Source: Olsenella profusa (GTDB lineage: Bacteria > Actinomycetota > Coriobacteriia > Coriobacteriales > Atopobiaceae). Taken from it: 64,000 bases of DNA. A model generated the notes under the pieces. That model did no database searches. It was not told the origin of the DNA and saw only the letters and a list, made by a program, of their open reading frames with translations. Location: positions 1 through 64,000 of the forward strand of contig NZ_JACSNQ010000011.1 in the NCBI RefSeq assembly GCF_016900315.1, given 5' to 3'. Below are positions 1-64,000 of the stretch, piece by piece. The position numbers were made by a program, and so were the translations under genes. Positions within the stretch are counted from its first letter, which is position 1; every line of letters begins with the position of its first letter.

Positions 1-2
1 CC

Positions 3-41
3 CCCGCAGCCGCCCCCGCCCGCGAGGAGGCCGCCGAATGA
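3..41 (+). CDS. C-terminal end of an upstream gene (partial)
   Basis: The frame that ends in the TGA overlapping the ATG of the next gene (an ATGA overlap) reads as a short Ala/Pro/Glu-rich tail ending in REEAAE. Such overlaps are the rule in this genome (the nadA/nadB and nadC/niaR junctions are similar), so an upstream co-transcribed gene probably ends here. In many genomes a MarR-type regulator precedes exporter pairs of this kind, but nothing visible identifies the product. Only 12 codons are inside the window, so confidence is low. Confidence 0.3.
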   Translation, partial: PAAAPAREEAAE

Positions 42-2374
42 GGATTGTCAAGCTCTTCAGGAACCACGTGCTCGCCGTCCTGGCGGTGATCGCGCTGCTC
101 GTGGTCCAGTCCAACGCGGACCTGGCCCTGCCCACGCTCATGAGCGAGATCGTGGACGTGGGCATCCAGCAGGGCGGCATCGAGTCTCCGGTGCCGGACA
201 CCATCCGCGCCAGCTCCCTCTCCGACCTCGAGCTCTTCATGAGCGACGACGAGGTCGCGCTCGTCGAGGCCGCCTACGCCCTCGCGGACGGCTCCGGCAT
301 CCGCGCCTACCAGGGCAGCGCCGCCGAGAAGGACGCGGACTCCGAGCTCGCCCAGGCCATGAGCCTGCCCGAGGTGGCCGTGCTCGCCCTCGAGCAGGGC
401 GTGGACGCCTCCGCCCTCGGCGACCCGGCGCTCGCCTCCGCGGGCACTCTCGACCTCGACGCGGTGCGCGCCGCGGTGGGCGCCGGGCTCGTCTCGCGCA
501 CGCAGCTCGCCCAGGCGGCCACCGCCCTCGGAGACCAGATGGGCTCCATGAGCGGATCGATCGTGGAGCAGCGCGCGGTCTCCTACGTGAGCGCCGAGTA
601 CGCCGCCCAGGGCATCGCCGCCGCAGACGTCCAGAACGCCTACCTCGGCCGCACGGCCCTCACGATGTTCGGCCTGTGCCTCGTCTCCCTGGTGGCCACG
701 GTCCTCACGGGCGCCGTTGCCTCCCACACCGCCGCCACCATCGCGCGCGACCTGCGCCGGGAGACCTTCGCGCACGTCATGCAGTTCTCGCCGGCCGAGG
801 TCAACCGGTTCTCCCAGGCGTCTCTGATCACCCGCTGCACCAACGACGTCCAGCAGGTCCAGATGGCCGTGACGATGTTCATGCGCCTGGTCCTTCTCGC
901 CCCGATCATGGGGGTCGTGGCCGTGATGCGGGTGCTCGCCACCTCGACGGGCCTGGAGTGGACCATCGGCGTGGCCGTCATCGCGGTGCTCGCCATCGTG
1001 GGCGTGCTGCTGGGCCTCACGATGCCCAAGTTCAAGAGCATGCAGCGCTTCGTGGACCGCGTGAACCTGGTGGCGCGCGAGATGCTCGACGGCATCATGC
1101 CGATCCGCGCCTTCGGCCAGCAGCGCCGCGAGCTCGCGCGCTTTGACGGCGCCAGCCGCGACCTCATGGAGACGCAGCTGTTCACCAACCGCGCCATGAG
1201 CTTCATGATGCCGCTTCTGATGTTCGTGATGAACTGCGTGACGGTGATGATCGTGTGGTTTGGCAGCCACGGGGTCTCGGACGGCGTCATGCAGGTCGGC
1301 GACATGATGGCCTTCATCTCCTACACCATGCAGATCGTCATGGCGTTCATGATGCTCACGATGGTCTCCGTGATCCTGCCGCGCGCCGAGGTCGCCGCCG
1401 AGCGCATCGAGGAGGTCGTCGAGTGCCCGGTCTCCATCAAGAGCCCGGCCAGGCCCAAGCTGCCCGCCGCGGGCGCGCCGCGCGGCGAGCTCACCTTCCG
1501 CGACGTGAGCTTCCAGTACCCCGACGCCCGAAACGACGTCATCCAGGGCGTCTCATTCACCACCCACGCCGGGAGGATGACCGGCATCATCGGCTCCACG
1601 GGCTCGGGCAAGTCCACACTCGTGCAGCTCATTCCGCGCCTCTACGACGTCACGGGCGGCGGCGTGCTGCTCGACGGCGTGGACGTGCGGGACTGGGACC
1701 TCTCCGAGCTGCGCGCCCGCATCGGCTACATCCCGCAGCAGGGCATGCTCTTCTCCGGCACCGTGGAGTCCAACCTGAAGTTCGCCGGCGAGAAGGTCAG
1801 CGACGCGGACATGCGCGAGGCCGCCCGCATCGCCCAGGCCACCGACTTCATCGAGGGCCGCGAGGGCGGCTGGGAGAGCCCGATCAGCCAGGGCGGCACC
1901 AACGTCTCCGGCGGCCAGCGACAGCGCCTGGCCATCGCCCGCGCCCTGGCCAAGCACCCGGAGGTCGTGGTCTTTGACGACTCGTTCTCCGCGCTCGACT
2001 ACAAGACCGACGCGGCGCTGCGCGAGGAGGTGGCGCGCTCGCTCACGGACACGGCCGTCGTGGTGGTGGCGCAGCGCATCGCCACGATCATGCACGCCGA
2101 CGAGATCCTCGTCCTGGACGAGGGCCACGTGGTCGGCCAGGGCACGCACGAGCAGCTCCTGCGCAGCTGCCCCACCTACCTGGAGATCGCGCAGAGCCAG
2201 CTCTCCGCATCCGAGCTCGGCCTCACGGAGCAGGAGGTCGCGGCCGTCCTGGACGGCGGCGCACCCGGCGAGAAGGACGGTGCAGCTGGCGAGAAGGGCG
2301 CCGCGCCCGTCAAGAAGGGCGCCGTGCCTGACCCCGCCTTGGACGGCCGCACGACGAAGGGAGGTGAGCGCTGA
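38..2374 (+). CDS. ABC exporter half-transporter, degenerate-site subunit
   Basis: This is a fused membrane/ATPase subunit of a type IV (multidrug-type) ABC exporter, 778 aa. The N-terminal membrane segment at about residues 10-30 is followed by an unusual insertion of roughly 150 residues, predicted outside the membrane, before the remaining five helices. The ATPase domain has Walker A GSTGSGKST near residue 518, a Q-loop, signature VSGGQ, and Walker B VVVFDD in which the catalytic Glu is Asp. That Asp marks the degenerate site known from heterodimeric exporters such as TM287/288 and BmrCD. The next gene overlaps its stop and supplies the complementary canonical Walker B. A Lys/Gly/Ala-rich tail (about 735-778) contains two GEK tracts encoded by the dispersed GGCGAGAAG word. 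The substrate cannot be told from sequence; drug or peptide export is likely. Confidence 0.93.
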   Translation: MRIVKLFRNHVLAVLAVIALLVVQSNADLALPTLMSEIVDVGIQQGGIESPVPDTIRASSLSDLELFMSDDEVALVEAAYALADGSGIRAYQGSAAEKDADSELAQAMSLPEVAVLALEQGVDASALGDPALASAGTLDLDAVRAAVGAGLVSRTQLAQAATALGDQMGSMSGSIVEQRAVSYVSAEYAAQGIAAADVQNAYLGRTALTMFGLCLVSLVATVLTGAVASHTAATIARDLRRETFAHVMQFSPAEVNRFSQASLITRCTNDVQQVQMAVTMFMRLVLLAPIMGVVAVMRVLATSTGLEWTIGVAVIAVLAIVGVLLGLTMPKFKSMQRFVDRVNLVAREMLDGIMPIRAFGQQRRELARFDGASRDLMETQLFTNRAMSFMMPLLMFVMNCVTVMIVWFGSHGVSDGVMQVGDMMAFISYTMQIVMAFMMLTMVSVILPRAEVAAERIEEVVECPVSIKSPARPKLPAAGAPRGELTFRDVSFQYPDARNDVIQGVSFTTHAGRMTGIIGSTGSGKSTLVQLIPRLYDVTGGGVLLDGVDVRDWDLSELRARIGYIPQQGMLFSGTVESNLKFAGEKVSDADMREAARIAQATDFIEGREGGWESPISQGGTNVSGGQRQRLAIARALAKHPEVVVFDDSFSALDYKTDAALREEVARSLTDTAVVVVAQRIATIMHADEILVLDEGHVVGQGTHEQLLRSCPTYLEIAQSQLSASELGLTEQEVAAVLDGGAPGEKDGAAGEKGAAPVKKGAVPDPALDGRTTKGGER

Positions 2375-4170
2375 TGCCGCGCGCAGGACATGGGCGCTCC
2401 GTCGAGCGCGCAAAGGACTTCAAGGGCACGATGCGCCACCTGCTGGGCTACGTGGGCGCCCACAAGGTCGCGGTTCTTCTCGCCCTGGTGTTTGCCGTGT
2501 GCTCGGTGGTGTTCAACATCGTGGGGCCGCGCGTGCTCGGCTCGGTCACCACGAAGCTCTACGAGGGCCTGGTGGCCACGGTCCAGGGCACCGGCTCCGT
2601 CGACTTTGCCTGGATCGGCGCCACGCTGCTGGGGCTTCTGGGCATCTACCTGCTGAGCTCGGGGTGCAACCTCGTCCAGGGCTGGCTCATGACCGGCGTC
2701 ACGCAGAAGATCTGCTACCGCATGCGCGCCGAGATCGCCGAGAAGATCGCGGTGGTCCCGATGAGCTACTTCAACGGCCACAGCAAGGGCGACGTGCTCA
2801 GCCGCATCACCAACGACGTGGACACCCTCGGCCAGTCGCTCAACCAGTCGATCACGCAGCTCATCACCTCCGTCACGCAGATCGTGGGCGTGCTCGCGAT
2901 GATGCTCTCGATCAACCTCACGCTGACGGGCGTGACGGTGCTGACGCTGCCGGCGTCGATCCTCATCGTGGGCGTGGTGGTGCACTTCTCGCAGCGCTAC
3001 TTCCGCGAGCAGCAGACGGTGCTCGGCACGGTGAACGGCATCGTGGAGGAGGACTTCGCGGGCCAGAGCGTGATCCAGGTGTTCGACCGCGCCGACGCCT
3101 CCGTGGAGGAGTTCGAGCGGGAGAACGACCGCCTGTTCACGAGCGCGTGGCGCAGCCAGTTCCTTTCCGGCCTGATGATGCCGCTCATGAGCCTCGTGGG
3201 CAACATGGGCTACGTGGGCGTCGTTGTGGTGGGCGCGGGGCTCGCGCTCAACGGCACGGTCATGCCCGGCGACATCCAGAGCTTCATCCAGTACGTGCGC
3301 AACTTCACGCAGCCGGTCCAGCAGCTGGCCAACGTCTCCAACACCATGCAGTCCATGGCGGCGGCCGTGGAGCGCGTCTTCGAGTTCCTGGACGCCCCGG
3401 AGGAGACCGAGCCGGAGCACCCCGAGCTTCCCGCCCGCCGCGAGGGCCGCGTGGAGTTCGACCACGTGCGCTTTGGCTACGTGCCCGGAAACGACGTCAT
3501 CCACGACTTCTCCTGCGTGGCGGAGCCCGGCCAGACCGTGGCCATCGTGGGCCCCACCGGCGCCGGCAAGACCACGCTCATCAAGCTGCTCCAGCGCTTC
3601 TGGGACGTGGACGGCGGCTCGCTCAAGGTGGACGGCCTGGACGTGCGCAGCTGGGACCGCTCCGAGCTGCGCGGGCAGTTTGCCATGGTGCTGCAGGACA
3701 CCTGGCTCTTCAACGGCACCATCCGCGAGAATATCCGCTACGGCCGGCCCGACGCCACCGACGAGGAGGTGGAGGCCGCGGCCCGCGCGGCGCGCTGCGA
3801 CCACTTCATCCACACGCTGGCCGGTGGCTACGACTTCGTGATCAACGAGGAGGGGACCAACCTCTCCCAGGGCCAGCGGCAGCTCGTGACCATCGCGCGC
3901 GCCGTGCTGGCCGACCGGCCGATCCTCATCCTGGACGAGGCCACCTCGAACGTGGACACGCGTACCGAGGAGCTCATTCAGCGCGCGATGGACGCGCTCA
4001 TGGTGGGCCGCACGAGCTTCGTGATCGCGCACCGGCTCTCCACCATCCGCAACGCCGACGTCATCCTGGTGCTGCGCAACGGCGACGTCGTGGAGAAGGG
4101 CACTCACGAGGAGCTGCTCGCGGCCGGCGGCTTCTACGCGGAGCTCTACAACTCGCAGTTCGACGAGTAG
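2374..4170 (+). CDS. ABC exporter half-transporter, catalytic subunit
   Basis: Partner of the preceding ABC subunit, 598 aa, starting in an overlap with its stop codon. Six membrane helices cover about residues 25-320. The ATPase domain has Walker A GPTGAGKTT near residue 392, a Q-loop with VLQDTWLFNG, signature LSQGQ, and a canonical Walker B ILILDE followed by ATSNVD. Here the catalytic Glu is present but the signature has Gln in place of the first Gly. The degenerate site would therefore be made of Walker motifs from subunit 1 and the signature of subunit 2, and the working site of the opposite pair. This is the pattern expected of a heterodimeric exporter in the cytoplasmic membrane. No substrate is implied by context. 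Confidence 0.94.
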   Translation: MPRAGHGRSVERAKDFKGTMRHLLGYVGAHKVAVLLALVFAVCSVVFNIVGPRVLGSVTTKLYEGLVATVQGTGSVDFAWIGATLLGLLGIYLLSSGCNLVQGWLMTGVTQKICYRMRAEIAEKIAVVPMSYFNGHSKGDVLSRITNDVDTLGQSLNQSITQLITSVTQIVGVLAMMLSINLTLTGVTVLTLPASILIVGVVVHFSQRYFREQQTVLGTVNGIVEEDFAGQSVIQVFDRADASVEEFERENDRLFTSAWRSQFLSGLMMPLMSLVGNMGYVGVVVVGAGLALNGTVMPGDIQSFIQYVRNFTQPVQQLANVSNTMQSMAAAVERVFEFLDAPEETEPEHPELPARREGRVEFDHVRFGYVPGNDVIHDFSCVAEPGQTVAIVGPTGAGKTTLIKLLQRFWDVDGGSLKVDGLDVRSWDRSELRGQFAMVLQDTWLFNGTIRENIRYGRPDATDEEVEAAARAARCDHFIHTLAGGYDFVINEEGTNLSQGQRQLVTIARAVLADRPILILDEATSNVDTRTEELIQRAMDALMVGRTSFVIAHRLSTIRNADVILVLRNGDVVEKGTHEELLAAGGFYAELYNSQFDE

Positions 4171-4181
4171 GCGAGAAGAAC
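4170..4181 (+). repeat. Dispersed word GGCGAGAAGAAC (representative copy)
   Basis: The word GGCGAGAAG(A/G)AC or its complement recurs in intergenic DNA. Forward copies lie near 4170, 6755, 14472, 31808, 34582, 35579, 38450, 38858, 38914, 42400, 44645, 46136, 59810, 61217 and 62470. Complementary copies lie near 9356, 25087, 26648, 39207, 44696, 48739, 49101, 50382, 58461, 61349 and 61856. A few are one base off. It also appears in frame inside genes as GEKN, GEKD or GEKG (2268, 2289, 4915, 37511, 48178). The copies have no shared distance to a start or stop codon and no clear strand bias. The same word forms the loop of family A hairpins and part of families B and D. Confidence 0.85.
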
Positions 4182-4369
4182 CCTCCGCCTGTGGCTCGCG
4201 CGCCCGGCGGCCCGGCCAGGGTCCCGCCGCCGCGCGCCCGCCGCGTCCGCTCGCCCAGCGGCCCGACCGCGACATCCGCGGCCGGGTCGCTTCTGTCCGC
4301 GCCGCGCGCCTCGCTCGGGGCGGCGGACACTCCGCCGCTCCCTCGTTTGTGCCGTGCCCCCGTGCTTAC

Positions 4370-4402
4370 TGTCTTGTCACCTGTCAAGTTTGCTGTCATA
4401 CT
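4370..4402 (+). promoter_or_regulatory. nad operon promoter with TGTC operator repeats
   Basis: A sigma-70-like promoter is visible: -35 TTGTCA at 4374-4379, a 17-base spacer, and -10 CATACT at 4397-4402, about 30 bases before nadA. Four TGTC words (4370, 4376, 4382, 4394) overlap it, three of them as TGTCA. The last gene of the operon encodes NiaR, a nicotinate-responsive repressor, so these repeats are the likely autoregulatory operator. The promoter match is direct; assignment of the repeats to NiaR is inference from context. Confidence 0.65.
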
Positions 4403-4431
4403 GACGAGGTTTGCCGAAGAGGGGAGCCGAC

Positions 4432-5361
4432 ATGGTGACGGACGAGCTGCGCGCCGAGGTGGCGCGCCTCAAGAGGGAGCGGGACGCCGTGGTGCTGGCG
4501 CACTACTACGTGCCTGCCGAGGTTCAGGAGCTGGCTGACCACGTGGGGGACTCCTTCGCGCTGGCGCGCCTGGCGGCCACGCTGCCCAACCGGACGCTCG
4601 TCTTTGCGGGCGTGCGGTTCATGGCGGAGAGCGCCAAGCTCCTCTCGCCGGACAAGGTCGTGCTCATGCCGGACCCCAGCTCCGACTGCCCGATGGCCCA
4701 CATGGTGCGCCGCGAGACCGTGGACGAGGTGCGCGAGCGCTACGGCGACGACCTCGCCGTCGCCTGCTACGTCAACTCCACGGCCGAGGTGAAGTCGTGG
4801 TCGGACGTCTGCGTGACCTCGTCCAACGCGGTGCGGATTGTCCGGGCGCTCCCGCAGCAGAACGTGCTCTTCGTCCCGGACCGCCACCTCGGCCGCTACG
4901 TGGCGGGCCAGGTCGGCGAGAAGAACGTGATCTTGAACGACGGCTTCTGCCCCATCCACCAGGCTGTCTCCGCCGCCGAGGTCGCGGCGCTTCGGGCGGC
5001 GTACCCCGGGGCCCCGGTGCTCGCGCACCCCGAGTGCGGCGAGGATGTGCTCGCGCTTGCCGACGTGGCGGGCTCCACGGCCGAGATCATCGAGGCGGCG
5101 GCCGCCGGCACCGCCACCGACTACATCATCGTCACGGTGGACGGCGTCCGTGCCGAGCTCGAGCGCCGCTGCGCCGGCACCGGCAAGCGCTTCCACTTCC
5201 CGCCCACGCGCCCGGTCTGCCCGGACATGGAGCGCATCACGGCCGAGAAGCTCGCGGCCTGCCTGCGCGACGGCTCCGGCGAGGTGGGGATGCCCGCGCC
5301 CGAGGTCGCCGACGGGGCGCGGGCGGCGCTCACGCGCATGCTCGAGCTGGGGGCACGCTGA
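4432..5361 (+). CDS. nadA: Quinolinate synthase NadA
   Basis: NadA condenses iminoaspartate with dihydroxyacetone phosphate to quinolinate using a [4Fe-4S] cluster. The 309-residue protein has the compact three-domain length of the Thermotoga/Pyrococcus type. Landmarks are AHYYVPAEVQ near residue 23, SSDCPMA with the first cluster Cys at 86, HPECGEDVLALADVAGST with the second, and CPDMERITAEKL with the third. An upstream in-frame TTG at 4411 is possible, but ATG 4432 is chosen because AGAGGGGA lies 7 bases before it. The stop overlaps the nadB start. First gene of an NAD operon probably controlled by NiaR. One in-frame copy of the GGCGAGAAGAAC word occurs at 4915. Confidence 0.97.
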   Translation: MVTDELRAEVARLKRERDAVVLAHYYVPAEVQELADHVGDSFALARLAATLPNRTLVFAGVRFMAESAKLLSPDKVVLMPDPSSDCPMAHMVRRETVDEVRERYGDDLAVACYVNSTAEVKSWSDVCVTSSNAVRIVRALPQQNVLFVPDRHLGRYVAGQVGEKNVILNDGFCPIHQAVSAAEVAALRAAYPGAPVLAHPECGEDVLALADVAGSTAEIIEAAAAGTATDYIIVTVDGVRAELERRCAGTGKRFHFPPTRPVCPDMERITAEKLAACLRDGSGEVGMPAPEVADGARAALTRMLELGAR

Positions 5362-6683
5362 TGGCCGCCGCGGCAGCGGTGGCCCGCGCCGCCCGCACCA
5401 TGGACTGCGACGTCGTGATCGTCGGCTGCGGCGTGGCCGGCCTCTACTGCGCGCTCAACCTGCCCGCCGCGCTCTCCGTGGTCATGCTCTCCAAGGAGGA
5501 GGTCGACCACTGCGACTCCATGCTCGCCCAGGGCGGCATCTGCGTCCTGCATGACGCCGGGGACTACGAGTCCTTCTTCGAGGACACGCTGCGCGCCGGC
5601 CACTACGAGAACCGCCTGGAGAGCGTGGACCTCATGATCCGCGCAAGCCGCCCGATCATCGACGACCTCATCAAGCGGGGCGTGCGCTTTGCGCGCCGCG
5701 CGGACGGCAGCCTCGACTACACGCGCGAGGGCGCGCACTCCCGCCCGCGCATCGTCTACCACGAGGACGTCACGGGCAAGGAGATCACCGAGCACCTGCT
5801 TGCCTGCGTCCGTGAGCTGCCCAACGCCCGTATCCTCGAGCACACCTGCATGACCGACGTCATCGAGGGCTTCGACGCCTCCGGCCGGCGCGTCTGCCGC
5901 GGCGTGGTGGCCACGGCCGCCGACGGCGCGCGCCTGGAGATCACCGCCGACGCCACGGTCATGGCCACCGGCGGCGTGGGCGGGCTCTACTCCCACTCCA
6001 CCAACTTCGGCTGCCTCACCGGGGACGGCTGCCGGATCGCTGCCGAGCACGGCGTGCTGCTCGAGCACATGGACTACGTGCAGATCCACCCCACGACCCT
6101 CTGGACCAGCCGGCCCGGCCGCGCCTTCCTCATCTCCGAGAGCGCCCGCGGCGAGGGCGCCGTCCTTCTCGACGCGCGCGGGGAGCGCTTCTGCGACGAG
6201 CTGCAGCCGCGTGACGTGGTCTCGGCCGCGATCCTCGCCAAGATGGCCGAGGAGGGGTCCGAGCACGTCTGGCTCTCGTTCAGGGACGTGCCGCGCGCCA
6301 CCATAGAGGGCCACTTCACCCACATCCTCGAGCACTGTCTCGAGGAGGGCTACGACATCCGGGAGGAGCCGATCCCGGTGGTGCCCGCGCAGCACTACTT
6401 CATGGGAGGCATCCACGTGGACTCCGACTCCGAGACCACGCTGCCGCACCTCTTTGCCTGCGGTGAGACCTGCTGCAACGGGGTGCACGGTCGCAACCGC
6501 CTGGCCTCCAACAGCCTGCTCGAGTCGCTCGTCTTCGCGCAGCGGGCGGCCGACAAGATTATGCGCGACCGCTTTGCCGAGGACACGGCGGCCCAGCTCG
6601 CGGCCGCGGCGCGGGAGCGCTCGCGCTTCATCGCCGGCTCGCGAGACGTGACGGACGTGGCGCTTCTGACCGGCGCCGAGTGA
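5361..6683 (+). CDS. nadB: L-aspartate oxidase NadB, short form
   Basis: FAD enzyme that oxidises L-aspartate to iminoaspartate for NadA. The protein is 440 aa. The N-terminal Rossmann motif is VIVGCGVAGLYC. Further marks are MLAQGGI, the HPTTL segment, FMGGIHVD and the FAD-binding HGRNRLASNSLLE near the C-terminus. E. coli NadB has 540 residues; this protein ends soon after the capping/FAD part and lacks the C-terminal helical domain, as do short NadB forms in other anaerobes. The start ATG overlaps the nadA stop; an internal ATG 13 codons later, directly before the Rossmann strand, is the alternative. It lies in the operon between nadA and nadC, which supports NadB over related fumarate reductase/succinate dehydrogenase flavoproteins. 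Confidence 0.96.
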   Translation: MAAAAAVARAARTMDCDVVIVGCGVAGLYCALNLPAALSVVMLSKEEVDHCDSMLAQGGICVLHDAGDYESFFEDTLRAGHYENRLESVDLMIRASRPIIDDLIKRGVRFARRADGSLDYTREGAHSRPRIVYHEDVTGKEITEHLLACVRELPNARILEHTCMTDVIEGFDASGRRVCRGVVATAADGARLEITADATVMATGGVGGLYSHSTNFGCLTGDGCRIAAEHGVLLEHMDYVQIHPTTLWTSRPGRAFLISESARGEGAVLLDARGERFCDELQPRDVVSAAILAKMAEEGSEHVWLSFRDVPRATIEGHFTHILEHCLEEGYDIREEPIPVVPAQHYFMGGIHVDSDSETTLPHLFACGETCCNGVHGRNRLASNSLLESLVFAQRAADKIMRDRFAEDTAAQLAAAARERSRFIAGSRDVTDVALLTGAE

Positions 6684-6805
6684 GACAATACTGGGACGGG
6701 CCTGCCGGGGCTGCCGGCAGGCGGGGCAGACGCCCGCCAGGCACGGGCCCCGCAGGCGAGAAGAACCCGCGCCGCGCGGCCCGGCCGGTCCCGAGAGGAG
6801 AGACG

Positions 6806-7660
6806 ATGACGGATCCGATGGTTCAGATGCAGATGGACGACCACATCCGTGCGGCGCTCAGGGAGGACATGCCCTTTGGCGACGTGTCCACGATGGCCGT
6901 GATGCCGGAGGCCCGTCCCGGTCGCGTGCAGCTCATCGCCAAGGCCGACGGCGTGATCGCCGGCCTCGCGGTCTTCTCGCGCGTCTTTGAGCTGCTCGAC
7001 CCCGCCTCGCACGTGGAGGCCCGCGTGGCCGACGGCGACGAGGTCTCCTTCGGCCAGGTGCTCGCCGTGGTGGAGGGCGACGTCCGGGCCCTCCTTGAGG
7101 GGGAGCGGACCGCCCTCAACTACCTGCAGCGCATGAGCGGCATCGCCACCTACACCCGGCGCGTGGCCGCGGCGCTTGCGGGCACCGGCACCACGCTCGT
7201 GTGCACGCGCAAGACCACGCCGGGCATGCGCCTCTTCGAGCGCGAGGCCGTGCGGTTGGGTGGCGGCGGGATGCACCGCTTCGGCCTCTCCGACGGCGTG
7301 CTGCTCAAGGACAACCACATCGACGCCGCGGGCGGCGTCTCGCAGGCCGTGGCCGCGGCCCGGGCTTCGGCTCCCTTCGTGGACAAGGTCGAGGTGGAGT
7401 GCGAGACGCTCGACATGGTGGCCGAGGCCGTGGAGGCCGGCGCCGACATTATCATGCTCGACAACATGGACCACGAGCAGATGGCCGAGGCGGTGGCGCT
7501 CGTGGCCGGGCGCGCGCAGACCGAGGCCTCCGGCAACGTGGACGCCGCCAATGCCGCGGCCTACGCCGACCTCGGCGTGGACTTCGTCTCGTGCGGGGCG
7601 CTCACCCACTCCGCGCCGATCCTCGACCTCTCCCTCAAGCACCTCGAGGTTCTGGGATGA
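6806..7660 (+). CDS. nadC: Nicotinate-nucleotide pyrophosphorylase (carboxylating) NadC
   Basis: Converts quinolinate and PRPP to nicotinate mononucleotide, the last step of the de novo branch. The protein is 284 aa, the usual length. Visible family marks are REDMPFGDVST near the N-terminus, ERTALNYLQRMSGIAT, CTRKTTPGMR, EREAVRLGGGGMHRFGLSD, LLKDNHI, VEVECETLD, IIMLDNM and the C-terminal CGALTHSAP. The start is taken at ATG 6806, behind GAGGAG at 6795-6800; the frame is open further upstream but without a binding site. A gap of 122 bases from nadB holds one GGCGAGAAGAAC word. The stop overlaps niaR by four bases. Confidence 0.97.
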   Translation: MTDPMVQMQMDDHIRAALREDMPFGDVSTMAVMPEARPGRVQLIAKADGVIAGLAVFSRVFELLDPASHVEARVADGDEVSFGQVLAVVEGDVRALLEGERTALNYLQRMSGIATYTRRVAAALAGTGTTLVCTRKTTPGMRLFEREAVRLGGGGMHRFGLSDGVLLKDNHIDAAGGVSQAVAAARASAPFVDKVEVECETLDMVAEAVEAGADIIMLDNMDHEQMAEAVALVAGRAQTEASGNVDAANAAAYADLGVDFVSCGALTHSAPILDLSLKHLEVLG

Positions 7661-8202
7661 CGTCCGGCGACGCCCGTCGCGCGCAGATCATCCAGGAGCT
7701 CCGCAAGGCGTCGGGGCCCGTGAGCGGGGCCCTTCTCGCCGAGCGCTGCGGGGTGAGCCGCCAGGTGGTGGTGACCGACGTGGCGCTGCTGCGCTCCCGC
7801 GGCGAGAAGATCGTCTCGACGAACCGCGGCTACGTGCTGGAGTCGCCCGCGCCGGCGCGCCCCGTGCGCCTCTTCAAGTGCCGCCACGACGTGTCCGAGA
7901 CCGCCGACGAGCTGACCTGCATCGTCGACCTCGGCGGATGCGTGGAGGACGTCTTCGTGAACCACCGCGTCTACGGCAAGCTCTCCACGCACCTCGGCGT
8001 GGGCAGCCGCCGCGACGTCGAGCGGTTCATGGGCGAGCTCTCCTCGGGCGTGTCCGCTCCCCTCATGCAGGTGACCGACGGCTACCACTTCCACCACGTG
8101 AGCGCCCCGACCGAGGACGCCCTTGACGAGATTGCCGCCGCCCTCGACGAGCGCGGCTACCTCGCCGAGCCCACCGCCTACGAGCTCGCCGCCTTCGCGT
8201 GA
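7657..8202 (+). CDS. niaR: NiaR-type transcriptional repressor of NAD synthesis
   Basis: The 181-residue protein has an N-terminal HTH_11-type helix-turn-helix (GALLAERCGVSRQVVVTDVALLR) and a C-terminal 3H domain with a His-rich metal/ligand region (GYHFHHVSAPTED). This is the architecture of NiaR (YrxA), known to repress NAD synthesis and niacin uptake genes when nicotinate is bound. The start ATG overlaps the nadC stop. Being the last gene of the operon, it most likely regulates itself and nadABC through the TGTC repeats at 4370-4402. Confidence 0.92.
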   Translation: MTSGDARRAQIIQELRKASGPVSGALLAERCGVSRQVVVTDVALLRSRGEKIVSTNRGYVLESPAPARPVRLFKCRHDVSETADELTCIVDLGGCVEDVFVNHRVYGKLSTHLGVGSRRDVERFMGELSSGVSAPLMQVTDGYHFHHVSAPTEDALDEIAAALDERGYLAEPTAYELAAFA

Positions 8203-8313
8203 CGGCGTGCGCGGCCGCCCGTTGCGCTTCGCGGCCGCTGACCCCATGAGGGCGCTCCCGCACAGTTGGGTATACTCCCCACATCCGAGCGACAAGGAGA
8301 AGGGGAGCCATAC

Positions 8314-9267
8314 GTGATCGATCTTGAGCCATCCGTCCCGCGCACGCCTGCCCAGGCGGTGCTGCGGATCGTCTCGATTCTCATGGCGATCATCGGCGTG
8401 GCCGTGCTTGCCGGAGGCGTGGCGCTGCTTGTCGCAAACGTCCTTGGGGCGCTGCCGGGCGGCGACGTCTGGACCGTCGCCACCTTCGGCGTCATCATCG
8501 TCGTGGCGGCGGGGCTGCTCATCCTCACGGCGGTCCTCGGTCTTGCGGCGTCCAACAACTCGGCGCGCGTGGGCCCCTACCGGTTCCTGTGCTACCTCGT
8601 GGGCCTGGCCGTGCTCGTGGCCATCGTCTGGGGCTGGGGCGTGGGCAGCTTCATCCTGTTCAACCCCGTCGTGCTTGTCACCACGATCGTCTACGTGCTC
8701 GTCTGCTCGCGCCTCGCGGACAAGGTGAAGGAGGAGCACGACCACGGCGTCACCGGCGAGACCTTCCTCCGCTCGCGCTACCAGCGCGTGCTGCACCTGC
8801 TCTCAGAGATCACCGTCCTCAAGGGCGTGCTCACGGCCGTGGTGACGGCCGTGCTGACCGCCGCCCTGCTCGTCTACGGGGAGGGGGAGCAGGCCACCAT
8901 CTCCGGCATGGACATCACCGTGACCGGGGCGACCTTTGCGCTGATGGTGGCCGGCGCGGTGTCGGCGGGCATCAACCTGCTCGTGGGGTGCCTCGGCATC
9001 TGGGGCTCAAACCGGCCGTCCAAGATCCGCCCGTTCCTCTTCCTGGCGGCGCTCGTCACGGTGACGGACGTGGTGCGCGTGGTGGTGGCGCTCGTGACGG
9101 TCGGGCTCATGGGCGTGTCCTTCGACCTCGTGCTCGACCTGCTGTTCATGGTGTCCTGCACCTACCTGGCCGCGCGCATCCTGCGCCAGCCCTCGCCCGA
9201 GGAGCTGCTCGCCCAGTCCGTGGGCGCCGCCACCGTCTCGCCTGCGGACGAGGGGGCCGACGCCTGA
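8314..9267 (+). CDS. Multi-pass membrane protein of unknown function
   Basis: I do not recognise this protein. It has 317 aa and about eight to nine hydrophobic segments arranged as two similar blocks: four helices, a polar loop around residues 135-160 (DKVKEEHDHGVTGETFLRSR), then four more. This suggests an internal duplication of a four-helix unit. The GTG start at 8314 is preferred because AGGAGAAGGGGA precedes it. A -10-like TATACT lies at 8271-8276. It is separated from niaR by 111 bases and is probably transcribed on its own. Similar four-helix membrane proteins are common and uncharacterised in Coriobacteriia. Confidence 0.75.
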   Translation: MIDLEPSVPRTPAQAVLRIVSILMAIIGVAVLAGGVALLVANVLGALPGGDVWTVATFGVIIVVAAGLLILTAVLGLAASNNSARVGPYRFLCYLVGLAVLVAIVWGWGVGSFILFNPVVLVTTIVYVLVCSRLADKVKEEHDHGVTGETFLRSRYQRVLHLLSEITVLKGVLTAVVTAVLTAALLVYGEGEQATISGMDITVTGATFALMVAGAVSAGINLLVGCLGIWGSNRPSKIRPFLFLAALVTVTDVVRVVVALVTVGLMGVSFDLVLDLLFMVSCTYLAARILRQPSPEELLAQSVGAATVSPADEGADA

Positions 9268-9431
9268 GGCCCGCAGCGTCGGCGGCCGCGCGTGACGGCG
9301 TCGGCGGCCGCCTAGACGGAGCGCGCCCCGCCGGTGCCCGACCCGACAGCCCCGAGGTTCTTCTCGCCGTGTCGCTCTGACCGTCCGCTGCCAAGTCCCG
9401 CCCCGCCCGTGGGCGCAAGAAAGGAAGTCGC

Positions 9432-10955
9432 ATGAACGGAACGATGCTCCAGGGGTTCTCGTGGTACCTGCCGGCCGACGGCTCGCACTGGCGGCGCATC
9501 GCCGAGCAGGCCCCGAGCTTTGCCTACGAGGGGATCACGGCCGTGTGGCTGCCGCCCGCCTACAAGGGCCAGGCCGGCGCGCAGGACGTGGGCTACGGCG
9601 TTTACGACACCTACGACCTCGGCGAGTTCGACCAGAAGGGGACCGTCCGCACCAAGTACGGCACGCGTGCCGAGTACGAGGCCGCCATCGCCGCGCTCCA
9701 CGCAAACGGTATCCAGGCCCTTGCGGACATCGTGCTCAACCAGCGGATGGGCGCCGACGGGGTGGAGGACGTGCGCGCCCAGGAGGTCTGCGCGCAGGAC
9801 CGCGACGAGGCCACGGGCGCTCCGCTCACCATCGGCGCGTGGACCCGCTTCACCTTCCCGGGCCGCGCGGGCGCCTATTCGGACTTCACCTGGGACTGGA
9901 CGTGCTTCCACGGCGTGGACTGGGACGAGAGGACCCGTCGGAAGGGCATCTTCCTCTTTGAGGGCAAGCACTGGGATGACGCGGTGGAGCGTGTGGAGAA
10001 CGGCAACTACGACTACCTCATGGGTGCCGACGTGGACGTCAACGACCCGCGCGTGTACGACGAGCTCGTGCGCTGGGGCGCGTGGTACGTGGGGTCCTGT
10101 GGGCTCGACGGGTTCAGGCTGGACGCGCTCAAGCACATCGACCGGGACTTCTACCTGCGCTGGCTTTCCGAGATGCGCTCTCGGGCCGGCCGGGAGCTCT
10201 TCTGCGTGGGCGAGTACTGGGCCCGCACGGCAGACGAGCTCCAGGCCTACCTCGGCGCCGAGAGGTGCATGTCCCTCTTCGACGTGCCGCTGCACTACAA
10301 CCTCTACCGCGCGAGCTGCTCGAACGGCGACGTGGACCTCTCCAAGATCTTCTCGGGCACGCTCGTGGAGCGCGACCCGGTGCACGCTGTGACCTTTGCC
10401 GAGAACCACGACACGCAGCCCGGCCAGGCGCTCCAGTCCTTTGTCCAGAGCTGGTTCAAGCCGGCGGCCTACGCGCTCATCCTGCTGCGTGAGGCGGGCT
10501 ACCCCTGCGTCTTCTACGGGGACCTCTACGGGATGCCCAACGGCGGCAACATCCCGGCGGTGGCCGAGCTGCCGCTCCTGATGGAGCTGCGCCGGCGCTT
10601 TGCCTATGGCGCCCAGCACGACTTCCTCGACGCGCCCGACGTCATCGGGTGGACGCGCGAGGGCGACGACGAGCACCCGGGCAGCGGCCTCGCCGTGGTG
10701 CTCACGGACCGCGACGGCGGCGAGAAGCACATGTACGTGGGCACGCGCCACGCGGGCGAGCGCTGGGGCTGCGTGATCGGCGAGCAGGACGACGTGGTGG
10801 TGGGCGCCGACGGCTGGGCGAGCTTCCGCACGCTCGGCGGCCGGCTCTCGGTCTTTCTGCCGGAGCGCTCGGCCGACGCCCTCGAGCACGACCGCGTGCT
10901 GCGCCGGATCGTGCGCGAGACCGCCGAGGACACCGAGGAGATGCGCGTGCGGTAG
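9432..10955 (+). CDS. Alpha-amylase, GH13 subfamily 5 type (cytoplasmic)
   Basis: The 507-residue enzyme without a signal peptide matches bacterial GH13_5 alpha-amylases that hydrolyse alpha-1,4-glucans inside the cell. It starts with MLQGFSWYLP, typical of the family, and has region II GFRLDALKHI with the nucleophile Asp (about 230), region III CVGEYW with the acid/base Glu (about 261), and region IV FAENHDTQ with the third Asp (about 326). Region I reads DIVLNQRMGAD, where the family nearly always has NH; the His is Gln. A C-terminal beta domain follows. The ribosome binding site AAAGGAAG precedes ATG 9432. The gap upstream carries a GTTCTTCTCGCC word. Confidence 0.93.
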   Translation: MNGTMLQGFSWYLPADGSHWRRIAEQAPSFAYEGITAVWLPPAYKGQAGAQDVGYGVYDTYDLGEFDQKGTVRTKYGTRAEYEAAIAALHANGIQALADIVLNQRMGADGVEDVRAQEVCAQDRDEATGAPLTIGAWTRFTFPGRAGAYSDFTWDWTCFHGVDWDERTRRKGIFLFEGKHWDDAVERVENGNYDYLMGADVDVNDPRVYDELVRWGAWYVGSCGLDGFRLDALKHIDRDFYLRWLSEMRSRAGRELFCVGEYWARTADELQAYLGAERCMSLFDVPLHYNLYRASCSNGDVDLSKIFSGTLVERDPVHAVTFAENHDTQPGQALQSFVQSWFKPAAYALILLREAGYPCVFYGDLYGMPNGGNIPAVAELPLLMELRRRFAYGAQHDFLDAPDVIGWTREGDDEHPGSGLAVVLTDRDGGEKHMYVGTRHAGERWGCVIGEQDDVVVGADGWASFRTLGGRLSVFLPERSADALEHDRVLRRIVRETAEDTEEMRVR

Positions 10956-10963
10956 GGCGCGCG

Positions 10964-11000
10964 GCGTCGGCGTGCGGTAGGGCGGGCCACACGCCGACGC
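10964..11000. terminator. Hairpin between convergent genes
   Basis: A perfect 11-bp inverted repeat (GCGTCGGCGTG at 10964-10974 and its complement at 10990-11000) lies between the convergent amylase and dipeptidase genes. There is no clear T-tract, so it could act as a bidirectional GC-rich terminator or simply be a repeat. The 15-mer GCGTGCGGTAGGGCG, which includes the amylase stop codon, is duplicated 26 bases apart in the same spot. Confidence 0.45.
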
Positions 11001-11005
11001 GTTCC

Positions 11006-12424
11006 CTAGAGGTCGAGCTCCATCAGGCGCGCGATGGACACGATGTAGATCTTGAGCGCGCGGCGCAGGCTCTCCTCGGAGACCGCCTCGTCGGGACCGT
11101 GCTCCATGCCCACCCAGTCCGGCGTCTTCTCGCTCGGGTCGTGCGGGCCGAAGGCACAGGCGCGCTTGAAGTGGCGCGCGTAGGTGCCGCCGCCGATGGT
11201 GAAGGCCTTGGCCGGCCTGCCGGCGTACTCCTCGTAGGTGCTGAGCAGCACGCGGATCTCGGGGCTGTCCGGGCTGATGTAGAAGGGCTCCTCGCCGGAG
11301 GTCTGCTCGAAGGCGCAGCCGTACTCGGCGGCCACCGAGCTCAGGCGCTCGGTGATGGCCTCGGCCGAGGTGGTGGTGGGGAAGCGGGAGTCCACCGTCT
11401 GGACGAAGCGGCCGTCCACGGTGCGCACGGTGCCGGCGATGCAGGTGAGCGCGCCGAACTTGTCGTCCGAGGCGGCGATGCCGGTTGCGGTGCCGTCGGT
11501 GTCCTCGGTCAGGCGGGCGAGAAGCTCCAGGAAGGTGCGCTCGCCGGCGCCCGCGAGGTCGTTTGCCAGGAGGTAGCGCGCGAGCACGCCGATGGCGTTG
11601 ACGGTGCCGGCCGGCATCGAGGCATGGCCGCCCACGCCGGTGGCCGTGACGCGGGCGAGGCCCTCGCCTGCGCCCTCCACTGCGATGCGCTCGGCCGCGG
11701 GAAGCGAGCCCGCGTCGGCGCGCACGACTGCCACGGCGTTGCCGGGGATGGCGTTGCTCGAGGTGCCGCCGTCAAGCTCCACGATCTTCTCGCCGGCGAC
11801 GACGCCGGAGGTGAAGCGGCCGCTGTAGAGGCCCTTCTCGCCGCAGATGAGCGGGAAGTCGGCGTCGGGGGAGAAGCAGAAGAGCGGCTCGGGGTAGCGT
11901 CCCAGGTAGCGGGGTACGTCGCCCATGCCCGTCTCCTCGTTGTTGCCGATGATGCAGCGCAGCGTGTAGGGAAGCTCCAGGCCTGCGCTCGCGCGGCGCG
12001 CGAAGAAGTGGGCGGCGTAGAGGGAGACCACGAAGGGGCCCTTGTCGTCCTGGACGCCTCGGCCGACGAGGTAGCCGTCCTTGCGCGTGACCTCGAGCGG
12101 GGGGAAGTGCCAGCCCAGGCCGAGGGGGACGATGTCGGTGTGGGCGATCGTGGCGATGTAGCGGTCCGGGCCGGAGGCGCCGGGGACGTCGGCAAAGCCC
12201 AGGTAGCCTTCCACGTCGGTCACCTCGAGGCTCAGGCGCGCGGCCATGTCCTCGGCCTCGACCAGCGCGGCGTTGGAGGCAGGCCCCCAGGGCTTGCCGA
12301 GCTCCGCCGCAGAGAGGTCCTCCACGGACTCGTGGCGCACCAGGCGCGCGATGTCCGCGACGACGTCCTCCCAGACCTCGTCGACGTAGGCGTCGACCTC
12401 GTGCTTGAACTGCTCGTCTACCAT
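11006..12424 (-). CDS. pepV: M20 family dipeptidase (PepV-like)
   Basis: A zinc dipeptidase of the PepV/carnosinase type, 472 aa, the usual length for PepV. Visible metal-site marks are AHTDIVPLG near residue 100 (His ligand), GVQDDKGP (bridging Asp), NNEETGM (catalytic and ligand Glu), SPDADFP, and a C-terminal His in YARHFKRACAFGP. The large lid domain between about residues 180 and 340 is present. Likely role is intracellular cleavage of dipeptides. ATG 12424 is chosen because GAGGAGGG precedes it; the frame stays open far upstream only because of base composition. Confidence 0.93.
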   Translation of the reverse strand: MVDEQFKHEVDAYVDEVWEDVVADIARLVRHESVEDLSAAELGKPWGPASNAALVEAEDMAARLSLEVTDVEGYLGFADVPGASGPDRYIATIAHTDIVPLGLGWHFPPLEVTRKDGYLVGRGVQDDKGPFVVSLYAAHFFARRASAGLELPYTLRCIIGNNEETGMGDVPRYLGRYPEPLFCFSPDADFPLICGEKGLYSGRFTSGVVAGEKIVELDGGTSSNAIPGNAVAVVRADAGSLPAAERIAVEGAGEGLARVTATGVGGHASMPAGTVNAIGVLARYLLANDLAGAGERTFLELLARLTEDTDGTATGIAASDDKFGALTCIAGTVRTVDGRFVQTVDSRFPTTTSAEAITERLSSVAAEYGCAFEQTSGEEPFYISPDSPEIRVLLSTYEEYAGRPAKAFTIGGGTYARHFKRACAFGPHDPSEKTPDWVGMEHGPDEAVSEESLRRALKIYIVSIARLMELDL

Positions 12425-12527
12425 GTGCCCTCCTCGGGGTCGGGTGTGTGCCGCGTCCCATAGTAGCGCGCCGGCGGGTCGCTGCGCGGGATGTCCGGGG
12501 AGTGTGCGCCGGCGGGCGTGTGACGAC

Positions 12528-12593
12528 CAGGCGACGACCGGGCGACCGGGCGACGACCGGGTGGCGACCGGGTAGCGGCCGGGCGACCACGAT
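12528..12593. repeat. Short degenerate tandem repeat (GCGACGACCGG units)
   Basis: Units of 10-13 bases built on GACGACCGGGCGAC are repeated with small changes about six times. They lie just upstream of the dipeptidase gene and next to a family B element. Slippage-prone; no coding sense. Confidence 0.6.
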
Positions 12594-12597
12594 TCCC

Positions 12598-12760
12598 TGC
12601 GCCGGTTTTGCCGGGGGTGTGCGTTTTGGGTGCGAGAAGTACGGGGTCTGTGCGCGTCGGCACGCACAGGGGCGCTGATTCTGGCACCGAAAACGCACAA
12701 CGGCGCCGAATCCCGCGCACACCTCCGGCCAGCACGCAACGGCGCCGAATCCGGCGCCGC
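12598..12760. repeat. Family B nested inverted repeat, copy 1
   Basis: An outer stem pairs GTGTGCGTTTTGGGTGC at 12617-12633 with GCACCGAAAACGCACAA at 12684-12700 (15 of 17 positions). An inner stem pairs CTGTGCG with CGCACAG around 12660. The left outer arm runs into GCGAGAAGTACGGGG, a version of the dispersed word. Related copies are at 38971, 48888 and 59600. The interval between the dipeptidase and hemolysin III genes (12425-12815) otherwise holds only short tandem GCGCCACC repeats at 12760-12800. Confidence 0.75.
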
Positions 12761-12815
12761 GCCACCGCGCCACCGCGCCGCGCCACCGCGCCGCCCCGCG
12801 GCCGGCCGTCCGGCC

Positions 12816-13532
12816 TCACACCACGAACAGCAGCGCCGAGAGCGTGATGCAGACGCTTCCCGCCAGCGTGAACAGATGGAAGACGAAGTGCAGGTAGGGA
12901 ACCTTCTTGATGGCGTAGAGGACCGCGCCCACGGTGTAGCTGAGGCCACCGGCCAGAAGCAGCCAGAACGCGGGCGGCGCGAGCAGCTCCCAGAGGTCGC
13001 CCACGCGGAAGATCACGAGCCAGCCCATGATCACGTAGACGATCGCGGTGAGCCAGGCGGGCTGGCGCTCGCGCAGCAGGCACTCGGCCACGATGCCCGC
13101 CACGGCCACGGCCCAGACCGCCGCGCAGAGCGGAATGCCGCCGCGGTCGGCCAGCGTGACCAGCGAGAAGGGCGCGTAGCTGCCGGCGATGAGCAGGTAG
13201 ATGCCGCAGTGGTCGAGCACGCGGAAGACCGCCTTGGCCTTCTCGGGCGCAAGGGCGTGGTAGAGCGTGGAGAAGAGGTACTCGATGATGAGGGAGATGC
13301 CCATGATGAGCGCCGCGGCCAGGCGCACGCCCCCGCCGTGGGAGACGGCCGTCACGATTAAGAGCACGAGGGCCGCGATGGCCAGCAGCACGCCGACGCC
13401 GTGACTCACCGAGTTGGCGATCTCCTCGCCGAGGGAGTAGAGCCGCTTGCGTAGGGGCTTCTCGCCAGCCGGGGCTCCTGCCGGGCCGGCCGCGTCTGGG
13501 ACGGTCGTGGTTGGGTCGGTTGCGCTTGCCAT
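12816..13532 (-). CDS. Hemolysin III / YqfA-type membrane protein
   Basis: A 238-aa protein with seven membrane helices after a polar N-terminal tail of about 35 residues. It has the HlyIII family marks: EEIANSVSHGVGVLL near residue 35, STLYHAL, LDHCGIYLLIAGSYAP and the C-terminal YLHFVFHLFTLAGS. The conserved His/Ser/Asp residues form the metal site of the PAQR-like superfamily. Despite the name, the bacterial family is mostly uncharacterised. The N-terminal tail contains GEKP, encoded by a copy of the dispersed word. Transcribed divergently from the next gene. Confidence 0.92.
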   Translation of the reverse strand: MASATDPTTTVPDAAGPAGAPAGEKPLRKRLYSLGEEIANSVSHGVGVLLAIAALVLLIVTAVSHGGGVRLAAALIMGISLIIEYLFSTLYHALAPEKAKAVFRVLDHCGIYLLIAGSYAPFSLVTLADRGGIPLCAAVWAVAVAGIVAECLLRERQPAWLTAIVYVIMGWLVIFRVGDLWELLAPPAFWLLLAGGLSYTVGAVLYAIKKVPYLHFVFHLFTLAGSVCITLSALLFVV

Positions 13533-13661
13533 GTGTCTCCCTCCGCCTGCGAGCCGTCCGCCTCGCCCGGGTATACTGGTACGTGTCGTGCCGGGGCGAG
13601 CGGTGTGCCGCCGGCGCGTTGTCTTGGAAGCATACCTTTCTGGAGGCGGGAGTCGCGGGCC

Positions 13662-14147
13662 ATGAGGAAATCTACGTTCATCGGTAACTTTGTCGCGTGG
13701 GTGGTCGTGGCGGCGGTCTGCATCGCGTTTCTCGCGTGGTACCACATGAGCGACATGACCGTGGTGGCCGACGTGCTGGGCGACTCGCCGCTGGCGCAGC
13801 TTGGCGTGGTGCTGGCCGCGCCGGTGCTGCTCTACGCCATCGGGGTGATCTTGGGCCTCATGGTGCTCTGGTTCAAGAAGATCACGCTGGGCCACGCCTT
13901 CAAGCTGCTGTGGCGCGTGCTCGGGATTGTGGGGCTCGCGGTCCTTGCTCTGGCGGCGGTGCCGCTGCTGGGCGGCGACGCGGCCCAGGCCTTCATGTGG
14001 GCGTCGGTCATCGTGGTCTACGTCTCCGTGGCCGCGCCGATCCTCATCATGGTCTTCGGGTTCTTCTACGCGCTCGGCTGCGCGGGCACGGACAAGAGCC
14101 GCCGCGGGCCGTTTGCCAAGTACCTGCCGGACGACCACTTCGAGTAG
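13662..14147 (+). CDS. Small membrane protein of unknown function
   Basis: I do not recognise this 161-aa protein. It has four hydrophobic segments (about 8-26, 46-70, 82-102 and 112-135), a Lys-containing loop and a short acidic, charged C-terminus (DKSRRGPFAKYLPDDHFE) likely in the cytoplasm. The start ATG 13662 follows GGAGG at a long spacing of 15 bases. A TATACT -10-like element sits at 13571-13576 in the 129-base divergent gap shared with the hemolysin III gene. A family A repeat array follows downstream. Confidence 0.65.
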   Translation: MRKSTFIGNFVAWVVVAAVCIAFLAWYHMSDMTVVADVLGDSPLAQLGVVLAAPVLLYAIGVILGLMVLWFKKITLGHAFKLLWRVLGIVGLAVLALAAVPLLGGDAAQAFMWASVIVVYVSVAAPILIMVFGFFYALGCAGTDKSRRGPFAKYLPDDHFE

Positions 14148-14205
14148 GGCGGGGCTGCGGCGGCTGCGGTCTGGTTGACCGGGCCGGTTGCGGCGCACCG
14201 GTGGC

Positions 14206-14384
14206 GGCGCACCGTTTTCGGACGTTTTTCTCGCCAGAAACGTCCGAGAACGGTGCGCCCAGTTGTGACGCACCGTTACCGGACACTTTTCTCGTCGGGA
14301 CCGTCCGAGAACAGTACATCAACGGTTTATGTACCGTCTTAGGACGCTCCGGGTGAGAAGAACGACCGAAAACGGTGCGTGATC
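14206..14384. repeat. Family A hairpin array, three copies
   Basis: Three imperfect palindromes of about 54 bp start at 14206, 14267 and 14330, a period of 61-63. In copy 1, GCGCACCGTTTTCGGACGTTT pairs with its complement with a single G-T mismatch, leaving the loop TTCTCGCCAG. Copies 2 and 3 are more diverged; copy 3 carries GAGAAGAAC in the other orientation. The array fills the gap between the small membrane protein and the DUF554 gene (14148-14495). Related arrays lie at 31830 and 38326. Confidence 0.85.
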
Positions 14385-14495
14385 CGCGCCGTAGGACCCG
14401 GTCAGTCCTGCCCCGAGGCAAACGTCTTGTCTGCCCAACGGTCACGTGCCGTACAATGCGCACGGCGCACAGGCGAGAAGAACGGGCGGCAGCAC

Positions 14496-15221
14496 ATGAT
14501 CGGACTCGGGACCATCATCAACGTGGCACTTATCGTGGCCGGCGGAGCCGTGGGGCTGCTTGCCGGGCGGCTTGTGCCGGAGCGCGTGCAGGAGGGCCTG
14601 CTGCGCGCCACGGGCGTGGCCGTGCTCTTCATCGGGCTGGCCGGGGCGCTCGCGGGCATGCTCTCGGTGGGGGAGGACGGCGCGATGGTCTCGGGCGGGA
14701 GCGCCCTGGTGGTGGCGTCGCTGGCCCTGGGAACGCTCGTGGGCGAGCTGCTTGACATCAGCGCGTGGTTCGAGCGGCTGGGCACGTGGCTGCGGCGCGT
14801 CTCCGGCAACCAGGACAACGCTCGCTTTCTTGACGCCTTTCTCACGGCAACCTTCACCGTGTGCATCGGCGCCATGGCGGTGGTGGGCGCCATTCAGGAC
14901 GGGATCCTCGGCGACTGGTCCACGCTGGCGCTCAAGGGCGTGCTCGACGCGCTCATCATCGCCTCGATGGCGGCGTCGATGGGCGTGGGCTGCCTCTTTG
15001 CGGCGGTGCCGGTGGCGGTGCTGCAGGGCTCGGTGACGCTGCTCGCGCGGCTCCTCTCGCCGCTCATGACGGACGCGGCGCTCGCGAGCCTCTCGTGCGT
15101 GGGGTCGATCCTCATCTTCTGCGTGGGCGTGAACCTCGTGCGTGAGCGCACGTTCAACACCGCCAACATGCTGCCCGCGGTGGTCGTGGCGGTTGCGCTG
15201 GCGCTCGTGGGGGTGGCATAG
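14496..15221 (+). CDS. DUF554 family membrane protein
   Basis: A 241-aa protein of the DUF554 (YdfK-like) family with seven hydrophobic segments. It begins MIGLGTIINVALIVAGG, as family members do, and has the conserved TATFTVCIGAMAVVGAIQDG segment near residue 125. Function is unknown; a transport-like role has been suggested for the family. ATG 14496 is chosen from the family N-terminus; no strong ribosome binding site is seen, and a GGCGAGAAGAAC word lies about 15 bases upstream. A terminator follows at 15284. Confidence 0.9.
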   Translation: MIGLGTIINVALIVAGGAVGLLAGRLVPERVQEGLLRATGVAVLFIGLAGALAGMLSVGEDGAMVSGGSALVVASLALGTLVGELLDISAWFERLGTWLRRVSGNQDNARFLDAFLTATFTVCIGAMAVVGAIQDGILGDWSTLALKGVLDALIIASMAASMGVGCLFAAVPVAVLQGSVTLLARLLSPLMTDAALASLSCVGSILIFCVGVNLVRERTFNTANMLPAVVVAVALALVGVA

Positions 15222-15283
15222 GTGTAGCTGGACAAGGTGTCCCAGCCAACTGGCCGACCTCGGTGCCTTGGGACCGGCGTTCC

Positions 15284-15305
15284 GAGCACCTGTGCTCCTT
15301 TTTTT
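15284..15305 (+). terminator. Intrinsic terminator after the DUF554 gene
   Basis: GAGCAC and GTGCTC face each other (15284-15297) and are followed by CTTTTTTT. The tight loop would open to four bases. It lies 63 bases after the DUF554 stop and marks the left edge of the lower-GC island. The rest of 15222-15538 holds only a doubtful 58-codon GTG-initiated frame from about 15324 and the operator-like repeats before the next gene. Confidence 0.7.
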
Positions 15306-15492
15306 CAACCTAGTGGAAAACAGTGCTGATCTTCGCTCTGATTGTTGTGGCTGAGTGCATCGAGGACTGCGACCTAATGTACGAGGGACACGCGTCGGCT
15401 CGTCTTGCGCCCTATTTGATGACGCTGGCATCAGAGACTAGGGAGTGCGCTCGATATGAGGTAAGGTCTTCTCATTATTTGTTGTCTACAAT

Positions 15493-15529
15493 ATACTAAG
15501 ATACAACTTAGTAAGTCATAACTTAGTAT
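15493..15529 (+). promoter_or_regulatory. Triple CTTAGTA operator-like repeat
   Basis: ATACTAAG (15493-15500), CTTAGTA (15507-15513) and CTTAGTAT (15522-15529) form both an inverted and a direct repeat in AT-rich DNA just before the ATPase start. ATATACT at 15491 could serve as a -10. The arrangement suggests binding of a dimeric repressor over the promoter and start region. No regulator gene for it can be named in the window. Confidence 0.55.
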
Positions 15530-15538
15530 GAGGTGGCA

Positions 15539-16981
15539 ATGTTTATCGGTAGAGAGCGGGAGCTGTCAGACCTTGAGCGTGCCTACAAGGACGGTGGCTT
15601 TCAGATGGTTGCTGTGTACGGGCGGCGCCGCGTTGGAAAGACCGCCCTACTCCACAGGTTCGTCTCTGACAAGGAGAACGTGTGCTACTTCACGGCTCTG
15701 CGGACGACTGCACGTGAGAACTTGGACGGTCTGAGCGCGGCGCTGGCCCAGGAAACCACATATCCGGACAATGACCTGTATCCTGGCGCAGCGGTTTTTC
15801 CGGAGGCCTACCCCGTGTACCGCTCCTTTGCGGAAGCGTTTGCGGCTCTGTTCAGAATGGCCCAACGCGAGCGAATCATCTTCGTCATCGACGAGTATCC
15901 CTATCTCGCCGAGAGCTATCCCGGTATCTCCTCACTTCTTCAGAAGCTGATTGATGAGAACAAACAGTCAAGCAGGCTGTTCCTCGTATTGTGCGGTTCC
16001 TCGATGAGCTTTATGGAGGAGCAGGTCCTCGGCGAGAAGAGCCCTTTGTACGGTCGCAGGACCCTGCAGATGAAGCTCGATCCCTTCGACGCCTTCGATG
16101 CGGCACAGCTGCTTGGCAATCCCGACTCCGCGAAGGCTGTCGAGTTCTATGCGCTTGCGGGGGGCGTCCCCCTCTACCTCGAGCAACTCGATGCTCGTAG
16201 GAGCGTGGCGTGGAACATCGCGAACAGGCTCCTGGCGCCGAGCTCGATTCTCTCCAACGAGGTGGAGAATCTCCTACTTCAGGAGGTCAGGTCCCCTTCG
16301 AGCTATAACGCCATTGTCGAGGCAATCGCCCGAGGCTGCGTGCGGCCTCAAGAGATCTCGGATAGGACGGGCATCAAGTCACCGCTGGTCCAACAGTGTC
16401 TTTCTCGGCTGGAGCGTCTGGCCATTGTACGACGGACGGAGCCCGTTGGCCATCACAAGAAGAATCAGGTCCGCTATGTAATCGCGGACAACCTGTTTCG
16501 GTTCCACTATCGTTTTGGGATTCGCTATCGCACGGCCGTGGAGTCAGGGCTGGCCGAGGCCGCGGCGAGAAGAATCGTCTCCGATGACCTCTCGACCTTC
16601 GTAGGCCCGGTCTTCGAGGAGGTCTGCCGGCAATGGCTGATGAGGCAGGTCGCTGGCGGGGAGCTGGACATGATTCCCGTCGAGATGGGCTCTTGGTGGG
16701 GGACCAACCCCGTGACTCGACAGGAGGAAGAGGTGGACGTCGTTGTGCGGGGCGTCGATGGCGAGCTCGTGATCGGTGAGTGCAAGTGGAACAACGCGCC
16801 GGTAGACGCGTCTGTGCTGGGCACATTGCGGCGTCGTGCTGCACTCTTTGGGGGAGGGGAGAACACCCAGCTTTATCTGTTTGCAAGGAACGGATTCGAC
16901 GAAGCGTGTCGTGAGCGGGCGCGGCGCGCTCCGGACGTTCATCTGGTTGCGTTGGGCGAGATGTTTGGATGCGACGGGTGA
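15539..16981 (+). CDS. AAA ATPase with DUF234 nuclease-like C-terminus
   Basis: A 480-aa protein of the archaeal-type ATPase family (COG1672). It starts MFIGREREL and has a Walker A RRRVGKTAL near residue 30 and a Walker B IIFVIDEYPY near residue 118. A winged-helix segment (PQEISDRTGIKSPLVQQCLSRL) follows at about 275-300, and the C-terminal DUF234 region carries EVDVVVRG...GECKW, a D-ExK pattern like PD-(D/E)XK nucleases with key residues present. ATG 15539 is preferred to GTG 15533 by the GAGG spacing. Function of the family is unknown; such genes are typical of mobile or accessory regions. Base composition is visibly less GC-rich than the flanks. Confidence 0.85.
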   Translation: MFIGRERELSDLERAYKDGGFQMVAVYGRRRVGKTALLHRFVSDKENVCYFTALRTTARENLDGLSAALAQETTYPDNDLYPGAAVFPEAYPVYRSFAEAFAALFRMAQRERIIFVIDEYPYLAESYPGISSLLQKLIDENKQSSRLFLVLCGSSMSFMEEQVLGEKSPLYGRRTLQMKLDPFDAFDAAQLLGNPDSAKAVEFYALAGGVPLYLEQLDARRSVAWNIANRLLAPSSILSNEVENLLLQEVRSPSSYNAIVEAIARGCVRPQEISDRTGIKSPLVQQCLSRLERLAIVRRTEPVGHHKKNQVRYVIADNLFRFHYRFGIRYRTAVESGLAEAAARRIVSDDLSTFVGPVFEEVCRQWLMRQVAGGELDMIPVEMGSWWGTNPVTRQEEEVDVVVRGVDGELVIGECKWNNAPVDASVLGTLRRRAALFGGGENTQLYLFARNGFDEACRERARRAPDVHLVALGEMFGCDG

Positions 16982-16996
16982 CGGAACCGCCTCGCC

Positions 16997-18268
16997 CTAC
17001 ACCGCCCAGACGGGGAACGCCCAGGCGCGCTCGCTCACGGGGAACGTGTCCCGCGTCATGCAGACGATGGCGCCCGTGCCGATCTCGCGCCTGAGCGCCG
17101 CCAGCTCGGCCGGGACGTCATCGGCGGCGACCGGGTCGAGGACCCCGAGGTTGCGCGCGTCCTTCTTGGACGGCGAGGCGGTCTTCTTCACCTCGATGGG
17201 GTAGAGCGTCCCGTCGCTCTCCATGAGCAGGTCGATCTCCTTCTTGTCGTTGTTGCGGAAGAAGCAGAGCGGAGCCCTCCGGCCCGCGTTGAGGAAGCTC
17301 TTATAGATCTCCCCGAAGGCGTAGGTCTCGAACATCTGCCCGCTCATGGCTCCCGCCTCAAGGGCGCGCGGGCTCGTCCAGCCGGTCAGGTAGGCGGCGA
17401 GGCCGGTGTCCAGGAAGTGCATGATCGGCTGCTTGGAGAGGCGCTTGAGCAGGTTGTTGGCATAGGGCTCCACGACCTTGACGATGTAGGAGCTCACGAG
17501 CAGCGACAGCCACGTTTTGGCGGTCTTCTCGTCGATGTCCGCGATGCGCGCGAGCTCTGCGTAGACCACGGGCTTGGAGGTGAGCGCCGCGCACGCCGTC
17601 ATGAAGCGACGAAACTTGAGCTCGTCGCCGATCTGCGAGAGATCGCGGATGTCGCGCATGATGTAGGTGTCGAGGTAGGACTCGTAGCCGCCGGGACGCA
17701 GGTCGTCGGGTAGCGCACGGATGCCGGGGAGCGAACCGGCGCAGATGCGCTCGTACGCCTCGGCCACGTCATAGGATGCGGATGCGGCCACGCGTCGGAC
17801 GAAGTAGTCGGGGCCGGGCGAGAAGGGCTCGGACGCCGTGCCCGCGATCTCCGCACCGGAGAGCCCGAGCATCTCGATGACGCCGACGCGTCCGGCCAGC
17901 GACTCGGAGACCTCCTTCATGAGGTGGAAGGGCTGCGACCCGGTGAGCCACACCGTGCCGTTCTGGTCGGAGGCGTCCACGACCTCCTTGATGTATGGGA
18001 GAAGCTCCGGTGCCTTCTGGATCTCGTCGATGAGGACGGGAGGGCTATAGCGCTGAAGGAAGAGGGCGGGGTCATCCTTTGCCGTCTGGAGGATGGCGGT
18101 GTTGTCGAGCGACACGTAGGAGCGCCCGGCGCCGTTTGCGGCGTCCTCCTCCATGAGGTGGCGCAGCATGGTCGTCTTGCCGACCTGGCGGGGACCGGTC
18201 ACCACGATGACCTTGAAGTGCCCGGAGTAGCGACGAACGACGGGCTCGAGTGCGCGCGTGATATACAT
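16997..18268 (-). CDS. AAA ATPase with DUF4143 C-terminus
   Basis: A 423-aa protein of the AAA_14/DUF4143 family (COG1373). The N-terminus has Walker A VTGPRQVGKTTML near residue 28, Walker B PVLIDEIQKAPELL near 80 and sensor-like VWLTGSQ near 108. The DUF4143 part contains KKEIDLLME and YPIEVKK near residues 345-370, again a D-ExK nuclease-like pattern. Family function is unknown. It is convergent with the DUF234 ATPase, the stops being 15 bases apart. A 42-base perfect palindrome lies 15 bases before the start. Both ATPases look intact. Confidence 0.88.
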   Translation of the reverse strand: MYITRALEPVVRRYSGHFKVIVVTGPRQVGKTTMLRHLMEEDAANGAGRSYVSLDNTAILQTAKDDPALFLQRYSPPVLIDEIQKAPELLPYIKEVVDASDQNGTVWLTGSQPFHLMKEVSESLAGRVGVIEMLGLSGAEIAGTASEPFSPGPDYFVRRVAASASYDVAEAYERICAGSLPGIRALPDDLRPGGYESYLDTYIMRDIRDLSQIGDELKFRRFMTACAALTSKPVVYAELARIADIDEKTAKTWLSLLVSSYIVKVVEPYANNLLKRLSKQPIMHFLDTGLAAYLTGWTSPRALEAGAMSGQMFETYAFGEIYKSFLNAGRRAPLCFFRNNDKKEIDLLMESDGTLYPIEVKKTASPSKKDARNLGVLDPVAADDVPAELAALRREIGTGAIVCMTRDTFPVSERAWAFPVWAV

Positions 18269-18283
18269 CGGCTGCCTTCCTCG

Positions 18284-18325
18284 AATCTTCTCAAATCCGG
18301 AGTCGATTCCGGATTTGAGAAGATT
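18284..18325. promoter_or_regulatory. Perfect 18-bp inverted repeat before the DUF4143 ATPase
   Basis: AATCTTCTCAAATCCGGA at 18284-18301 and its exact complement at 18308-18325 are separated by GTCGAT. The element ends 15 bases before the ATPase start codon and so would fall in its promoter or 5' leader. It may be an operator for a dimeric regulator, or a hairpin that hides the start region. It has no counterpart elsewhere in the window. Confidence 0.75.
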
Positions 18326-18458
18326 ATAACAGGGGTGATGAGAGTGGCGCTTTGGTGACGGGTCTTTCTGCCGCCAGGCTCCGGAATCGCCGCCTCGGCG
18401 CCGGGCCAGCGTGGCGGCGCGCTGTAATGGGGTGCCGGGACGGGAGGGAGACCATCCG

Positions 18459-18905
18459 CTACGCCGTCCGAGCCTTCTTCCGTGGCCGGCCGGGATGCGG
18501 CGGGTCGACGAGCCGTGCCTCCACGCTTGCGCGTGTGACGAAGGTGGCGTGGCCCTTGGTGTAGCCCTCGAGCCTGCCCGACCTGATCATCTGCGTGATG
18601 CGCGGCCGGCTGACGCCCAGCGCCCTCGCCGCCTCGCTTGCCGTGACGGTGTCGATGGCCTCGAGGGAGACGTCGACGCCGATCAGGATGACGGTTCCGC
18701 CATGCGCAGGCGGCAGGCCGATGGGGAGCTCCGGCGGCTCGGTTCCGGCCATCAGCCAGTGCTCGGCCTCGCCCCGGAGCCACTCGGCCGCCATCATCGA
18801 GGCGTCGCGTGGGTCGCTCCCCTCGGTTCCTCCTTCGAGTCCGTGCGGCACGGCGAGGACCACGCACTCGGTCTCGACGAGCTCGAACTCTGCCATCACG
18901 AACAT
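18459..18905 (-). CDS. HicB-like antitoxin with C-terminal helix-turn-helix
   Basis: The 148-aa protein looks like a HicB-type antitoxin: residues 1-85 have the partial RNase H-like pattern with DASMMAAEWLRGEAEHWL, and residues 90-135 form an excisionase/MerR-like helix-turn-helix (TASEAARALGVSRPRITQMI). The C-terminal tail is basic. HicB normally pairs with a small HicA mRNA interferase; none is seen in the adjacent 55 bases upstream or 190 bases downstream, so it is orphaned. ATG 18905 is supported by GGAG five bases before it. Assignment to HicB rests on pattern only. Confidence 0.6.
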   Translation of the reverse strand: MFVMAEFELVETECVVLAVPHGLEGGTEGSDPRDASMMAAEWLRGEAEHWLMAGTEPPELPIGLPPAHGGTVILIGVDVSLEAIDTVTASEAARALGVSRPRITQMIRSGRLEGYTKGHATFVTRASVEARLVDPPHPGRPRKKARTA

Positions 18906-18960
18906 GCGCGCTCCGTTCTCACTTGAGGCCCGCCTGGCGCTTGATCTAAGTGCGGACGGG

Positions 18961-19224
18961 CTACATCGAAGTCCTCCTCGCGCGCCGGTCGTCCTCGTCG
19001 TCGAGCCGCTCGGCGAGCCATATCTTCACGAGCGACTGGCGCGTGACGCCGTACTCGCTCGCGTAGGCGTCGAGGCGGGCCACCATTGGCGCGCTCATGT
19101 CGACACTCACCCGCCGCTGCGGCTGTCGGGGGCGCTCGAAGGTCGCCTCGTCGGCGTAGGGGAGCACCTCCCCTCCGGCGTCGAACAGCTCGTCGATTTG
19201 CTGGCTTGTTGGCTGGTCAGTCAT
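18961..19224 (-). CDS. brnA: BrnA-family antitoxin
   Basis: An 87-aa antitoxin with a ribbon-helix-helix C-terminus (RRVSVDMSAPMVARLDAYASEYG then SLVKIWLAERL). It overlaps the end of the toxin gene by eight bases, the usual toxin-first BrnT/BrnA order. The N-terminus (about 1-40) is the toxin-binding region. Known BrnA proteins bind the shared promoter and repress the pair, so autoregulation is likely. An alternative name is CopG-family antitoxin. Confidence 0.85.
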   Translation of the reverse strand: MTDQPTSQQIDELFDAGGEVLPYADEATFERPRQPQRRVSVDMSAPMVARLDAYASEYGVTRQSLVKIWLAERLDDEDDRRARRTSM

Positions 19225-19498
19225 GGTATCGCCTCACCTCTGCCTTGGTCGCGCATCGCGCGGAGATGATGCGGGTGCGCTCGCCACTGATTCCGCGGTA
19301 GGTGACAATCGCGGACAGATAGCGCCCACGAGCGACGCGCCCCACCACGAGCCATCGGTCCTCGGGTTCCTGGGCGACCTTGACGCGATAGTAGTTCGGG
19401 TCGAGCCAGATGCGCGTTGCCTCATGAAAGCTTACCCCGTGCTTGGCGAGGTTTGTGCTCGCCTTGTTCTTGTCCCACTCGAATCCTGACGGCCTCAT
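19217..19498 (-). CDS. brnT: BrnT-family ribonuclease toxin
   Basis: A 93-aa toxin of the BrnT family, a RelE-like ribonuclease that inhibits translation. Marks include FEWDKNKASTNLAKHGVSF at the N-terminus, a central WLVVGRVARGRYLSAIVTY strand region, and RTRIISARCATKAEVRRYHD, the typical C-terminal ISARxAT motif. It is complete and immediately followed, with overlap, by its antitoxin. The pair lies in the lower-GC accessory island. Confidence 0.92.
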   Translation of the reverse strand: MRPSGFEWDKNKASTNLAKHGVSFHEATRIWLDPNYYRVKVAQEPEDRWLVVGRVARGRYLSAIVTYRGISGERTRIISARCATKAEVRRYHD

Positions 19499-19822
19499 TG
19501 TACGCTTTCTGAACAGTTATGGAGTAGATACCGTGCTTTGCTCAGACGTTTTGAGGTTGTCAGGCTAGCGCTACGACTTCGCCGTTGTCTGACGGCTGAC
19601 TGACCTGAAGGTGACCGCCCAGCTCGGGGCGGCGGGAGGGTCGTGTGGTTGCAGGTTCTATCGGTGGGCGGTAGCTGGGGAGGCGACGAGCGTCGCGTGC
19701 GCTACGCGGTTCGCGTTAGCCCCAGCCATGTTGTGCGCCAAATGGACCGTTTGCACCCGGTCTTTGTTGCGATGTCTGGACTGTGTTATCACCAGTCACT
19801 TGCTATATGATATCCAGCGCAG
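19499..19822. other. Intergenic stretch without a recognisable gene
   Basis: No frame here has a family match or a convincing ribosome binding site. The left part is the promoter region of brnT, where TTTTGAGG and GAACAGTTATGG occur on the plus strand. The right part is AT-richer and ends just before the stop of the convergent coiled-coil protein gene. Confidence 0.5.
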
Positions 19823-20578
19823 TTAAGGAGCTCCAACTAAGAGCTGGCAGATTCGGGTAACCTGGAACGACGTTCTCCGCGTCGCCTTCATGTACAAGTT
19901 CGGGATGGGGAAGCTCCTGAACCTTTTTCCGCGTAGATTGACGGGCGTTTTAAGACATGCCTCGAGGCTCTCGTCCTGACGGGAGATTTTCATGGCTTCA
20001 CTTTTCGCTCTCAGAGACGCCTTCGTGGCATCGTCGGCCACCCTGAGGCATTCCTCCGTGAACTCCGCCCACTCCTTCGCGCTTTTCTGCACGAAAATCG
20101 ACCCGATCTTGCTGATGGTGAACGCTGCGCCGGCAACTACCGCCAGTATCCAGGCGACGGCGACTGGCGGCTTCTTTTTGAGGAGGTTCCCTATCTCGTT
20201 GCGGAACTTGCAGACGGCGCCCAACACGCCGCCAACGGTAGCAACTGCGGCGCCCGCTGCAATTGCGTCTCTCGCGAACTGCTTTTCAACTATCTCGTTG
20301 CTTTTTCGGAACTTCTTCCTTGCTCGCCCGACGAATCGAACCTGTCTTCTCATTCTGAAGGGCGCGGACCTCATCGAGCTCAGCAGATCGAGACACTCTG
20401 AGACCGTAGCTTCCGCCTTAGCCCTCGCGTCTGTAAGCGTCTTGCGGCTCTCGTCCAGCGCATCAAGAGCCCCATCCCGTCTCTTCTCCGCTTCTTTGGC
20501 GCGCTCTGATTGTTCTTTCCTTATTCCAAACACGCCGTTCGCGCTCTCTCTCGACACTTGCCAATCAATAAGAACCAT
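19823..20578 (-). CDS. Coiled-coil protein with two membrane segments, unknown
   Basis: I do not recognise this 251-aa protein. A predicted coiled coil spans about residues 18-65 (Lys/Glu/Ala-rich, EQSERAKEAEKRRDGALDAL). A basic patch follows (RMRRQVRFVGRARKKFRKS). Two hydrophobic segments lie near 112-128 (AIAAGAAVATVGGVLGAV) and 143-165 (AVAWILAVVAGAAFTIS), then an amphipathic tail. The pattern of coiled coil, basic stretch and two glycine-rich membrane helices resembles small membrane effectors of defence or abortive-infection systems, but that is inference. The start ATG 20578 is tentative; the frame continues upstream without a better start. Confidence 0.5.
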   Translation of the reverse strand: MVLIDWQVSRESANGVFGIRKEQSERAKEAEKRRDGALDALDESRKTLTDARAKAEATVSECLDLLSSMRSAPFRMRRQVRFVGRARKKFRKSNEIVEKQFARDAIAAGAAVATVGGVLGAVCKFRNEIGNLLKKKPPVAVAWILAVVAGAAFTISKIGSIFVQKSAKEWAEFTEECLRVADDATKASLRAKSEAMKISRQDESLEACLKTPVNLRGKRFRSFPIPNLYMKATRRTSFQVTRICQLLVGAP

Positions 20579-20732
20579 TATTGGACATTTCCCGATTCCT
20601 CCTCCCGCGTGAATTCCTTTGTGGAACGACAGAACGCATCGCCTTGCGCCCTTTCCCGGCTGAAATGGCGCTTTGTGACCACGTTGGACACCCTTCCCGA
20701 GCGGGGCATCCCCGCCCGGAGAGGAGATACGA

Positions 20733-20948
20733 ATGGAATCGGTGGTCACGACGCTGATGATGGACCTTCTAACACCTGTAAGCATGCTGGGTGCAATCGT
20801 GGCCAATGTCGACATGCTGGTGGGTTACGCGATGCTGATGGCAGGACTTGGCGCCGCAACCGATAACGCACGCGCCATTCGAGTCACGCTGTGCAGACGA
20901 ACGAATCCTACAGCCCCAAGAAGTACGTCCGTATCTTCTCCGCCATGA
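20733..20948 (+). CDS. Possible small membrane peptide gene, probably truncated
   Basis: An ATG follows a strong GAGAGGAGATACG binding site and opens a 71-codon frame. Its first 45 residues form one long hydrophobic, Met/Leu-rich stretch (LLTPVSMLGAIVANVDMLVG), after which the sequence becomes Arg/Ser/Pro-rich and enters the 3' end of the convergent GmrSD-type remnant. The tail may be read-through into foreign sequence after a deletion. A GCGGGG hairpin lies just upstream. It may be a real holin- or toxin-like peptide or a gene fragment. Confidence 0.3.
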   Translation: MESVVTTLMMDLLTPVSMLGAIVANVDMLVGYAMLMAGLGAATDNARAIRVTLCRRTNPTAPRSTSVSSPP

Positions 20949-21735
20949 GCTTGCGGCGCTCCTCGAGGAAGTACTCGTAATCCTCGGCTCCCATGCTATA
21001 TACATCGGCAGGAATGCAGTTGGCGGAGAGATTCGCATTGAGCTCGTCAACCGTCTGGATGTCTCCGAAGTACTTCTCCCCCGCCTGACAGGCATGCAGC
21101 GCCTTTGCGAAGTAGTCGCCCGGTCGGCTGTCGGCTATCGCGATGTTGATGCGCTTCTCGAGATAGGCGTAGTTGGCGATCTGGTTGTAGAGGCGCTGCG
21201 GCGCGTCGAGCTTTTCCCTGAGGTACGCCTTAGGGAAGATGTGGTGGATGTCGCCGATGTTGCTGATGACGTCAGCGACCTTGAACCCGCTCGTAAAGAG
21301 CGTGTTATCCGCTGAGCGCACCTGCGAGGCAAGGTACACCAGCCAAGCGCCCGTGCGCGTGCTCGTCGTGTTGAGTTGCTGGGGCAGGCCGACCTCCCAG
21401 AACGTGTCGGAGAGTTGCGCCCGGACGATCTCCTCGTACACCGTAAGAAAGCCCCGCTCGGCGATGGAGCGGATGTCACGGTCCATAACGGACTCAGACG
21501 ATCCCGAGTACCTCCCCGTCAGAACGGACGTCACGTACTAACGCTGGACATACCGCTTCACGTCAGTGGCCGAGACCGCCGCGTCGTCTCGCAGCCTGAG
21601 ATAGACGCTGTAGGCGAAGTTGATCGCACCCTGAGAGCAGGGCCACAAGGTCGGCGAAGATCCCACTTCCGCCATTCGGAGCCATACTTGCTGTTCAAAG
21701 CACTCCTTTCGCTCGGCAGACTCTTGGATAGAGAA
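20908..21735 (-). pseudogene. GmrSD-type (DUF262/DUF1524) restriction protein, broken
   Basis: Only the C-terminal part of a DUF262/DUF1524 protein is present. The HNH-like DUF1524 motif DIHHIFPKAYL and the following NQIANYAYLEKRIN are intact near 21235. Upstream, SPTLWPCSQGAINFAYSVYL continues in the same frame, but a single in-frame TAG (21538-21540) interrupts it, since the reading resumes with YVTSVLTGRYSGSSES. Homology stops near 21735, where the next gene's promoter begins, so the whole DUF262 ParB-like NTPase domain is lost. In GmrSD-type enzymes both parts are needed to cut modified phage DNA, so this remnant is not expected to restrict. Confidence 0.82.
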
Positions 21736-21783
21736 TTGTAAGCTACAGTAGTATCTGACGTCCTGAGAGTGAAGGAAGACGAA

Positions 21784-23868
21784 GTGACTCCTCAAGATCT
21801 CATTCCCCAACCGCTCGTTGTCGACGCTCCCGTTTGGGATTTTGACGAGGACTCGTTTGCGCGACGGTATCGGGATAAGCTCGGGAAGGACGAGCGCCAT
21901 CTTATCTTCCATTATCCGACGGTGTACGTCGTTTATTCAGGGACGTGCGACCAGCATTCTCGGATGAACGAGTATGACGTCTACGTCGGAGAGACGAACG
22001 GCATCGTCGCGAGGACGAGGCAGCACCTTGGCCCCGATGCGAAAGTCCGAGAGGACTGGGGGGAACTTGCCAATCGCGCAGAGCATGATCACGAGTCAGT
22101 CCGTCAACTCATCATCGGAAATGAGCACTTCAACAAGTCACTTACGCTAGATGTCGAGAACCGCATGATGCAGTATCTTCTCGGCTCGGATGCTGTCTCG
22201 CATCTTAATAACCGTCGCTCCAACGCTCAGGGCGATTATTATACGCGTAAGGAGTTCGACAGTCTTTTCTCGAGCATTTGGCGCAGCTTGAGCACAATGC
22301 GCCCGGAGATTTTCCCGTCGGAGACCGTTGTCAAGGACTCGGCGCTCTTCAAGGCATCTCCCTTTCATCGGCTGACAGACGAACAAATTGAGGCTGAAGA
22401 GATGGTTCTTCAGGCGATTCAGGAGGCCTTGATCGCCTCAGCGTCAGCCGACGCGCTTGCTGACGGACAATTCGGGAAGCTGATTCTTGTTGAAGGTGCT
22501 GCTGGCACGGGAAAGACCGTGCTCATAAGCCATCTTTTTTATCGAATTGCTCGTGAGCTGGGGCCGCGGGGACTCTTGGACGACGAGGGTCTCGTTGATC
22601 TTTTTAGGGAAAACGCTAACAGAGCGGACAGACTCTCCGCCTTCATTCTCATCAAGCATAACGAGCAACGTCACGTCTACAACCAGGTTGCCACGAAGCT
22701 CGGCCTGCAGAAAGAAGCAGATCAGGTTGTTTTGAAGCCCGTTACGTTTATTGACAGGTACAGCGCCCCGCGGTTTGATGCAAATGGCAAGCGGATGCAG
22801 AGGGGTGACGTGTTTGCCCCGTGCGGACGAGCCGACATTGCCCTCGTGGACGAGGCCCATCTGCTCCTTACACAAAAAGATCAAAGCTATTCCGGCTATA
22901 ATATGCTACTTGACATCATGAGACGTGCCAAGGTGACGGTTGCCGTCTTTGACCCTAAGCAGATTCTTCAGGCCAAGCAACAGTGGACCGATGATGATTT
23001 GGTACAGCTTGTAGGAGCGTACGACGGCGCTTCCAATGGGGAACGCTCGGTCATCCTGAGTACGGGCGAACATTTCTCGTGCGCTTCGGTTCAACTTAGG
23101 CGGCAGATGCGCATTGCCGCGGACGACGAGACGATTCGTTGGATTGAGGACTTCGCGGATGGGAGGGGCATCGGGGCAATTCCAAGATCTGAGAAAAAGG
23201 GATTCCCAGAGGGCCAGCAGCCTTATGACCTGAGAGTCTTCTCATCACCTGTCGATCTGTTTCTCGCCATCCGTGAGAAGGCGGCTGATGATGAGGGAAA
23301 GGGGCTCTCTCGGGTGCTTGCTACGTATGATTGGGCATATAAGGACGACAAGCCCCATGAGGGCACTCCCGACTCTATGTGGGATGTTGAGCTTCATCTT
23401 GATTATGACGGTCAATGGAAGATGGGGCTTGCCGCCGATGATCCAAATGGGTTTGTCGAGGGCGAGGACGCGAGCCAGCCAACTCGTTTCTGCCATCCCT
23501 GGAACTATTGTCTCGTGAAGCGCTCTTCCACGAAGGCGGAGGAGGAGATTTCTTGGGCGGAGAAGCCCGAGACGATCGATGAGATTGGGTCGACGTATAC
23601 GATTCAGGGATTCGACCTCAACTACGCCGGGGTTATTATCGGGCCATCAGTAAAGTATCGTGAGGGCAGGATTGTGTTCGACGCGGCTGCGAGCAAGAAT
23701 GCCAAGGCGACAAACAAGCGTGAGAGCAAGTACGACTATTCCGAAAAGAACCTCAGAAACGAGCTTGGTGTCTTGCTCAAGCGTGGCGTACACGGCTTAT
23801 ACCTTTTTGCGGTGGACCCTGAGCTGCAGGCGGCGCTCATGCGTGCCCAAGAGGGACATGCAGCATAG
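21784..23868 (+). CDS. GIY-YIG nuclease fused to DUF2075 helicase-like ATPase
   Basis: A 694-aa protein. Residues about 45-130 form a GIY-YIG-like domain (TVYVVYSG...YDVYVGETNGIVARTRQHL). Then comes a DUF2075 AAA/superfamily 1-like ATPase: Walker A VEGAAGTGKTVL near residue 237, Walker B IALVDEAHLLL near 355, VAVFDPKQILQ, and a C-terminal EIGSTYTIQGFDLNYAGVIIG motif VI-like segment. Such proteins probably act on DNA as helicase-nucleases and are frequent in defence islands. GTG 21784 is preferred over GTG 21769 because AAGGA lies 7 bases before it. Codon use is clearly less GC-biased than in the flanking core genes, a sign of transfer. It appears intact. Confidence 0.85.
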   Translation: MTPQDLIPQPLVVDAPVWDFDEDSFARRYRDKLGKDERHLIFHYPTVYVVYSGTCDQHSRMNEYDVYVGETNGIVARTRQHLGPDAKVREDWGELANRAEHDHESVRQLIIGNEHFNKSLTLDVENRMMQYLLGSDAVSHLNNRRSNAQGDYYTRKEFDSLFSSIWRSLSTMRPEIFPSETVVKDSALFKASPFHRLTDEQIEAEEMVLQAIQEALIASASADALADGQFGKLILVEGAAGTGKTVLISHLFYRIARELGPRGLLDDEGLVDLFRENANRADRLSAFILIKHNEQRHVYNQVATKLGLQKEADQVVLKPVTFIDRYSAPRFDANGKRMQRGDVFAPCGRADIALVDEAHLLLTQKDQSYSGYNMLLDIMRRAKVTVAVFDPKQILQAKQQWTDDDLVQLVGAYDGASNGERSVILSTGEHFSCASVQLRRQMRIAADDETIRWIEDFADGRGIGAIPRSEKKGFPEGQQPYDLRVFSSPVDLFLAIREKAADDEGKGLSRVLATYDWAYKDDKPHEGTPDSMWDVELHLDYDGQWKMGLAADDPNGFVEGEDASQPTRFCHPWNYCLVKRSSTKAEEEISWAEKPETIDEIGSTYTIQGFDLNYAGVIIGPSVKYREGRIVFDAAASKNAKATNKRESKYDYSEKNLRNELGVLLKRGVHGLYLFAVDPELQAALMRAQEGHAA

Positions 23869-23876
23869 AGCGTCGG

Positions 23877-24212
23877 TTAGAGCTCCGAGTATTTTGCGGA
23901 GGAGTCACGTGATTTCTCAACAGGGTAGTGCTGCCCATTCTTGAGAATCTTGTCATGAAGCGCTTCGGGTATGTTGATTCCCTCCGCATCGGCAAGATAG
24001 ATGCAGTACATCATTACGTCTGAAAGTTCCTCTCGAACGTGCGAGCGAGTTTTCTCCGGATTCAGATCGGCTCCGCTCCACTGGAAGCACTCGAGCAGCT
24101 CGGCGGCCTCTAGAGAGATTGAAAGCGCGAGGTCCTTTGGGTTGTGAAACTGCTTCCAGTTTCGCGCGTCGCGGAACGAGAGGGCTTCGTCTCTGGCGTC
24201 TTCGAAGGTCAT
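23877..24212 (-). CDS. MazG-like nucleotide pyrophosphohydrolase
   Basis: A 111-aa single-domain MazG-like (RS21-C6/DCTPP type) enzyme that would cleave nucleoside triphosphates to monophosphate and pyrophosphate. Magnesium-site marks are SLEAAELLECFQW near residue 34 and EELSDVMMYCIYLAD near 63, the ExxE...ExxD pattern. ATG 24212 is chosen because AGGAAAGG lies 8 bases before it; GTG 24221 is in frame. It is convergent with the DUF2075 helicase gene, eight bases apart, suggesting a functional pair in the island. Confidence 0.88.
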   Translation of the reverse strand: MTFEDARDEALSFRDARNWKQFHNPKDLALSISLEAAELLECFQWSGADLNPEKTRSHVREELSDVMMYCIYLADAEGINIPEALHDKILKNGQHYPVEKSRDSSAKYSEL

Positions 24213-24297
24213 GAAGGTCACCTTTCCTGTTGACGATCTTCCATATAGTGTAATTTATCATCTGATATTGTGCTGTGCGGGATGGTTTCTGACTACG

Positions 24298-24786
24298 AGC
24301 GCTTTGGTACGGTACCTGGTGGACGCGGAGCGGGCCGAGGCGATAGACCGGAAGAGCCTGCTCGCCGCGTTCTGGGACGGGCTCTTCAGCTACTGCTCCG
24401 ACCGGCCCGACTTCGTGCAGGCGTACGGCGACCAGTCGGAGCGGTGGGAGAACTCGGGCTGGTACGTCACGTTCGGCCTGGGGCGGCGCGACGCGCACGC
24501 GACCGCGTTCTGCGCGCGGCGCGACGGCTGGGTCGGGGCGAGCGTCTACACCACGGACTTCTCGCTGTACGATTGGCTGCTGGAGCGGCGGCACGAGGTC
24601 GAGGCGCTGCTCGGCGCTACGGGTGGGGAAGTTGTCTGGAACGACGGGAACGAGAAGTCACGTGAGCTCCTGGTAAAGCTTTCGGCCGACGTCTCGCCCG
24701 AGCACTGGGACGAGCTCTACCCGTGGATCGCGGACGAGCTGCTGCGGATTCGGCAGCTCGTCGGCGAATCGTGCGAATGGACGTGA
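24298..24786 (+). pseudogene. DUF4268 domain remnant
   Basis: The reading frame ending at 24786 matches the C-terminal DUF4268 domain: FWDGLFSYCSDR, WYVTFGLGRRDAHATAF, GWVGASVYTTDF, then an EVEALLG helix and WNDGNEKSRE. Full proteins usually carry an N-terminal PD-(D/E)XK nuclease-like part, absent here. The frame upstream of about 24298 runs into the mazG promoter and has no family likeness, so the gene is truncated at its 5' end. Its GC content is again high, unlike the adjacent mazG and helicase genes, so the junction near 24300 may be a recombination point. Confidence 0.65.
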
Positions 24787-24878
24787 CAGCAACCGAACCG
24801 CGGAGGAGCTTGGCCTGACGCCGGCCTCCGCCCCCACCGTCCTCCGCCCCCCCGCCGACCTCCGCCCACACCGTCCTC

Positions 24879-25040
24879 ATGAAGCGCCTCGTTGACGAGG
24901 GCGGCTTTTCCTTTGCCGTCCGCAGGCGCGTGCCGACGGGGACCGAGTTCACGCGGGAGATGGACGAGCGCCGTGCCATGCGCGAGGGCAACGAGGCGGC
25001 CCACGACCTGGTGGAGGTAGATGCCCTACCTGCGGGATGA
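24879..25040 (+). pseudogene. RelB/DinJ-type antitoxin fragment (tentative)
   Basis: A 53-codon frame begins MKRLVDEGGFSFAVRR and continues with a hydrophilic MDERRAMREG helix. This resembles the C-terminal, toxin-binding half of RelB/DinJ antitoxins, which read roughly VVEEGGLPFEVR before a polar helix. The N-terminal ribbon-helix-helix and any toxin partner are missing. The surrounding stretch from 24787 to 25191 has no other gene; a GTCCTTCTCGCC word lies at 25087. Confidence 0.3.
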
Positions 25041-25191
25041 CCGTACTCGGCAGCTACCTCGCGCTGGCGGGAGAGTAGCCGCCCCCAATGCCCGTCCTTC
25101 TCGCCCCGCCTCCCTGTCATGGGATGGAAACACCGGAACCGTAGACTTTTTTCAGCTTGTACCGTCGTGCATCTCCGTCGAAGGGTGACTC

Positions 25192-26628
25192 ATGTTCGAC
25201 TCCTTCATGTCTGTCCTGTCCACGCTGAACGACAACGTCCTGTGGGGCCTTCCCATGGTCGTGCTGATGATCGGGACGGGCGTGTTCCTGCTCTTCGTCA
25301 CGCGCGGCGTCGTTTTCAGGCGCTTCAACGTGGTGATGCGCTACACCACCAAGACGCTCTTCCACCGCCCGAGTGCCGACGAGCTCGAGCACGGCGCCAT
25401 CTCGCCGTTCCAGGCGGTCTGCACCGCGCTCGCGGCCACGCTCGGCACGGGCAACATCGTCGGCGTGGCGCTCGCCGTGGCCACGGGCGGCCCGGGCGCG
25501 ATCTTCTGGCTGTGGCTCTCCGCGCTCGCCGGCATGGTCATCAAGTACTGCGAGGTCACGCTCTCGGTGGCCTACCGCACCCGCAACGAGCGCGGCGAGA
25601 TCGTCGGCGGCCCCATGTACTACATCTCCCGCGGCCTGGGCACCACCTGGCTCGCGGTGCTCTTTGCCATCTTCGGCTTCCTTGCCTCGTTCGGCATCGG
25701 GGCGAGCGTGCAGGCCAACTCGCTCGCCGGCAGTGTGAACGCCACCTTCGGCGTCCCGCTGCCCGTCATCGGCGCCGTCGTGGCGCTGCTCGCCGGGCTC
25801 GTGCTCATCGGCGGCATCAAGCGCATCTCGCAGGTCACCGAGAAGCTCGTGCCCTTCGTCGCCGTCTTCTACCTCATCGGCGCCTTCGCGGTGCTCGTCA
25901 TCAACGCGGCGGAGATCCCGGCGGCCATCGCCATGATCTTCCGCGACGCGTTCACCGGCACGGCGGCCACGGGCGGCTTCCTGGGCGCCACGGTCATGTA
26001 CGCCTGCCGCGTCGGCATGTCGCGCGGCGTGTTCACCCACGAGGCGGGCATGGGCTCGGCGCCCATCGCGCACGCCTCCGCCGACACCGACCACCCCGCC
26101 CGCCAGGGCCTCTGGGGCACCTTCGAGGTGTTCTTCGACAGTATCGTGATGTGCACGCTCACGGGCCTCGTCATCATCACCTCGGGGCTCTGGTGCGCCG
26201 ACCCGCAGATGCCCGAGGGCGCCATGAGCTCGGCGGCCTTCGAGCAGAGCATCCCCGGCGGCCAGTACGTCGTGACCGTGGGCCTCATGCTCTTTGCCTT
26301 CGCCACGCTCATCGCGTGGTACTACTACGGCGAGAAGTGCGTCGAGTACCTCTTCCGCCGCGCTCCCAGGGCCGGTCGCGTGGCGCGCCGGGTCTACCAG
26401 GTGGCCTACGTCGCCATGGTGTTCGCGGGCTGCGTGGCGAACCTCGACGTGGTGTGGGAGTTCGCCGACTGCTTCAACGGCCTCATGGCCATCCCCAACC
26501 TCATTGCCCTCATCGCGCTCTCGCCGGTTATCCGCCGCCTCACGCGCGACTTCTTCCGCGACCCCGACCGCATCCGTCCGCGCAACGCTGACTACTCCGA
26601 CCTGCTGACGTTCCGCGACGGGGAGTAG
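25192..26628 (+). CDS. Sodium:alanine symporter, AGCS family
   Basis: A 478-aa membrane protein of the AGCS (amino acid carrier) family that takes up alanine or glycine with sodium. About ten to eleven hydrophobic segments are visible. Family marks include LAATLGTGNIVGVALA near residue 80, GGPMYYISRGLG near 140, and the signature SRGVFTHEAGMGSAPIAHASA near 275-293. ATG 25192 follows GAAGGGTGACTC. It stands alone between the island and the DUF2130 gene and marks the return to the high-GC core. Confidence 0.95.
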   Translation: MFDSFMSVLSTLNDNVLWGLPMVVLMIGTGVFLLFVTRGVVFRRFNVVMRYTTKTLFHRPSADELEHGAISPFQAVCTALAATLGTGNIVGVALAVATGGPGAIFWLWLSALAGMVIKYCEVTLSVAYRTRNERGEIVGGPMYYISRGLGTTWLAVLFAIFGFLASFGIGASVQANSLAGSVNATFGVPLPVIGAVVALLAGLVLIGGIKRISQVTEKLVPFVAVFYLIGAFAVLVINAAEIPAAIAMIFRDAFTGTAATGGFLGATVMYACRVGMSRGVFTHEAGMGSAPIAHASADTDHPARQGLWGTFEVFFDSIVMCTLTGLVIITSGLWCADPQMPEGAMSSAAFEQSIPGGQYVVTVGLMLFAFATLIAWYYYGEKCVEYLFRRAPRAGRVARRVYQVAYVAMVFAGCVANLDVVWEFADCFNGLMAIPNLIALIALSPVIRRLTRDFFRDPDRIRPRNADYSDLLTFRDGE

Positions 26629-26714
26629 CAGGCCTCGTGCCCGCCGCCCCTTCTCGCCCGTTTGTGTCCGGTCGGACGGGTACCCTTGTACCAGACCACA
26701 AGAACGGGGGAGCG

Positions 26715-28175
26715 ATGGCTGAGATCAGGTGCCCGCACTGCGGGGAGGTCTTCCAGGTTGACGAGACGGAGTACGCCGAGATCGTGCGGCAGGTGCGTGA
26801 CGCGGAGTTCCAGAGCGAGCTCGCGGCGCGCGAGCAGCTGGCCCGCCGCGAGCGCGAGAGCGCGGTGACAGCTGCCGTTGCCAAGGCCCGCGAGGAGGCC
26901 GCCTCCGCCGCCTCGGCGAGCGCCGCGGAGATCGAGCGCCTCAAGGCGCAGGTCAGGGAGGGCGCCACCGCGCTCGAGCTCGCCCGCGCCTCGGCGAGCA
27001 AGGACCTCGCGGAGCAGCGCGCGGCCGCCGAGAAGGACCTCGCGGAGCGGCTCGGCGCCTCAGAGCGGCGCGTGGCGGAGCTCGAGGCCCAGCTCAAGGC
27101 CCGCGAGGAGGCCTTCGCCACGGAGAAGGCCCTGGCCGTGAGCGAGGCCACCGGCGAGCAGGGCCAGCGCATCACGGAGCTGGAGGGGCAGGTGCGCTCC
27201 GCCCAGCTCGAGCGCAACCAGGTGGAGGCCTCCCTCAGGCAGCAGATGCTCGAGCAGGCCAACTACAAGGACCAGACCATCCGGGACCGCGAGGCGGAGA
27301 TCGAGCGCCTGCGCTCCCAGCGCTCGCGGCTCTCCACCAAGCTCATCGGGGAGACGCTCGAGCAGCACTGCGAGATGGAGTTCAACCGCTGGAGGTCGCT
27401 GGGCTTTCGCGGCGCGGAGTTCCACAAGGACAACGACGTCGTGGACGGCTCCAAGGGCGACTACGTCTTCCGTGAAGTGGGGGAGGACGGCGTGGAGGTC
27501 GTCTCTATCATGTTCGAGATGAAGAACGAGGACGACGCCTCGGCCGAACGCAGCCGTCACAAGAACGCCGACTTCTTCAAGAAGCTGGACCAGGACCGGC
27601 GCAACAAGCACTGCGAGTACGCGGTGCTCGTCTCGATGCTCGAGCCGGAAAGCGACCTCTACAACTCCGGCATCGTGGACGTCTCCTGGGCCTACGAGAA
27701 GATGTACGTGATCCGCCCGCAGTTCTTCATCCCCATGATCACACTGCTGAGAAACGCCGCGGAGAACGCCGTGGGCTACCGGCGCGAGCTCGCCGAGATC
27801 CGCCAGCAGAACATCGACATCACGCACTTCGAGGAGGCGCTTGACGACTTCAAGGACAAGTTCGGCAAGAACTACGCCACGGCGAGCAGGAAGTTCCAGA
27901 CCGCGATCGAGGAGATCGACAAGACCATCACCCACCTGCAGAAGGTGCGTGACAACCTGACCTCCTCGGAGAACCAGCTGCGCCTGGCCAACAAGAAGGC
28001 CGACGAGCTCACCATCAGAAAGCTCACCTGGAAGAACCCCACGATGCGCGAGAAGTTCGCCGAGGCGCGCGCCGCGCGAGAGGCAGGCCCCGGCACGCCC
28101 GCGGCCGAGGACGTGCCGCCCAGGGCAAACGTCCCCGAAGAGGAGGACGCCGTGGAGCCGGATGGCGTAGAGTAA
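26715..28175 (+). CDS. DUF2130 coiled-coil protein
   Basis: A 486-aa DUF2130 family protein. The N-terminus has a short zinc-ribbon-like motif (IRCPHCGEVFQV) with only one CxxC pair. Residues about 25-215 form a long Ala/Glu/Arg-rich coiled coil. The conserved DUF2130 domain follows (EFNRWRSLGFRGAEFHKDND near residue 225, then SKGDYVFRE, EMKNEDD and KKLDQDR); its core resembles restriction-like folds. A second coiled coil and a low-complexity tail end the protein. Function is unknown. ATG 26715 follows GGGGGAGCG. Confidence 0.88.
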   Translation: MAEIRCPHCGEVFQVDETEYAEIVRQVRDAEFQSELAAREQLARRERESAVTAAVAKAREEAASAASASAAEIERLKAQVREGATALELARASASKDLAEQRAAAEKDLAERLGASERRVAELEAQLKAREEAFATEKALAVSEATGEQGQRITELEGQVRSAQLERNQVEASLRQQMLEQANYKDQTIRDREAEIERLRSQRSRLSTKLIGETLEQHCEMEFNRWRSLGFRGAEFHKDNDVVDGSKGDYVFREVGEDGVEVVSIMFEMKNEDDASAERSRHKNADFFKKLDQDRRNKHCEYAVLVSMLEPESDLYNSGIVDVSWAYEKMYVIRPQFFIPMITLLRNAAENAVGYRRELAEIRQQNIDITHFEEALDDFKDKFGKNYATASRKFQTAIEEIDKTITHLQKVRDNLTSSENQLRLANKKADELTIRKLTWKNPTMREKFAEARAAREAGPGTPAAEDVPPRANVPEEEDAVEPDGVE

Positions 28176-28235
28176 GTAGCCCTGGCCCGAAGGGGCCGCC
28201 TGCTGGAGCCTACCCGGAAGCGGAGGTGTTGGGCC

Positions 28236-28847
28236 GTGGAGCCGGTTTCTGACTTTGACTTTGAGACGTTCTTCAAAGACGTCGTGGGCATAAGGGACGA
28301 GGAGCTGGCACGGGCGCTTGCCGCCGACGCCGCGCTCGTGCACTATCGCAAGGGCGAGCTCCTGCTGCGCGAGGGGGAGGTCTCGGGCCGTGTGGGCTTC
28401 CTCGTCTCGGGGCTGGTGCGCAGCTTCTTCACCGACGCCGAGGGCCACGACGCCACGGACTGCCTCGTGGTCCGTCCGGGCGCCGTCCTTGCGCCGAGCC
28501 CAGAGCTGAGGGTGCCCTCGCCGGATGCGGTCGAGACGCTCGCGGAGAGTGACATGGCCTTCGTGCCGCTTGCGGTGATAGAGCGTCTGCTTCAGACGAG
28601 CCTCGCCGCCAACCAGCTCTATGCACGCATCGTGGCCGAGGCGTGGCGCGAGCACTGGGAGGTGCGCCGCGCCGTCTCTCAGCTGCGCGCGCGTGAGCGC
28701 TATCTCTGGTTTGCCGAGAAGAACCCCGAGCTCGTCGAGCTGGCCCCGAGCAAGTACGTTGCGTCGCTCCTGGGGATGACGCCGGTCACGCTCTCCCGCC
28801 TGCGCTCCGAGATCAGGAGCGAGGACGGACGACGGATGCCCCGCTAG
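28236..28847 (+). CDS. Crp/Fnr family transcriptional regulator
   Basis: A 203-aa protein with an N-terminal cyclic-nucleotide-binding-like beta roll (HYRKGELLLREGEVSGRVGFLVSGLVRSF near residues 36-65) and a C-terminal winged helix (SKYVASLLGMTPVTLSRLRSEI near 172-193). The Cys residues of true Fnr are absent, so an iron-sulphur sensor is unlikely; the ligand is unknown. The GTG start follows GGAGGTGTTGGGCC. It is convergent with dxs and overlaps it by four bases. Confidence 0.9.
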   Translation: MEPVSDFDFETFFKDVVGIRDEELARALAADAALVHYRKGELLLREGEVSGRVGFLVSGLVRSFFTDAEGHDATDCLVVRPGAVLAPSPELRVPSPDAVETLAESDMAFVPLAVIERLLQTSLAANQLYARIVAEAWREHWEVRRAVSQLRARERYLWFAEKNPELVELAPSKYVASLLGMTPVTLSRLRSEIRSEDGRRMPR

Positions 28848-30619
28848 GCCTCGCGCCCCAGGGCGGCAAGGACGTCGGCGCAGACGTCCGCGGGCGTCAT
28901 GCGGCAGCTGGCGAGAAGCTCGGCGGGGTCGTAGCGGTCGACGAAGGCGCGCGGCAGGCCGTAGCAGAGCACGCGCACGTCGTCCGCGCCGAGCGCGCGG
29001 GCGCAGCGCTCGCCGAAGCCGCCCTCCAGGACGCCGTCCTCAAGCGTGACGATGACGCGGTGGCCGACCGCAAGCCTCCCGAGCAGCCCCTCGTCGGCGG
29101 CGTTCGCACGGCGCGGGTTCACGAGCGTGGCTCGCACGCCATGCGCGGCAAGCTCGTTGGCGACCTGCTCGCCCAGCGGGAAGGCGTCGCCGAGCGCGAG
29201 CACGGCCACGCCGGCGCCCTCGCGCACGACCTCGAAGCCCTGCCCGTAGTCCTCGGCCCGGGCGAAGTCCGGCCGGGACGCAACGCCTGCCACCGGGACG
29301 CGGATGGCAACGGGACCGCCCTCGTGGCCGACGGACCAGGAGAGCATGTCGAGGTACTCCTCGATGCAGGTGGGCGCGAGGTAGGTGAGACCGGGCATCG
29401 AGCCGAGCATGGGGACGTCGAAGAAGCCCAGGTGCGTGGCGTCGGTCGTGCCGAAGGCGGACGCCCCGAAGACGAGTATCGTGGCTGGCACGGCGTTGAG
29501 GCAGAGGTCGTGCCAGAGCTCGTCGTAGGCGCGCTGCAGGAAGGTGGCGTAGATGCCGAGCACGGGGCGCGCCCCCGCGCGGGCGAGCCCGGTCACGTAG
29601 GTGACGGCGTGCTCCTCGGCGATGCCTACGTCCACGAACTGGGCTCCGGCGCGCTCGCGCAGCTCCGGCGTGAAGCCCATGATGTAGGGGGTCGCGGCGC
29701 TCACGGCCACGACGCGCCGGTCGGTGCGCATCCAGTCCAGCAGGAGCGCGCCAGTGACGTTGGCGTAGTTCTCGTCGGCGGAGTCGGCCGGCACGGGCGT
29801 GTGGGCCCGGCCCCCGCTCGTCACGTCAAAGGGCGCCGCGTGGTGCCAGCTCTCGGGGTCGGCGACGGCCGGCGCGAAGCCGTGGCCCTTCTCGGTGTGC
29901 ACGTGGAGGACCACGGGGTGGTCGCACCCGCGCAGCTCGGCGAGGGCCGCCTCGAGCGCGGCGACGTCGTGGCCACCCTCGAGGTAGCGGTAGTCCAGTC
30001 CCAGGGCGCGGAACACGTTGTTCGGAGCGGTTCCGTGGGTGGCGCGCAGCTCGGCGAGGTTGCGGTAGATGCCGCCGCGGTTGGGCGCGATGGACCACTC
30101 GTTGTCGTTCACCACGACGATGAGCCCGCTGCCGAGCTCGGCGGCGTTGTCGAGGCCCTCGAAGGCCAGGCCGCCGGAGAGCGAGCCGTCGCCGATGACG
30201 GCCACCACGTCGTACTTCTCGCCGGCGAGGTCGCGCGCCTTGGCAAGGCCGCAGGCCAGGCTCACCGAGGTGGAGGTGTGGCCCATGGAGAAGAGGTCGT
30301 GCTCGGACTCGCGCGGGCTGGAGAAGCCGGAGACGTCCTCGAAGTGCTCCGGCTCGAGGAAGGCGCGGGCGCGCCCGGTGAGCATCTTGTGCGGGTAGGT
30401 CTGGTGCGAGACGTCAAAGACGAGCTTGTCGTGCGGCGTGTGGAACACGCGGTGCAGCGCCACAGTGAGCTCCACCACGGCGAGGTTGGAGCCAAGGTGC
30501 CCGCCGACGGCGGCCGAGCTCGTGATGACGGCGTCACGGATCTCCTGGCAGAGCGCGGGGAGGGCGGAGGCGGGGAGGGCGCGTACGTCTTCTGGCGACG
30601 TGATGTGCTCCAGATACAT
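28844..30619 (-). CDS. dxs: 1-deoxy-D-xylulose-5-phosphate synthase
   Basis: Thiamine-diphosphate enzyme that makes DXP from pyruvate and glyceraldehyde 3-phosphate, the entry to the MEP isoprenoid pathway. 591 aa, slightly shorter than E. coli (620). Marks are SSAAVGGHLGSNLAVVELT near residue 35, FDVSHQTYPHKMLTGR, GDGSLSGGLAFEGLDNAAE at 143-161 with the ThDP motif ending in NDN, and a transketolase-type FVDVGIAEEHAVTYVTGLA segment near 345. ATG 30619 follows GGAGGAGG. A good promoter lies at 30691-30719. Confidence 0.95.
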   Translation of the reverse strand: MYLEHITSPEDVRALPASALPALCQEIRDAVITSSAAVGGHLGSNLAVVELTVALHRVFHTPHDKLVFDVSHQTYPHKMLTGRARAFLEPEHFEDVSGFSSPRESEHDLFSMGHTSTSVSLACGLAKARDLAGEKYDVVAVIGDGSLSGGLAFEGLDNAAELGSGLIVVVNDNEWSIAPNRGGIYRNLAELRATHGTAPNNVFRALGLDYRYLEGGHDVAALEAALAELRGCDHPVVLHVHTEKGHGFAPAVADPESWHHAAPFDVTSGGRAHTPVPADSADENYANVTGALLLDWMRTDRRVVAVSAATPYIMGFTPELRERAGAQFVDVGIAEEHAVTYVTGLARAGARPVLGIYATFLQRAYDELWHDLCLNAVPATILVFGASAFGTTDATHLGFFDVPMLGSMPGLTYLAPTCIEEYLDMLSWSVGHEGGPVAIRVPVAGVASRPDFARAEDYGQGFEVVREGAGVAVLALGDAFPLGEQVANELAAHGVRATLVNPRRANAADEGLLGRLAVGHRVIVTLEDGVLEGGFGERCARALGADDVRVLCYGLPRAFVDRYDPAELLASCRMTPADVCADVLAALGREA

Positions 30620-30690
30620 GGACGTCCTCCTCCCTGTGCGCGCCTTGGCCTGACCGGCCCCGGCACCTGGCCCCTCCACAAAGTCACGGT

Positions 30691-30719
30691 CTTATAGCTT
30701 CTCACATTTGCTTGTACAA
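30691..30719 (-). promoter_or_regulatory. dxs promoter
   Basis: Read on the minus strand: -35 TTGTAC (30714-30719), a 17-base spacer, and -10 TATAAG (30691-30696), about 70 bases before the dxs start. Position and spacing fit sigma-70. Confidence 0.6.
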
Positions 30720-30886
30720 GTTGTGTCGCGTCTGCGAAAAGCGCCTGTCACCGACGCACGGGCGCCCGGGCGGTGCCGCGTCGGCATGAGCCGGTACAAT
30801 GGGCGAGGCTTTTCAGGGTTGTGTGCCGCGCCCCGTGCGCGGGCGCCTACGGACGCGGGGGCGGACGCCCCGGGGAGGGGACGATC

Positions 30887-31741
30887 ATGGCACGGGTCAT
30901 CATCACGGCGGAGACGGGCTGCGACATCCCGGCCGCGGAGGCGGCCGAGCTGGGCGTGGAGCTCGTCCCGATGCACGTGACCATCGGCGACAAGACCATC
31001 GACGACGGCACGATCTCGCCCTCAGAGATGCTCGAGCAGTGCCGTCAGCTCGGCGTGCTGCCGCGCACGAGCGGCTGCGTGCCGGCTGACTTCCAGGCCG
31101 CCTTCGACCGCATCCACGCCGCGGCGCCCGACGCCCAGATCCTGCACCTCGCCTACTCGGCGGTGACCACCTGCTCGCTCGAGTCCGCGCTCACGGCGGC
31201 CGAGGGGCGCGACTACGTGACCACCCTCGACACCCAGCACGTCACAGTGGGCCAGGGCCTCGTGGTGCGCGAGACGGCCGCCTGGCTGCGCGCGCACCCG
31301 GAGGCCGACGTGGCCGCGGCGCGCGACTTCGCCGCGGGCGTGGCCGCGCGGGTGCGCATGGCGTTTCTGCCCGGGGACCTCGGCTACCTGCGCGCCGGCG
31401 GGCGCCTCTCCAACGTGGCCTTCCTCGGCGCCACGCTGCTCAAGATCAAACCGGTGGTGGAGCTCCGGGAGGGCCGGCTCGTGGCCACCAAGAAGCTCCG
31501 CGGCTCGATGTCCGGGGCGGCGGTGAGCCTCATCGACTACCTGGCGCTGCGCGAGGAGTTCGACCCCGCGCGCATCGTCTTCGTGAAGAGCCCGGGGCTG
31601 CCCGACCAGGTGCGCGCCGCGGCCACCGAGCACGCCCAGGGCCTCGGCTTTGCGCAGGTCGAGTGGTACGAGACCGGGAACGTCATCACCTCGCACTGCG
31701 GCCCGGGCGCCATCGGCGTGGCGCTGCTCGCCAAGGCATAG
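30887..31741 (+). CDS. DegV family fatty-acid-binding protein
   Basis: A 284-aa DegV-family protein; characterised members (FakB) bind a fatty acid and hand it to the kinase FakA. N-terminal TAETGCDIPAAEAAELGVELVPM, the RTSGCVPADF loop with the ligand-contacting Ser/Thr, LAYSAVTTCSLES and the C-terminal HCGPGAIGVALLA are typical. ATG 30887 follows GGGGAGGGG. No fakA is in the window, so the fatty-acid role is by family. A -10-like TACAAT is at 30795. A family A repeat array follows. Confidence 0.92.
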   Translation: MARVIITAETGCDIPAAEAAELGVELVPMHVTIGDKTIDDGTISPSEMLEQCRQLGVLPRTSGCVPADFQAAFDRIHAAAPDAQILHLAYSAVTTCSLESALTAAEGRDYVTTLDTQHVTVGQGLVVRETAAWLRAHPEADVAAARDFAAGVAARVRMAFLPGDLGYLRAGGRLSNVAFLGATLLKIKPVVELREGRLVATKKLRGSMSGAAVSLIDYLALREEFDPARIVFVKSPGLPDQVRAAATEHAQGLGFAQVEWYETGNVITSHCGPGAIGVALLAKA

Positions 31742-31829
31742 GGCACCGGCGCCGGCGCGGGTGGCCCGGCGGGCGGGAAGGACCGTCTGCCGTGGGCGGC
31801 CCGGCGGGCGAGAAGGACCATCCGCCGCG

Positions 31830-32070
31830 GACGCACCGTTCTCGGACGGTTTTCTCGCCGAGAACGTCCGCAGGCGGTGCGCACATCCTGGGCCGCACCG
31901 TTCCTGGACGGTTTTCTTACCGAGACCGTCCGCAGACGGTACGCGCTCCCGGGGCCGCACTGTTCCCGGACGCCTTGGAGGAAAGATTCGTCCGCAGACG
32001 GTGCGCGCCCCCGGGCCGCACTGTTCCCGGACGGTTTTCTCGCCAGGACCGTCCGCAGGCGGTACGTGCG
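31830..32070. repeat. Family A hairpin array, four copies
   Basis: Copies start at 31830, 31892, 31954 and 32015, a period of 61-62. Each has a left arm like GCACCGTTCTCGGACGGTT, a loop usually containing TTCTCGCC, and a right arm like ACGTCCGCAGGCGGTGCG. Copy 3 has a diverged loop (CCTTGGAGGAAAG). Compensated changes in the arms, such as GCACTG or GGTACG, keep partial pairing. Partial right halves with GAGAAGGACC(G/A)TCCGC occur at 31808 and 34582. The array fills the DegV-FeoAB gap (31742-32190). Confidence 0.85.
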
Positions 32071-32190
32071 CCTCCCTGTCCCCGCCCTGCCGCGGCCCTT
32101 TGGTTTCAGGCTCGCTCGATGTGCCCCCGTCCTCCCTGCCACGCGCTAGAATGGCGTCCGAACGGAGCATCGAGGGGGAAGCGAGCGCGC

Positions 32191-34548
32191 ATGACGCTGG
32201 ACGAGCTTGAGATCGGCAAGGACGCGGTGGTCGCGTCGGTGGACTGCGAGGAGGCGTCGCTCCGGCAGCACATCCTGGACATGGGGCTCACGCCGGGCGT
32301 GGAGGTCACGCTCATGAAGCGCGCCCCGATGGGGGACCCGCTGGAGATCCGCCTGCGCGGCTACGAGCTCACGCTGCGCTCGGCCGACGCGGCGCACATC
32401 ACGCTCACCGGCGTCCATGACGCCCACGAGGCCGCCCAGGGCGCCGAGCGCATCGAGGCATCCGCGCACCCGGCCATCGGCGAGCGTGCCTATGCGCCGC
32501 GGCGCGCGGGCTCGGTGGTGGCGGAGGGCCACCCGCTCAGCTTTGCCCTCGCCGGCAACCAGAACTGTGGCAAGACCACGCTCTTCAACGCGCTCACGGG
32601 CTCCAACCAGCACGTGGGCAACTTCCCGGGCGTCACCGTCGACCGCAAGGACGGCCAGATCAAGGGTCACCCCGAGGCCACGATCACCGACCTGCCCGGC
32701 ATCTACTCGCTCTCCCCCTACACGAGCGAGGAGGTGGTGAGCCGCCGCTTCATCCTCGAGGAGAGCCCGGACGCGATCATCGACATCGTGGACGCCACCA
32801 ACATCGAGCGCAACCTCTACCTGACGCTGCAGCTGATCGAGCTCGACCGGCCGATGGTGCTTGCCCTCAACATGATGGACGAGCTCACCGAGAACGGCGG
32901 TACCGTCGACGTCAACCGCCTGGAGGCGACGCTCGGCATCCCGGTGGTGCCGATCTCGGCGGCCAAGGAGGAGGGCATCTCCGAGCTCGTGGAGCACGCG
33001 CTGCACGTGGCGCGCTTCCGCGAGCACCCCGGGCGCATTGACTTCTGCGACGAGCACGGCGCCGACGGCGGCGCGCTGCACCGCTGCATCCACGGTATCT
33101 GCCACATCATCGAGGACCACGCTGACGCGGCGAACCTGCCGGTGCGCTTTGCGGCAACCAAGCTCATCGAGGGCGACCACCTCGTGGTGAGCGCGCTCAA
33201 CCTTGAGCAGAACGAGCTCGACGCCGTGGAGCACATCATCACGCAGATGGAGGACGAGTCCGGGCACGACCGCATGGCGGCCCTCGCGGACATGCGCTTC
33301 TCGTTCATCGAAGGGGTGTGCGCGGCGTGCGTGGTCAAGCCGCACGAGAGCCGCGAGCACGCGCGCTCGGTGGCGGCCGACCGCATCCTCACGGGCAAGT
33401 ACACCGCCATCCCCGTCTTCATCGCCATCATGGCGCTCGTGTTCTGGGTGACCTTCAGCCTGGTGGGCCAGCGCCTCTCCGACCTGCTGCAGCTGGGGAT
33501 CGACTGGGTGACGGAGGCGGCGGACGCGGGGCTCACGGCCTTCGGCATCAACCCGGTGGTCCACTCCCTGGTGATCGACGGCGTCTTTGCCGGCGTGGGC
33601 ACGGTGCTCACCTTCATGCCGATCATCGTGGTGCTCTTCATCCTGCTCTCGGTGCTCGAGGACTCCGGCTATATGGCGCGCGTGGCCTTCGTGATGGACA
33701 AGCTGCTGCGACGCCTGGGCCTCTCCGGCCGTAGCTTCGTGCCGATGCTCATCGGCTTCGGCTGCTCGGTGCCCGCGATCATGGCCACGCGCACCCTGCC
33801 CTCCGAGCACGACCGCAAGATGACGGTCCTGCTCACCCCGTTCATGAGCTGCTCGGCCAAGCTGCCGGTCTACGCGCTCTTCGCCGGCCTCTTCTTCCCG
33901 GACACGGCGCCCCTCGTGATGGTGGGGCTCTACGTCCTGGGCATGGTCGTGGGCGTGGTGGCCGCGCTCGTGCTCAAGAACACGGCCTTCCGCGGCGACC
34001 CGGTGCCCTTTGTGATGGAGCTGCCCAACTACCGCCTGCCGAGCCTGCGCACCACGATGCGTCTGGCCTGGGACAAGGCCAAGGACTTCATCACGCGCGC
34101 GTTCACGATCATCTTCGTGGCGAGCGTGGTGATCTGGTTCCTGCAGACCTTCGACGTCCGCCTCAACGTGGTGGCCGACCAGTCCCAGAGCATGCTCGCG
34201 CAGCTCGGCGCCCTCATCTCGCCGATCTTTGCCCCGCTGGGCTTTGGCAGCTGGATTGCGGTGGCGGCGCTCGTCGCGGGCTTCGGTGCCAAGGAGAACG
34301 TCGTGGCCACCCTCACGGTTCTGCTCGGCGGGTCCACGGCGGCGCTGGTCGGGCTCTTCACGCCGTTCACGGCCTTCTGCTTCCTGTGCTTCGTGCTGCT
34401 CTATACTCCGTGCGTGGCGGCGATCTCCGCGGTGAGAAACGAACTCGGCGGGCGCTACGCGGCGGTGGTCGTGGTGATGCAGTGTGTGGTGGCGTGGGTC
34501 GTGACGTTTGCGGCGCACGCGATCGGCATGGCGCTCGGGCTCGCGTAG
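32191..34548 (+). CDS. feoB: Ferrous iron transporter, FeoA-FeoB fusion
   Basis: A 785-aa fusion. Residues 1-75 form a FeoA SH3-like domain (ILDMGLTPGVEVTLMKRAPMG). A linker of about 40 residues follows, then the FeoB G domain: G1 AGNQNCGKTTLFNALTG at about 121, G2 GVTVD, G3 DLPGIYSLSPYTSEE and G4 NMMDEL. The helical domain and the membrane part with two Gate motifs (FGCSVPAIMATR near 525 and LTPFMSCSAKLPVYALFAG near 550) complete it. It imports Fe2+ under anaerobic conditions. G1 has Asn-Gln in place of the more common Asn-Pro. ATG 32191 is chosen from the FeoA N-terminus. A TAGAAT -10-like element lies at 32147-32152. Confidence 0.96.
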   Translation: MTLDELEIGKDAVVASVDCEEASLRQHILDMGLTPGVEVTLMKRAPMGDPLEIRLRGYELTLRSADAAHITLTGVHDAHEAAQGAERIEASAHPAIGERAYAPRRAGSVVAEGHPLSFALAGNQNCGKTTLFNALTGSNQHVGNFPGVTVDRKDGQIKGHPEATITDLPGIYSLSPYTSEEVVSRRFILEESPDAIIDIVDATNIERNLYLTLQLIELDRPMVLALNMMDELTENGGTVDVNRLEATLGIPVVPISAAKEEGISELVEHALHVARFREHPGRIDFCDEHGADGGALHRCIHGICHIIEDHADAANLPVRFAATKLIEGDHLVVSALNLEQNELDAVEHIITQMEDESGHDRMAALADMRFSFIEGVCAACVVKPHESREHARSVAADRILTGKYTAIPVFIAIMALVFWVTFSLVGQRLSDLLQLGIDWVTEAADAGLTAFGINPVVHSLVIDGVFAGVGTVLTFMPIIVVLFILLSVLEDSGYMARVAFVMDKLLRRLGLSGRSFVPMLIGFGCSVPAIMATRTLPSEHDRKMTVLLTPFMSCSAKLPVYALFAGLFFPDTAPLVMVGLYVLGMVVGVVAALVLKNTAFRGDPVPFVMELPNYRLPSLRTTMRLAWDKAKDFITRAFTIIFVASVVIWFLQTFDVRLNVVADQSQSMLAQLGALISPIFAPLGFGSWIAVAALVAGFGAKENVVATLTVLLGGSTAALVGLFTPFTAFCFLCFVLLYTPCVAAISAVRNELGGRYAAVVVVMQCVVAWVVTFAAHAIGMALGLA

Positions 34549-34768
34549 CGGAGGGGCCGTGGCGGGTGCGTTTGGCGACGGGGGCGAGAAGGACCGTCCG
34601 CGGTGTCGGGCGTGCCCGGCCGCGGCCGCCCGCGCAGTACCCGCGCCTCGCCCGTCCGCGGCACACTCCGCCCCGTCTCCCGGCTGTCCCTTGACGTGGG
34701 CGCCCATCTGGGCAACCATGCAAGTATGAGAACGATTCCACATCGGCTGCGCGCAAAGGAGACGGGCC

Positions 34769-35566
34769 ATGATTAAGCTCATCGCATCGGACATGGACGG
34801 GACGCTGCTTGACGGGGACTCGCAGGTCCCGGAGGAGACCTTCGGCCTCATTCACGCCTTGACCGAGCACGGGGTCCGCTTCGTGGCCAGCTCGGGTCGG
34901 CGCTACGACACGCTTCGGTGGTTCTTCGGCCCCGTCGCCGACGAGATTGCCTACGTGGCCTCGCTCGGCACGCAGGTCTACGCCGACGGCCACCTGCTGG
35001 ACCGCGAGGTCTTCTCGACGCTCTCCGTGCAGAAGCTCTTTGAGACCTGCCACCTCTTTGACTGCCTGCACCTCGCCGTCTACGAGGACAACGCGGTCTA
35101 CCTGATCGACGACCTCAGCTCCTACATCAGCGAGCTGGACAAGGACCTCGGGACGGCCATCCGCGTGTACGACCCGCCCTCGCCCGAGGTCAACATCATC
35201 AAGGCCGCCGTCTGCTGCGACCGGCCCGAGCTCATCACCGAGATGGCCTACGTGCTGGAGCGCGAGCTCGGCGAGTGGTTCACGTTCCTGCCGAGCGGCT
35301 CGCGCTGGATCGACGTGACGCCGCGCCACGTGAGCAAGGCCACCGGTCTCAACCAGGTGATGCGCTACTTCGGCGCCTCGCCCGACGAGGTCCTGGCCTT
35401 CGGCGACTCGATGAACGACTACCAGATGCTGCGCTTCGTGGGGCACCCGGTGGTGGTGGACAACGCCCGCTACTCGCTCAAGCAGATCGCCGAGCGCGTG
35501 ATCGGGCGCAACACCGAGCACGCGGTGCAGGCCGCCCTACGGGAGATCCTCGAGAGCCTCGACTAG
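34769..35566 (+). CDS. HAD-IIB (Cof-type) phosphatase
   Basis: A 265-aa haloacid-dehalogenase superfamily hydrolase of the Cof/YidA type. Motif I is ASDMDGTLLDGD at residues 6-17 with the nucleophile Asp, motif II VASSGRRYDTL, motif III the Lys in HVSKATGLNQVM, and motif IV FGDSMNDYQML. The C2-type cap lies between about residues 85 and 190. It probably dephosphorylates sugar phosphates or similar small molecules; the specific substrate is not known. GGAG precedes ATG 34769. Confidence 0.93.
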   Translation: MIKLIASDMDGTLLDGDSQVPEETFGLIHALTEHGVRFVASSGRRYDTLRWFFGPVADEIAYVASLGTQVYADGHLLDREVFSTLSVQKLFETCHLFDCLHLAVYEDNAVYLIDDLSSYISELDKDLGTAIRVYDPPSPEVNIIKAAVCCDRPELITEMAYVLERELGEWFTFLPSGSRWIDVTPRHVSKATGLNQVMRYFGASPDEVLAFGDSMNDYQMLRFVGHPVVVDNARYSLKQIAERVIGRNTEHAVQAALREILESLD

Positions 35567-35613
35567 GGAAGCGGCGCCGGCGAGAAGAACCTGCGGGCAG
35601 AAACAGCTCACGC

Positions 35614-35643
35614 AAGGCCCCTGTCGCTTGCGGCGGGGGCCTT
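35614..35643. terminator. Bidirectional terminator
   Basis: AAGGCCCC at 35614-35621 pairs with GGGGCCTT at 35636-35643, with additional pairing in the loop and T residues after the stem. It sits between the convergent HAD phosphatase and GH32 genes and can serve both. Confidence 0.75.
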
Positions 35644-35645
35644 TC

Positions 35646-37223
35646 TCAGGCGCGGCCGTCGAGCCCGATGGAGCGGAGCTCGCAGATCGCGAGCGTGCGA
35701 ACCTCGGCCGCGTCGCTCTCCGCGACGAGGCACACCGCGCGCGGTCCGTTCACGGGGAGGCTGTAGGCGGAGATCGCCTCCCGGCCGCCGTCGACAAAGA
35801 CCTCCACGGAGTCCCGGTCCACGAGGACCCGCAGCGTCACCTCCCCGGCGTCGGGCGGCAGCGGGGCCACGCCGCAGACGGCGTCCGTCCCGTCAGCGGA
35901 GCGTCGCACAAGCGTCACCCGGCGCAGCGCGGGGCTCACGACGACGCGCGCGCAGGAGCCGTCCTCGGCCACGTGCGCCTCCAGCGCGAGGGCCGCAGAC
36001 GTGCTATCCCCCAGAGGGGCGCTCAGCGCAACCTCCGCGGTGCGTGCGTCGTCGGTGAGCGTGAGCGCCTCTTCCGCCCCCAGTGCGAGCGGCCCGAGCT
36101 CGCGGACCGGGCCTCGAAGCGCGGCGAGCTCGCGGGCCGGCGCGCTGCGCAGCGCCCCGTCGTCGCCGAGCGTGAGCTCGCGCGGCACGCTGAGCTGGCC
36201 GCACCAGTTGTCGTCCTGGACGTCGAGCGCGCCGTCCGGCCGCATCCACCCCACCACGAGGCGCCGGCCGTCGGGGGCCTCCATCGTCTGGGGCGCGTAA
36301 AGGCTTCCTCCCCGGTCAAGCGGGCACGCCGGGCCCTCCGGGCGGAACGGCTCGCCCGGCTGCCACGTGCCCACGAGGTAGCCGGAGGTGTCAACGTGGT
36401 CGTGCGCCGCCGCGCCCTCGTCGCCCTTCTCGCCCTTGGATGCGCCGTCTGCCCCGTCTGCCGGTGCCTGTGAGCGCATGGCGGAGAGGAACAGGACCCA
36501 GCGCTCGTCGCCGTCCGGTGCGCGCAGGCAGAAGAGATCCGGGCACTCGATCATGTAGACGCGGGGGTCGGGGTGGCGGTAGAGCACACCGGCCCACGAC
36601 CAGCGGTCGAGGTCGTCCGAGGCGTAGAGCACGACCTCCCCGTGCCCGTCGGGGGAGCGGCGGCCCACCACCATGTACCAGCGCCCGTCCCGGCGCAGCA
36701 CCTTGGGGTCGCGGAAGTCGCGCAGGTCGTCGGGGTTGTCCACCACCACGCCGAGCTTCTCGAAGCGCGTGCCGTCGGTGGAGCAGGCGGCGCACTGGAC
36801 CTCCTGGTTCCCGTCCGCCTCGTCACGGCCGTTGCGCCAGCGGTGGGCGGTGTAGAAGAGCCGCAGGCGCCCATAGTCGCCCACCACGGCCGAGCCTGAG
36901 TAGACGCCGGCGCGCTCGACCTCGAGGCTCGGAGCCAGCGCCACGGGCTCGCGCCGCCAGGTGACGAGGTCGGCGCTCGAGACGTGGCCCCAGTGCATGG
37001 TGCCCCACTGCGGGCCAAAGGGATGGAGCTGGTAGAACACGTGCCAGCGCCCGCCGAAGTACGAGAGGCCGTTGGGGTCGTTGATCCAGCCGCCGTCCGA
37101 GGCGATGTGGAAGGCGGGGTAGCACCGGTCGCGGCGCGCGGCGGCAAGCTCGCGCAGGCCGCGCTCGGCGCGGGCCAGGGCCTCGGCGTGGGGGACAAAC
37201 GATGCGGGGGCGCAGGTGCTCAT
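35646..37223 (-). CDS. GH32 sucrose-6-phosphate hydrolase / beta-fructosidase
   Basis: A 525-aa GH32 enzyme. The nucleophile motif WINDPNGL places Asp at residue 49; FRDPKVL carries the transition-state Asp and MIECPDLF the acid/base Glu. A C-terminal beta-sandwich follows (about 370-525). No signal peptide, so it acts inside the cell, most likely on sucrose 6-phosphate or short fructosides. A linker near residue 260 has a low-complexity KGEKGDEG insert coded by the dispersed word. ATG 37223 follows GAGAGGA. A TTGTGAGA half-site like that at 44557 lies upstream at 37298. It is the first of two GH32 genes in this region. Confidence 0.93.
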   Translation of the reverse strand: MSTCAPASFVPHAEALARAERGLRELAAARRDRCYPAFHIASDGGWINDPNGLSYFGGRWHVFYQLHPFGPQWGTMHWGHVSSADLVTWRREPVALAPSLEVERAGVYSGSAVVGDYGRLRLFYTAHRWRNGRDEADGNQEVQCAACSTDGTRFEKLGVVVDNPDDLRDFRDPKVLRRDGRWYMVVGRRSPDGHGEVVLYASDDLDRWSWAGVLYRHPDPRVYMIECPDLFCLRAPDGDERWVLFLSAMRSQAPADGADGASKGEKGDEGAAAHDHVDTSGYLVGTWQPGEPFRPEGPACPLDRGGSLYAPQTMEAPDGRRLVVGWMRPDGALDVQDDNWCGQLSVPRELTLGDDGALRSAPARELAALRGPVRELGPLALGAEEALTLTDDARTAEVALSAPLGDSTSAALALEAHVAEDGSCARVVVSPALRRVTLVRRSADGTDAVCGVAPLPPDAGEVTLRVLVDRDSVEVFVDGGREAISAYSLPVNGPRAVCLVAESDAAEVRTLAICELRSIGLDGRA

Positions 37224-37478
37224 GGAGTCCTCTCTTGCTGGTCGTCGTGCTGGCGCGGGCGACGTGGGCCTTGGTGGCGCAGTCGTCCGCCGCATCATTG
37301 TGAGACTTCGGCCCGGTGCGTTGTGGGAAGGTTCCCACTCCACACGTTCACCATCGTCCCGCCGCTTGCCGGCCCGCTCAGGTCCTGCGGGCGCCCGAGT
37401 GGGTACACAACTTGTGACGCTGCTTACGCGCCGCTGACCTCTCCGGCGTAACGTGGGCGTTCGACGAAAGGAGCCTCG

Positions 37479-38288
37479 ATGGCTGACAAGAAGAACCCCG
37501 CCGCGACCCCCGGCGAGAAGAGCCCTGCCGACGCGTCCGTCACGGACGCGGGCAGCGACCCGCTCGGCACCACCTACCACCGCGGCCCCGTGATCATGCG
37601 CGGGCCGATGATCCCCTCCGACACCACCACCGGCAACCTGCTCGCGCCCGAGAGCTCCACCGACTGGCTGCACATGGACCCGTGGCGCGTGCTGCGCATA
37701 CAGGCCGAGTTCGTGGACGGCTTCGGTGCGCTCGCGGAGCTGGGCCCGGCCGTGACCTGCTTCGGCTCGGCGCGGACGCCGCGCACAGACCCGATGTACC
37801 GCGCCGCGCGCCACGTGGGCAGAAAGCTCGCGCAGGCCGGCGTGGCCGTGATCACCGGCGGCGGCCCCGGCATCATGGAGGCCGTTAACTGCGGCGCGGC
37901 CCGCGCGGGAGGCAAGTCCGTGGGCCTGGGCATCGAGCTGCCGCACGAGCAGGGCATCAACAAGTGGGTCAACCTCGGCATGACGTTTCGCTACTTCTTC
38001 GTGCGCAAGACGATGTTCGTCAAGTACTCGAGCGGCGCGATCATCTTCCCGGGCGGCTTCGGCACGCTCGACGAGACCTTCGAGCTGCTCACGCTGGTCC
38101 AGACGCACAAGGTCACGCGCACGCCGGTGGTGCTCTTCGGCTCCGACTACTGGCAGGGGCTCATGGAGTGGCTCGAGGGCACGGTGGCCGGCGCGGGCAA
38201 CATCTCGCCGCTGGACCCGGAGCTCGTCGTGGTGACCGACGACGAGGACGAGGCCGTGCGTGTGGCGCTGAGCGAGATCCACCGGTAG
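37479..38288 (+). CDS. LOG-family Rossmann protein (TIGR00730)
   Basis: A 269-aa LOG family protein; characterised members are cytokinin riboside 5'-monophosphate phosphoribohydrolases or AMP/PpnN-like nucleosidases. Marks are ITGGGPGIMEAVNCGA near residue 125 and FPGGFGTLDETFELLTLVQ near 190. The first 60 residues are a polar extension absent from short LOGs, with GEKS coded by the dispersed word. GAAAGGAGCC precedes ATG 37479. In bacteria a nucleotide-salvage role is more likely than hormone synthesis. Confidence 0.92.
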   Translation: MADKKNPAATPGEKSPADASVTDAGSDPLGTTYHRGPVIMRGPMIPSDTTTGNLLAPESSTDWLHMDPWRVLRIQAEFVDGFGALAELGPAVTCFGSARTPRTDPMYRAARHVGRKLAQAGVAVITGGGPGIMEAVNCGAARAGGKSVGLGIELPHEQGINKWVNLGMTFRYFFVRKTMFVKYSSGAIIFPGGFGTLDETFELLTLVQTHKVTRTPVVLFGSDYWQGLMEWLEGTVAGAGNISPLDPELVVVTDDEDEAVRVALSEIHR

Positions 38289-38325
38289 CGCGGCCGCTCC
38301 GCGGGGAGGCGCGCTTTGCGGGGCG

Positions 38326-38507
38326 GACGCACCGTTGGCGGACGTTTTTCTCGCCCAGAACGTCCTAAAACGGTGCGCGGAGAGAAGGACGTACTGTTTC
38401 CGGACGGTCTTCTCGCCAAGAACGTCCAAAAACAGTGCGCGGCCGGAATGGCGAGAAGGACGCACCGTCACCGGACGTTCTTCTCGCCTAGACGACCCGT
38501 AGAGCGG
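38326..38507. repeat. Family A hairpin array, three copies
   Basis: Copies start at 38326, 38388 and 38459. Copy 1 pairs GCACCGTTGGCGGACGTT with AACGTCCTAAAACGGTGC around TTTTCTCGCCCAG. Copy 2 has TACTGT/ACAGTGC arms, a paired change that largely preserves the hairpin. Copy 3 has lost much of its right arm. The array lies between the convergent LOG and HPr-like genes. Confidence 0.85.
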
Positions 38508-38535
38508 CCGGGCCCCTGGCAGTCGAATCTACCTA

Positions 38536-38790
38536 TCAGAACGTGGCCAGCAGCTTCCTGATCGCCTCTCCGGCGGTGGCCTCGTCGGGGCCGTCAACGC
38601 GCACCACGACGTGCTCGCCGGGACGGACGCCCAGCATCATGAGGTCGAACGTCTGCCGCGCGTCGACCGTGCGGCCCGCGTGGGTGAGGGTGACACGGCT
38701 GCGCCAGCGCGCCGCCTCGCCGGCAAGCAGCACCGCGAGCTGCACGTGCAGCCCCAGCGGGTCGGTGATGTCACAGGGTAGCTCGAGCAT
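38536..38790 (-). CDS. HPr-family phosphocarrier-like protein
   Basis: An 84-aa HPr-fold protein. The His of the active site is kept in DPLGLHVQLAVLLA near residue 14, but the usual Arg two residues later (HARP) is Gln, and Pro is Leu. The regulatory Ser46 region reads ARQTFDLMMLG, without the canonical Lys-Ser-Ile. The C-terminal helix ATAGEAIRKLLATF is normal. It may be a specialised phosphocarrier for the sucrose PTS nearby, or a degenerate HPr (Crh-like in reverse: His kept, Ser lost). ATG 38790 follows GAGAGG. Confidence 0.8.
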   Translation of the reverse strand: MLELPCDITDPLGLHVQLAVLLAGEAARWRSRVTLTHAGRTVDARQTFDLMMLGVRPGEHVVVRVDGPDEATAGEAIRKLLATF

Positions 38791-38970
38791 GGGTTCCTCT
38801 CGGGGGTTGAGGCGCGTGGTGCCCATATTCACAAACCTTAGAGCTCACGTGCACTCACGGCGAGAAGAACCCGCCGAGCGTCGCGCGCCGCTCGCTGGGC
38901 GGTAGGGGAGGGCGCGGCGAGAAGAACGTGCGGCTGCGTCGTCGCGTGCGGGGCGCGGTGCCGGATCCGC

Positions 38971-39130
38971 GGGGTTTGTGCGCCGCGCGGGATTTGCTGG
39001 GAGTGTGCGCGTCCGCCGCCTGATTCGTCGCCCCTGTGTGCGGTGTTGTGCACAGGGGCGGAGCTTTTCGCGGCGCAAACGCACACTCCCCGGGATTTTG
39101 GCGCAGCGCACACGGGCGCCGATTCGCGCA
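38971..39130. repeat. Family B nested inverted repeat, copy 2
   Basis: GGGAGTGTGCG near 38999-39009 pairs with CGCACACTCCC at 39080-39090. Inside it CGCCCCTGTG near 39029 pairs with CACAGGGGCG near 39051. Downstream GGCGCAGCGCACACGGGCG resembles the flank of copy 4. After it come four near-identical GCACACCGCCGAGTC-like units (39128-39185). Two GGCGAGAAGAAC words lie to the left (38858, 38914) and one complement to the right (39207). The interval 38791-39243 has no other gene. Confidence 0.7.
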
Positions 39131-39243
39131 CCGCCGAGTCGCACACCGGCGAGTCGCACACCGCCGAGTCGCGCACCGCCGAGCCGTACGTCGCAGAAGC
39201 CCGTCGGTCCTGTTCTTCTCGCCGACTGCGCTACCATGGGCGC

Positions 39244-39753
39244 ATGGCGGAGTATCAGCACATAACCCACGGCTTCGAGCCGGTCTTCGACGAGCGCAGC
39301 CGTGTGCTGGTGCTGGGCTCGTTTCCCTCCGTGCTCAGTCGGGAGAACCGCTTCTACTACGGCAACCCGCGCAACCGCTTCTGGCGCGTGATGGCGGCGG
39401 CGCTGGGGGAGCCCGTGCCCGCGGACGGGGACATCCCCGCCAAGCGGGCGCTGCTGCTGCGCCACGGCGTCGCGCTCTGGGACGTGATCGAGAGCTGCGA
39501 CGTGCGCGGATCGTCGGACGCGTCCATCAGGAACGTGGTGCCGGCGGACGTGGCGAGAATAACGTCCGTGTCGCCGATTCGCGCGGTGCTCTGCAACGGC
39601 GGCACGGCGGCGCGGCTGTACCACCGCTGGCTGGAGCCGGTGACGGGGATGGACGCGGTGACGCTGCCCTCCACGAGCCCGGCCAACGCCGCCTGGTCCG
39701 CGGAGAGGCTCGCCGAGCGCTGGTCCGCGGCGCTTGCCCCCTACGTGCGATAG
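39244..39753 (+). CDS. DNA-deoxyinosine / uracil glycosylase (UDG superfamily)
   Basis: A 169-aa protein of the Mug-like/family 6 (HDG) group of the uracil-DNA glycosylase superfamily, which excises hypoxanthine or uracil. Visible marks are LVLGSFPSVLSR near residue 21, YYGNPRNRFWRV near 38, LWDVIESC, and LPSTSPANAAW near 142, the C-terminal minor-groove loop. ATG 39244 is the start; there is no ribosome binding site, and a -10-like TACCAT ends at 39235, so the message may be leaderless. Confidence 0.9.
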   Translation: MAEYQHITHGFEPVFDERSRVLVLGSFPSVLSRENRFYYGNPRNRFWRVMAAALGEPVPADGDIPAKRALLLRHGVALWDVIESCDVRGSSDASIRNVVPADVARITSVSPIRAVLCNGGTAARLYHRWLEPVTGMDAVTLPSTSPANAAWSAERLAERWSAALAPYVR

Positions 39754-39780
39754 GCCCGTCAGCAGGAAGCCCCGCAAGAA

Positions 39781-39813
39781 GGCGGCCGGGCCCCGTGGGG
39801 GCGCCCGGCCGCC
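39781..39813. terminator. Strong GC hairpin between convergent genes
   Basis: GGCGGCCGGGC at 39781 pairs with GCCCGGCCGCC ending at 39813, and the interior (CCCC/GGGG) also pairs. It separates the glycosylase and fructokinase genes and is likely a bidirectional terminator although T-tracts are short. Confidence 0.65.
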
Positions 39814-39834
39814 GTTGGCGTCATCTCGTACGAG

Positions 39835-40791
39835 CTAGGCGAGCAGCGCCTCCGCCTCGGAGCGCTCCGGCATCGCGGGGATGGCGCCGCGCTTGCGCAC
39901 GCAGAGGGACGCCACCGCGTTGCCCAGGCGCGCAAAGCTCACGGCGTCGTCCAGCGTGACCTCGGCGGGTGCCTTGCCGCTCTCGCAGAACGCGGCGAGG
40001 AAGCCGCCCCAGAACGAGTCGCCGGCGCCCGTGGCGTCCACGGCCTCGGCCGGGAACCCCGGTACCTCGCGCCCGCCCTCGGCGCAGGCCACGTAGGCCC
40101 CGCCGGCGCCGAGCGTCACGGCCACCACGCGCGGGCCCTGCTCCAGTAGCGTCGCCGCAGCGGCAGCCGGGTCCTTCTCGCCCGTGAGCAGCTCGCACTC
40201 CTCGTCGGAGAGCTTCATGAGGTCCATCTGCGGCACCACGGAGCGCATTTGCTCAGACGCGGCCTCCGCGCTCGGCCAGAGGTTGGCGCGGTAGTTGGGG
40301 TCGTAGGAGGTGACGCAGCCGGCCTCGCGCGCCACGCGCAGCGCCTCGAGCGTGGCCGAGCGCGCGGGCTCGTCGGTGAGCGAGAGCGACCCCACGTGGA
40401 AGACGCGTGAGTCGGCGATCACGTCGCGGGCCAGCTCGTCGGCCGTGATGCGGGTGTCCGCGTCCGGCTTGCGGGCGAAGGAGAACTCGCGCTCGCCGTT
40501 GGGCGCAAGCTGCACGAAGGCCAGCGTGGTGAATGCGTCCGGGTCGGAGACGAGGCCCGTGGTGTCGATGCCGTTCTCCTCCAGGGTGCGGCGCAGGAAG
40601 GCGCCGTGCATGTCGCAGCCCACCTTGCCGAGGAAGGCGGTCTTGTGGCCGAGCCGCTGCAGGGCCACCAGCACGTTGGCAGGGGCGCCGCCGGCGTTGC
40701 GCTCGAACAGGTGGCCGCCGGCCTCCGACGTCCCCGCGTCGGTGAAGTCGATGAGCAGCTCGCCCAGGGCGCTGACAGAGTACGTAGGCAT
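39835..40791 (-). CDS. scrK: Fructokinase (PfkB family)
   Basis: A 318-aa PfkB-family sugar kinase. Marks are GELLIDFTDAG, RNAGGAPANVLVALQRLG near residue 31 (PfkB signature 1), VTLGAGGAYVA and DATGAGDSFWGGFLAAF near 255 with the catalytic Asp (signature 2). It would phosphorylate the fructose released by GH32. The start ATG 40791 has AAGGA 9 bases upstream. A LacI-type palindrome lies at 40812-40825, so it has its own regulated promoter behind the GH32 gene. Confidence 0.92.
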   Translation of the reverse strand: MPTYSVSALGELLIDFTDAGTSEAGGHLFERNAGGAPANVLVALQRLGHKTAFLGKVGCDMHGAFLRRTLEENGIDTTGLVSDPDAFTTLAFVQLAPNGEREFSFARKPDADTRITADELARDVIADSRVFHVGSLSLTDEPARSATLEALRVAREAGCVTSYDPNYRANLWPSAEAASEQMRSVVPQMDLMKLSDEECELLTGEKDPAAAAATLLEQGPRVVAVTLGAGGAYVACAEGGREVPGFPAEAVDATGAGDSFWGGFLAAFCESGKAPAEVTLDDAVSFARLGNAVASLCVRKRGAIPAMPERSEAEALLA

Positions 40792-40811
40792 GATGGTGAT
40801 CCTTTCCCGTG

Positions 40812-40825
40812 TGGAATCGATTTCA
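40812..40825. promoter_or_regulatory. LacI-type operator before fructokinase
   Basis: TGGAATCGATTTCA is a near-perfect palindrome centred on ATCGAT (six of seven base pairs) and matches the common sucrose/LacI-family form TGAAATCGATTTCA with one change. It lies 21 bases before the fructokinase start codon. The likely binder is the LacI-family protein encoded at 45038. Confidence 0.65.
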
Positions 40826-40972
40826 CGAACAATACGTGCAGCATGGGCCATCGGCTGGCGCCCGGACGGCTCTTCTCGGTGGACGGCGCGGCGAGACGGG
40901 CCTGAGCCCCGGCCCCGCCACGCGCGAGCCGCGCCGCGTGCGAGGCCCGCCGCACGCGGGAACCTCGCAGGG

Positions 40973-42364
40973 CTACGCTTCGTATGTGCCGGCCATGCCG
41001 TCGCCCATCTCCCAGAGCGAGCCGGCCGCCTCGCCCGTAAGCGCCACCTCGAGGGCGTCCGCGCGGGGGAACCAGCGCGTGGAGAGCACCGTCTGCCCGT
41101 CGTTGGCGTAGACCTCCACGGCCGAGCTGTCCACGAGGACGCGCAGCTCGCGGACGTCCCCGCAGGGGGCTACGCGCTCGGTGCGCCCGGCGCCGACCCG
41201 CTCGTCGGCAAAGGAGAGGGAGAGCTCGCCGTCCGCGCACCTCACGTGCAGGGCGCCGTCAAGCGTGAGCGCGAGCGGCCCCCCGGAGCCGCGCACGACC
41301 ACGTCGGCGCGGTGGTGTCCCAGCCTGAGGGGCGCGCCCGGGCGAAGGTCGTGGCCCGCGCCCCTCAGGGCGTCGAGCTCGGGGACCGGCCGCTGCAGCA
41401 GCGCGCCGCCCTCGCCGGCCGAAAGCTCGCGCGGCACCGTGAGGCAGTGGCACCACGCCAGGCCGTCCGGGGCGCTGTCGTAGGGTGCGTCCGGCATGCC
41501 CATCCAGGCTACGAGCAGCGTGCGGCCGGACTCGTCGACAAAGGTCTGCGGCGCGTAGAAGTCAAAGCCGTGGTCCCAGAGGCGAGCGTCCGCACGCGCC
41601 ACGGTGACGTCGGCGGCCCCCTCGAGCTTCTCGCCAGCCGGAAGCGGCAGGTAGCAGGTCACGTCGTGCAGGCCTCCGGAGAGGGGGTCGTCCTGCATGC
41701 CCTGCGGGCAGAGGGAGAGCCACGCGCGGTCGCCGAACATAATCCGGTCCGGGCACTCCCACATGTAGCCGAGCGGCCCGTCGCTGCGCACGGTGCCCGC
41801 GCTCTCCCAGCTCACGCCGTCGATCGAGCGCATCAGCAGCGCAAGCCCGCGGTCGTCCAGGTCGCGCGCGCCCAGCAGCATCCACCAGGCGTCGTCGCTG
41901 CGCCAGACCTTGGGGTCGCGCACGTGGCAGGTGCAAAACGATGGGTAGCTGGCGTTTCTCAGCACCACGTGCTTCTCGCCGAGCGCGCGGCCGTCGGGGC
42001 TCTCAACAAGGATCTGCACGGAGCGGCGCCCGGCACGGACGTAGTCGTAGTCGCCGGGCTCCTTGACGTTGCCGGTGTAGTAGAGGCGCAGCCCGCCCTC
42101 CCACGGCACGGCGCAGCCCGAGTACGCGCCGCTCGTCTCATCGGGGGTGTCGGGCGCGATCGCCATGCCCAGGTGGCGCCAGTGCACGAGGTCGTCGCTC
42201 ACGGCGTGGCCCCAGCCGCGCGCGGCCCCGGGCGCGGGCCACTCGGGGCTGTACTGGTGAAAGACGTGGTAGGTGCCGTTCAGCTGGCAGAGCCCGTTGG
42301 GGTCGTTGAGCCAGCCGGTGGGCGGCATGAGGTGAAATCCCATTCTCCAGCGGTCGTGTGACAT
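40973..42364 (-). CDS. scrB: GH32 sucrose-6-phosphate hydrolase
   Basis: A second GH32 enzyme, 463 aa, with nucleophile motif GWLNDPNGL (Asp 21), HVRDPKVW with the transition-state Asp, and MWECPDRI with the acid/base Glu. The C-terminal beta-sandwich spans about 320-463. It has no signal peptide. It is the closest GH32 downstream of the PTS gene and is followed by fructokinase, the classic scrA-scrB-scrK order on the minus strand, so it is the better candidate for sucrose-6-phosphate hydrolase than the copy at 35646. Confidence 0.92.
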   Translation of the reverse strand: MSHDRWRMGFHLMPPTGWLNDPNGLCQLNGTYHVFHQYSPEWPAPGAARGWGHAVSDDLVHWRHLGMAIAPDTPDETSGAYSGCAVPWEGGLRLYYTGNVKEPGDYDYVRAGRRSVQILVESPDGRALGEKHVVLRNASYPSFCTCHVRDPKVWRSDDAWWMLLGARDLDDRGLALLMRSIDGVSWESAGTVRSDGPLGYMWECPDRIMFGDRAWLSLCPQGMQDDPLSGGLHDVTCYLPLPAGEKLEGAADVTVARADARLWDHGFDFYAPQTFVDESGRTLLVAWMGMPDAPYDSAPDGLAWCHCLTVPRELSAGEGGALLQRPVPELDALRGAGHDLRPGAPLRLGHHRADVVVRGSGGPLALTLDGALHVRCADGELSLSFADERVGAGRTERVAPCGDVRELRVLVDSSAVEVYANDGQTVLSTRWFPRADALEVALTGEAAGSLWEMGDGMAGTYEA

Positions 42365-42549
42365 GTGAGGGAACCCTCCGTAGGGACTCGTAAAGACGTG
42401 GCGAGAAGAACCTGGGGCTTGTGCGGTGGAGCGTGCGCGGCGGCGTCGGCGGCTCGGGCAGCTGCGGCTCGGGCAGCTGCGGCGCGCACGGCGCGTACGG
42501 ACGGGGCGCCCGCAGCCAGGCCGCGGGCGCCCCGAGGGAGCACTCCTGC

Positions 42550-44592
42550 CTAGGCGAGCTCGATGATAGCCTCGCCAGGGGCCACCGTGGCGCCGGTGTG
42601 CGCGGTCACGCTGGCGTAGGCGTCGGTGTTGGTGATAATGACCGGGGTCACCGGATCCAGCCCGGCGGCGAGGATGGCGTCGAGGTCGACGTCCATGAGC
42701 AGCTGCCCCGCGCTCACGTGGTCGCCCACGCTGACGTGCGCGGTGAAGGGCTTGCCCTCAAGCGTCACGGTGTCGATGCCGATGTGCATGAGGATCTCGG
42801 CTCCCGCGTCGGTGGTCATGCCGAGCGCGTGACCCGTCTCGGCGAGCACGGTGACGGTGCCCGCGGCCGGCGCGTAGAGCTTGCCCTCGGTGGGCTGGAC
42901 GGCGGCGCCGGTGCCCATGGCCTCGCTCGCAAAGACCGGGTCGGGGACCTCGGTCATCTTGATGACGGTGCCGGCGAGCGGCGAGACGATCGTCTCGGCG
43001 GCAGCGGCGGACGTGGTGCCCGCGATGGCGGACACGGCGGCGTCGGCCGCGGCGGCGGAGAGGGCCGCGGCGTCGGCGGCGTCGGAGGCGGGGGCGGCCA
43101 CGGAGGCCTGGACGGTCGGGGCGGCCTGCTCGGCGGCCTCCTCCGGGTCCTTGAAGAGCATGAAGGTGAGGCCGAAGCCGACGCCGGCGGCGATGAGGAA
43201 CATCACCACGTACTGGACGGGCTGGTTGAGGCAGAGCAGCAGGCCGAAGATGCCGGTGACGCCGGTGCCGTTGGCGGCCAGCCCCACGATGGAGGCGAAT
43301 ATGGCGCCTAGGCCGCCGCCGATGCAGCCGCAGACGAAGGGCTTGAAGAAGCGGATGTTCACGCCGAAGATGGCCGGCTCGGTGATGCCCATGAACGCGG
43401 AGAGCGAGGAGGGTAGGGCCAGGGCGCGGGTCTTGACGCTCTTGGTCTTGAGGGCCACGGCGAGGGCGGCGCCGGCCTGGCCGATGTTGGCGGCGGAGGC
43501 GAGCGGCAGCCAGTAGGTCACGCCATAGCTGGCGATCTGGCCGAGGTCGATCGTGGTGTGCATCTGGTGGATGCCGGTGACGACGGTCGGGGCGTAGAGG
43601 GCGCCCATGATGAGCGAGCCGATGCCCGCCGGCAGCGTGATCAGCCACTGGATGGCGCCGAGGATGGCGTTCTCGGCCCAGACGAAGATTGGGCCCACCA
43701 CGAGCATCGTGATGTAGGCGGTCACGGCCACGGAGACAAGGGGCGTCACGAAGAGGTCGAAGGCCTCGGGGACCACCTTGTGCAGGCGCTTCTCAAAGAA
43801 GGCCAGGATCCAGCAGGCCACCACGATGGGGATGACGTGGCCCTGGTAGCCGGTCCACTCGATGGAGTAGAGGCCGGGGATCACGGCGTAGGTGGGGATG
43901 GTCTCCCCGTTGGCCACCATCGTCGCCACGCTGTTGGCGTTGGTGAGCGCGGGGTTGATCAGCACCATGCCGATGACGGCGCCGAGGTAGGGGTTGGCGC
44001 CGAAGGCCTTGGCGGCCGAGAAGCCGATGAGGATCTGCAGGAACGTGAAGGCCCTGTTGGCCACGAGGTTGAGGATCTGATACCACGCGTTGTCGGTGCT
44101 GAGGCTGATGAAGCCCTGCGTGTCCATGAAGCTGAGGGCGCTCATGATGCCCAGCAGCAGGCCCGAGGCCACGATGGCGGGGATGATGGGCACGAAGACG
44201 TCGCCCAGCAGCTTGATGGCGCGCATGAACGGGTTGGTCTGCTGCTGCGCCGCGGCCGCCTTGGCCTCCTCCTTGGAGGCGGCGCTGATGTGGCCGAGCG
44301 CGATGAACTCGTCGTAGACCTTGTTGACGGTGCCGGTGCCGTAGATGACCTGCAGCTGGCCCGACGCCTTGAAGTTGCCCTTGGCGCCGGTCGCGTTGTC
44401 CACGGCGGCCTGGTTCACCTCGGAGTCGTCGGCGAGCACGAGCCTCAGGCGCGTGGCGCAGTGCGCGGAGCGTCGCTTCCCCCCTGTGGCACGCCGCTTG
44501 CGCGCCGTGCCGGCGAGCCGAACTCGCAAGCCGGACCGGTAAACCACGACTCCGCATGTGAAATCGTTCTCACAATATGCCGAGAAGCGCAT
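42550..44592 (-). CDS. scrA: Sucrose-type PTS transporter EIIBCA, altered N-terminus
   Basis: A PTS permease of the glucose/sucrose superfamily. EIIB is recognisable from AHCATRLRLVL (phosphorylated Cys), EIIC has some ten helices with GITEPAIFGVNIRFF and GIHQMHTTID, a linker rich in Ala follows, and EIIA ends the protein with EILMHIGIDTVTLEGK (phosphorylated His). The first ~22 residues of a normal EIIB (an alpha helix with GG and N) are missing in all frames; the sequence before AHCATR is Arg-rich and unlike the family. The start at ATG 44592 (680 aa) is therefore only the nearest ATG, and it lies upstream of the LacI-type palindrome. Imports and phosphorylates sucrose if functional; regulator and hydrolases adjoin. 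Confidence 0.82.
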   Translation of the reverse strand: MRFSAYCENDFTCGVVVYRSGLRVRLAGTARKRRATGGKRRSAHCATRLRLVLADDSEVNQAAVDNATGAKGNFKASGQLQVIYGTGTVNKVYDEFIALGHISAASKEEAKAAAAQQQTNPFMRAIKLLGDVFVPIIPAIVASGLLLGIMSALSFMDTQGFISLSTDNAWYQILNLVANRAFTFLQILIGFSAAKAFGANPYLGAVIGMVLINPALTNANSVATMVANGETIPTYAVIPGLYSIEWTGYQGHVIPIVVACWILAFFEKRLHKVVPEAFDLFVTPLVSVAVTAYITMLVVGPIFVWAENAILGAIQWLITLPAGIGSLIMGALYAPTVVTGIHQMHTTIDLGQIASYGVTYWLPLASAANIGQAGAALAVALKTKSVKTRALALPSSLSAFMGITEPAIFGVNIRFFKPFVCGCIGGGLGAIFASIVGLAANGTGVTGIFGLLLCLNQPVQYVVMFLIAAGVGFGLTFMLFKDPEEAAEQAAPTVQASVAAPASDAADAAALSAAAADAAVSAIAGTTSAAAAETIVSPLAGTVIKMTEVPDPVFASEAMGTGAAVQPTEGKLYAPAAGTVTVLAETGHALGMTTDAGAEILMHIGIDTVTLEGKPFTAHVSVGDHVSAGQLLMDVDLDAILAAGLDPVTPVIITNTDAYASVTAHTGATVAPGEAIIELA
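44557..44574. promoter_or_regulatory. LacI-type operator before the PTS gene
   Basis: TGTGAAATCGTTCTCACA is an 18-bp imperfect palindrome with TGTGA/TCACA ends around CG, the usual shape of a LacI/GalR operator. It overlaps the 5' region of the PTS gene and resembles the operator at 40812. The LacI-family gene at 45038 is adjacent on the same strand. Confidence 0.65.
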
Positions 44593-44729
44593 GGACTTTG
44601 TGTTGGTTGGCGAACGGCCGTATTTTCTCGGCAAGCGGCTGTCGAGAAGAACCGTGGGGTTGTGTCGGCGCCGGCTGGGGTGTGATGCGGCTGGACGTTC
44701 TTCTCGCCTGCGGATCGGGCCGGGGCTCT

Positions 44730-45012
44730 GGTGCTTGCAAAATCGCGGCATTGCGCTCGAGCACCTCCCGGGAGCTTACGAAATCGCGACCGTTGCGCCG
44801 GGACACGGCCCATGCGCTTAGAAAATCGCGACCGTTACGCCTGCCCCGTCTGTGATGTCTCGTCCGGCCCGAGAAACTCCAGGTGGCGTTTGCGCGAGAG
44901 GCGCCGTGCGTCCTCGAGAGGGGAGAGCTGTGTACGGGGCGCCGAAACGACCGCCGTTTCGTAAGCGCGGGGGCCGCCGTCCCTGCAACGGTCACGATTC
45001 CGTAAGCACGCT
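44730..45012. repeat. Family C hairpin repeats, five degenerate copies
   Basis: Direct copies begin near 44732, 44774 and 44817, spaced 41-43 bases, e.g. GCTTACGAAATCGCGACCG then TTGC. Two inverted copies lie at 44942-44967 and 44988-45012. The consensus GGTGCTTACGGAATCGCG followed by ACCGTTGCACC can fold with GGTGC/GCACC and ACGG/CCGT stems. The same family recurs at 50437. The stretch 44593-45037 has no gene. Confidence 0.7.
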
Positions 45013-45037
45013 CACTTCCGCCGACGCCGACACCAGC

Positions 45038-46021
45038 TCAGCGCGTGGAGTTTCTCGCCACGACGTCATAGCCCATCTTGAGCTCGCGCGGCACGGAGTC
45101 GTCGCCGGCCATCATCCCGACCAGCATCCGGGCGGCCTCCACGCCCGAGGTCTTGTAGTGGTGGTGCACGGTGGTGAGCGTGGGCGTCACGATCTGGGAG
45201 AGCTCCGCGTCGCCGACGCCGGTGACCGCCACGTCCTCCGGCACGCGCCGACCGTACTCGCGCAGGCAGGTGAGCGCCCCGTAGGCGATCGAGTCGGTGG
45301 CGCAGACGATGGCGTCGAGGTCGGGGTGCGCGTCGAGCAGCGACTCGGCCTGCTCGTAGCCGGAGTCCACCGTGAACTCGGCCACGCGCGTCATGTCGTC
45401 TGCCACCGTCACGCCCGCGGCGGCGCACCCGGCGAGAAACCCCTCACGGCGCATCCGCCCGGCCGACACGTCCTCCTCGAGCACGCCGATGTAGGCGGGC
45501 CGCGACGAGCCCCGCAGCGCGAGCGCCGTCACGTCGCGCACGGCGTCGAAGTCGTCCTGGTAGACGCAGGTGCGCCCGGCCACGTTCTGGTCGAGCACCA
45601 CCAGGGGCACGCCGAGCGCCGAGAAGGCCGCCTCGTGCTCCGGGGTGACGACGGTCGCCACGAGGATGACGCCGTCCACGCGGCTCTTCTCGGCAAACAG
45701 GCGCAAAAACTCGACCTCGCGCGCGGCATCGTTGTCCGTGTTGGCAAGGAGCACCTGGTAGCCGGCCTGGTTGAGCACGCCCGTGATGCCGGCGACCATC
45801 CGGCTCACCGAGGCGGAGTTGATCTTGGGGATGACCACGCCCACCACGTCGCTCTTGCCGGTGCGCAGCGTCTTGGCCTGCCGGGAGGGCACGTAGCCGG
45901 TCTGCTCGATGACGCGGCGGATGGCGTCGCGCTTCTCCTGGCTGACGTAGCCGTCGTTGAGGTAGCGCGAGACCGTGGCCCGCGAGACCCCCGCCATCTG
46001 TGCGATCTGGTTGATGTCCAT
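45038..46021 (-). CDS. LacI-family repressor, probable sucrose regulator
   Basis: A 327-aa LacI/GalR regulator. The N-terminal helix-turn-helix reads NQIAQMAGVSRATVSRYLND, followed by a hinge (SRQAKTLRTGKSDVVGVVIP) and a periplasmic-binding-protein-like sensor domain with AIVCATDSIAYGALTCLREYG and VTGVGDAELSQIVTPTLTTV. It sits upstream of, and on the same strand as, the PTS, GH32 and fructokinase genes and most likely represses them through the palindromes at 44557 and 40812, with sucrose or fructose phosphate as inducer. GGGGAGGACGC precedes ATG 46021. Confidence 0.92.
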   Translation of the reverse strand: MDINQIAQMAGVSRATVSRYLNDGYVSQEKRDAIRRVIEQTGYVPSRQAKTLRTGKSDVVGVVIPKINSASVSRMVAGITGVLNQAGYQVLLANTDNDAAREVEFLRLFAEKSRVDGVILVATVVTPEHEAAFSALGVPLVVLDQNVAGRTCVYQDDFDAVRDVTALALRGSSRPAYIGVLEEDVSAGRMRREGFLAGCAAAGVTVADDMTRVAEFTVDSGYEQAESLLDAHPDLDAIVCATDSIAYGALTCLREYGRRVPEDVAVTGVGDAELSQIVTPTLTTVHHHYKTSGVEAARMLVGMMAGDDSVPRELKMGYDVVARNSTR

Positions 46022-46162
46022 GCGTCCTCCCCGTTTGCGTACCGAGTGTAGCGCACGACGCGTCCGCGGGCCCAGCCCCAAGCCGGAGAGGCGGGCGTGT
46101 CCGTCACGCGTCCGGTCCCGGGCGTATCATCAGGGGCGAGAAGAACGACGGAGGGGGCGGAC

Positions 46163-48718
<2,556 letters not shown>

Positions 48719-48887
48719 GGCGGCCGGGGCCGGGCGTCCTTCTCGCCGGTTGCTATGGAGGTTGCTTCAGAGTCCCTGCGGGGGCGCCGTCCCGGCTCCT
48801 GCTGGGGCGCCGTCCCGGTTCCTGCGAAGACTGCCGCTCCGGCCCCTGCGGAAGTTGCCGTCCCGGCCCCTGCGCCGGAACCGGCGG

Positions 48888-48985
48888 GGTTGTGCGTTTT
48901 AGCCGCGAGAAACACGGGGGTTGTGCGCGCCGGCGCACACAGGGGCGCCGATTTCGGCACCCGGAACGCACACTCTCGGGAAATT
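48888..48985. repeat. Family B nested inverted repeat, copy 3
   Basis: GGTTGTGCGTTTT at 48888-48900 pairs with the region around GGAACGCACAC at 48963-48973. Inside, TTGTGCGCGCC faces GGCGCACACA across 48921-48941. It contains GCGAGAAACACGGGGG, matching the GCGAGAAGTACGGGG of copy 1. It lies between the UvrA paralogue and the MATE leader; 48719-49122 holds no gene. Confidence 0.75.
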
Positions 48986-48987
48986 CC

Positions 48988-49050
48988 GCGCAAGGGGCGC
49001 AGGCCGCCGCGCAAGGGGCGCAGGCCGCCGTGCAAGGGGCGCAGGCCGCC
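48988..49050. repeat. 21-bp tandem repeat, three units
   Basis: The unit (GCGCAAGGGGCGCAGGCC then GCC) occurs at 48988, 49009 and 49030, the third with one substitution. Diverged continuation lies to about 49090. It directly follows family B copy 3. Confidence 0.85.
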
Positions 49051-49122
49051 GTGCGTCGCGCAGGAGCCGCTGCGCGTCCGGGAGCCGCCGCGCGTCCCGC
49101 GTCCTTCTCGCCGTCCGGCCGT

Positions 49123-49152
49123 TTGACTTTGCGGGCGCGGCTTCGCTAGCAT
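49123..49152 (+). promoter_or_regulatory. Promoter of the MATE leader
   Basis: -35 TTGACT (49123-49128), an 18-base spacer, and -10 TAGCAT (49147-49152). Transcription would begin near 49159, giving a leader of about 185 bases before the MATE start. Confidence 0.65.
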
Positions 49153-49158
49153 GGGGTC

Positions 49159-49294
49159 AAGCGGCCGTGGCCGCAAATTGAAGAGACTCACCGGAGGGTC
49201 GTGCGCCGCAGCGCACAGGGAGGCCAGGGCCTCTGGACCGGAGAAGGTGTCGGGTGCGCCCGGTTGTCGAGAGACGATCGGGCGCGCCTTTTTT
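49159..49294 (+). ncRNA. Structured leader with terminator, riboswitch-like
   Basis: The leader folds on paper into a hairpin GCGGCC/GGCCGC (49161-49174), then a three-way junction closed by GGTC (49197) and GACC (49236) with arms GTGCGC/GCGCAC (49201-49216) and GAGGCC/GGCCTC (49220-49233), and finally an intrinsic terminator: GGTGCGCCCG (49253) with CGGGCGCGCC (49279-49288) followed by six T. This is the layout of a transcription-attenuating riboswitch. It precedes a MATE efflux gene, a target of several riboswitch classes, including guanidine classes. I cannot match it to a known consensus by eye. Confidence 0.55.
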
Positions 49295-49343
49295 GTGGAC
49301 CGCCGCGCCGTCCGCCGGCCGGCGGGGAGGGGAGGAGAAGGAC

Positions 49344-50335
49344 ATGGACTCGCGCACGCTCTACCTGGGGACGCCCACGCGGCGCCTCTTCTTCATGGCC
49401 GCCGTGCCGGGCGCGGTGAGCATGCTCGCCTCGTCGCTGTGGCAGACGCTCGACGGCGTGTTCGTGGGCCAGTTCGTGGGCGCCACCGCGTTTGCTGCCA
49501 TCAACCTCGCGATGCCGTTCGTGATCGTGAACTTTGCCCTGGCCGACCTCATCGGCGTGGGCTCGGCGGTGCCGATCTCGGTGGCGCTCGGCCGCGGCCG
49601 GCGCGACGAGGCGAACAGCGTCTTCACCTGCGCGACGATCCTTATCGTGCTCACCGGGCTCGTCACGGGCGCGGCGATGTACCTCGGCGCCCCGACACTC
49701 ATGTCCCTCATGGGCGCGAGCGGCGAGTTTGCGGAGCTCGCAGTGGGCTACCTGCGCGTCTACGCGCTCTTCTCGCCGCTCTCCTCGCTGCTCTACGCGG
49801 TCGACAACTTCCTGCGCATCAGCGGCTACATCCGCGGCAGCATGGCGCTCAACGTGGGTATGTCCGCTCTCAGCATGTCGCTCGAGCTGCTGCTCCTGGC
49901 GGGCCTGGGGTGGGACACGCGCGGGTGCGCTCGCTCGCGGGGTGCGTGGCGATGTCGGTCTGCAGCGTCATCGGCTACGTGCCGTTCCTGCGCGGGCGCG
50001 CCACGCTGCGCCTCTGCCGGCCTCGGTTCCGTGCCCGCCTGGTGCGTCAGATCGCCGCGTGCGGCAGCCCCACCTTCCTCAACAACGTGGCGGGCCGCGT
50101 GACCTCGATCGTCATGAACGCGATCCTCGTGCGCACCGGCGGCGAGGTTGCGGTGTCGGTCTACGGCGTGCTCATGTTCGTCGACGGCTTCGTGCAGCCG
50201 CTGCTCTACGGCATGTGCGACTCGCTGCAGCCCGCGGTGGGCGTGAACTGGGGCGCGCGCCGCCACGCGCGGGTGCGCTCGCTCGCGCGCCACTCGTTTG
50301 CGGCTGCGGCGGCGACTGCCACTGCGAGAAGTGGG
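49344..50335 (+). pseudogene. MATE family efflux transporter, frameshifted and truncated
   Basis: The frame from ATG 49344 (GGAGGAGAAGG upstream) gives a clear MATE N-terminal half: TPTRRLFFMAAVPGAVSMLASSLWQTLDGVFVGQFVG and onward to about residue 190. Near 49905 the reading moves to another frame, where SVIGYVPFLRG, SPTFLNNVAGRVTSIVMN and GMCDSLQPAVGVNWGARR continue the family. After about 50300 likeness ends and repeat sequence begins, so roughly 100 C-terminal residues are missing. Both lesions suggest an inactive gene. MATE proteins normally expel drugs or small cations using ion gradients. Confidence 0.88.
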
Positions 50336-50436
50336 CGCCGAGAAGAACAAGACGGCGGGGCGATTGGGGCTGCGCGGCCCTTCTCGCCCCGCCGTTCTTT
50401 GTGGGCTGCGACTGGCGTGCCAGCTGGTGGTGGGCG

Positions 50437-50700
50437 TGCTTACGAACCCGCGGCTGTTGCACCGGTTGGCCCGATGCGCGCTTTGAGAATCGCGGTTGTT
50501 GCACCACCTGGTCAAGAAGGTGCTTACGGAATCGCACTCAATACGGCATCTGGGGCCTCAATCGCTTTGAAATCCTGGGTTGTTCCACCAGGCGACGTTG
50601 GATGCAGGTGCAACAGCATGCGCTTTCAAAGCAACTCGCCCGATTATGGCGCCGACGACCTCCAGTTTCTAAGCATCGTCGGACTCGGTGTTGCAACGGC
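50437..50700. repeat. Family C hairpin repeats, second array
   Basis: Degenerate copies begin near 50437, 50478, 50519, 50565 and 50617, spaced 41-52 bases, e.g. GTGCTTACGAACCCGCGGC then TGTTGCACC, and CGCTTTGAGAATCGCGG then TTGTTGCACC. A final inverted-looking unit ends at 50700. The spacing mimics a CRISPR but the repeats are not identical. The array fills the DNA where the C-terminal part of the MATE gene should be (50336-50725). Confidence 0.7.
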
Positions 50701-50725
50701 CTCTAATCCCAAAGCAGCGATGGGC

Positions 50726-50861
50726 GGCTGGGCGAGAAGGGCAACGGGGCGAGAAGGACGGCTGGGCGAGAAGGGCAACGGGGCGAGAAGGACGGCTGGG
50801 CGAGAAGGGCAACGGGGCGATAAGGACGCGCTGGCGAGAAGGACAACGGGGCGACAAGGAC
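50726..50861. repeat. Family D: 34-bp tandem repeat, four units
   Basis: Units start at 50726, 50760, 50794 and 50828. Each contains two copies of the dispersed word: GGCGAGAAGGGCAACG and GGGCGAGAAGGAC. Units 1 and 2 are identical, unit 3 differs by one base, unit 4 by several. The array lies between the MATE remnant and the proton ATPase gene. Confidence 0.9.
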
Positions 50862-50904
50862 AACCGCGCCGCGAGCGCACGTCGGGCCCGCATCGCGTCG
50901 TCCG

Positions 50905-53289
50905 CTACGCCACGTGGAAGCGACGGAAGAGCGCGACCTTCGCGAAGTCGAGGGCCGCCCCGCCCGCCGCGCACACCGCGAGCGTTGCTGCCACCGCCTC
51001 AGGCGTCACCGCAGGCACCGCCACGCCCGCCAGTACGAGCGCCGTGAAGCCCACCGTCACCGCTGCGGCCACGATGAGCATCCCGCGGCTCGGTCGGCTC
51101 GCCCACGCGTGCCCGCGCTCGCGCACCGTGAGGATGCGGACCTGCGAGTTCACCACGAGCGCGTACATCACCAGCGTCGGCGCGGCCCCCGCACCCAGCC
51201 CGAGCGGACCAGCGGCGAGCCAGGCCACCACGAGCTCCTCGACCGCGAAGAGCGCGCCCAGCACGGCCGAGGCGCGCACGATCGAGTGCAGGTCCCAGCC
51301 GTTGGGGGAGGTCGTGGCGCGCACGTTGTCGGTGGCGATGGACATCGTGGCGAAGTCGTTGGCAAAGATGAGCAGGCTCATGCCCAGAAGCGAGACGAGC
51401 ATGCTTCCGGTGAGCACATACCCGGCGGCAAGGAGCACCACCGACTCCACGACCTTGGTGACCTTGTTGATGACCCAGGTGAGCATCCGCTGGTAGGCGC
51501 GGCGGCTTTCGGTGAGGGCGTCCACGATGCCGGCGAGCCCCTCGCCGGTGAGCACCGCCGACGCCGCGCCGCGGGCCACGTCGGTGGCGCCGGGGGCAGC
51601 GCACCCCAGCTCGGCTTGGGCGAGGGCGGGGGCGTCGTTGACGCCGTCGCCGGTCATGCCCACGGAGTGGCCCGCCTCCTGGAGCAGGTGCACGATCAGG
51701 TGCTTGTCGGCGGGGAGCACCTCGGCAAAGCCGTCCGAGCCCTCCACCAGCGCAAGCTGCGCGTCGTGCGGGGCGTCGCGCAGCTCGGCGGCGCGCCGGA
51801 CGCGGCCGCCCACGCCCACGGCCGCCGCGACCTCGCGCGCGATGGCCGCGTCGTCGCCGGTGAGCATCAGCGGGCGCACACCGAGCGCCCGCAGGCGCCC
51901 CACGAGCTCGGCCGCGTCGTCGCGCGGGGGGTCGGCCAGGCCGAGCAGCCCCACGACCTCGAGGTCCTTCTCGCCTGTGCCGGAGGCCACGGCCACGCAG
52001 CGCAGGCCTCGTGCGGAGAGGCCCTCGACGGCGCGCCCGAGCGTCTCCGCGTCCGTGGCGGCAAGGCCTGCCACCACGCGCGGCGCGCCCTTGACGAGAA
52101 GGACCCGCGTGCCGTCCGCGAGCTCCGCGGTGGCCTCGGTGCGCTTGGCCGCGGGGTCGAAGGGGACGTAGGAGAGCTGTCGCGCGCCGGCCGCGCCCAC
52201 GCCGTCCGCCTGCGCGCGGCGCCTGATCGCGGCGTCGATGGCCTCCGAGCCGGTGGCCTCGCTCGCCAGCGCCGCGGCGCGCACGACCTCCGCGGCCGTG
52301 TGGCCGCCGAGCGGGACGACCTCGGTGACCTCGAGCTGGTTGGTGGTGAGTGTGCCGGTCTTGTCGAGGCAGAAGACGTCGATCGAGGCGGCGTCCTCCA
52401 CGGAGTCGAGCCTCGTCACGAGCACGCCCTCGCGCGAGAGCGCCAGCGCGCCCGCCGCCTGCACGATGGCGAGGACTGCGGGCAGTGCCACGGGGACCGC
52501 GCCCATGAGGAAGGTGATCACGAGCGACGCCACGTCCACGAGGCCGTCGCCGCGCACGAGCGCGTAGCCGCCCACCACGACCGATGCGGCCACGCCCAGG
52601 TACATCATGTACCGCACGATCGAGAAGAGCAGCTCCTGCTGGCGCGAGCGCGGCGCGGCGTCGCGCACGAGCGCGGCGGTGCGGCCGAGCCCCGAGCGCT
52701 CGCCGGTGGCGGTGACGACGGCCGTCACGGCGCCGCGGGCCACGACGGAGCCCGCCGGGAGCTCGTCGCCGGCCGCGACCGTCCGGGGCAGGGACTCGCC
52801 GGTGAGCGAGGAGAGGTCGGCGTCGGCGTCGCCGGAGAGCACGCGCACGTCGGCCGGCACCACGCGTCCCAGGCCGAGCGAGACCACGTCGCCCACCACG
52901 AGCTCGCGGGCCGCCACCTCGCCCCAGGCGCCGTCGCGCCGGCAGCTCACGCCCACGGCGAGGTCGCGCCGCAGCAGCTCCACCGCCCGGCGCGCGCTCG
53001 AGGACTGCAGCTGGCCCACCACGGCGTTGACCGTGAGCAGCACGGCGATGACCACGGCCTCGGTGGCGTGGCCCACGGCCAGCGCGAGCACCGCCGCCAG
53101 CTCGAGCAGCCACGGCATCGGCCCCCAGTAGCGGGCGAGAAACGCGAGCACGGGGTTGCGTCGCCGTTCGGCCACCTCGTTGGGGCCGTCCTCGGCGAGC
53201 CGGCGCGCTGCCTCCGCGCTCGTGAGGCCGGCCGCGGTGCCGTCCCCGGACGCCTCCTGCGTGGGGTTCTGTGCCGTGCGTGCGTCCAT
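50905..53289 (-). CDS. P3A-type proton-efflux P-type ATPase
   Basis: A 794-aa plasma-membrane H+-ATPase-like pump. Marks are LTGESLP near residue 185 (actuator dephosphorylation motif is TGES), PVALPAVLAI in helix M4, the phosphorylation site DKTGTLT near 310, KGAPR in the nucleotide domain, and MTGDGVNDAPALAQAELG. It likely exports protons at the expense of ATP. The start ATG 53289 follows GGAGGAAGG; an upstream GTG at 53322 lacks a site. It is transcribed divergently from a LysR gene across an AT-rich gap. Confidence 0.93.
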   Translation of the reverse strand: MDARTAQNPTQEASGDGTAAGLTSAEAARRLAEDGPNEVAERRRNPVLAFLARYWGPMPWLLELAAVLALAVGHATEAVVIAVLLTVNAVVGQLQSSSARRAVELLRRDLAVGVSCRRDGAWGEVAARELVVGDVVSLGLGRVVPADVRVLSGDADADLSSLTGESLPRTVAAGDELPAGSVVARGAVTAVVTATGERSGLGRTAALVRDAAPRSRQQELLFSIVRYMMYLGVAASVVVGGYALVRGDGLVDVASLVITFLMGAVPVALPAVLAIVQAAGALALSREGVLVTRLDSVEDAASIDVFCLDKTGTLTTNQLEVTEVVPLGGHTAAEVVRAAALASEATGSEAIDAAIRRRAQADGVGAAGARQLSYVPFDPAAKRTEATAELADGTRVLLVKGAPRVVAGLAATDAETLGRAVEGLSARGLRCVAVASGTGEKDLEVVGLLGLADPPRDDAAELVGRLRALGVRPLMLTGDDAAIAREVAAAVGVGGRVRRAAELRDAPHDAQLALVEGSDGFAEVLPADKHLIVHLLQEAGHSVGMTGDGVNDAPALAQAELGCAAPGATDVARGAASAVLTGEGLAGIVDALTESRRAYQRMLTWVINKVTKVVESVVLLAAGYVLTGSMLVSLLGMSLLIFANDFATMSIATDNVRATTSPNGWDLHSIVRASAVLGALFAVEELVVAWLAAGPLGLGAGAAPTLVMYALVVNSQVRILTVRERGHAWASRPSRGMLIVAAAVTVGFTALVLAGVAVPAVTPEAVAATLAVCAAGGAALDFAKVALFRRFHVA

Positions 53290-53403
53290 CTCTGCCCTGC
53301 CTTCCTCCGGGTGCTTCGCCACGAAGGTACCGCGCCGCAGGACATATGTAAATTACTATTATGAGTATGAGAACTATCGATAATTACGATGGATTGGAGC
53401 GTC

Positions 53404-54276
53404 ATGGCCGGACGCATGACGATCAGGCACCTGGAGCTCTTCCGCGCCGTCTGCGAGGCCGGGGGCGTGAGCGCAGCCGCGCGGGAGCTGGGCGTCTCCC
53501 AGCCGTCCGTGAGCCAGGCGGTGCGCGACCTCGAGCTCCACTTTGGCGTCGAGCTCTTTGACCGCGAGGGCCGGCAGATGCTCCTCACCGAGCAGGGCGC
53601 GCGCCTCCTCGCCCGCGCCCGGGCGGTCCTCGACGACCTGGGGGACCTCGAGTGCGCGATGTCCGAGGCGGCCGGGACCCAGACGCTGCGGATCGCCTCG
53701 AGCATCACGTGCGGGACCTGCCACCTGCCGGCCGCGCTCGCGCGCCTCGCCGCGGCGGCGCCCCAGGTGCGGCCGCGCGTGCGCGTGGAGGACTCGCAGG
53801 CCGTCGAGCGCGACGTGGTGGCGGGCGTTGCGGAGGTAGGCCTGGTGGAGGGGCTCGTGCACGACGGCACCCTCGTGGCGGAGCCGTTCGCGCGCGACGA
53901 GCTGGTGGCCGTGGCGGCGCCCGGCCGCGCGGGCGAGGCCGTCACGGCGGCCGAGCTCGCCCGGGGGCGCCTGGTGCTGCGCGAGCGCGGCAGCGGCGTG
54001 CGCGAGCTCTTCGAGGCGGCCCTCACTGAGCGCGGCCTTGCCTGCGACCCCGTCTGGGAGAGCGTCTCCACCGAGGCCCTCGTCGCGGCCGTGGAGGCGG
54101 GCCTTGGGGCCTCGGTGCTGCCCGCGAGCCTCGTGGACCGCGCGGTGGGGGAGGGGCGCGTGGCGCGACTAGCCGTCACGGACCTCACGCTCTCCCGGGA
54201 ACTGCTCGTCATCCGCCGGCGTGGGCGCGCCCTCACACCCGCGACGCAGGCGTTTCTCGCCGCGCTCGGGGCCTGA
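53404..54276 (+). CDS. LysR family transcriptional regulator
   Basis: A 290-aa LysR regulator. The winged helix-turn-helix at residues 5-65 reads TIRHLELFRAVCEAGGVSAAARELGVSQPSVSQAV, followed by FDREGRQMLLTEQGARLL. The type 2 periplasmic-binding co-inducer domain fills the rest. ATG 53404 follows TGGAGCGTC; ATG 53389 is in frame but lacks a site. The divergent gap with the proton ATPase is strikingly AT-rich and contains ATCGATAATTACGAT (53376-53390), a plausible LysR box, so it may control the pump. Confidence 0.92.
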   Translation: MAGRMTIRHLELFRAVCEAGGVSAAARELGVSQPSVSQAVRDLELHFGVELFDREGRQMLLTEQGARLLARARAVLDDLGDLECAMSEAAGTQTLRIASSITCGTCHLPAALARLAAAAPQVRPRVRVEDSQAVERDVVAGVAEVGLVEGLVHDGTLVAEPFARDELVAVAAPGRAGEAVTAAELARGRLVLRERGSGVRELFEAALTERGLACDPVWESVSTEALVAAVEAGLGASVLPASLVDRAVGEGRVARLAVTDLTLSRELLVIRRRGRALTPATQAFLAALGA

Positions 54277-54327
54277 CGGCGGCATGGCCGCCCTTGGGGC
54301 TTATGCCTCGGCCCCGCAGCATTCGGT

Positions 54328-54393
54328 CCCCAGCCGCGCGCCCGCACCCTTAGCACCGGCCCCCAGCCGCGCACCCGCACCCTTAGCACCGGC
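54328..54393. repeat. 33-bp tandem duplication
   Basis: The 33-base unit beginning CCCCAGCCGCGCGCCCGCAC occurs at 54328 and again at 54361 with one substitution. It lies between the convergent LysR and amylosucrase genes. Confidence 0.85.
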
Positions 54394-54413
54394 CGCGCTG
54401 CGGAGCCGCGCCC

Positions 54414-56438
54414 TCACACGAGGAGCCAGGCGAAGCCCCACGCGGGCAGGGAGATCCTCTTGCGCTCGCCCTTCTCGCCGCTCATGAGGTCCGTGCAGCT
54501 CACGGTACCCGGCATCCAGACCTCGCGCTCCTCGTCGGAGAAGTTGTAGATCGCAAAGAGGACCTGGTCGCCCGCGCGGCGCGTGATCCAGAGGATGGCC
54601 GGGTCGCTGTAGTCGGAGACCTCCGCCTCGGCGTCCGCGTCAAAGACGGCCTCGGCGCGGCGGACGGCCTCGAGCCGGCTCAGCGCTGAGAAGACCTTGC
54701 CCTGCACCGTGCTCTTGTCGCGGACGTTGTCGACGAGCGCCCAGTCGAAGCGGCCGCGGTGCACGTAGCGGGAGTCGTCGGCGCGTTCGGGGTCGTCCTT
54801 GTAGGTGTAGTCGTTGACCTGGCCCACCTCGTCGCCGCTGTAGATGATCGGCAGGCCGGACTGCGCGAGCAGGTAGGCGTGGAGCATGACGTCCTTGCGG
54901 ACGGCCACCTCCATCGCCGCCTTGTCGCCCTCGAAGCCGGCCGCCTCGATTCCGCACATCGACGCCGTGGTGGCGCAGAAGCGCGCGTCGCCGGTCATCG
55001 GGTCGGCGTTGTAGAGCTCGCCGCGGGAGACGCTGCCGGGGGTGTGCCCCTGGAAGTAGGCGTTGAGGTAGTCCTTGTGCGGGCGCTCCTCCATGCCCCA
55101 CGCCCTCAGCGCGTCGTAGTCGAGGCCCCAGCCGATGTCGTCGTGGCAGCGCAGGTAGTTGAGGAAGGTGTACTCCTTGGGCAGGCCGCAGACGGACTCG
55201 AGCTGCCCGCGCAAAAGGCGCGTGTCGCGCGTGGCCACGGTGTGCCAGGTGGTCGCCATCGTGGTGACGTTGTAGAGCATGTGGCACTCGGGCTTTTCCG
55301 GCGTCCCGAAGTAGGGGACCACCTCGACCGGCGCCATGACCACCTCGCCCAGGAGCGCCACGCCCGGGCACACCACCTCGGCGACCATGCGCATCATCCG
55401 CACGATGGTGTGGACCTGCGGGAGGTTGCGGCAGTTGGTGCCGAGCTGCTTCCAGATGTAGGGGACCGCGTCCAGCCGCATGACGTCGATGCCCTGGTTG
55501 GCCAGGTAGAGGAAGTTGTACATCATCTCGTTGAAGACGCGCAGGTTGCGGTAGTTGAGGTCCCACTGGTAGGGGTAGAACTGCGTCATCACGTACTGGC
55601 CGAGCTCGGGCAGGTAGGTCCAGTGGCCGGGCGCGGTGGTGGGGAAGACCTGCGGAACGTCGCGCGTGTACTGGTCGATCACGGCCTGGTTGGACTCGAA
55701 GAAGTAGCGGCTCATGTACTCGCCCTCGCCGGCGCGGGCGCGGCGCGCCCAATCGTGCTCCTCGGAGGTGTGGTTCATCACGAAGTCCATGCAGAGGCTG
55801 ATGCCGCGACGGTGGCACTTCTCGGCAAGGAGGGAGAGGTCGGCCATCGTGCCGAGGTCGGCGCGGACGCTGCGGAAGTCGCGCACCGCGTAGCCGCCGT
55901 CGGAGCGGCTCCTGTCGGACGGGGTGTCCAGGAACGGCATGAGGTGCAGGTAGTTGACGTGGCAGCGCTCCACGTAGTCGAGCCGCTCGCCAACGCCCTC
56001 GAGGGTGCCGGCGAAGTTGTCCACGTAGAGCTGCATGCCGAGGAGGTCGCGCTGGCGATACCACGCGCCGGCGGCCTCGCGCTGGGTGTCGAGGCGCTTC
56101 AGGGACTCCGGGCGCTCGTCGTAGAAGCCCTTCATCCTGTCGAGGAGCTCGGCGAACATGGAGCCGTTGTCGTAGAGCTCCATGTAGAGCCAGCGCAGCT
56201 CGTCGTGGTGGCGGGCAAGGTGGCGCTGGAAGACGGCGTCGGAGGACGCCTTGGCGGCGGCTCGTGCGAGCGGGTGGCGGCCGGCGGGCCGTGCCGGGGC
56301 GTCCGTTCCGCGTGCGCGCCCGGTGCCGCTGCGCGCCGCGCCGGCCGAGCTGTCGCGCGACACGTCGGCCGCGCCGCTGCGTGCCGCGCCGGCTGTGGCC
56401 CCCGAGGTCCTTCTCGCCGAGGTCTTCTTATTTGCCAT
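54414..56438 (-). CDS. Amylosucrase-like GH13 enzyme
   Basis: A 674-aa GH13_4-like protein (amylosucrase/sucrose hydrolase). The core has NYLHLMPFLDTPSDRSDG-like region, CMDFVMNHTS (region I), DVMRLDAVPYIWK with the nucleophile Asp (region II), LLGEVVM with the acid/base Glu (region III) and RCHDDIGWG (region IV). The QFYPYQWDLNY segment is characteristic of amylosucrases. It would cleave sucrose and build alpha-1,4-glucan or release hexoses. The first ~55 residues are a low-complexity Ala/Arg/Gly/Ser tail with near-repeats of GAARSG. ATG 56438 is the likely start; the frame continues 15 codons upstream. Confidence 0.9.
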   Translation of the reverse strand: MANKKTSARRTSGATAGAARSGAADVSRDSSAGAARSGTGRARGTDAPARPAGRHPLARAAAKASSDAVFQRHLARHHDELRWLYMELYDNGSMFAELLDRMKGFYDERPESLKRLDTQREAAGAWYRQRDLLGMQLYVDNFAGTLEGVGERLDYVERCHVNYLHLMPFLDTPSDRSRSDGGYAVRDFRSVRADLGTMADLSLLAEKCHRRGISLCMDFVMNHTSEEHDWARRARAGEGEYMSRYFFESNQAVIDQYTRDVPQVFPTTAPGHWTYLPELGQYVMTQFYPYQWDLNYRNLRVFNEMMYNFLYLANQGIDVMRLDAVPYIWKQLGTNCRNLPQVHTIVRMMRMVAEVVCPGVALLGEVVMAPVEVVPYFGTPEKPECHMLYNVTTMATTWHTVATRDTRLLRGQLESVCGLPKEYTFLNYLRCHDDIGWGLDYDALRAWGMEERPHKDYLNAYFQGHTPGSVSRGELYNADPMTGDARFCATTASMCGIEAAGFEGDKAAMEVAVRKDVMLHAYLLAQSGLPIIYSGDEVGQVNDYTYKDDPERADDSRYVHRGRFDWALVDNVRDKSTVQGKVFSALSRLEAVRRAEAVFDADAEAEVSDYSDPAILWITRRAGDQVLFAIYNFSDEEREVWMPGTVSCTDLMSGEKGERKRISLPAWGFAWLLV

Positions 56439-56862
56439 GGGAGGAATCCTTCCACTTTGTGATGTTTTTCGCACATTACGCATAGATTCTAGCTGCGGTG
56501 CCGCCTCGTTTGGGGTGGCTTTTCCTGAGCGTCGCCACCCGTCCCGTGAGCGCCGTCCCCGCCTGGTGCGAGGCGTCTCGACACGGCGCGTCCCGAGGCG
56601 CCCCCGCCCTGGCGTGGCGCCCTCTCCGTCAGGCGGACTCCAGCGGCGTCCTGTGTCTTGGGGGTGACGGGACGCGCCCTCCGGCCTGCGCCCTCGCCTC
56701 CGGCAGGCTTTCGTTTCTCAACCCGTTGTTTAGCAAGACCATGCGTCTCCCGGGAAGGGGACCCACTCGTGCCATTATTAGAAGGCTGTGTTTGTGGCGC
56801 CTGCTGCAAAGCCAAAAAAACCTGAAGCCAGAGCCGTGTTTTTCGCATGGGAGGGGGGTTGC
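56439..56862. other. Intergenic stretch without a recognisable gene
   Basis: No convincing gene was seen. The left 40 bases are the leader of the amylosucrase gene on the minus strand. The right 150 bases are AT-richer and probably hold the promoter of the LysR gene that starts at 56863. Confidence 0.5.
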
Positions 56863-57752
56863 ATGAACGTCAAGCAGCTCAGGTACGTCTGCTCGATCGT
56901 GGACGCGGGGAGCTTCTCTGCCGCCGCGGCGAGGGAGGGCGTCTCGGTGCAGGCGGTCTCGAAGTCGATGGCCGAGCTCGAGGGGCGCCTGGGGACCCCG
57001 CTCTTCGAGCGCCTGAGCGCGGCGTGCGCCCCACGCCCTTCTGCCACGCCTTTGCCCGGCAGGCTCGCCGTGTCCTGAGCGAGTGGGACAGCCTGGAGCG
57101 CTTTGCCCTATCGGGCGGGGCCGAGGGCGACCCGAGGGCTTCGGACTTCAGGATGGGCTTCTGCTGCCCGTTCTTTCCGGGCGTCGAGAAGTTCAGCTCG
57201 CTCATCTCGATCGTCTCCAGCAAGGTGCTCGGGCGCGAGGTCAGGGTTGACCTGCTCGAGGACGGCGAGTCGCTTGACGCCCTGCGCTCCGGCCGCGTGG
57301 GGGGCGTCATCTCCATCGGCCAGATCCACGCCGATGACGTGGTCTGCGGCTCGCTCGGTACGGTGGGGTGCTGCCTGCTCATGGCTCCCGACCACCCGCT
57401 CGCCGCGCGCGAGTTCGTCACGATCGAGGACGTCAGCGGCTACCCCGTGCTCTACTCCGACCACTTCGAGCACTTCAAGAGCTCCGTCCTGGACGCCTAC
57501 CTCGCCCGCGGGCTGCGCTCCAGGTTCGTGGCGGTGAACAACGACGAGGAGCTCGCGGCGTTCATGGCCGCCCACGGCCTCTCGTTCATGGTGGCGGGCA
57601 ACCTCGTCGTGCCTGGCGGCGGGCTCGTCACGCGCCCCATGGCCAAGGAGGACGAGGTCGCCGTTCCCGTCTGCCTCTCCACGCTGCGGGACTCCGGCGT
57701 CATGGACTACAAGGCGTTCCGCCGGGGTCTCTCGAGGCTCAACCTGTTCTAG
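56863..57752 (+). pseudogene. LysR family regulator with a 1-base frameshift
   Basis: The start MNVKQLRYVCSIVDAGSFSAAAAREGVSVQAVSKSM is a standard LysR DNA-binding domain, preceded by GAGGGGGG. At LFERLS (57018) the frame breaks: a missing C in AGC(C)GCGGC turns the expected Arg-Gly-Val-Arg-Pro-Thr-Pro-Phe wing into another frame. The remaining co-inducer domain (HAFARQARRVLSEWDSLERF onward to LSRLNLF) is open in the second frame to 57752. Restoring one base gives a protein of about 296 aa. Either a recent inactivation or a sequencing error in a GC run. Confidence 0.88.
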
Positions 57753-57838
57753 CCCGGGACCGTCGGCCGCCCCCACCGCCCTTGCCCCGGCTTTGGGGTA
57801 TAACGGACGCAGGGAAAGCGCGAGCCAGGGAGGTTGCC

Positions 57839-58387
57839 ATGGGCACCGAGAAGAACGTCGAGAAGAACCCCGTCATCGAGGCCATGGAGGAGCGCCGCAG
57901 CGTGCGCTCGTACACCGAGGAGGTGCCGAGCGAGGAGCTCGTCTCCCAGGTGGTCGACGCGGGGCTCTGGGCGGCCAGCGGCATGGGCCGTCAGGACACC
58001 GTGATCGTTGCCGTGACCAACCGAGCGCTGCGCGACCGCCTCTCCGCCATGAACGCGAAGGTCATGGGCGCGGCCGAGGGCACGGACCCGTTCTACGGCG
58101 CGCCCGTGGTGCTCGTGGTCCTCGCGCGCCGCGACGTGCCCACCCACGTCTACGACGGCTCGCTCGTGATGGGCAACCTCATGCTGGCCGCCCACGCGCT
58201 CGGCCTCGGGAGCTGCTGGATCCACCGCGCCAAGGAGGAGTTCGACTCCGAGGAGGGTCGCGCGATCCTGGCCGAGCTCGGCGTGGAGGGCGACTTCGAG
58301 GGCGTCGGCCACTGCGTGCTGGGCTACGCGGCTGAGGTGCCGGCGCCCAAGCCGCGCCTGGACGGCCGCGTGGTCTGGGCGCGGTAG
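57839..58387 (+). CDS. Nitroreductase family protein
   Basis: A 182-aa FMN-dependent nitroreductase-like oxidoreductase. Marks are EAMEERRSVRSYTEEVPSEE near residue 14 (FMN phosphate-binding RRSxR), AGLWAASGMGRQDT, and the C-terminal GLGSCWIHRAKEEF. Substrate unknown. The N-terminus encodes two EKN tracts from copies of GAGAAGAAC. ATG 57839 follows GGGAGGTTGCC. A TATAAC -10-like element is at 57799. Confidence 0.93.
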   Translation: MGTEKNVEKNPVIEAMEERRSVRSYTEEVPSEELVSQVVDAGLWAASGMGRQDTVIVAVTNRALRDRLSAMNAKVMGAAEGTDPFYGAPVVLVVLARRDVPTHVYDGSLVMGNLMLAAHALGLGSCWIHRAKEEFDSEEGRAILAELGVEGDFEGVGHCVLGYAAEVPAPKPRLDGRVVWAR

Positions 58388-58558
58388 GGCCGCGCGGACG
58401 GCATCCGGCCGCACGCCCGTTGCGTGCGCGTGCCTGCCTGTCGCGCGCGCCCGCGACCTGCAGGTTCTTCTCGCCGGAAGGCCGTGCGCATCTCAGCCGG
58501 GCACGTGTGCTAGCCTAGCGTAGTCACTTCCGCGGGAGCCGTCAGAGAGGGCGTCAGG

Positions 58559-59521
58559 ATGGACCTCAGCCAAGCCATAGAGTGCGCGAGCGCCTTCGTC
58601 TTCCCCGGCTTCCTCACCGACGACGCGTCGCTCTCCGCCGAGCGCGCCCGGAACGAGGAGGCGCTCGGCGTGCTCATGTCCGCGTGGCGCGAGGCCCCGG
58701 CGGGCAGGGAGCCGTTCTCGTTTGACCTGGTGACGTCGCTGGCCGACCGCAACCGCGACGTCTGCGACCGCTTTGGCATAGAGAAGCTGCGCGACCTCTC
58801 GCCGTCGAGCCTGGCGCGCGGCCTCTCCACCTCCGACCTCATCCACGCCGTGGCCGTGCTGCAGCACCGCCCGGACTCCAAGGTGGCGGCGCTCGCCGGC
58901 CCCGACGCGCGCGACCTGGGCATCGCCTGGGTGGATGCGCCGGTCTCCGGGATGGTCGTGGGCATCGACATCGAGACCACCGACCGCGACCCCGCGCGCG
59001 GCTACATCATCAACGTGGGTCTCGAGTTCATGACCGTGGGCCCGGACGCAAAGCCGCACGACCCGTTTGCCGCCTACTTCGGCCTGCCGCAGATGTACGC
59101 CGAGAAGGGCGTGCCGCTGTCGGACATCCACAAGATCCAGTGGTCCGACCTCGAGGGCCGCCCGCCCTTCCGGGAGGACAAGAAGGCCCAGGCGGCCATC
59201 CTCGCGGCGCTCTCAGCCTACCCGTTCATGGCGCACAACGCGGCCTTCGAGGACTCCTGGTTCATGCTGCACATCGACGGCTACGCCGAGGCGCGCAAGG
59301 CCGGGCGCGTGGTGCCCATCGACACGCGCGACATCTGCCGGCGCGTGGACCCCGAGACGCGCATCCTCCCGCACGAGCAGCGGCCGGCCTCGCTGGAGAG
59401 CTGGGCGCGCCGCCGCGGGACGCTCAAGGCGGGGGAGTCCGAGCGCCACCTCGGTCTCGACGACGTGGAGCTCATGCTGGCCACGGTGCAGGCGGAGTTC
59501 AAGGCCCGCAACATGCTGTAG
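58559..59521 (+). CDS. DEDD-type 3'-5' exonuclease domain protein
   Basis: A 320-aa protein. The C-terminal half is a DnaQ/RNase T-like exonuclease: VVGIDIETTDRD near residue 137 (Exo I, DxE), MAHNAAFEDSWFM near 222 (Exo II) and RHLGLDDVELML near 300 (Exo III with His, so DEDDh). The first ~120 residues are helical and unrecognised, and may bind nucleic acid or a partner. Likely role is DNA or RNA end trimming. ATG 58559 is chosen from context; no strong binding site is seen. Confidence 0.85.
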   Translation: MDLSQAIECASAFVFPGFLTDDASLSAERARNEEALGVLMSAWREAPAGREPFSFDLVTSLADRNRDVCDRFGIEKLRDLSPSSLARGLSTSDLIHAVAVLQHRPDSKVAALAGPDARDLGIAWVDAPVSGMVVGIDIETTDRDPARGYIINVGLEFMTVGPDAKPHDPFAAYFGLPQMYAEKGVPLSDIHKIQWSDLEGRPPFREDKKAQAAILAALSAYPFMAHNAAFEDSWFMLHIDGYAEARKAGRVVPIDTRDICRRVDPETRILPHEQRPASLESWARRRGTLKAGESERHLGLDDVELMLATVQAEFKARNML

Positions 59522-59599
59522 CGCGCGGGGCTGGCGCTGCGGGCGGCTGCCGCGGTCGAATGCCGTGGGTGGCTGCCGTAGGTGGCTGCCGGCGGCGCG

Positions 59600-59795
59600 T
59601 TTGTGGCGCGTTTTCGCAGGTGCCGGATTCGCCGGGATTGCGCACTGCGCCAAATTCCCGGGGGGTGTGCGGAAGTGCCGCCTGTTTTGTCGCCCTTGTG
59701 TGCAGACCCGCGCACAAGCCCCGTCCTTCTCGCACTCAAAACGCGCACTCCCGCCGATTCCGGCGCAGCGCACAGGGGAAGCGATTCTGGCACCA
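59600..59795. repeat. Family B nested inverted repeat, copy 4 (inverted)
   Basis: Inverted relative to copies 1 and 3. The plus strand reads AGCCCCGTCCTTCTCGCAC then TCAAAACGCGCAC (59717-59748), the complement of the GTGCGTTTT...GCGAGAAG.ACGGGG core. CTTGTGTGC near 59695 faces GCGCACAAG near 59711. Flanking copies of CGGCGCAGCGCACA and GATTCTGGCACC link it to copies 1 and 2. The gap 59522-59882 has no gene; GGCGAGAAGAAC follows at 59810. Confidence 0.75.
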
Positions 59796-59882
59796 GGCAC
59801 GACGCCCCGGCGAGAAGAACGGTGAGGCCCGGCGAGAAGTGCTAGGCTAGTCGGTCGCAAAACACGACCGAGGAGCTGCCTC

Positions 59883-61217
59883 ATGCCAACCAACGAGAAG
59901 GAGGCGGCCGCCGGGCTCGTCGAGTTTCTCCGCGCCTGCCCGACCGCCTTTCACGCCGTCGCCGAGGTCCGCGCGCGCCTTGACGCGGCCGGTTTCACCT
60001 ACCTGCCCGAGCAGGCCCCCTGGGACGTCGTCCCGGGCGGGCGCTACTACACCGTGCGCAACAACTCGAGCGTCGTGGCGTGGAAGGTAGGCGCCGACGC
60101 GTGCGCGGACGGCGCCTACCACTTCCAGATGACGGCGTCCCACGCCGACTCTCCCACCTACAAGGTGAAGGCCGTGCCCGAGCTCGTCGGCGAGGGCGGG
60201 AGCCTGCGCCTGGACGTCGAGGCCTACGGCGGCATGATCGACCACACCTGGCTTGACCGGCCGCTCGGCGTGGCCGGGCGCGTGCTGGTGCGCGCGGGCT
60301 CGCGGGTGGAGAGCCGCCTGGTGGACATCCGCCAGGACGTCTGCCTGATTCCGAGCGTGGCCATCCACCTCGAGCGCGGCAGTGGGCTTGCGCCCCAGCT
60401 CAACCGGGCCGTCGACCTCTGCCCGCTCTTCTCGGCGGGCGAGCTTGCGACGGGCGCCTTTGACGAGATGGTCGCCGAGGCGGCCGGCTGCGCGCCCGCC
60501 GACGTCCTCGCGCGTGACCTCCTCCTCGTGGCGCACGAGGAGCCGCGCGTGTGGGGCCGCGCCGGGGAGTTCGTCTCGGGCGCGCGTCTGGACGACCTGC
60601 AGTGTGCCTACGCCGCGCTCTCCGCGTTTCTCGCCACGGAGAACCCGCGTTGCGTCACGGTCTACGCCTGCTTCGACAACGAGGAGGTGGGCTCGGGCAC
60701 CAAGCAGGGCGCCCTCTCCACGCTGCTCGCCGACGCCCTGGCCCGCACGAGCGCCGCGCTCGGCAAGACCGACGAGGAGCACCGTCGCGCCATTGCGGCC
60801 TCGATGCTCGTGAGCTGCGACAACGCGCACGCCGTCCACCCGAGCCACCCCGAGAAGATGGACGGGGCCAACCGCTGCCACCTGAACGGCGGCCTGGTGG
60901 TCAAGGAGGCGGCCAACCAGCACTACTGCACCGACGCCTTCAGCCGCGCCGTGCTCGTGGCCGTGCTGGAGCGCGCGGGCGTGCCCTACCAGACCTTTGC
61001 CAACCGCTCCGACGTGGCGGGCGGCTCCACGCTCGGCAACCTCTCCAACGTGCAGGTGAGCGTGCACGCGGTGGACGTGGGCTGCCCGCAGCTGGCCATG
61101 CACTCGGTCTTTGAGACGGCCGGCGCGCGCGACACGGCGCTCGCCATAGACGCGCTCGAGGCCTTCTACGACGCCGACCTGCTGATTGACGGCTCGGACG
61201 CGGTGGAGCTGGCGTAG
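59883..61217 (+). CDS. apeB: M18 family aminopeptidase
   Basis: A 444-aa M18 metallo-aminopeptidase (aspartyl aminopeptidase type), usually a large dodecameric cytosolic enzyme. Metal-site marks are MTASHADSPTYKVK near residue 85 (His, Asp), YACFDNEEVGSGTKQGA near 263 (Glu-Glu), SCDNAHAVHPSHPEKMD near 317 and the C-terminal QLAMHSVFETAGARD with the last His. Length fits bacterial M18. ATG 59883 follows GAGGAGCTGCC. Confidence 0.94.
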   Translation: MPTNEKEAAAGLVEFLRACPTAFHAVAEVRARLDAAGFTYLPEQAPWDVVPGGRYYTVRNNSSVVAWKVGADACADGAYHFQMTASHADSPTYKVKAVPELVGEGGSLRLDVEAYGGMIDHTWLDRPLGVAGRVLVRAGSRVESRLVDIRQDVCLIPSVAIHLERGSGLAPQLNRAVDLCPLFSAGELATGAFDEMVAEAAGCAPADVLARDLLLVAHEEPRVWGRAGEFVSGARLDDLQCAYAALSAFLATENPRCVTVYACFDNEEVGSGTKQGALSTLLADALARTSAALGKTDEEHRRAIAASMLVSCDNAHAVHPSHPEKMDGANRCHLNGGLVVKEAANQHYCTDAFSRAVLVAVLERAGVPYQTFANRSDVAGGSTLGNLSNVQVSVHAVDVGCPQLAMHSVFETAGARDTALAIDALEAFYDADLLIDGSDAVELA

Positions 61218-61236
61218 GGGCGAGAAGAACGGGCCG

Positions 61237-61341
61237 GTCGGGCGCCGCGCAGGACGGATGGGGCGTCGTGTCGGTCGGGCGCCGCGCAGGACGGAGGGGG
61301 CGTCGTGCCGGGCGGCGCCCCGGCCTGGCCGGCACGACGCC
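61237..61341. terminator. Tandem duplication ending in a strong hairpin
   Basis: A 37-bp unit is duplicated at 61237 and 61274. The end of the second unit, GGCGTCGTGCCGG (61299-61311), pairs perfectly with CCGGCACGACGCC (61329-61341). It lies between the convergent aminopeptidase and holo-ACP synthase genes and is likely a bidirectional terminator. Confidence 0.65.
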
Positions 61342-61379
61342 GGCCCCGCGTTCTTCTCGCTGCCCCGCGCCCGCGCGCC

Positions 61380-61910
61380 CTACGCGAGGAGCTCCATCTC
61401 CGCGACGGCCACCACGAGCCCCTCGTCGTGGGAGAGCGAGACGTCGCACGCGCTAACGCCGAGCGCGCCGGCGAGGTCGGGCGCCACCAGGAGCTCCGGC
61501 CAGTCGCGCGTGCGCACCACGCGCAGGTCGGCGAGGGTCACGCGCCGGCCGAGCCGGGCCTCGAGCGCGGCCACGCCGTCGTCGTCGAGGCGCAGGCACT
61601 TGTAGGCCGCCTCCTTGAGGGCAAAGCCTGTCGCCAGGAAGTGTCCGCGCGCCGCCGGCCCGGCGAGTCCGGCCAGCTCACGGCGCTCCTCGGGCGAGAA
61701 GCACGAGCGCACGAAGGGGTCCTCGGCGCAGTCGTCGCGCGCCGCCAGCGCAGAGAGGCGCTCCGAGCGCAGCAGGTCGCAGCCCACGCGCCGCACGGGG
61801 CGGAGCCCGGCGCCGCCTGCCCCCGCGCCCCCGCGCGCGGCCCCGGCGGCCCCGAGGTTCTTCTCGCCGCGGCCGACCGCCGCAGCCGTGTGTCCGGGCT
61901 CTCCGCTCAC
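61380..61910 (-). CDS. acpS: Holo-[acyl-carrier-protein] synthase
   Basis: An AcpS-type phosphopantetheinyl transferase that activates acyl carrier protein. The recognisable core starts with VGCDLLRSERLSAL and has FVRSCFSPEERREL, HFLATGFALKEAAYKCL (metal and CoA site) and the C-terminal SLSHDEGLVVAVA. The GTG start at 61910 overlaps the stop of the upstream membrane gene and gives 176 aa, about 45 more than usual; the extra N-terminus is Gly/Ala-rich and includes GEKN from a GGTTCTTCTCGCC word. A later GTG just before the core is possible. An ACP gene lies nearby at 62658. Confidence 0.85.
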   Translation of the reverse strand: MSGEPGHTAAAVGRGEKNLGAAGAARGGAGAGGAGLRPVRRVGCDLLRSERLSALAARDDCAEDPFVRSCFSPEERRELAGLAGPAARGHFLATGFALKEAAYKCLRLDDDGVAALEARLGRRVTLADLRVVRTRDWPELLVAPDLAGALGVSACDVSLSHDEGLVVAVAEMELLA

Positions 61911-62332
61911 GCGTCCCGCCCGAGGCGGGCGTCCTTGGCCCGCAGGAACCAGAACATCACGAGCGACGTCACGTAGCCGATGAGCATGAGCTGGACGTAG
62001 GTCAGAAGCCAGGTGGCGATGACGTCGCCGCCGGCCGGCGTCTGGAGAAACGCCATCATGAGCGAGATGCACGTCACGTACATGAGGTTCTCCAGGAAGA
62101 TGGAGACGTAGGGGTGGGCGGCGGACCCCTCGAGCGGGCGGGTGAGCGCGGCGGCCACGCCGGGCACCGGCAGGATCAGCTGCACGAGCACGTTGGTGCC
62201 GAAGGCGGCGCAGGTGTAGGGGTACCACGTCACAAACTCGAGCGGCGCGCCCCCCAGAAGCGTCGCGCTCGTGTTGATCACGATGGCGAGCACCACGTCC
62301 TGTACGATTGCCCTAAGACTCCACGAAAGCAT
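61907..62332 (-). CDS. Small membrane protein upstream of acpS
   Basis: I do not recognise it by name. The 141-aa protein has four hydrophobic segments (about 8-28, 40-60, 78-98 and 108-130) and a basic C-terminus (FWFLRAKDARLGRD). It resembles DUF2798-type small membrane proteins in layout. It ends in a four-base overlap with acpS, so the two are translationally coupled and may share a role in envelope lipid synthesis. No ribosome binding site stands out before ATG 62332. Confidence 0.65.
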   Translation of the reverse strand: MLSWSLRAIVQDVVLAIVINTSATLLGGAPLEFVTWYPYTCAAFGTNVLVQLILPVPGVAAALTRPLEGSAAHPYVSIFLENLMYVTCISLMMAFLQTPAGGDVIATWLLTYVQLMLIGYVTSLVMFWFLRAKDARLGRDA

Positions 62333-62657
62333 CGAACCCCCGTTTCTTCCCGCCGGGCGACCCCCGGCTTAATCGCAGGTAGCTAACGGGCATTCTACGG
62401 GCTACTTCCTGTCGTCTACGGGCGCATTCCAACCGTTCGGCAGCTTTTGCACTTCTGCACAAAAAGCAGGCGAGAAGGACCCTGGTCTTTGGGGCCGCTT
62501 ACATTGTGGGCGCGCCCTCCCTTGACCGACACTAGCCCCAGGCTGGAGCCGCAGCGCCCTGCGCGCGGCCGGCCCCGACTCACGGTCATTCGCGGGCGGC
62601 GTGCCCGCGGCAGCAGCGCGGGCGCCCGCGGGCGCCCGGAGAGGAAAGGGGTCCGTC
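62333..62657. other. Divergent intergenic region before the ACP gene
   Basis: No gene seen. It carries one GGCGAGAAGGACC word (62470), an AT-richer stretch (62333-62470) with the promoter of the membrane gene on the minus strand, and a TACATT -10-like element near 62499 that may serve the ACP gene. Confidence 0.5.
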
Positions 62658-62906
62658 ATGGACGAAGATCGCAAGGAAGTGTTCGACGCTCTGTGCAAGC
62701 GCGCCTCGCAGCTCTTTGGCAAGGACGCCTCCGAGTTCACCGAGGACACCGTCTTCGAGGACCTGGGCATCAAGTCGGTGCAGGTCTCGCAGATCACCAC
62801 GTACCTCGAGGACGAGTTCGACGTCGAGATTCCCTACATGAAGTTCCGTCGCAAGAAGACCTTCGGCGAGGCCGTCGACTACGTCGTGGAGCTCATGGAG
62901 GAGTAG
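62658..62906 (+). CDS. Dedicated acyl carrier protein
   Basis: An 82-aa acidic ACP. The phosphopantetheine site is in LGIKSVQVSQI (Ser 40), where fatty-acid ACPs have DSLDxVE, so this is a specialised carrier rather than AcpP. A helix EFDVEIPYMKFRRKKTFGEAV follows. ATG 62658 is preceded by GAGAGGAAAGGGG. It lies 87 bases before a CocE/NonD hydrolase gene on the same strand and close to acpS, suggesting a dedicated acyl pathway that continues beyond the window. Confidence 0.88.
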   Translation: MDEDRKEVFDALCKRASQLFGKDASEFTEDTVFEDLGIKSVQVSQITTYLEDEFDVEIPYMKFRRKKTFGEAVDYVVELMEE

Positions 62907-62993
62907 CGCAGCCTGAGGCCGCCCCGCTCCCGGCGGGCGGCGCAACCAGCCGTGGCGAGGCCACGGCACAACGTCTAGCAAAGGAGGTACTGC

Positions 62994-64000
62994 ATGCTCG
63001 AGCCCCACATTCCCGAGGAGTGGGTCAAGGTCACCGACAAGAAGCTCTCCGACTTGATCGACATGTCCGGCGAGAACGACCAGGACGACTGCCCCATCTA
63101 CTGGGACCCCGACGTCGAGGGTTACATCTACCTGCGTCGCGAGACCTTCGGCGGCGAGGAGATGATGGCCGCCTACCGCGTGGCCCGTCGCCCCAACGAC
63201 AACCAGGCCGAGGTCGACCTCTCCGCGTCCGACGACCCGATGGCGCGCATGGGCCAGGGTTTCTGCCCGCCGTTCAACCAGCGCAGCTACGAGGCCGCGC
63301 CGGGCGTCATCTGCGACCAGGACCAGGAAGTCGTCATGCGTGATGGCACCAAGATCTACTGCGACATCTACCGTCCCGACACCACCGAGAAGGTCCCCGT
63401 GATCGTCTCCTGGTCGTGGTTCGGCAAGCGCCCCGGCGACGGCATGAGCGAATGGCAGATCATGGGCGTGCCGCCCAAGACCGTCTCCAAGTGCGCCAAG
63501 TTCGAGTCGCCCGACCCGCTGTACTGGTGCTACCAGGGCTACGCCGTGGCCAACGTCGACGTGCGCGGCGCCGGCCACTCCGAGGGCAACGTCCACATGT
63601 TCACCCACCAGGACCGCGAGGACGGCTACGACTTCGTCGAGTGGGTCGCCCAGCAGCCGTGGTGCAACGGCAACGTGGGCATGTCCGGTAACTCCGGCGT
63701 GGCCATGCACCAGTGGGGCATCGCCGCGGAGCAGCCGCCCCACCTCAAGTGCATCGCGCCCTGGGAGTCCACCACCGACCTCTACCGCGAGAGCTTCTTC
63801 GAGGGCGGCGTCCCGGCGCTCTCCTTCAACAAGTTCATCGCCGCGCAGGTGACGGGCCCCAACGGCGTGGACGACCAGGTCGCCATGGCGCAGATGTACC
63901 CGTTCATGAACCCCTACTGGGAGGACAAGCGCCCGGACTTCTCCAAGGTCCGCATCCCGGTCTACCAGACCGCCGGCTGGAGTCACTTCCACCTGCCCGG
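62994..64000 (+). CDS. CocE/NonD family hydrolase (partial at window end)
   Basis: An open frame from ATG 62994, behind a perfect AAAGGAGGTAC site, to the window end (335 codons). Residues from about 108 read VVMRDGTKIYCDIYRP, the start of the S15/CocE alpha/beta-hydrolase domain. VDVRGAGHSEGN and GNVGMSGNSGVAMHQWG (nucleophile Ser near 233) follow, and IAPWESTTDLYRE is typical of the family. The first 100 residues are an unusual acidic extension. CocE-like enzymes cleave esters or amides. It follows the ACP and may release or transfer the acyl product. The C-terminal jelly-roll domain lies outside the window. Confidence 0.88.
   Translation, partial: MLEPHIPEEWVKVTDKKLSDLIDMSGENDQDDCPIYWDPDVEGYIYLRRETFGGEEMMAAYRVARRPNDNQAEVDLSASDDPMARMGQGFCPPFNQRSYEAAPGVICDQDQEVVMRDGTKIYCDIYRPDTTEKVPVIVSWSWFGKRPGDGMSEWQIMGVPPKTVSKCAKFESPDPLYWCYQGYAVANVDVRGAGHSEGNVHMFTHQDREDGYDFVEWVAQQPWCNGNVGMSGNSGVAMHQWGIAAEQPPHLKCIAPWESTTDLYRESFFEGGVPALSFNKFIAAQVTGPNGVDDQVAMAQMYPFMNPYWEDKRPDFSKVRIPVYQTAGWSHFHLP

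Follow-up and report, generated by a model that had tools for sequence, protein, structure and literature searches.

What are the short palindromes that are repeated in tandem between a degV-family gene and feoAB in this gut actinobacterium (genus Thermophilibacter; 2.07 Mb assembly)? In the 64,000-nucleotide stretch of DNA that we analysed (the window), the same sequences, which we will call family A, recur at two other loci. A sequence-only reading of the window had reported tandem palindromes at three loci, and these are real: there are nine complete units, and a tenth that has decayed to a half-unit, over 14208–14380, 31832–32067, and 38328–38490, with steps within arrays of 61–62 bp. (The arrays have no assigned strand. 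Units were located with a covariance model and by sequence; genes were called by codon bias and their families assigned with Pfam.) The array in the degV–feoAB gap (array B, 31832–32067) has four units, at 31832–31882, 31894–31944, 31956–32006, and 32017–32067, with steps of 62, 62, and 61 bp. It is flanked on the left by the gene for the DegV family protein (30887–31741, + strand) and on the right by a gene for a FeoA-FeoB fusion (32191–34548, + strand). In one example of the core, at 31843–31871, a CGGACG arm is followed by a variable loop with TTTTCTCGCC and by a CGTCCG arm. Array A (14208–14380) has three units, at 14208–14258, 14269–14319, and 14330–14380 (step 61 bp), between a gene with no Pfam match (13662–14147, + strand) and a gene for a DUF554 membrane protein (14496–15221, + strand). 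Array C (38328–38440) has two units, at 38328–38378 and 38390–38440 (step 62 bp), and lies in a convergent gap between the genes for a member of the LOG/lysine-decarboxylase-like family (37479–38288, + strand) and HPr (38536–38790, − strand). A third unit of array C, at 38460–38490, has decayed: its left arm and word are intact and its right arm is degraded. We classed it as an unpaired arm, and it folds no better than shuffled sequences. A search of the window against Rfam gave zero family matches.

Family A extends well beyond the window. A covariance model built from the nine units recovered all nine of them (E = 1e-8 to 1e-14), and it found further copies across the genome and in its relatives (Thermophilibacter or "Olsenella" of the Atopobiaceae, which we retrieved with the window's DegV protein). 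With a strict palindromic pattern that allows up to two mismatches, we found at least 93 forward-pattern copies in the genome, while the reversed pattern, as a control, gave 0. (We dropped a generic 18/13 palindrome scan, which gave too much noise.) The copies form about 30 short tandem arrays between genes. Our statistics for arrays rest on 24 loci that were picked for containing matches, not on the whole genome; each of these arrays has 2–6 units. In the stretches around the matches, we saw no clear singletons, and isolated arms outside of pairs were at the background level only. So the earlier description of these palindromes as dispersed, tandem, not specific to any gene, and conserved in period holds for the genome and for its relatives.

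The unit is an inverted pair with the architecture CG-YACYGT-N4-GGACG-N16-CGTCC-N5-CRGTR-CG. Each half-site has an outer ACYGT and an inner GGACG that are spaced by roughly one turn of the helix (from column frequencies across 184 arms). The unit is 51 bp long in 80 of 94 cases, and loop identity between units is only 0.32. The usual step in an array is 61–62 or 71–72 bp: of 66 distances between neighbours, 61 are 59–63 or 71–72 bp, and distances of 64–70 bp never occur. Loops of random sequence but constant length, combined with a step that shifts by about one helical turn, suggest that the geometry is under constraint.

The arrays also have a preferred setting. Among 23 arrays whose gaps could be typed, 12 are in tandem gaps, 11 are in convergent gaps (P = 0.0003), and 0 are in divergent gaps, as compared to about 6 of 23 expected (P = 0.0005). 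Hence every typed array sits 3' of at least one gene. The flanking genes that we scanned are mostly unrelated housekeeping genes, with others unassigned, and we found no common regulon or theme among them.

One explanation for such palindromes is that they work as RNA or single-stranded hairpins (stabilisers of 3' UTRs, attenuators, or small RNAs) and are selected for folding. The sequence-only reading favored selection on folding, as substitutions in the arms seemed to be paired. Real units do fold better than shuffled sequences (−23.2 vs. −13.3). However, chimeric units fold slightly better still (−24.5), and a single arm gains little over shuffled sequence (−3.8 vs. −2.6). Among the nine copies in the window, the paired substitutions amount to a few cells, and covariation is the same as in shuffles. 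Across 92 units, there are 534 Watson-Crick matches at the variable stem positions, which is below the 586 ± 12 for randomly paired arms and the 548 ± 9 for arms shuffled within arrays. Furthermore, in tandem arrays, the mismatches counted on the transcript strand show no strand bias (64 G.T vs. 58 A.C), and no Rfam family matches. Thus, matched hairpins are not maintained in this genome. The relative G020 also has arms that match less often than random pairs; compensatory changes within a genome appear only in G010 and G014, where the two arms of a unit match more often than expected (P = 0.003 and 0.05). In some genomes, then, palindromy is not neutral. Across species, the arms covary strongly (0.755 vs. 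0.235, using one hand-picked unit per species), but joint change would also be expected if both arms copy one species-specific motif. Overall, we consider it quite unlikely that family A is kept for its hairpins. The below-random matching of arms, together with near-random loops of fixed length, points instead to double-stranded half-sites at a fixed geometry. For REP dimers, Di Nocera et al. (PMC3733652) discuss the idea that those with mismatches may escape cleavage by SbcCD.

We also considered that family A might be REP or REPIN elements that are mobilised by resident RAYT transposases. Inverted doublets, ordered clusters, and placement at the 3' ends of genes all resemble REPINs, and the search for a RAYT/Y1 transposase that had been suggested for this DNA did turn up two RAYT-like Y1 genes in the genome (L069:5389–5727 and L070:9516–9851). 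But both are flanked by other palindromes, of the GTGAGACAGGGGGACGGA and TGAGACATTGGGGACAGG types, and the contig stretches around both genes have no family A matches. These palindromes (C16:5.2–6.2 kb and C11:24.4–25.4 kb) are intergenic, as family A is, yet they differ from it in sequence and they truly adjoin RAYT genes. Furthermore, the array-rich genome of G020 has 46 matches to the covariance model and no Y1 transposase gene. RAYT-driven mobilisation of family A therefore seems very unlikely.

We propose that family A works like the clusters of REP, BIME, and REPIN repeats but is best filed outside the tagged, RAYT-driven REP families, because it lacks both their defining tag and their transposase. 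Like the GTAG and CGTC super-families of REP/BIME repeats (PMC3733652), family A comprises short, high-copy intergenic palindromes in alternating orientation, with variable heterodimer arms and species-specific families, in tandem or convergent gaps and not in divergent ones. Some REPs, the CGTC families, are likewise without a transposase (PMC3733652). Unlike REP/BIME repeats, family A has as its unit an inverted pair of 51 bp, whose arms do not consistently form stem-loops; it is found only in arrays, and keeps a constant core while the outer arms change by species. We did not find a stem-loop of 20–40 bp with an unpaired GTAG or CGTC tag; in family A, the CGTC lies inside the pairing arm. 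The REPINs of Pseudomonas fluorescens SBW25 are also spaced inverted doublets, with a preferred spacing and with ordered tandem clusters, some of which are duplicated between loci (PMC3116915). In contrast to family A, these REPINs are mostly singlets, and their clusters are near-identical copies; all of the sampled family A units are in arrays, their loops are near random, and there is no RAYT gene beside the arrays. The sequence-only reading took the regular period to be unusual for REPs, but the REPs of SBW25 also have preferred distances and form tandem arrays (PMC3116915).

Comparisons with relatives suggest how the arrays might move. At least 12 other species of Thermophilibacter have the same design: the outer arms differ (they include GTGCAGGTT, GGGCCGC, and GTGCGGC), the GGACG-N16-CGTCC core is constant, and the step is mostly 61 bp, with one to 38 matches each. 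Beyond Thermophilibacter, the pattern is essentially absent. Two arrays that are shared with the sister species G022 lie in a stretch with 97–100% identity at fourfold sites, where the genome median is 0.72, and this block is the product of recent recombination between species. (The block spans several kb and links L127, which is G022:C5:16000–35999, to L076 and to the end of L087.) G020 has two copies of a 188-bp array of three units; they are 93% identical and separated by 3.2 kb, and their flanks are unrelated. Loop identity between arrays is 0.33, as compared to 0.72 for fourfold sites between G000 and G022, so the divergence of the loops predates the split of the species. Mature arrays may therefore move as blocks, or else the loops may differ from birth.

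We therefore favor, at a probability of roughly 55%, the view that family A is a genus-specific and RAYT-independent relative in kind of the REP/BIME/REPIN-cluster repeats: inverted pairs of bipartite half-sites, in short tandem arrays, that remain in the gaps downstream of genes and spread there in blocks. A protein would recognise the arms as double-stranded DNA, perhaps as a dimer or as several dimers lined up along the same helical face, and this recognition would keep the sequence and the spacing of the arms. The arrays might spread by some transposase or by recombination. Any role for the host would be secondary; BIMEs in E. coli have been proposed to act as a sink for transcription-driven supercoiling, and family A might do likewise. 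Against our proposal, we found neither a mobilising enzyme nor a binding protein, and there is just one clear block copy, which lacks target-site duplications. Also, loop divergence beyond the G000/G022 split is a poor fit to the recent spread of single units.

Alternatively, the arrays might be kept for their function and not by selfish spread, if a nucleoid, topology, or gyrase-type protein of the host binds phased palindromes at the 3' ends of genes. This would fit with the constant geometry despite random loops, with steps of 61–62 and 71–72 bp that resemble helical turns, and with the placement of the arrays; also, several proteins have been reported to bind BIMEs and REPs (PMC2817692). 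However, the array loci lack conservation: G022 has no array at 7 of the 9 loci that can be compared, most relatives hold something else in the degV–feo gap, and family A ranges from no copies to about 100 among members of the genus. This makes host-maintained nucleoprotein sites rather unlikely as the main explanation. If family A is instead a relative of the REP/BIME class, as we prefer, then it adds undescribed array-only palindromes from the Coriobacteriia to that class. The literature that we searched does not link Olsenella or Thermophilibacter to such repeats. Family A joins a constant core to species-specific arms and a fixed spacing, and has no RAYT; this combination could help to separate models of "selfish hairpins" from models of "protein-binding arrays".

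The window also has a dispersed word, TTCTCGCC, which is present 76 times instead of the 3.3 times expected. An intergenic copy outside of any hairpin is at 14472–14479 (− strand; GTTCTTCTCGCC). The full 12-base word, GTYCTTCTCGCC, has 855 copies in the genome, or about one per 2.4 kb, with 413 and 442 copies on the two strands. It is found throughout the window (for instance at 14472, 39216, 42400, and 58468), and its core is in tandem with a 17-bp step at 50731–50844. (The window is GC-poor from 17.8 to 23.3 kb, with one 4-kb bin at 56%; this part lacks the word and has few called genes, and it may have been acquired recently.) The density of GTYCTTCTCGCC is 2.1 per kb between genes and 0.22 per kb within genes, and it is randomly oriented relative to genes. 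Few copies differ by one base in the core. Nearly all members of the genus have 250–670 copies, with only 40 in G027; in almost all other genera the word is at background (38 copies in G034). We found no dialects of the word in G027 or in the sister genera G032, G034, and G036.

Do the arrays exist mainly to carry this word, a putative DNA uptake sequence, in the loops of hairpins? The sequence-only reading had equated the loop with the word. Most of the window copies do have TTCTCGCC in the loop, but genome-wide just 14 of 92 loops have the 7-mer core and 8 of 92 have the full 12-mer; the loops vary, and 85% of them lack the core. We estimate that 14 of 92 is roughly twice the intergenic background, and the core recurs in loops of G010, G014, and G020. 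However, the inner arm ends with GTTC or GTCC, which are the first four bases of the word, so the excess is explained by partial matches from the arm end. This explanation for the arrays is highly improbable. The word and family A are linked mainly by the gaps that they have in common and by the GTTC/GTCC arm end.

On its own, GTYCTTCTCGCC resembles a DNA uptake sequence, and we consider it a putative one: it is non-palindromic, it is present in hundreds of copies on both strands, it is limited to the genus, and competence genes are present. ComEC and TadB/C-like proteins are encoded by all of the genus members that we searched, and having ComEC and T2SSF does not set word-rich genomes apart from word-poor ones. 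In Micrococcus luteus, transformation depends on a Tad/Flp pilus (PMC4322843). It is possible, and we suggest this tentatively, that Thermophilibacter marks its own DNA with the 12-base word for selective transformation, using Tad-type pili and ComEC, and that the arrays of family A are a separate matter, namely phased repeats that bind a protein and are carried from species to species along with recombining DNA. We know of no DNA uptake sequence outside of the Neisseriaceae and Pasteurellaceae; if this proposal is true, GTYCTTCTCGCC would be the first. The word also provides a candidate, open to direct test, for DNA uptake with self-recognition in Gram-positive bacteria. Literature matches to the word itself are to unrelated papers and look like chance.

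Other repeats were noticed as well, some of them in the degV–feo gap. The degV–feo gap of G022 (L001:10879–10950) holds GGACGCACGGTGCG, which is possibly the scar of a deletion that joined the outer arms of a former unit. In L014 and L015, the same gap holds just one unit, whose arms are different (GGGCAGC...GCTGCCC), and in L017 it holds another family of tandem repeats, GTCCCAGAATSGGCGASGTTCTCC, with word-like GGCGAGAA parts. Finally, a second phased family, GTGTACGTACCCT, is in tandem at steps of 21 and 31/32 bp (L075:502–740, L078:9060–9144, and L078:10509–10593). At least two of the GTGTACGTACCCT arrays adjoin a module with two inverted words that are exactly 45 bp apart (5 copies sampled).

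Follow-up and report, generated by a model that had tools for sequence, protein, structure and literature searches.

A conserved RNA leader ahead of a broken MATE gene in Olsenella profusa belongs to a candidate riboswitch family linked to detoxification genes

According to the portions of the reports covered, guanidine-IV riboswitches (mepA motif, GGAM-1) are made of a pair of hairpins that a pseudoknot connects, the second hairpin being the terminator (PMC9788692, PMC11611296). Their commonest target is sugE, and MATE and GNAT genes are also among the genes that they control. A variant, Gd4v, is described as almost identical in structure, with more than 50% of its examples preceding transaminases; it is enriched in the gut, has GNAT and MATE targets and is presumed to be an ON switch for an unknown ligand (PMC9788692, in the portions covered). 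Further riboswitch candidates come from a survey of 50 genomes, such as the aspC motif found before aminotransferases. Like the leader described below, these candidates are uncharacterised and some carry terminators; the portions of the survey covered hold no motif preceding MATE or drug-exporter genes (PMC11109978).

The stretch of DNA analysed here (64,000 nt, hereafter the window) contains a leader that an earlier note had read, from the sequence, as a transcription-attenuating riboswitch upstream of a broken MATE gene, possibly of a guanidine class such as the mepA type. Features of the locus are listed in Table 1. The promoter that the note had placed at 49123 and the terminator ending in six T were both found, and transcription would start at about position 49159. 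Promoter sites of the TTGACT/TAGCAT type number 2 in a 3-kb stretch, as against 0.1 expected. The MATE gene is indeed disrupted: homology to an intact relative (L026, 455 amino acids) extends from 49374 to 49862 in one frame and from 49931 to 50299 in another, and stops at residue 314 of the 455. GC-rich short repeats were seen by eye 5' of the promoter (48993-49056, AAGGGGCGCAGGCCGCC units) and 3' of the pseudogene (50728-50862, GGGCGAGAAGGGCAACGGGGCGAGAAGGA-like units).

Table 1. Positions of the leader elements and of the MATE pseudogene in the window.
Feature	Positions	Strand	Basis
Sigma-70-like promoter: TTGACT 49123-49128, spacer 18 nt, TAGCAT 49147-49152	49123-49152	+	
5' hairpin GCGGCCGTGGCCGC, not part of the core that the family conserves, absent from models R2/R3	49161-49174	+	sequence
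Copy of the conserved RNA family (whole R3 match)	49186-49267	+	R3 search of the whole genome: 73.7 bits, E 1.1e-15
P1, 5' strand CACC; partner GGTG 49246-49249	49189-49192	+	alignment A3
Internal loop, 5' side GGAG; the search pattern required these letters, which do not vary in A3	49193-49196	+	
P2, 5' strand GGTC; partner GACC 49236-49239	49197-49200	+	alignment A3
P3 hairpin, loop CGCA (family: CGNA)	49201-49216	+	five P3 pairs with compensatory changes
P3b local hairpin, an optional and variable element of the family	49220-49233	+	judged on window sequence alone
Internal loop, 3' side GGAGAA	49240-49245	+	
P4 mini-hairpin CGGG-TGCG-CCCG, candidate antiterminator	49251-49262	+	R/Y covariation
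Intrinsic terminator, stem 49252-49289, six T 49289-49294	49252-49294	+	17 pairs, loop GAGA
MATE pseudogene; reading frame interrupted in the interval 49862-49931	49344-50299	+	homology to intact L026

Folding of the segment 49159-49294 against shuffled sequences yielded a z-score of -4.56. The portion from 49159 to 49264 alone gave -0.70, and the terminator accounts for nearly all of the signal. Since the z-score belongs to the terminator, folding of this single sequence leaves the upstream part unproven; it is the comparison with other copies that proves it. The three-way junction envisaged in the note does not correspond to the minimum-energy fold of the window, the energy model favouring a different upstream arrangement. 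It is upheld, however, by the fold that covariation supports (see below), where P2, P3 and the local P3b hairpin, the latter drawn from the window sequence, are set as a three-way junction. The window copy forms 4 of 4 pairs in P1, 4 of 5 in P2, 6 of 6 in P3 and 4 of 4 in P4, and the 5' arm of its terminator holds nearly all of P4 (49251-49262, as against 49252-49289).

To assemble the family, the whole leader was used in a DNA search among 60 relatives, which returned mostly short matches. Among the loci examined (L002, L003, L004, L005, L008, L013 and L019), only L003 and L004, the leaders of an MFS gene and of a MATE gene respectively, are members; they have in common the motif CACC-GGAGG ... 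CGGANAAG-GUGUC-GGG. A model built on 11 sequences (R1) found further members in the family and order, leading to a strict DNA pattern. In a collection comprising one genome per species (84,980 species), this pattern occurs in at least 118 loci, whose titles designate mostly gut or rumen Oscillospiraceae, other Clostridia and Erysipelotrichaceae, along with some Bacteroidales and Coriobacteria; habitats were judged from the titles of the matches listed. The matches listed (119, in 118 loci) were freed of two loci attributed to chance (L077 and L132). Alignment A3 (n = 115) was made from 111 non-identical, uncut copies plus the window, L069, L070 and L073, and model R3 from 60 non-Coriobacterial copies that were hand-picked to limit near-duplicates. 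When the window's whole genome was searched with R3, the best match after the leader itself scored 15.9 bits (E 0.66). Within the order to which the window belongs, R3 matches at least 18 of 392 genomes and at least 16 of 123 genera; in the loci read, the RNA lies ahead of MATE genes and of genes that, from their sequence, we take to be GNAT-like and Bcr/CflA-like MFS genes. The RNA spans about 65 to 95 nt throughout the family, whose existence can be considered established. The window's genus contains one more member (L235, G019, contig C39, positions 83-147; 63.2 bits), with GGAAGG for GGAGG. The strict pattern matched once in 2.9 million viral contigs, within a coding frame, which was taken as chance. 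The plasmid search also gave one match, in Selenomonas ruminantium plasmid pSRC2 (L243, 2501-2593): this RNA copy, 80% identical, is found near genes for a phenolic acid decarboxylase and a PadR regulator, and no gene directly follows it in the incomplete plasmid table.

Alignment A3 establishes a common fold. It supports P1 (4 pairs), an internal loop (GGAG / RGANAA, where R and N are variable), P2 (5 pairs), P3 (5 pairs, CGNA loop) and P4 (4 pairs, loop NGMG). Many letters of the core were fixed by the search pattern and thus provide no independent evidence; P3, nearly all of P2 and the R-Y pairing within P4 were left free. P3b, being variable, was excluded from the counted structure. Over the resulting 18 base pairs (2067 cells, n = 115), 97.0% of the cells are paired versus 81.4% in shuffled alignments. 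The covariation score is 0.509 versus 0.200, and cells changed on both sides number 359 versus 105.9, values that 0 of 500 shuffles reach in either case; structures slid along the alignment score 0.084 at most. Pairs showing at least one double change (11 of 18) are not more frequent than shuffling gives (203 of 500 shuffles), so the case for covariation rests on pairing, score and double-change cells. At the R/Y pair of P4, the 115 copies have AU (62), GC (43) or GU (10), and never AC. De novo prediction with RNAalifold returned the same helices plus two extra pairs. Altogether, the alignment reveals a conserved structure with compensatory changes that spans several phyla.

Attenuators that depend on the ribosome often control drug-resistance genes, and the GGAGG of the core resembles a Shine-Dalgarno sequence. 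The leader might thus be an attenuator under the control of a leader peptide, a ribosome or an RNA-binding protein, with no aptamer for a small molecule, and the trigger could be a protein or the ribosome. We regard such an arrangement as rather unlikely. The P3 sequence that follows GGAGG varies freely while its pairs are kept, and a single protein partner is made less likely by the presence of the RNA in several phyla. Inspection by eye revealed no common start codon, and a leader peptide was set aside on this ground.

Genes downstream of the RNA were classified by Pfam using the 101 ORFs that start no more than 130 nt away (the remaining 16 matches have no ORF or a farther one). Among the matches listed, GNAT (PF00583) accounts for 40 ORFs, MatE for 26 (NCBIfam MATE models also give 26), ABC_membrane for 8, and MFS_1 and Cytidylate_kin2 for 5 each, 19 Pfam families being represented in all. 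The leader is positioned, together with an expression platform, ahead of non-homologous genes of one theme. A search for a solved structure of one of the downstream GNAT proteins found none. In all five cytidylate-kinase-like loci (L099, L108, L122, L149 and L151, two of them nearly identical), the kinase-like gene lies between the RNA and a gene which, by sequence likeness, encodes a MATE protein.

The window has no match in Rfam 15 at the gathering score. At E values up to 10, the window and the leader of L139 (a typical Firmicute copy, from Sarcina) gave only unrelated sub-threshold matches; no match fell on the motif in eight member loci, and ten Coriobacterial loci had none at all apart from miRNA models elsewhere in L034. 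As concerns guanidine-IV, these negative results are to be read knowing that Rfam 15 may or may not contain this class. The note had held that a lack of Rfam matches, combined with a lack of conservation, would speak against its reading; the former is what we found, whereas the leader proved to be conserved. No description of the RNA was found in the portions of the published literature covered, which include parts of PMC8632094 and PMC8040213; unpublished or subscription work may exist. The family appears to be new, lying outside Rfam 15 and seemingly set apart from guanidine-IV and Gd4v by the text descriptions of these classes (PMC7736828, PMC9788692 and PMC11611296, in the portions covered).

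It seems highly unlikely, then, that the leader is a guanidine-IV riboswitch or a copy of the gut-enriched Gd4v variant, sensing guanidine or a derivative. Resemblances do exist: terminator control and the presence of MATE and GNAT genes among the targets, to which Gd4v adds gut enrichment and a presumed ON switch. Two sugE leaders (L193 and L196, family f2) consist of a small hairpin and a terminator, with the loop GGUAGGCCUGAGAAG in L196 and a near copy of it in L193. These leaders, presumed by analogy to be guanidine-IV examples, have loop letters reminiscent of the internal loop in the new family (GGAGG...GAGAAG); however, R3 finds no match in either of them at E values up to 10. Moreover, as far as the covered descriptions go, guanidine-IV consists of two pseudoknotted hairpins of which the terminator is the second, whereas the new family has another domain order, in which P1-P2-P3 form a domain of their own, P4 comes next and the terminator is separate, and no pseudoknotted 5' hairpin was seen. 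The question of a 5' hairpin of the guanidine-IV type is also touched by the position of -10-like hexamers (5 or 6 of 6 letters): in 72 of the 116 copies (about 26% in shuffles) their end lies 0-25 nt 5' of the core, at variable distance, leaving little space 5' of the core in many copies. Finally, no sugE and no aminotransferase (transaminase) family occurs in the 101 downstream ORFs among the 19 Pfam families of the matches listed. The guanidine classes were accordingly set aside for the window leader on the strength of Rfam, described fold and gene context, and Gd4v on its described fold and the missing transaminases, despite the similar GNAT and MATE targets and gut origin. Guanidine-III, another exporter leader, is found elsewhere in the same genome: the leader of its own sugE gene (L214, G000:C22) scores 38.5 bits (gathering 36), while the Rfam models miss the window. 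Because of this riboswitch, the organism already senses guanidine through another RNA. Thus, the reading of the locus as a transcription-attenuating, riboswitch-like leader stands, and its attribution to the guanidine/mepA class is not supported.

A terminator-like hairpin with a U-run is present in 108 of the 115 unique copies. With the terminator taken as the most stable choice, 105 of the 115 copies have a terminator stem that takes in at least 4 of the 13 nt of the P4 stretch, compared to 79 of 345 shuffled tails (use of the first U-run alone gave 99 of 115, with 78 overlapping). P4 and the terminator are therefore mutually exclusive. In L102, L130 and L169, which still keep P4, the terminator arm complements the 3' strand of the core over 14, 11 and 13 nt, respectively, adjoining the U-run. 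Complementarity of 9 nt or more to the core strand was scored in 27 of 117 copies versus 39 of 585 shuffles, many of these being U-run artefacts, and is clear in few copies. Judging from complementarity, one core is combined with two platforms, each competing with the terminator. The retention of the core across changing platforms, always in competition with the terminator, leads us to infer an ON switch. The opposite direction, with the ligand favouring the terminator, might be suggested by the fact that P4 has only four pairs. We consider an OFF switch very improbable: since the terminator has to compete with P4 and, for L102, L130 and L169, with the strand of the core as well, a stabilised core should block termination, and exporter and acetyltransferase genes would be expected to be inducible.

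Related leaders were noticed in a set of 29 fetched MATE relatives (L026-L054). Nine of these, all from genus g54 (L034, L037, L043, L044, L046, L047, L048, L052 and L054), have a shorter core, CGGAGGGUC-N-GACCGGAGAAGAC, with a hairpin upstream; in the remaining 20, among them L026 as the closest relative, no core was found by eye or with a regular expression. The g54 terminators mostly pair partly with the core strand (8 loci measured), the longest match in L047 being U-run only. As R3 gave no match at E values up to 10 in the 8 g54 loci searched, these leaders were treated as likely relatives and not as members; the g54 core is probably a derived relative of the new family.

The idea that the leader is merely an ordinary terminator within GC-rich sequence, which could appeal to an upstream part no better than shuffles and to the lack of Rfam matches, has virtually nothing left to recommend it in view of the covariation, the 73.7 bits of the R3 match (at most 15.9 elsewhere in the genome) and the strict pattern, present in a single genome out of 396 from Actinomycetota (the window's own) and, when reversed, in none.

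In conclusion, we think it likely that the leader belongs to a new family of riboswitch candidates that act as ligand-activated antitermination ON switches for detoxification genes. RNA polymerase would first make P1, the internal loop (GGAG / RGANAA) and P2-P3(-P3b); the four-pair P4 would form directly after and could stack on P1. Binding of a ligand, presumably a small molecule and perhaps a toxic compound of the gut, would stabilise this domain, so that P4 would retain the sequence of the terminator 5' arm and allow read-through into the exporter or acetyltransferase gene. It is this holding of the 5' arm by P4 that would make the leader an ON switch. In the absence of the ligand, the longer terminator hairpin containing the P4 sequence would win. 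More tentatively, the family may represent a widespread, horizontally shared class of gut riboswitches that directly senses a drug-like, dietary or host-derived toxin and activates MATE, ABC/MFS export and acetylation through at least two terminator platforms.

The note had viewed the RNA as an orphan in this genome that could be functional in relatives, and the leader is in fact conserved in relatives before intact exporters. In the window it stands ahead of a dead exporter gene and, for this reason, is probably a relic; such an RNA can survive the loss of its gene. Few RNA sensors respond to toxic compounds, and the detection of drugs, plant compounds and host amines by gut bacteria is largely an open field. 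The ligand of this family would indicate what many uncharacterised exporters and GNAT enzymes take as substrates. The compact RNA offers a testable handle on these functions and may serve as a biosensor part.
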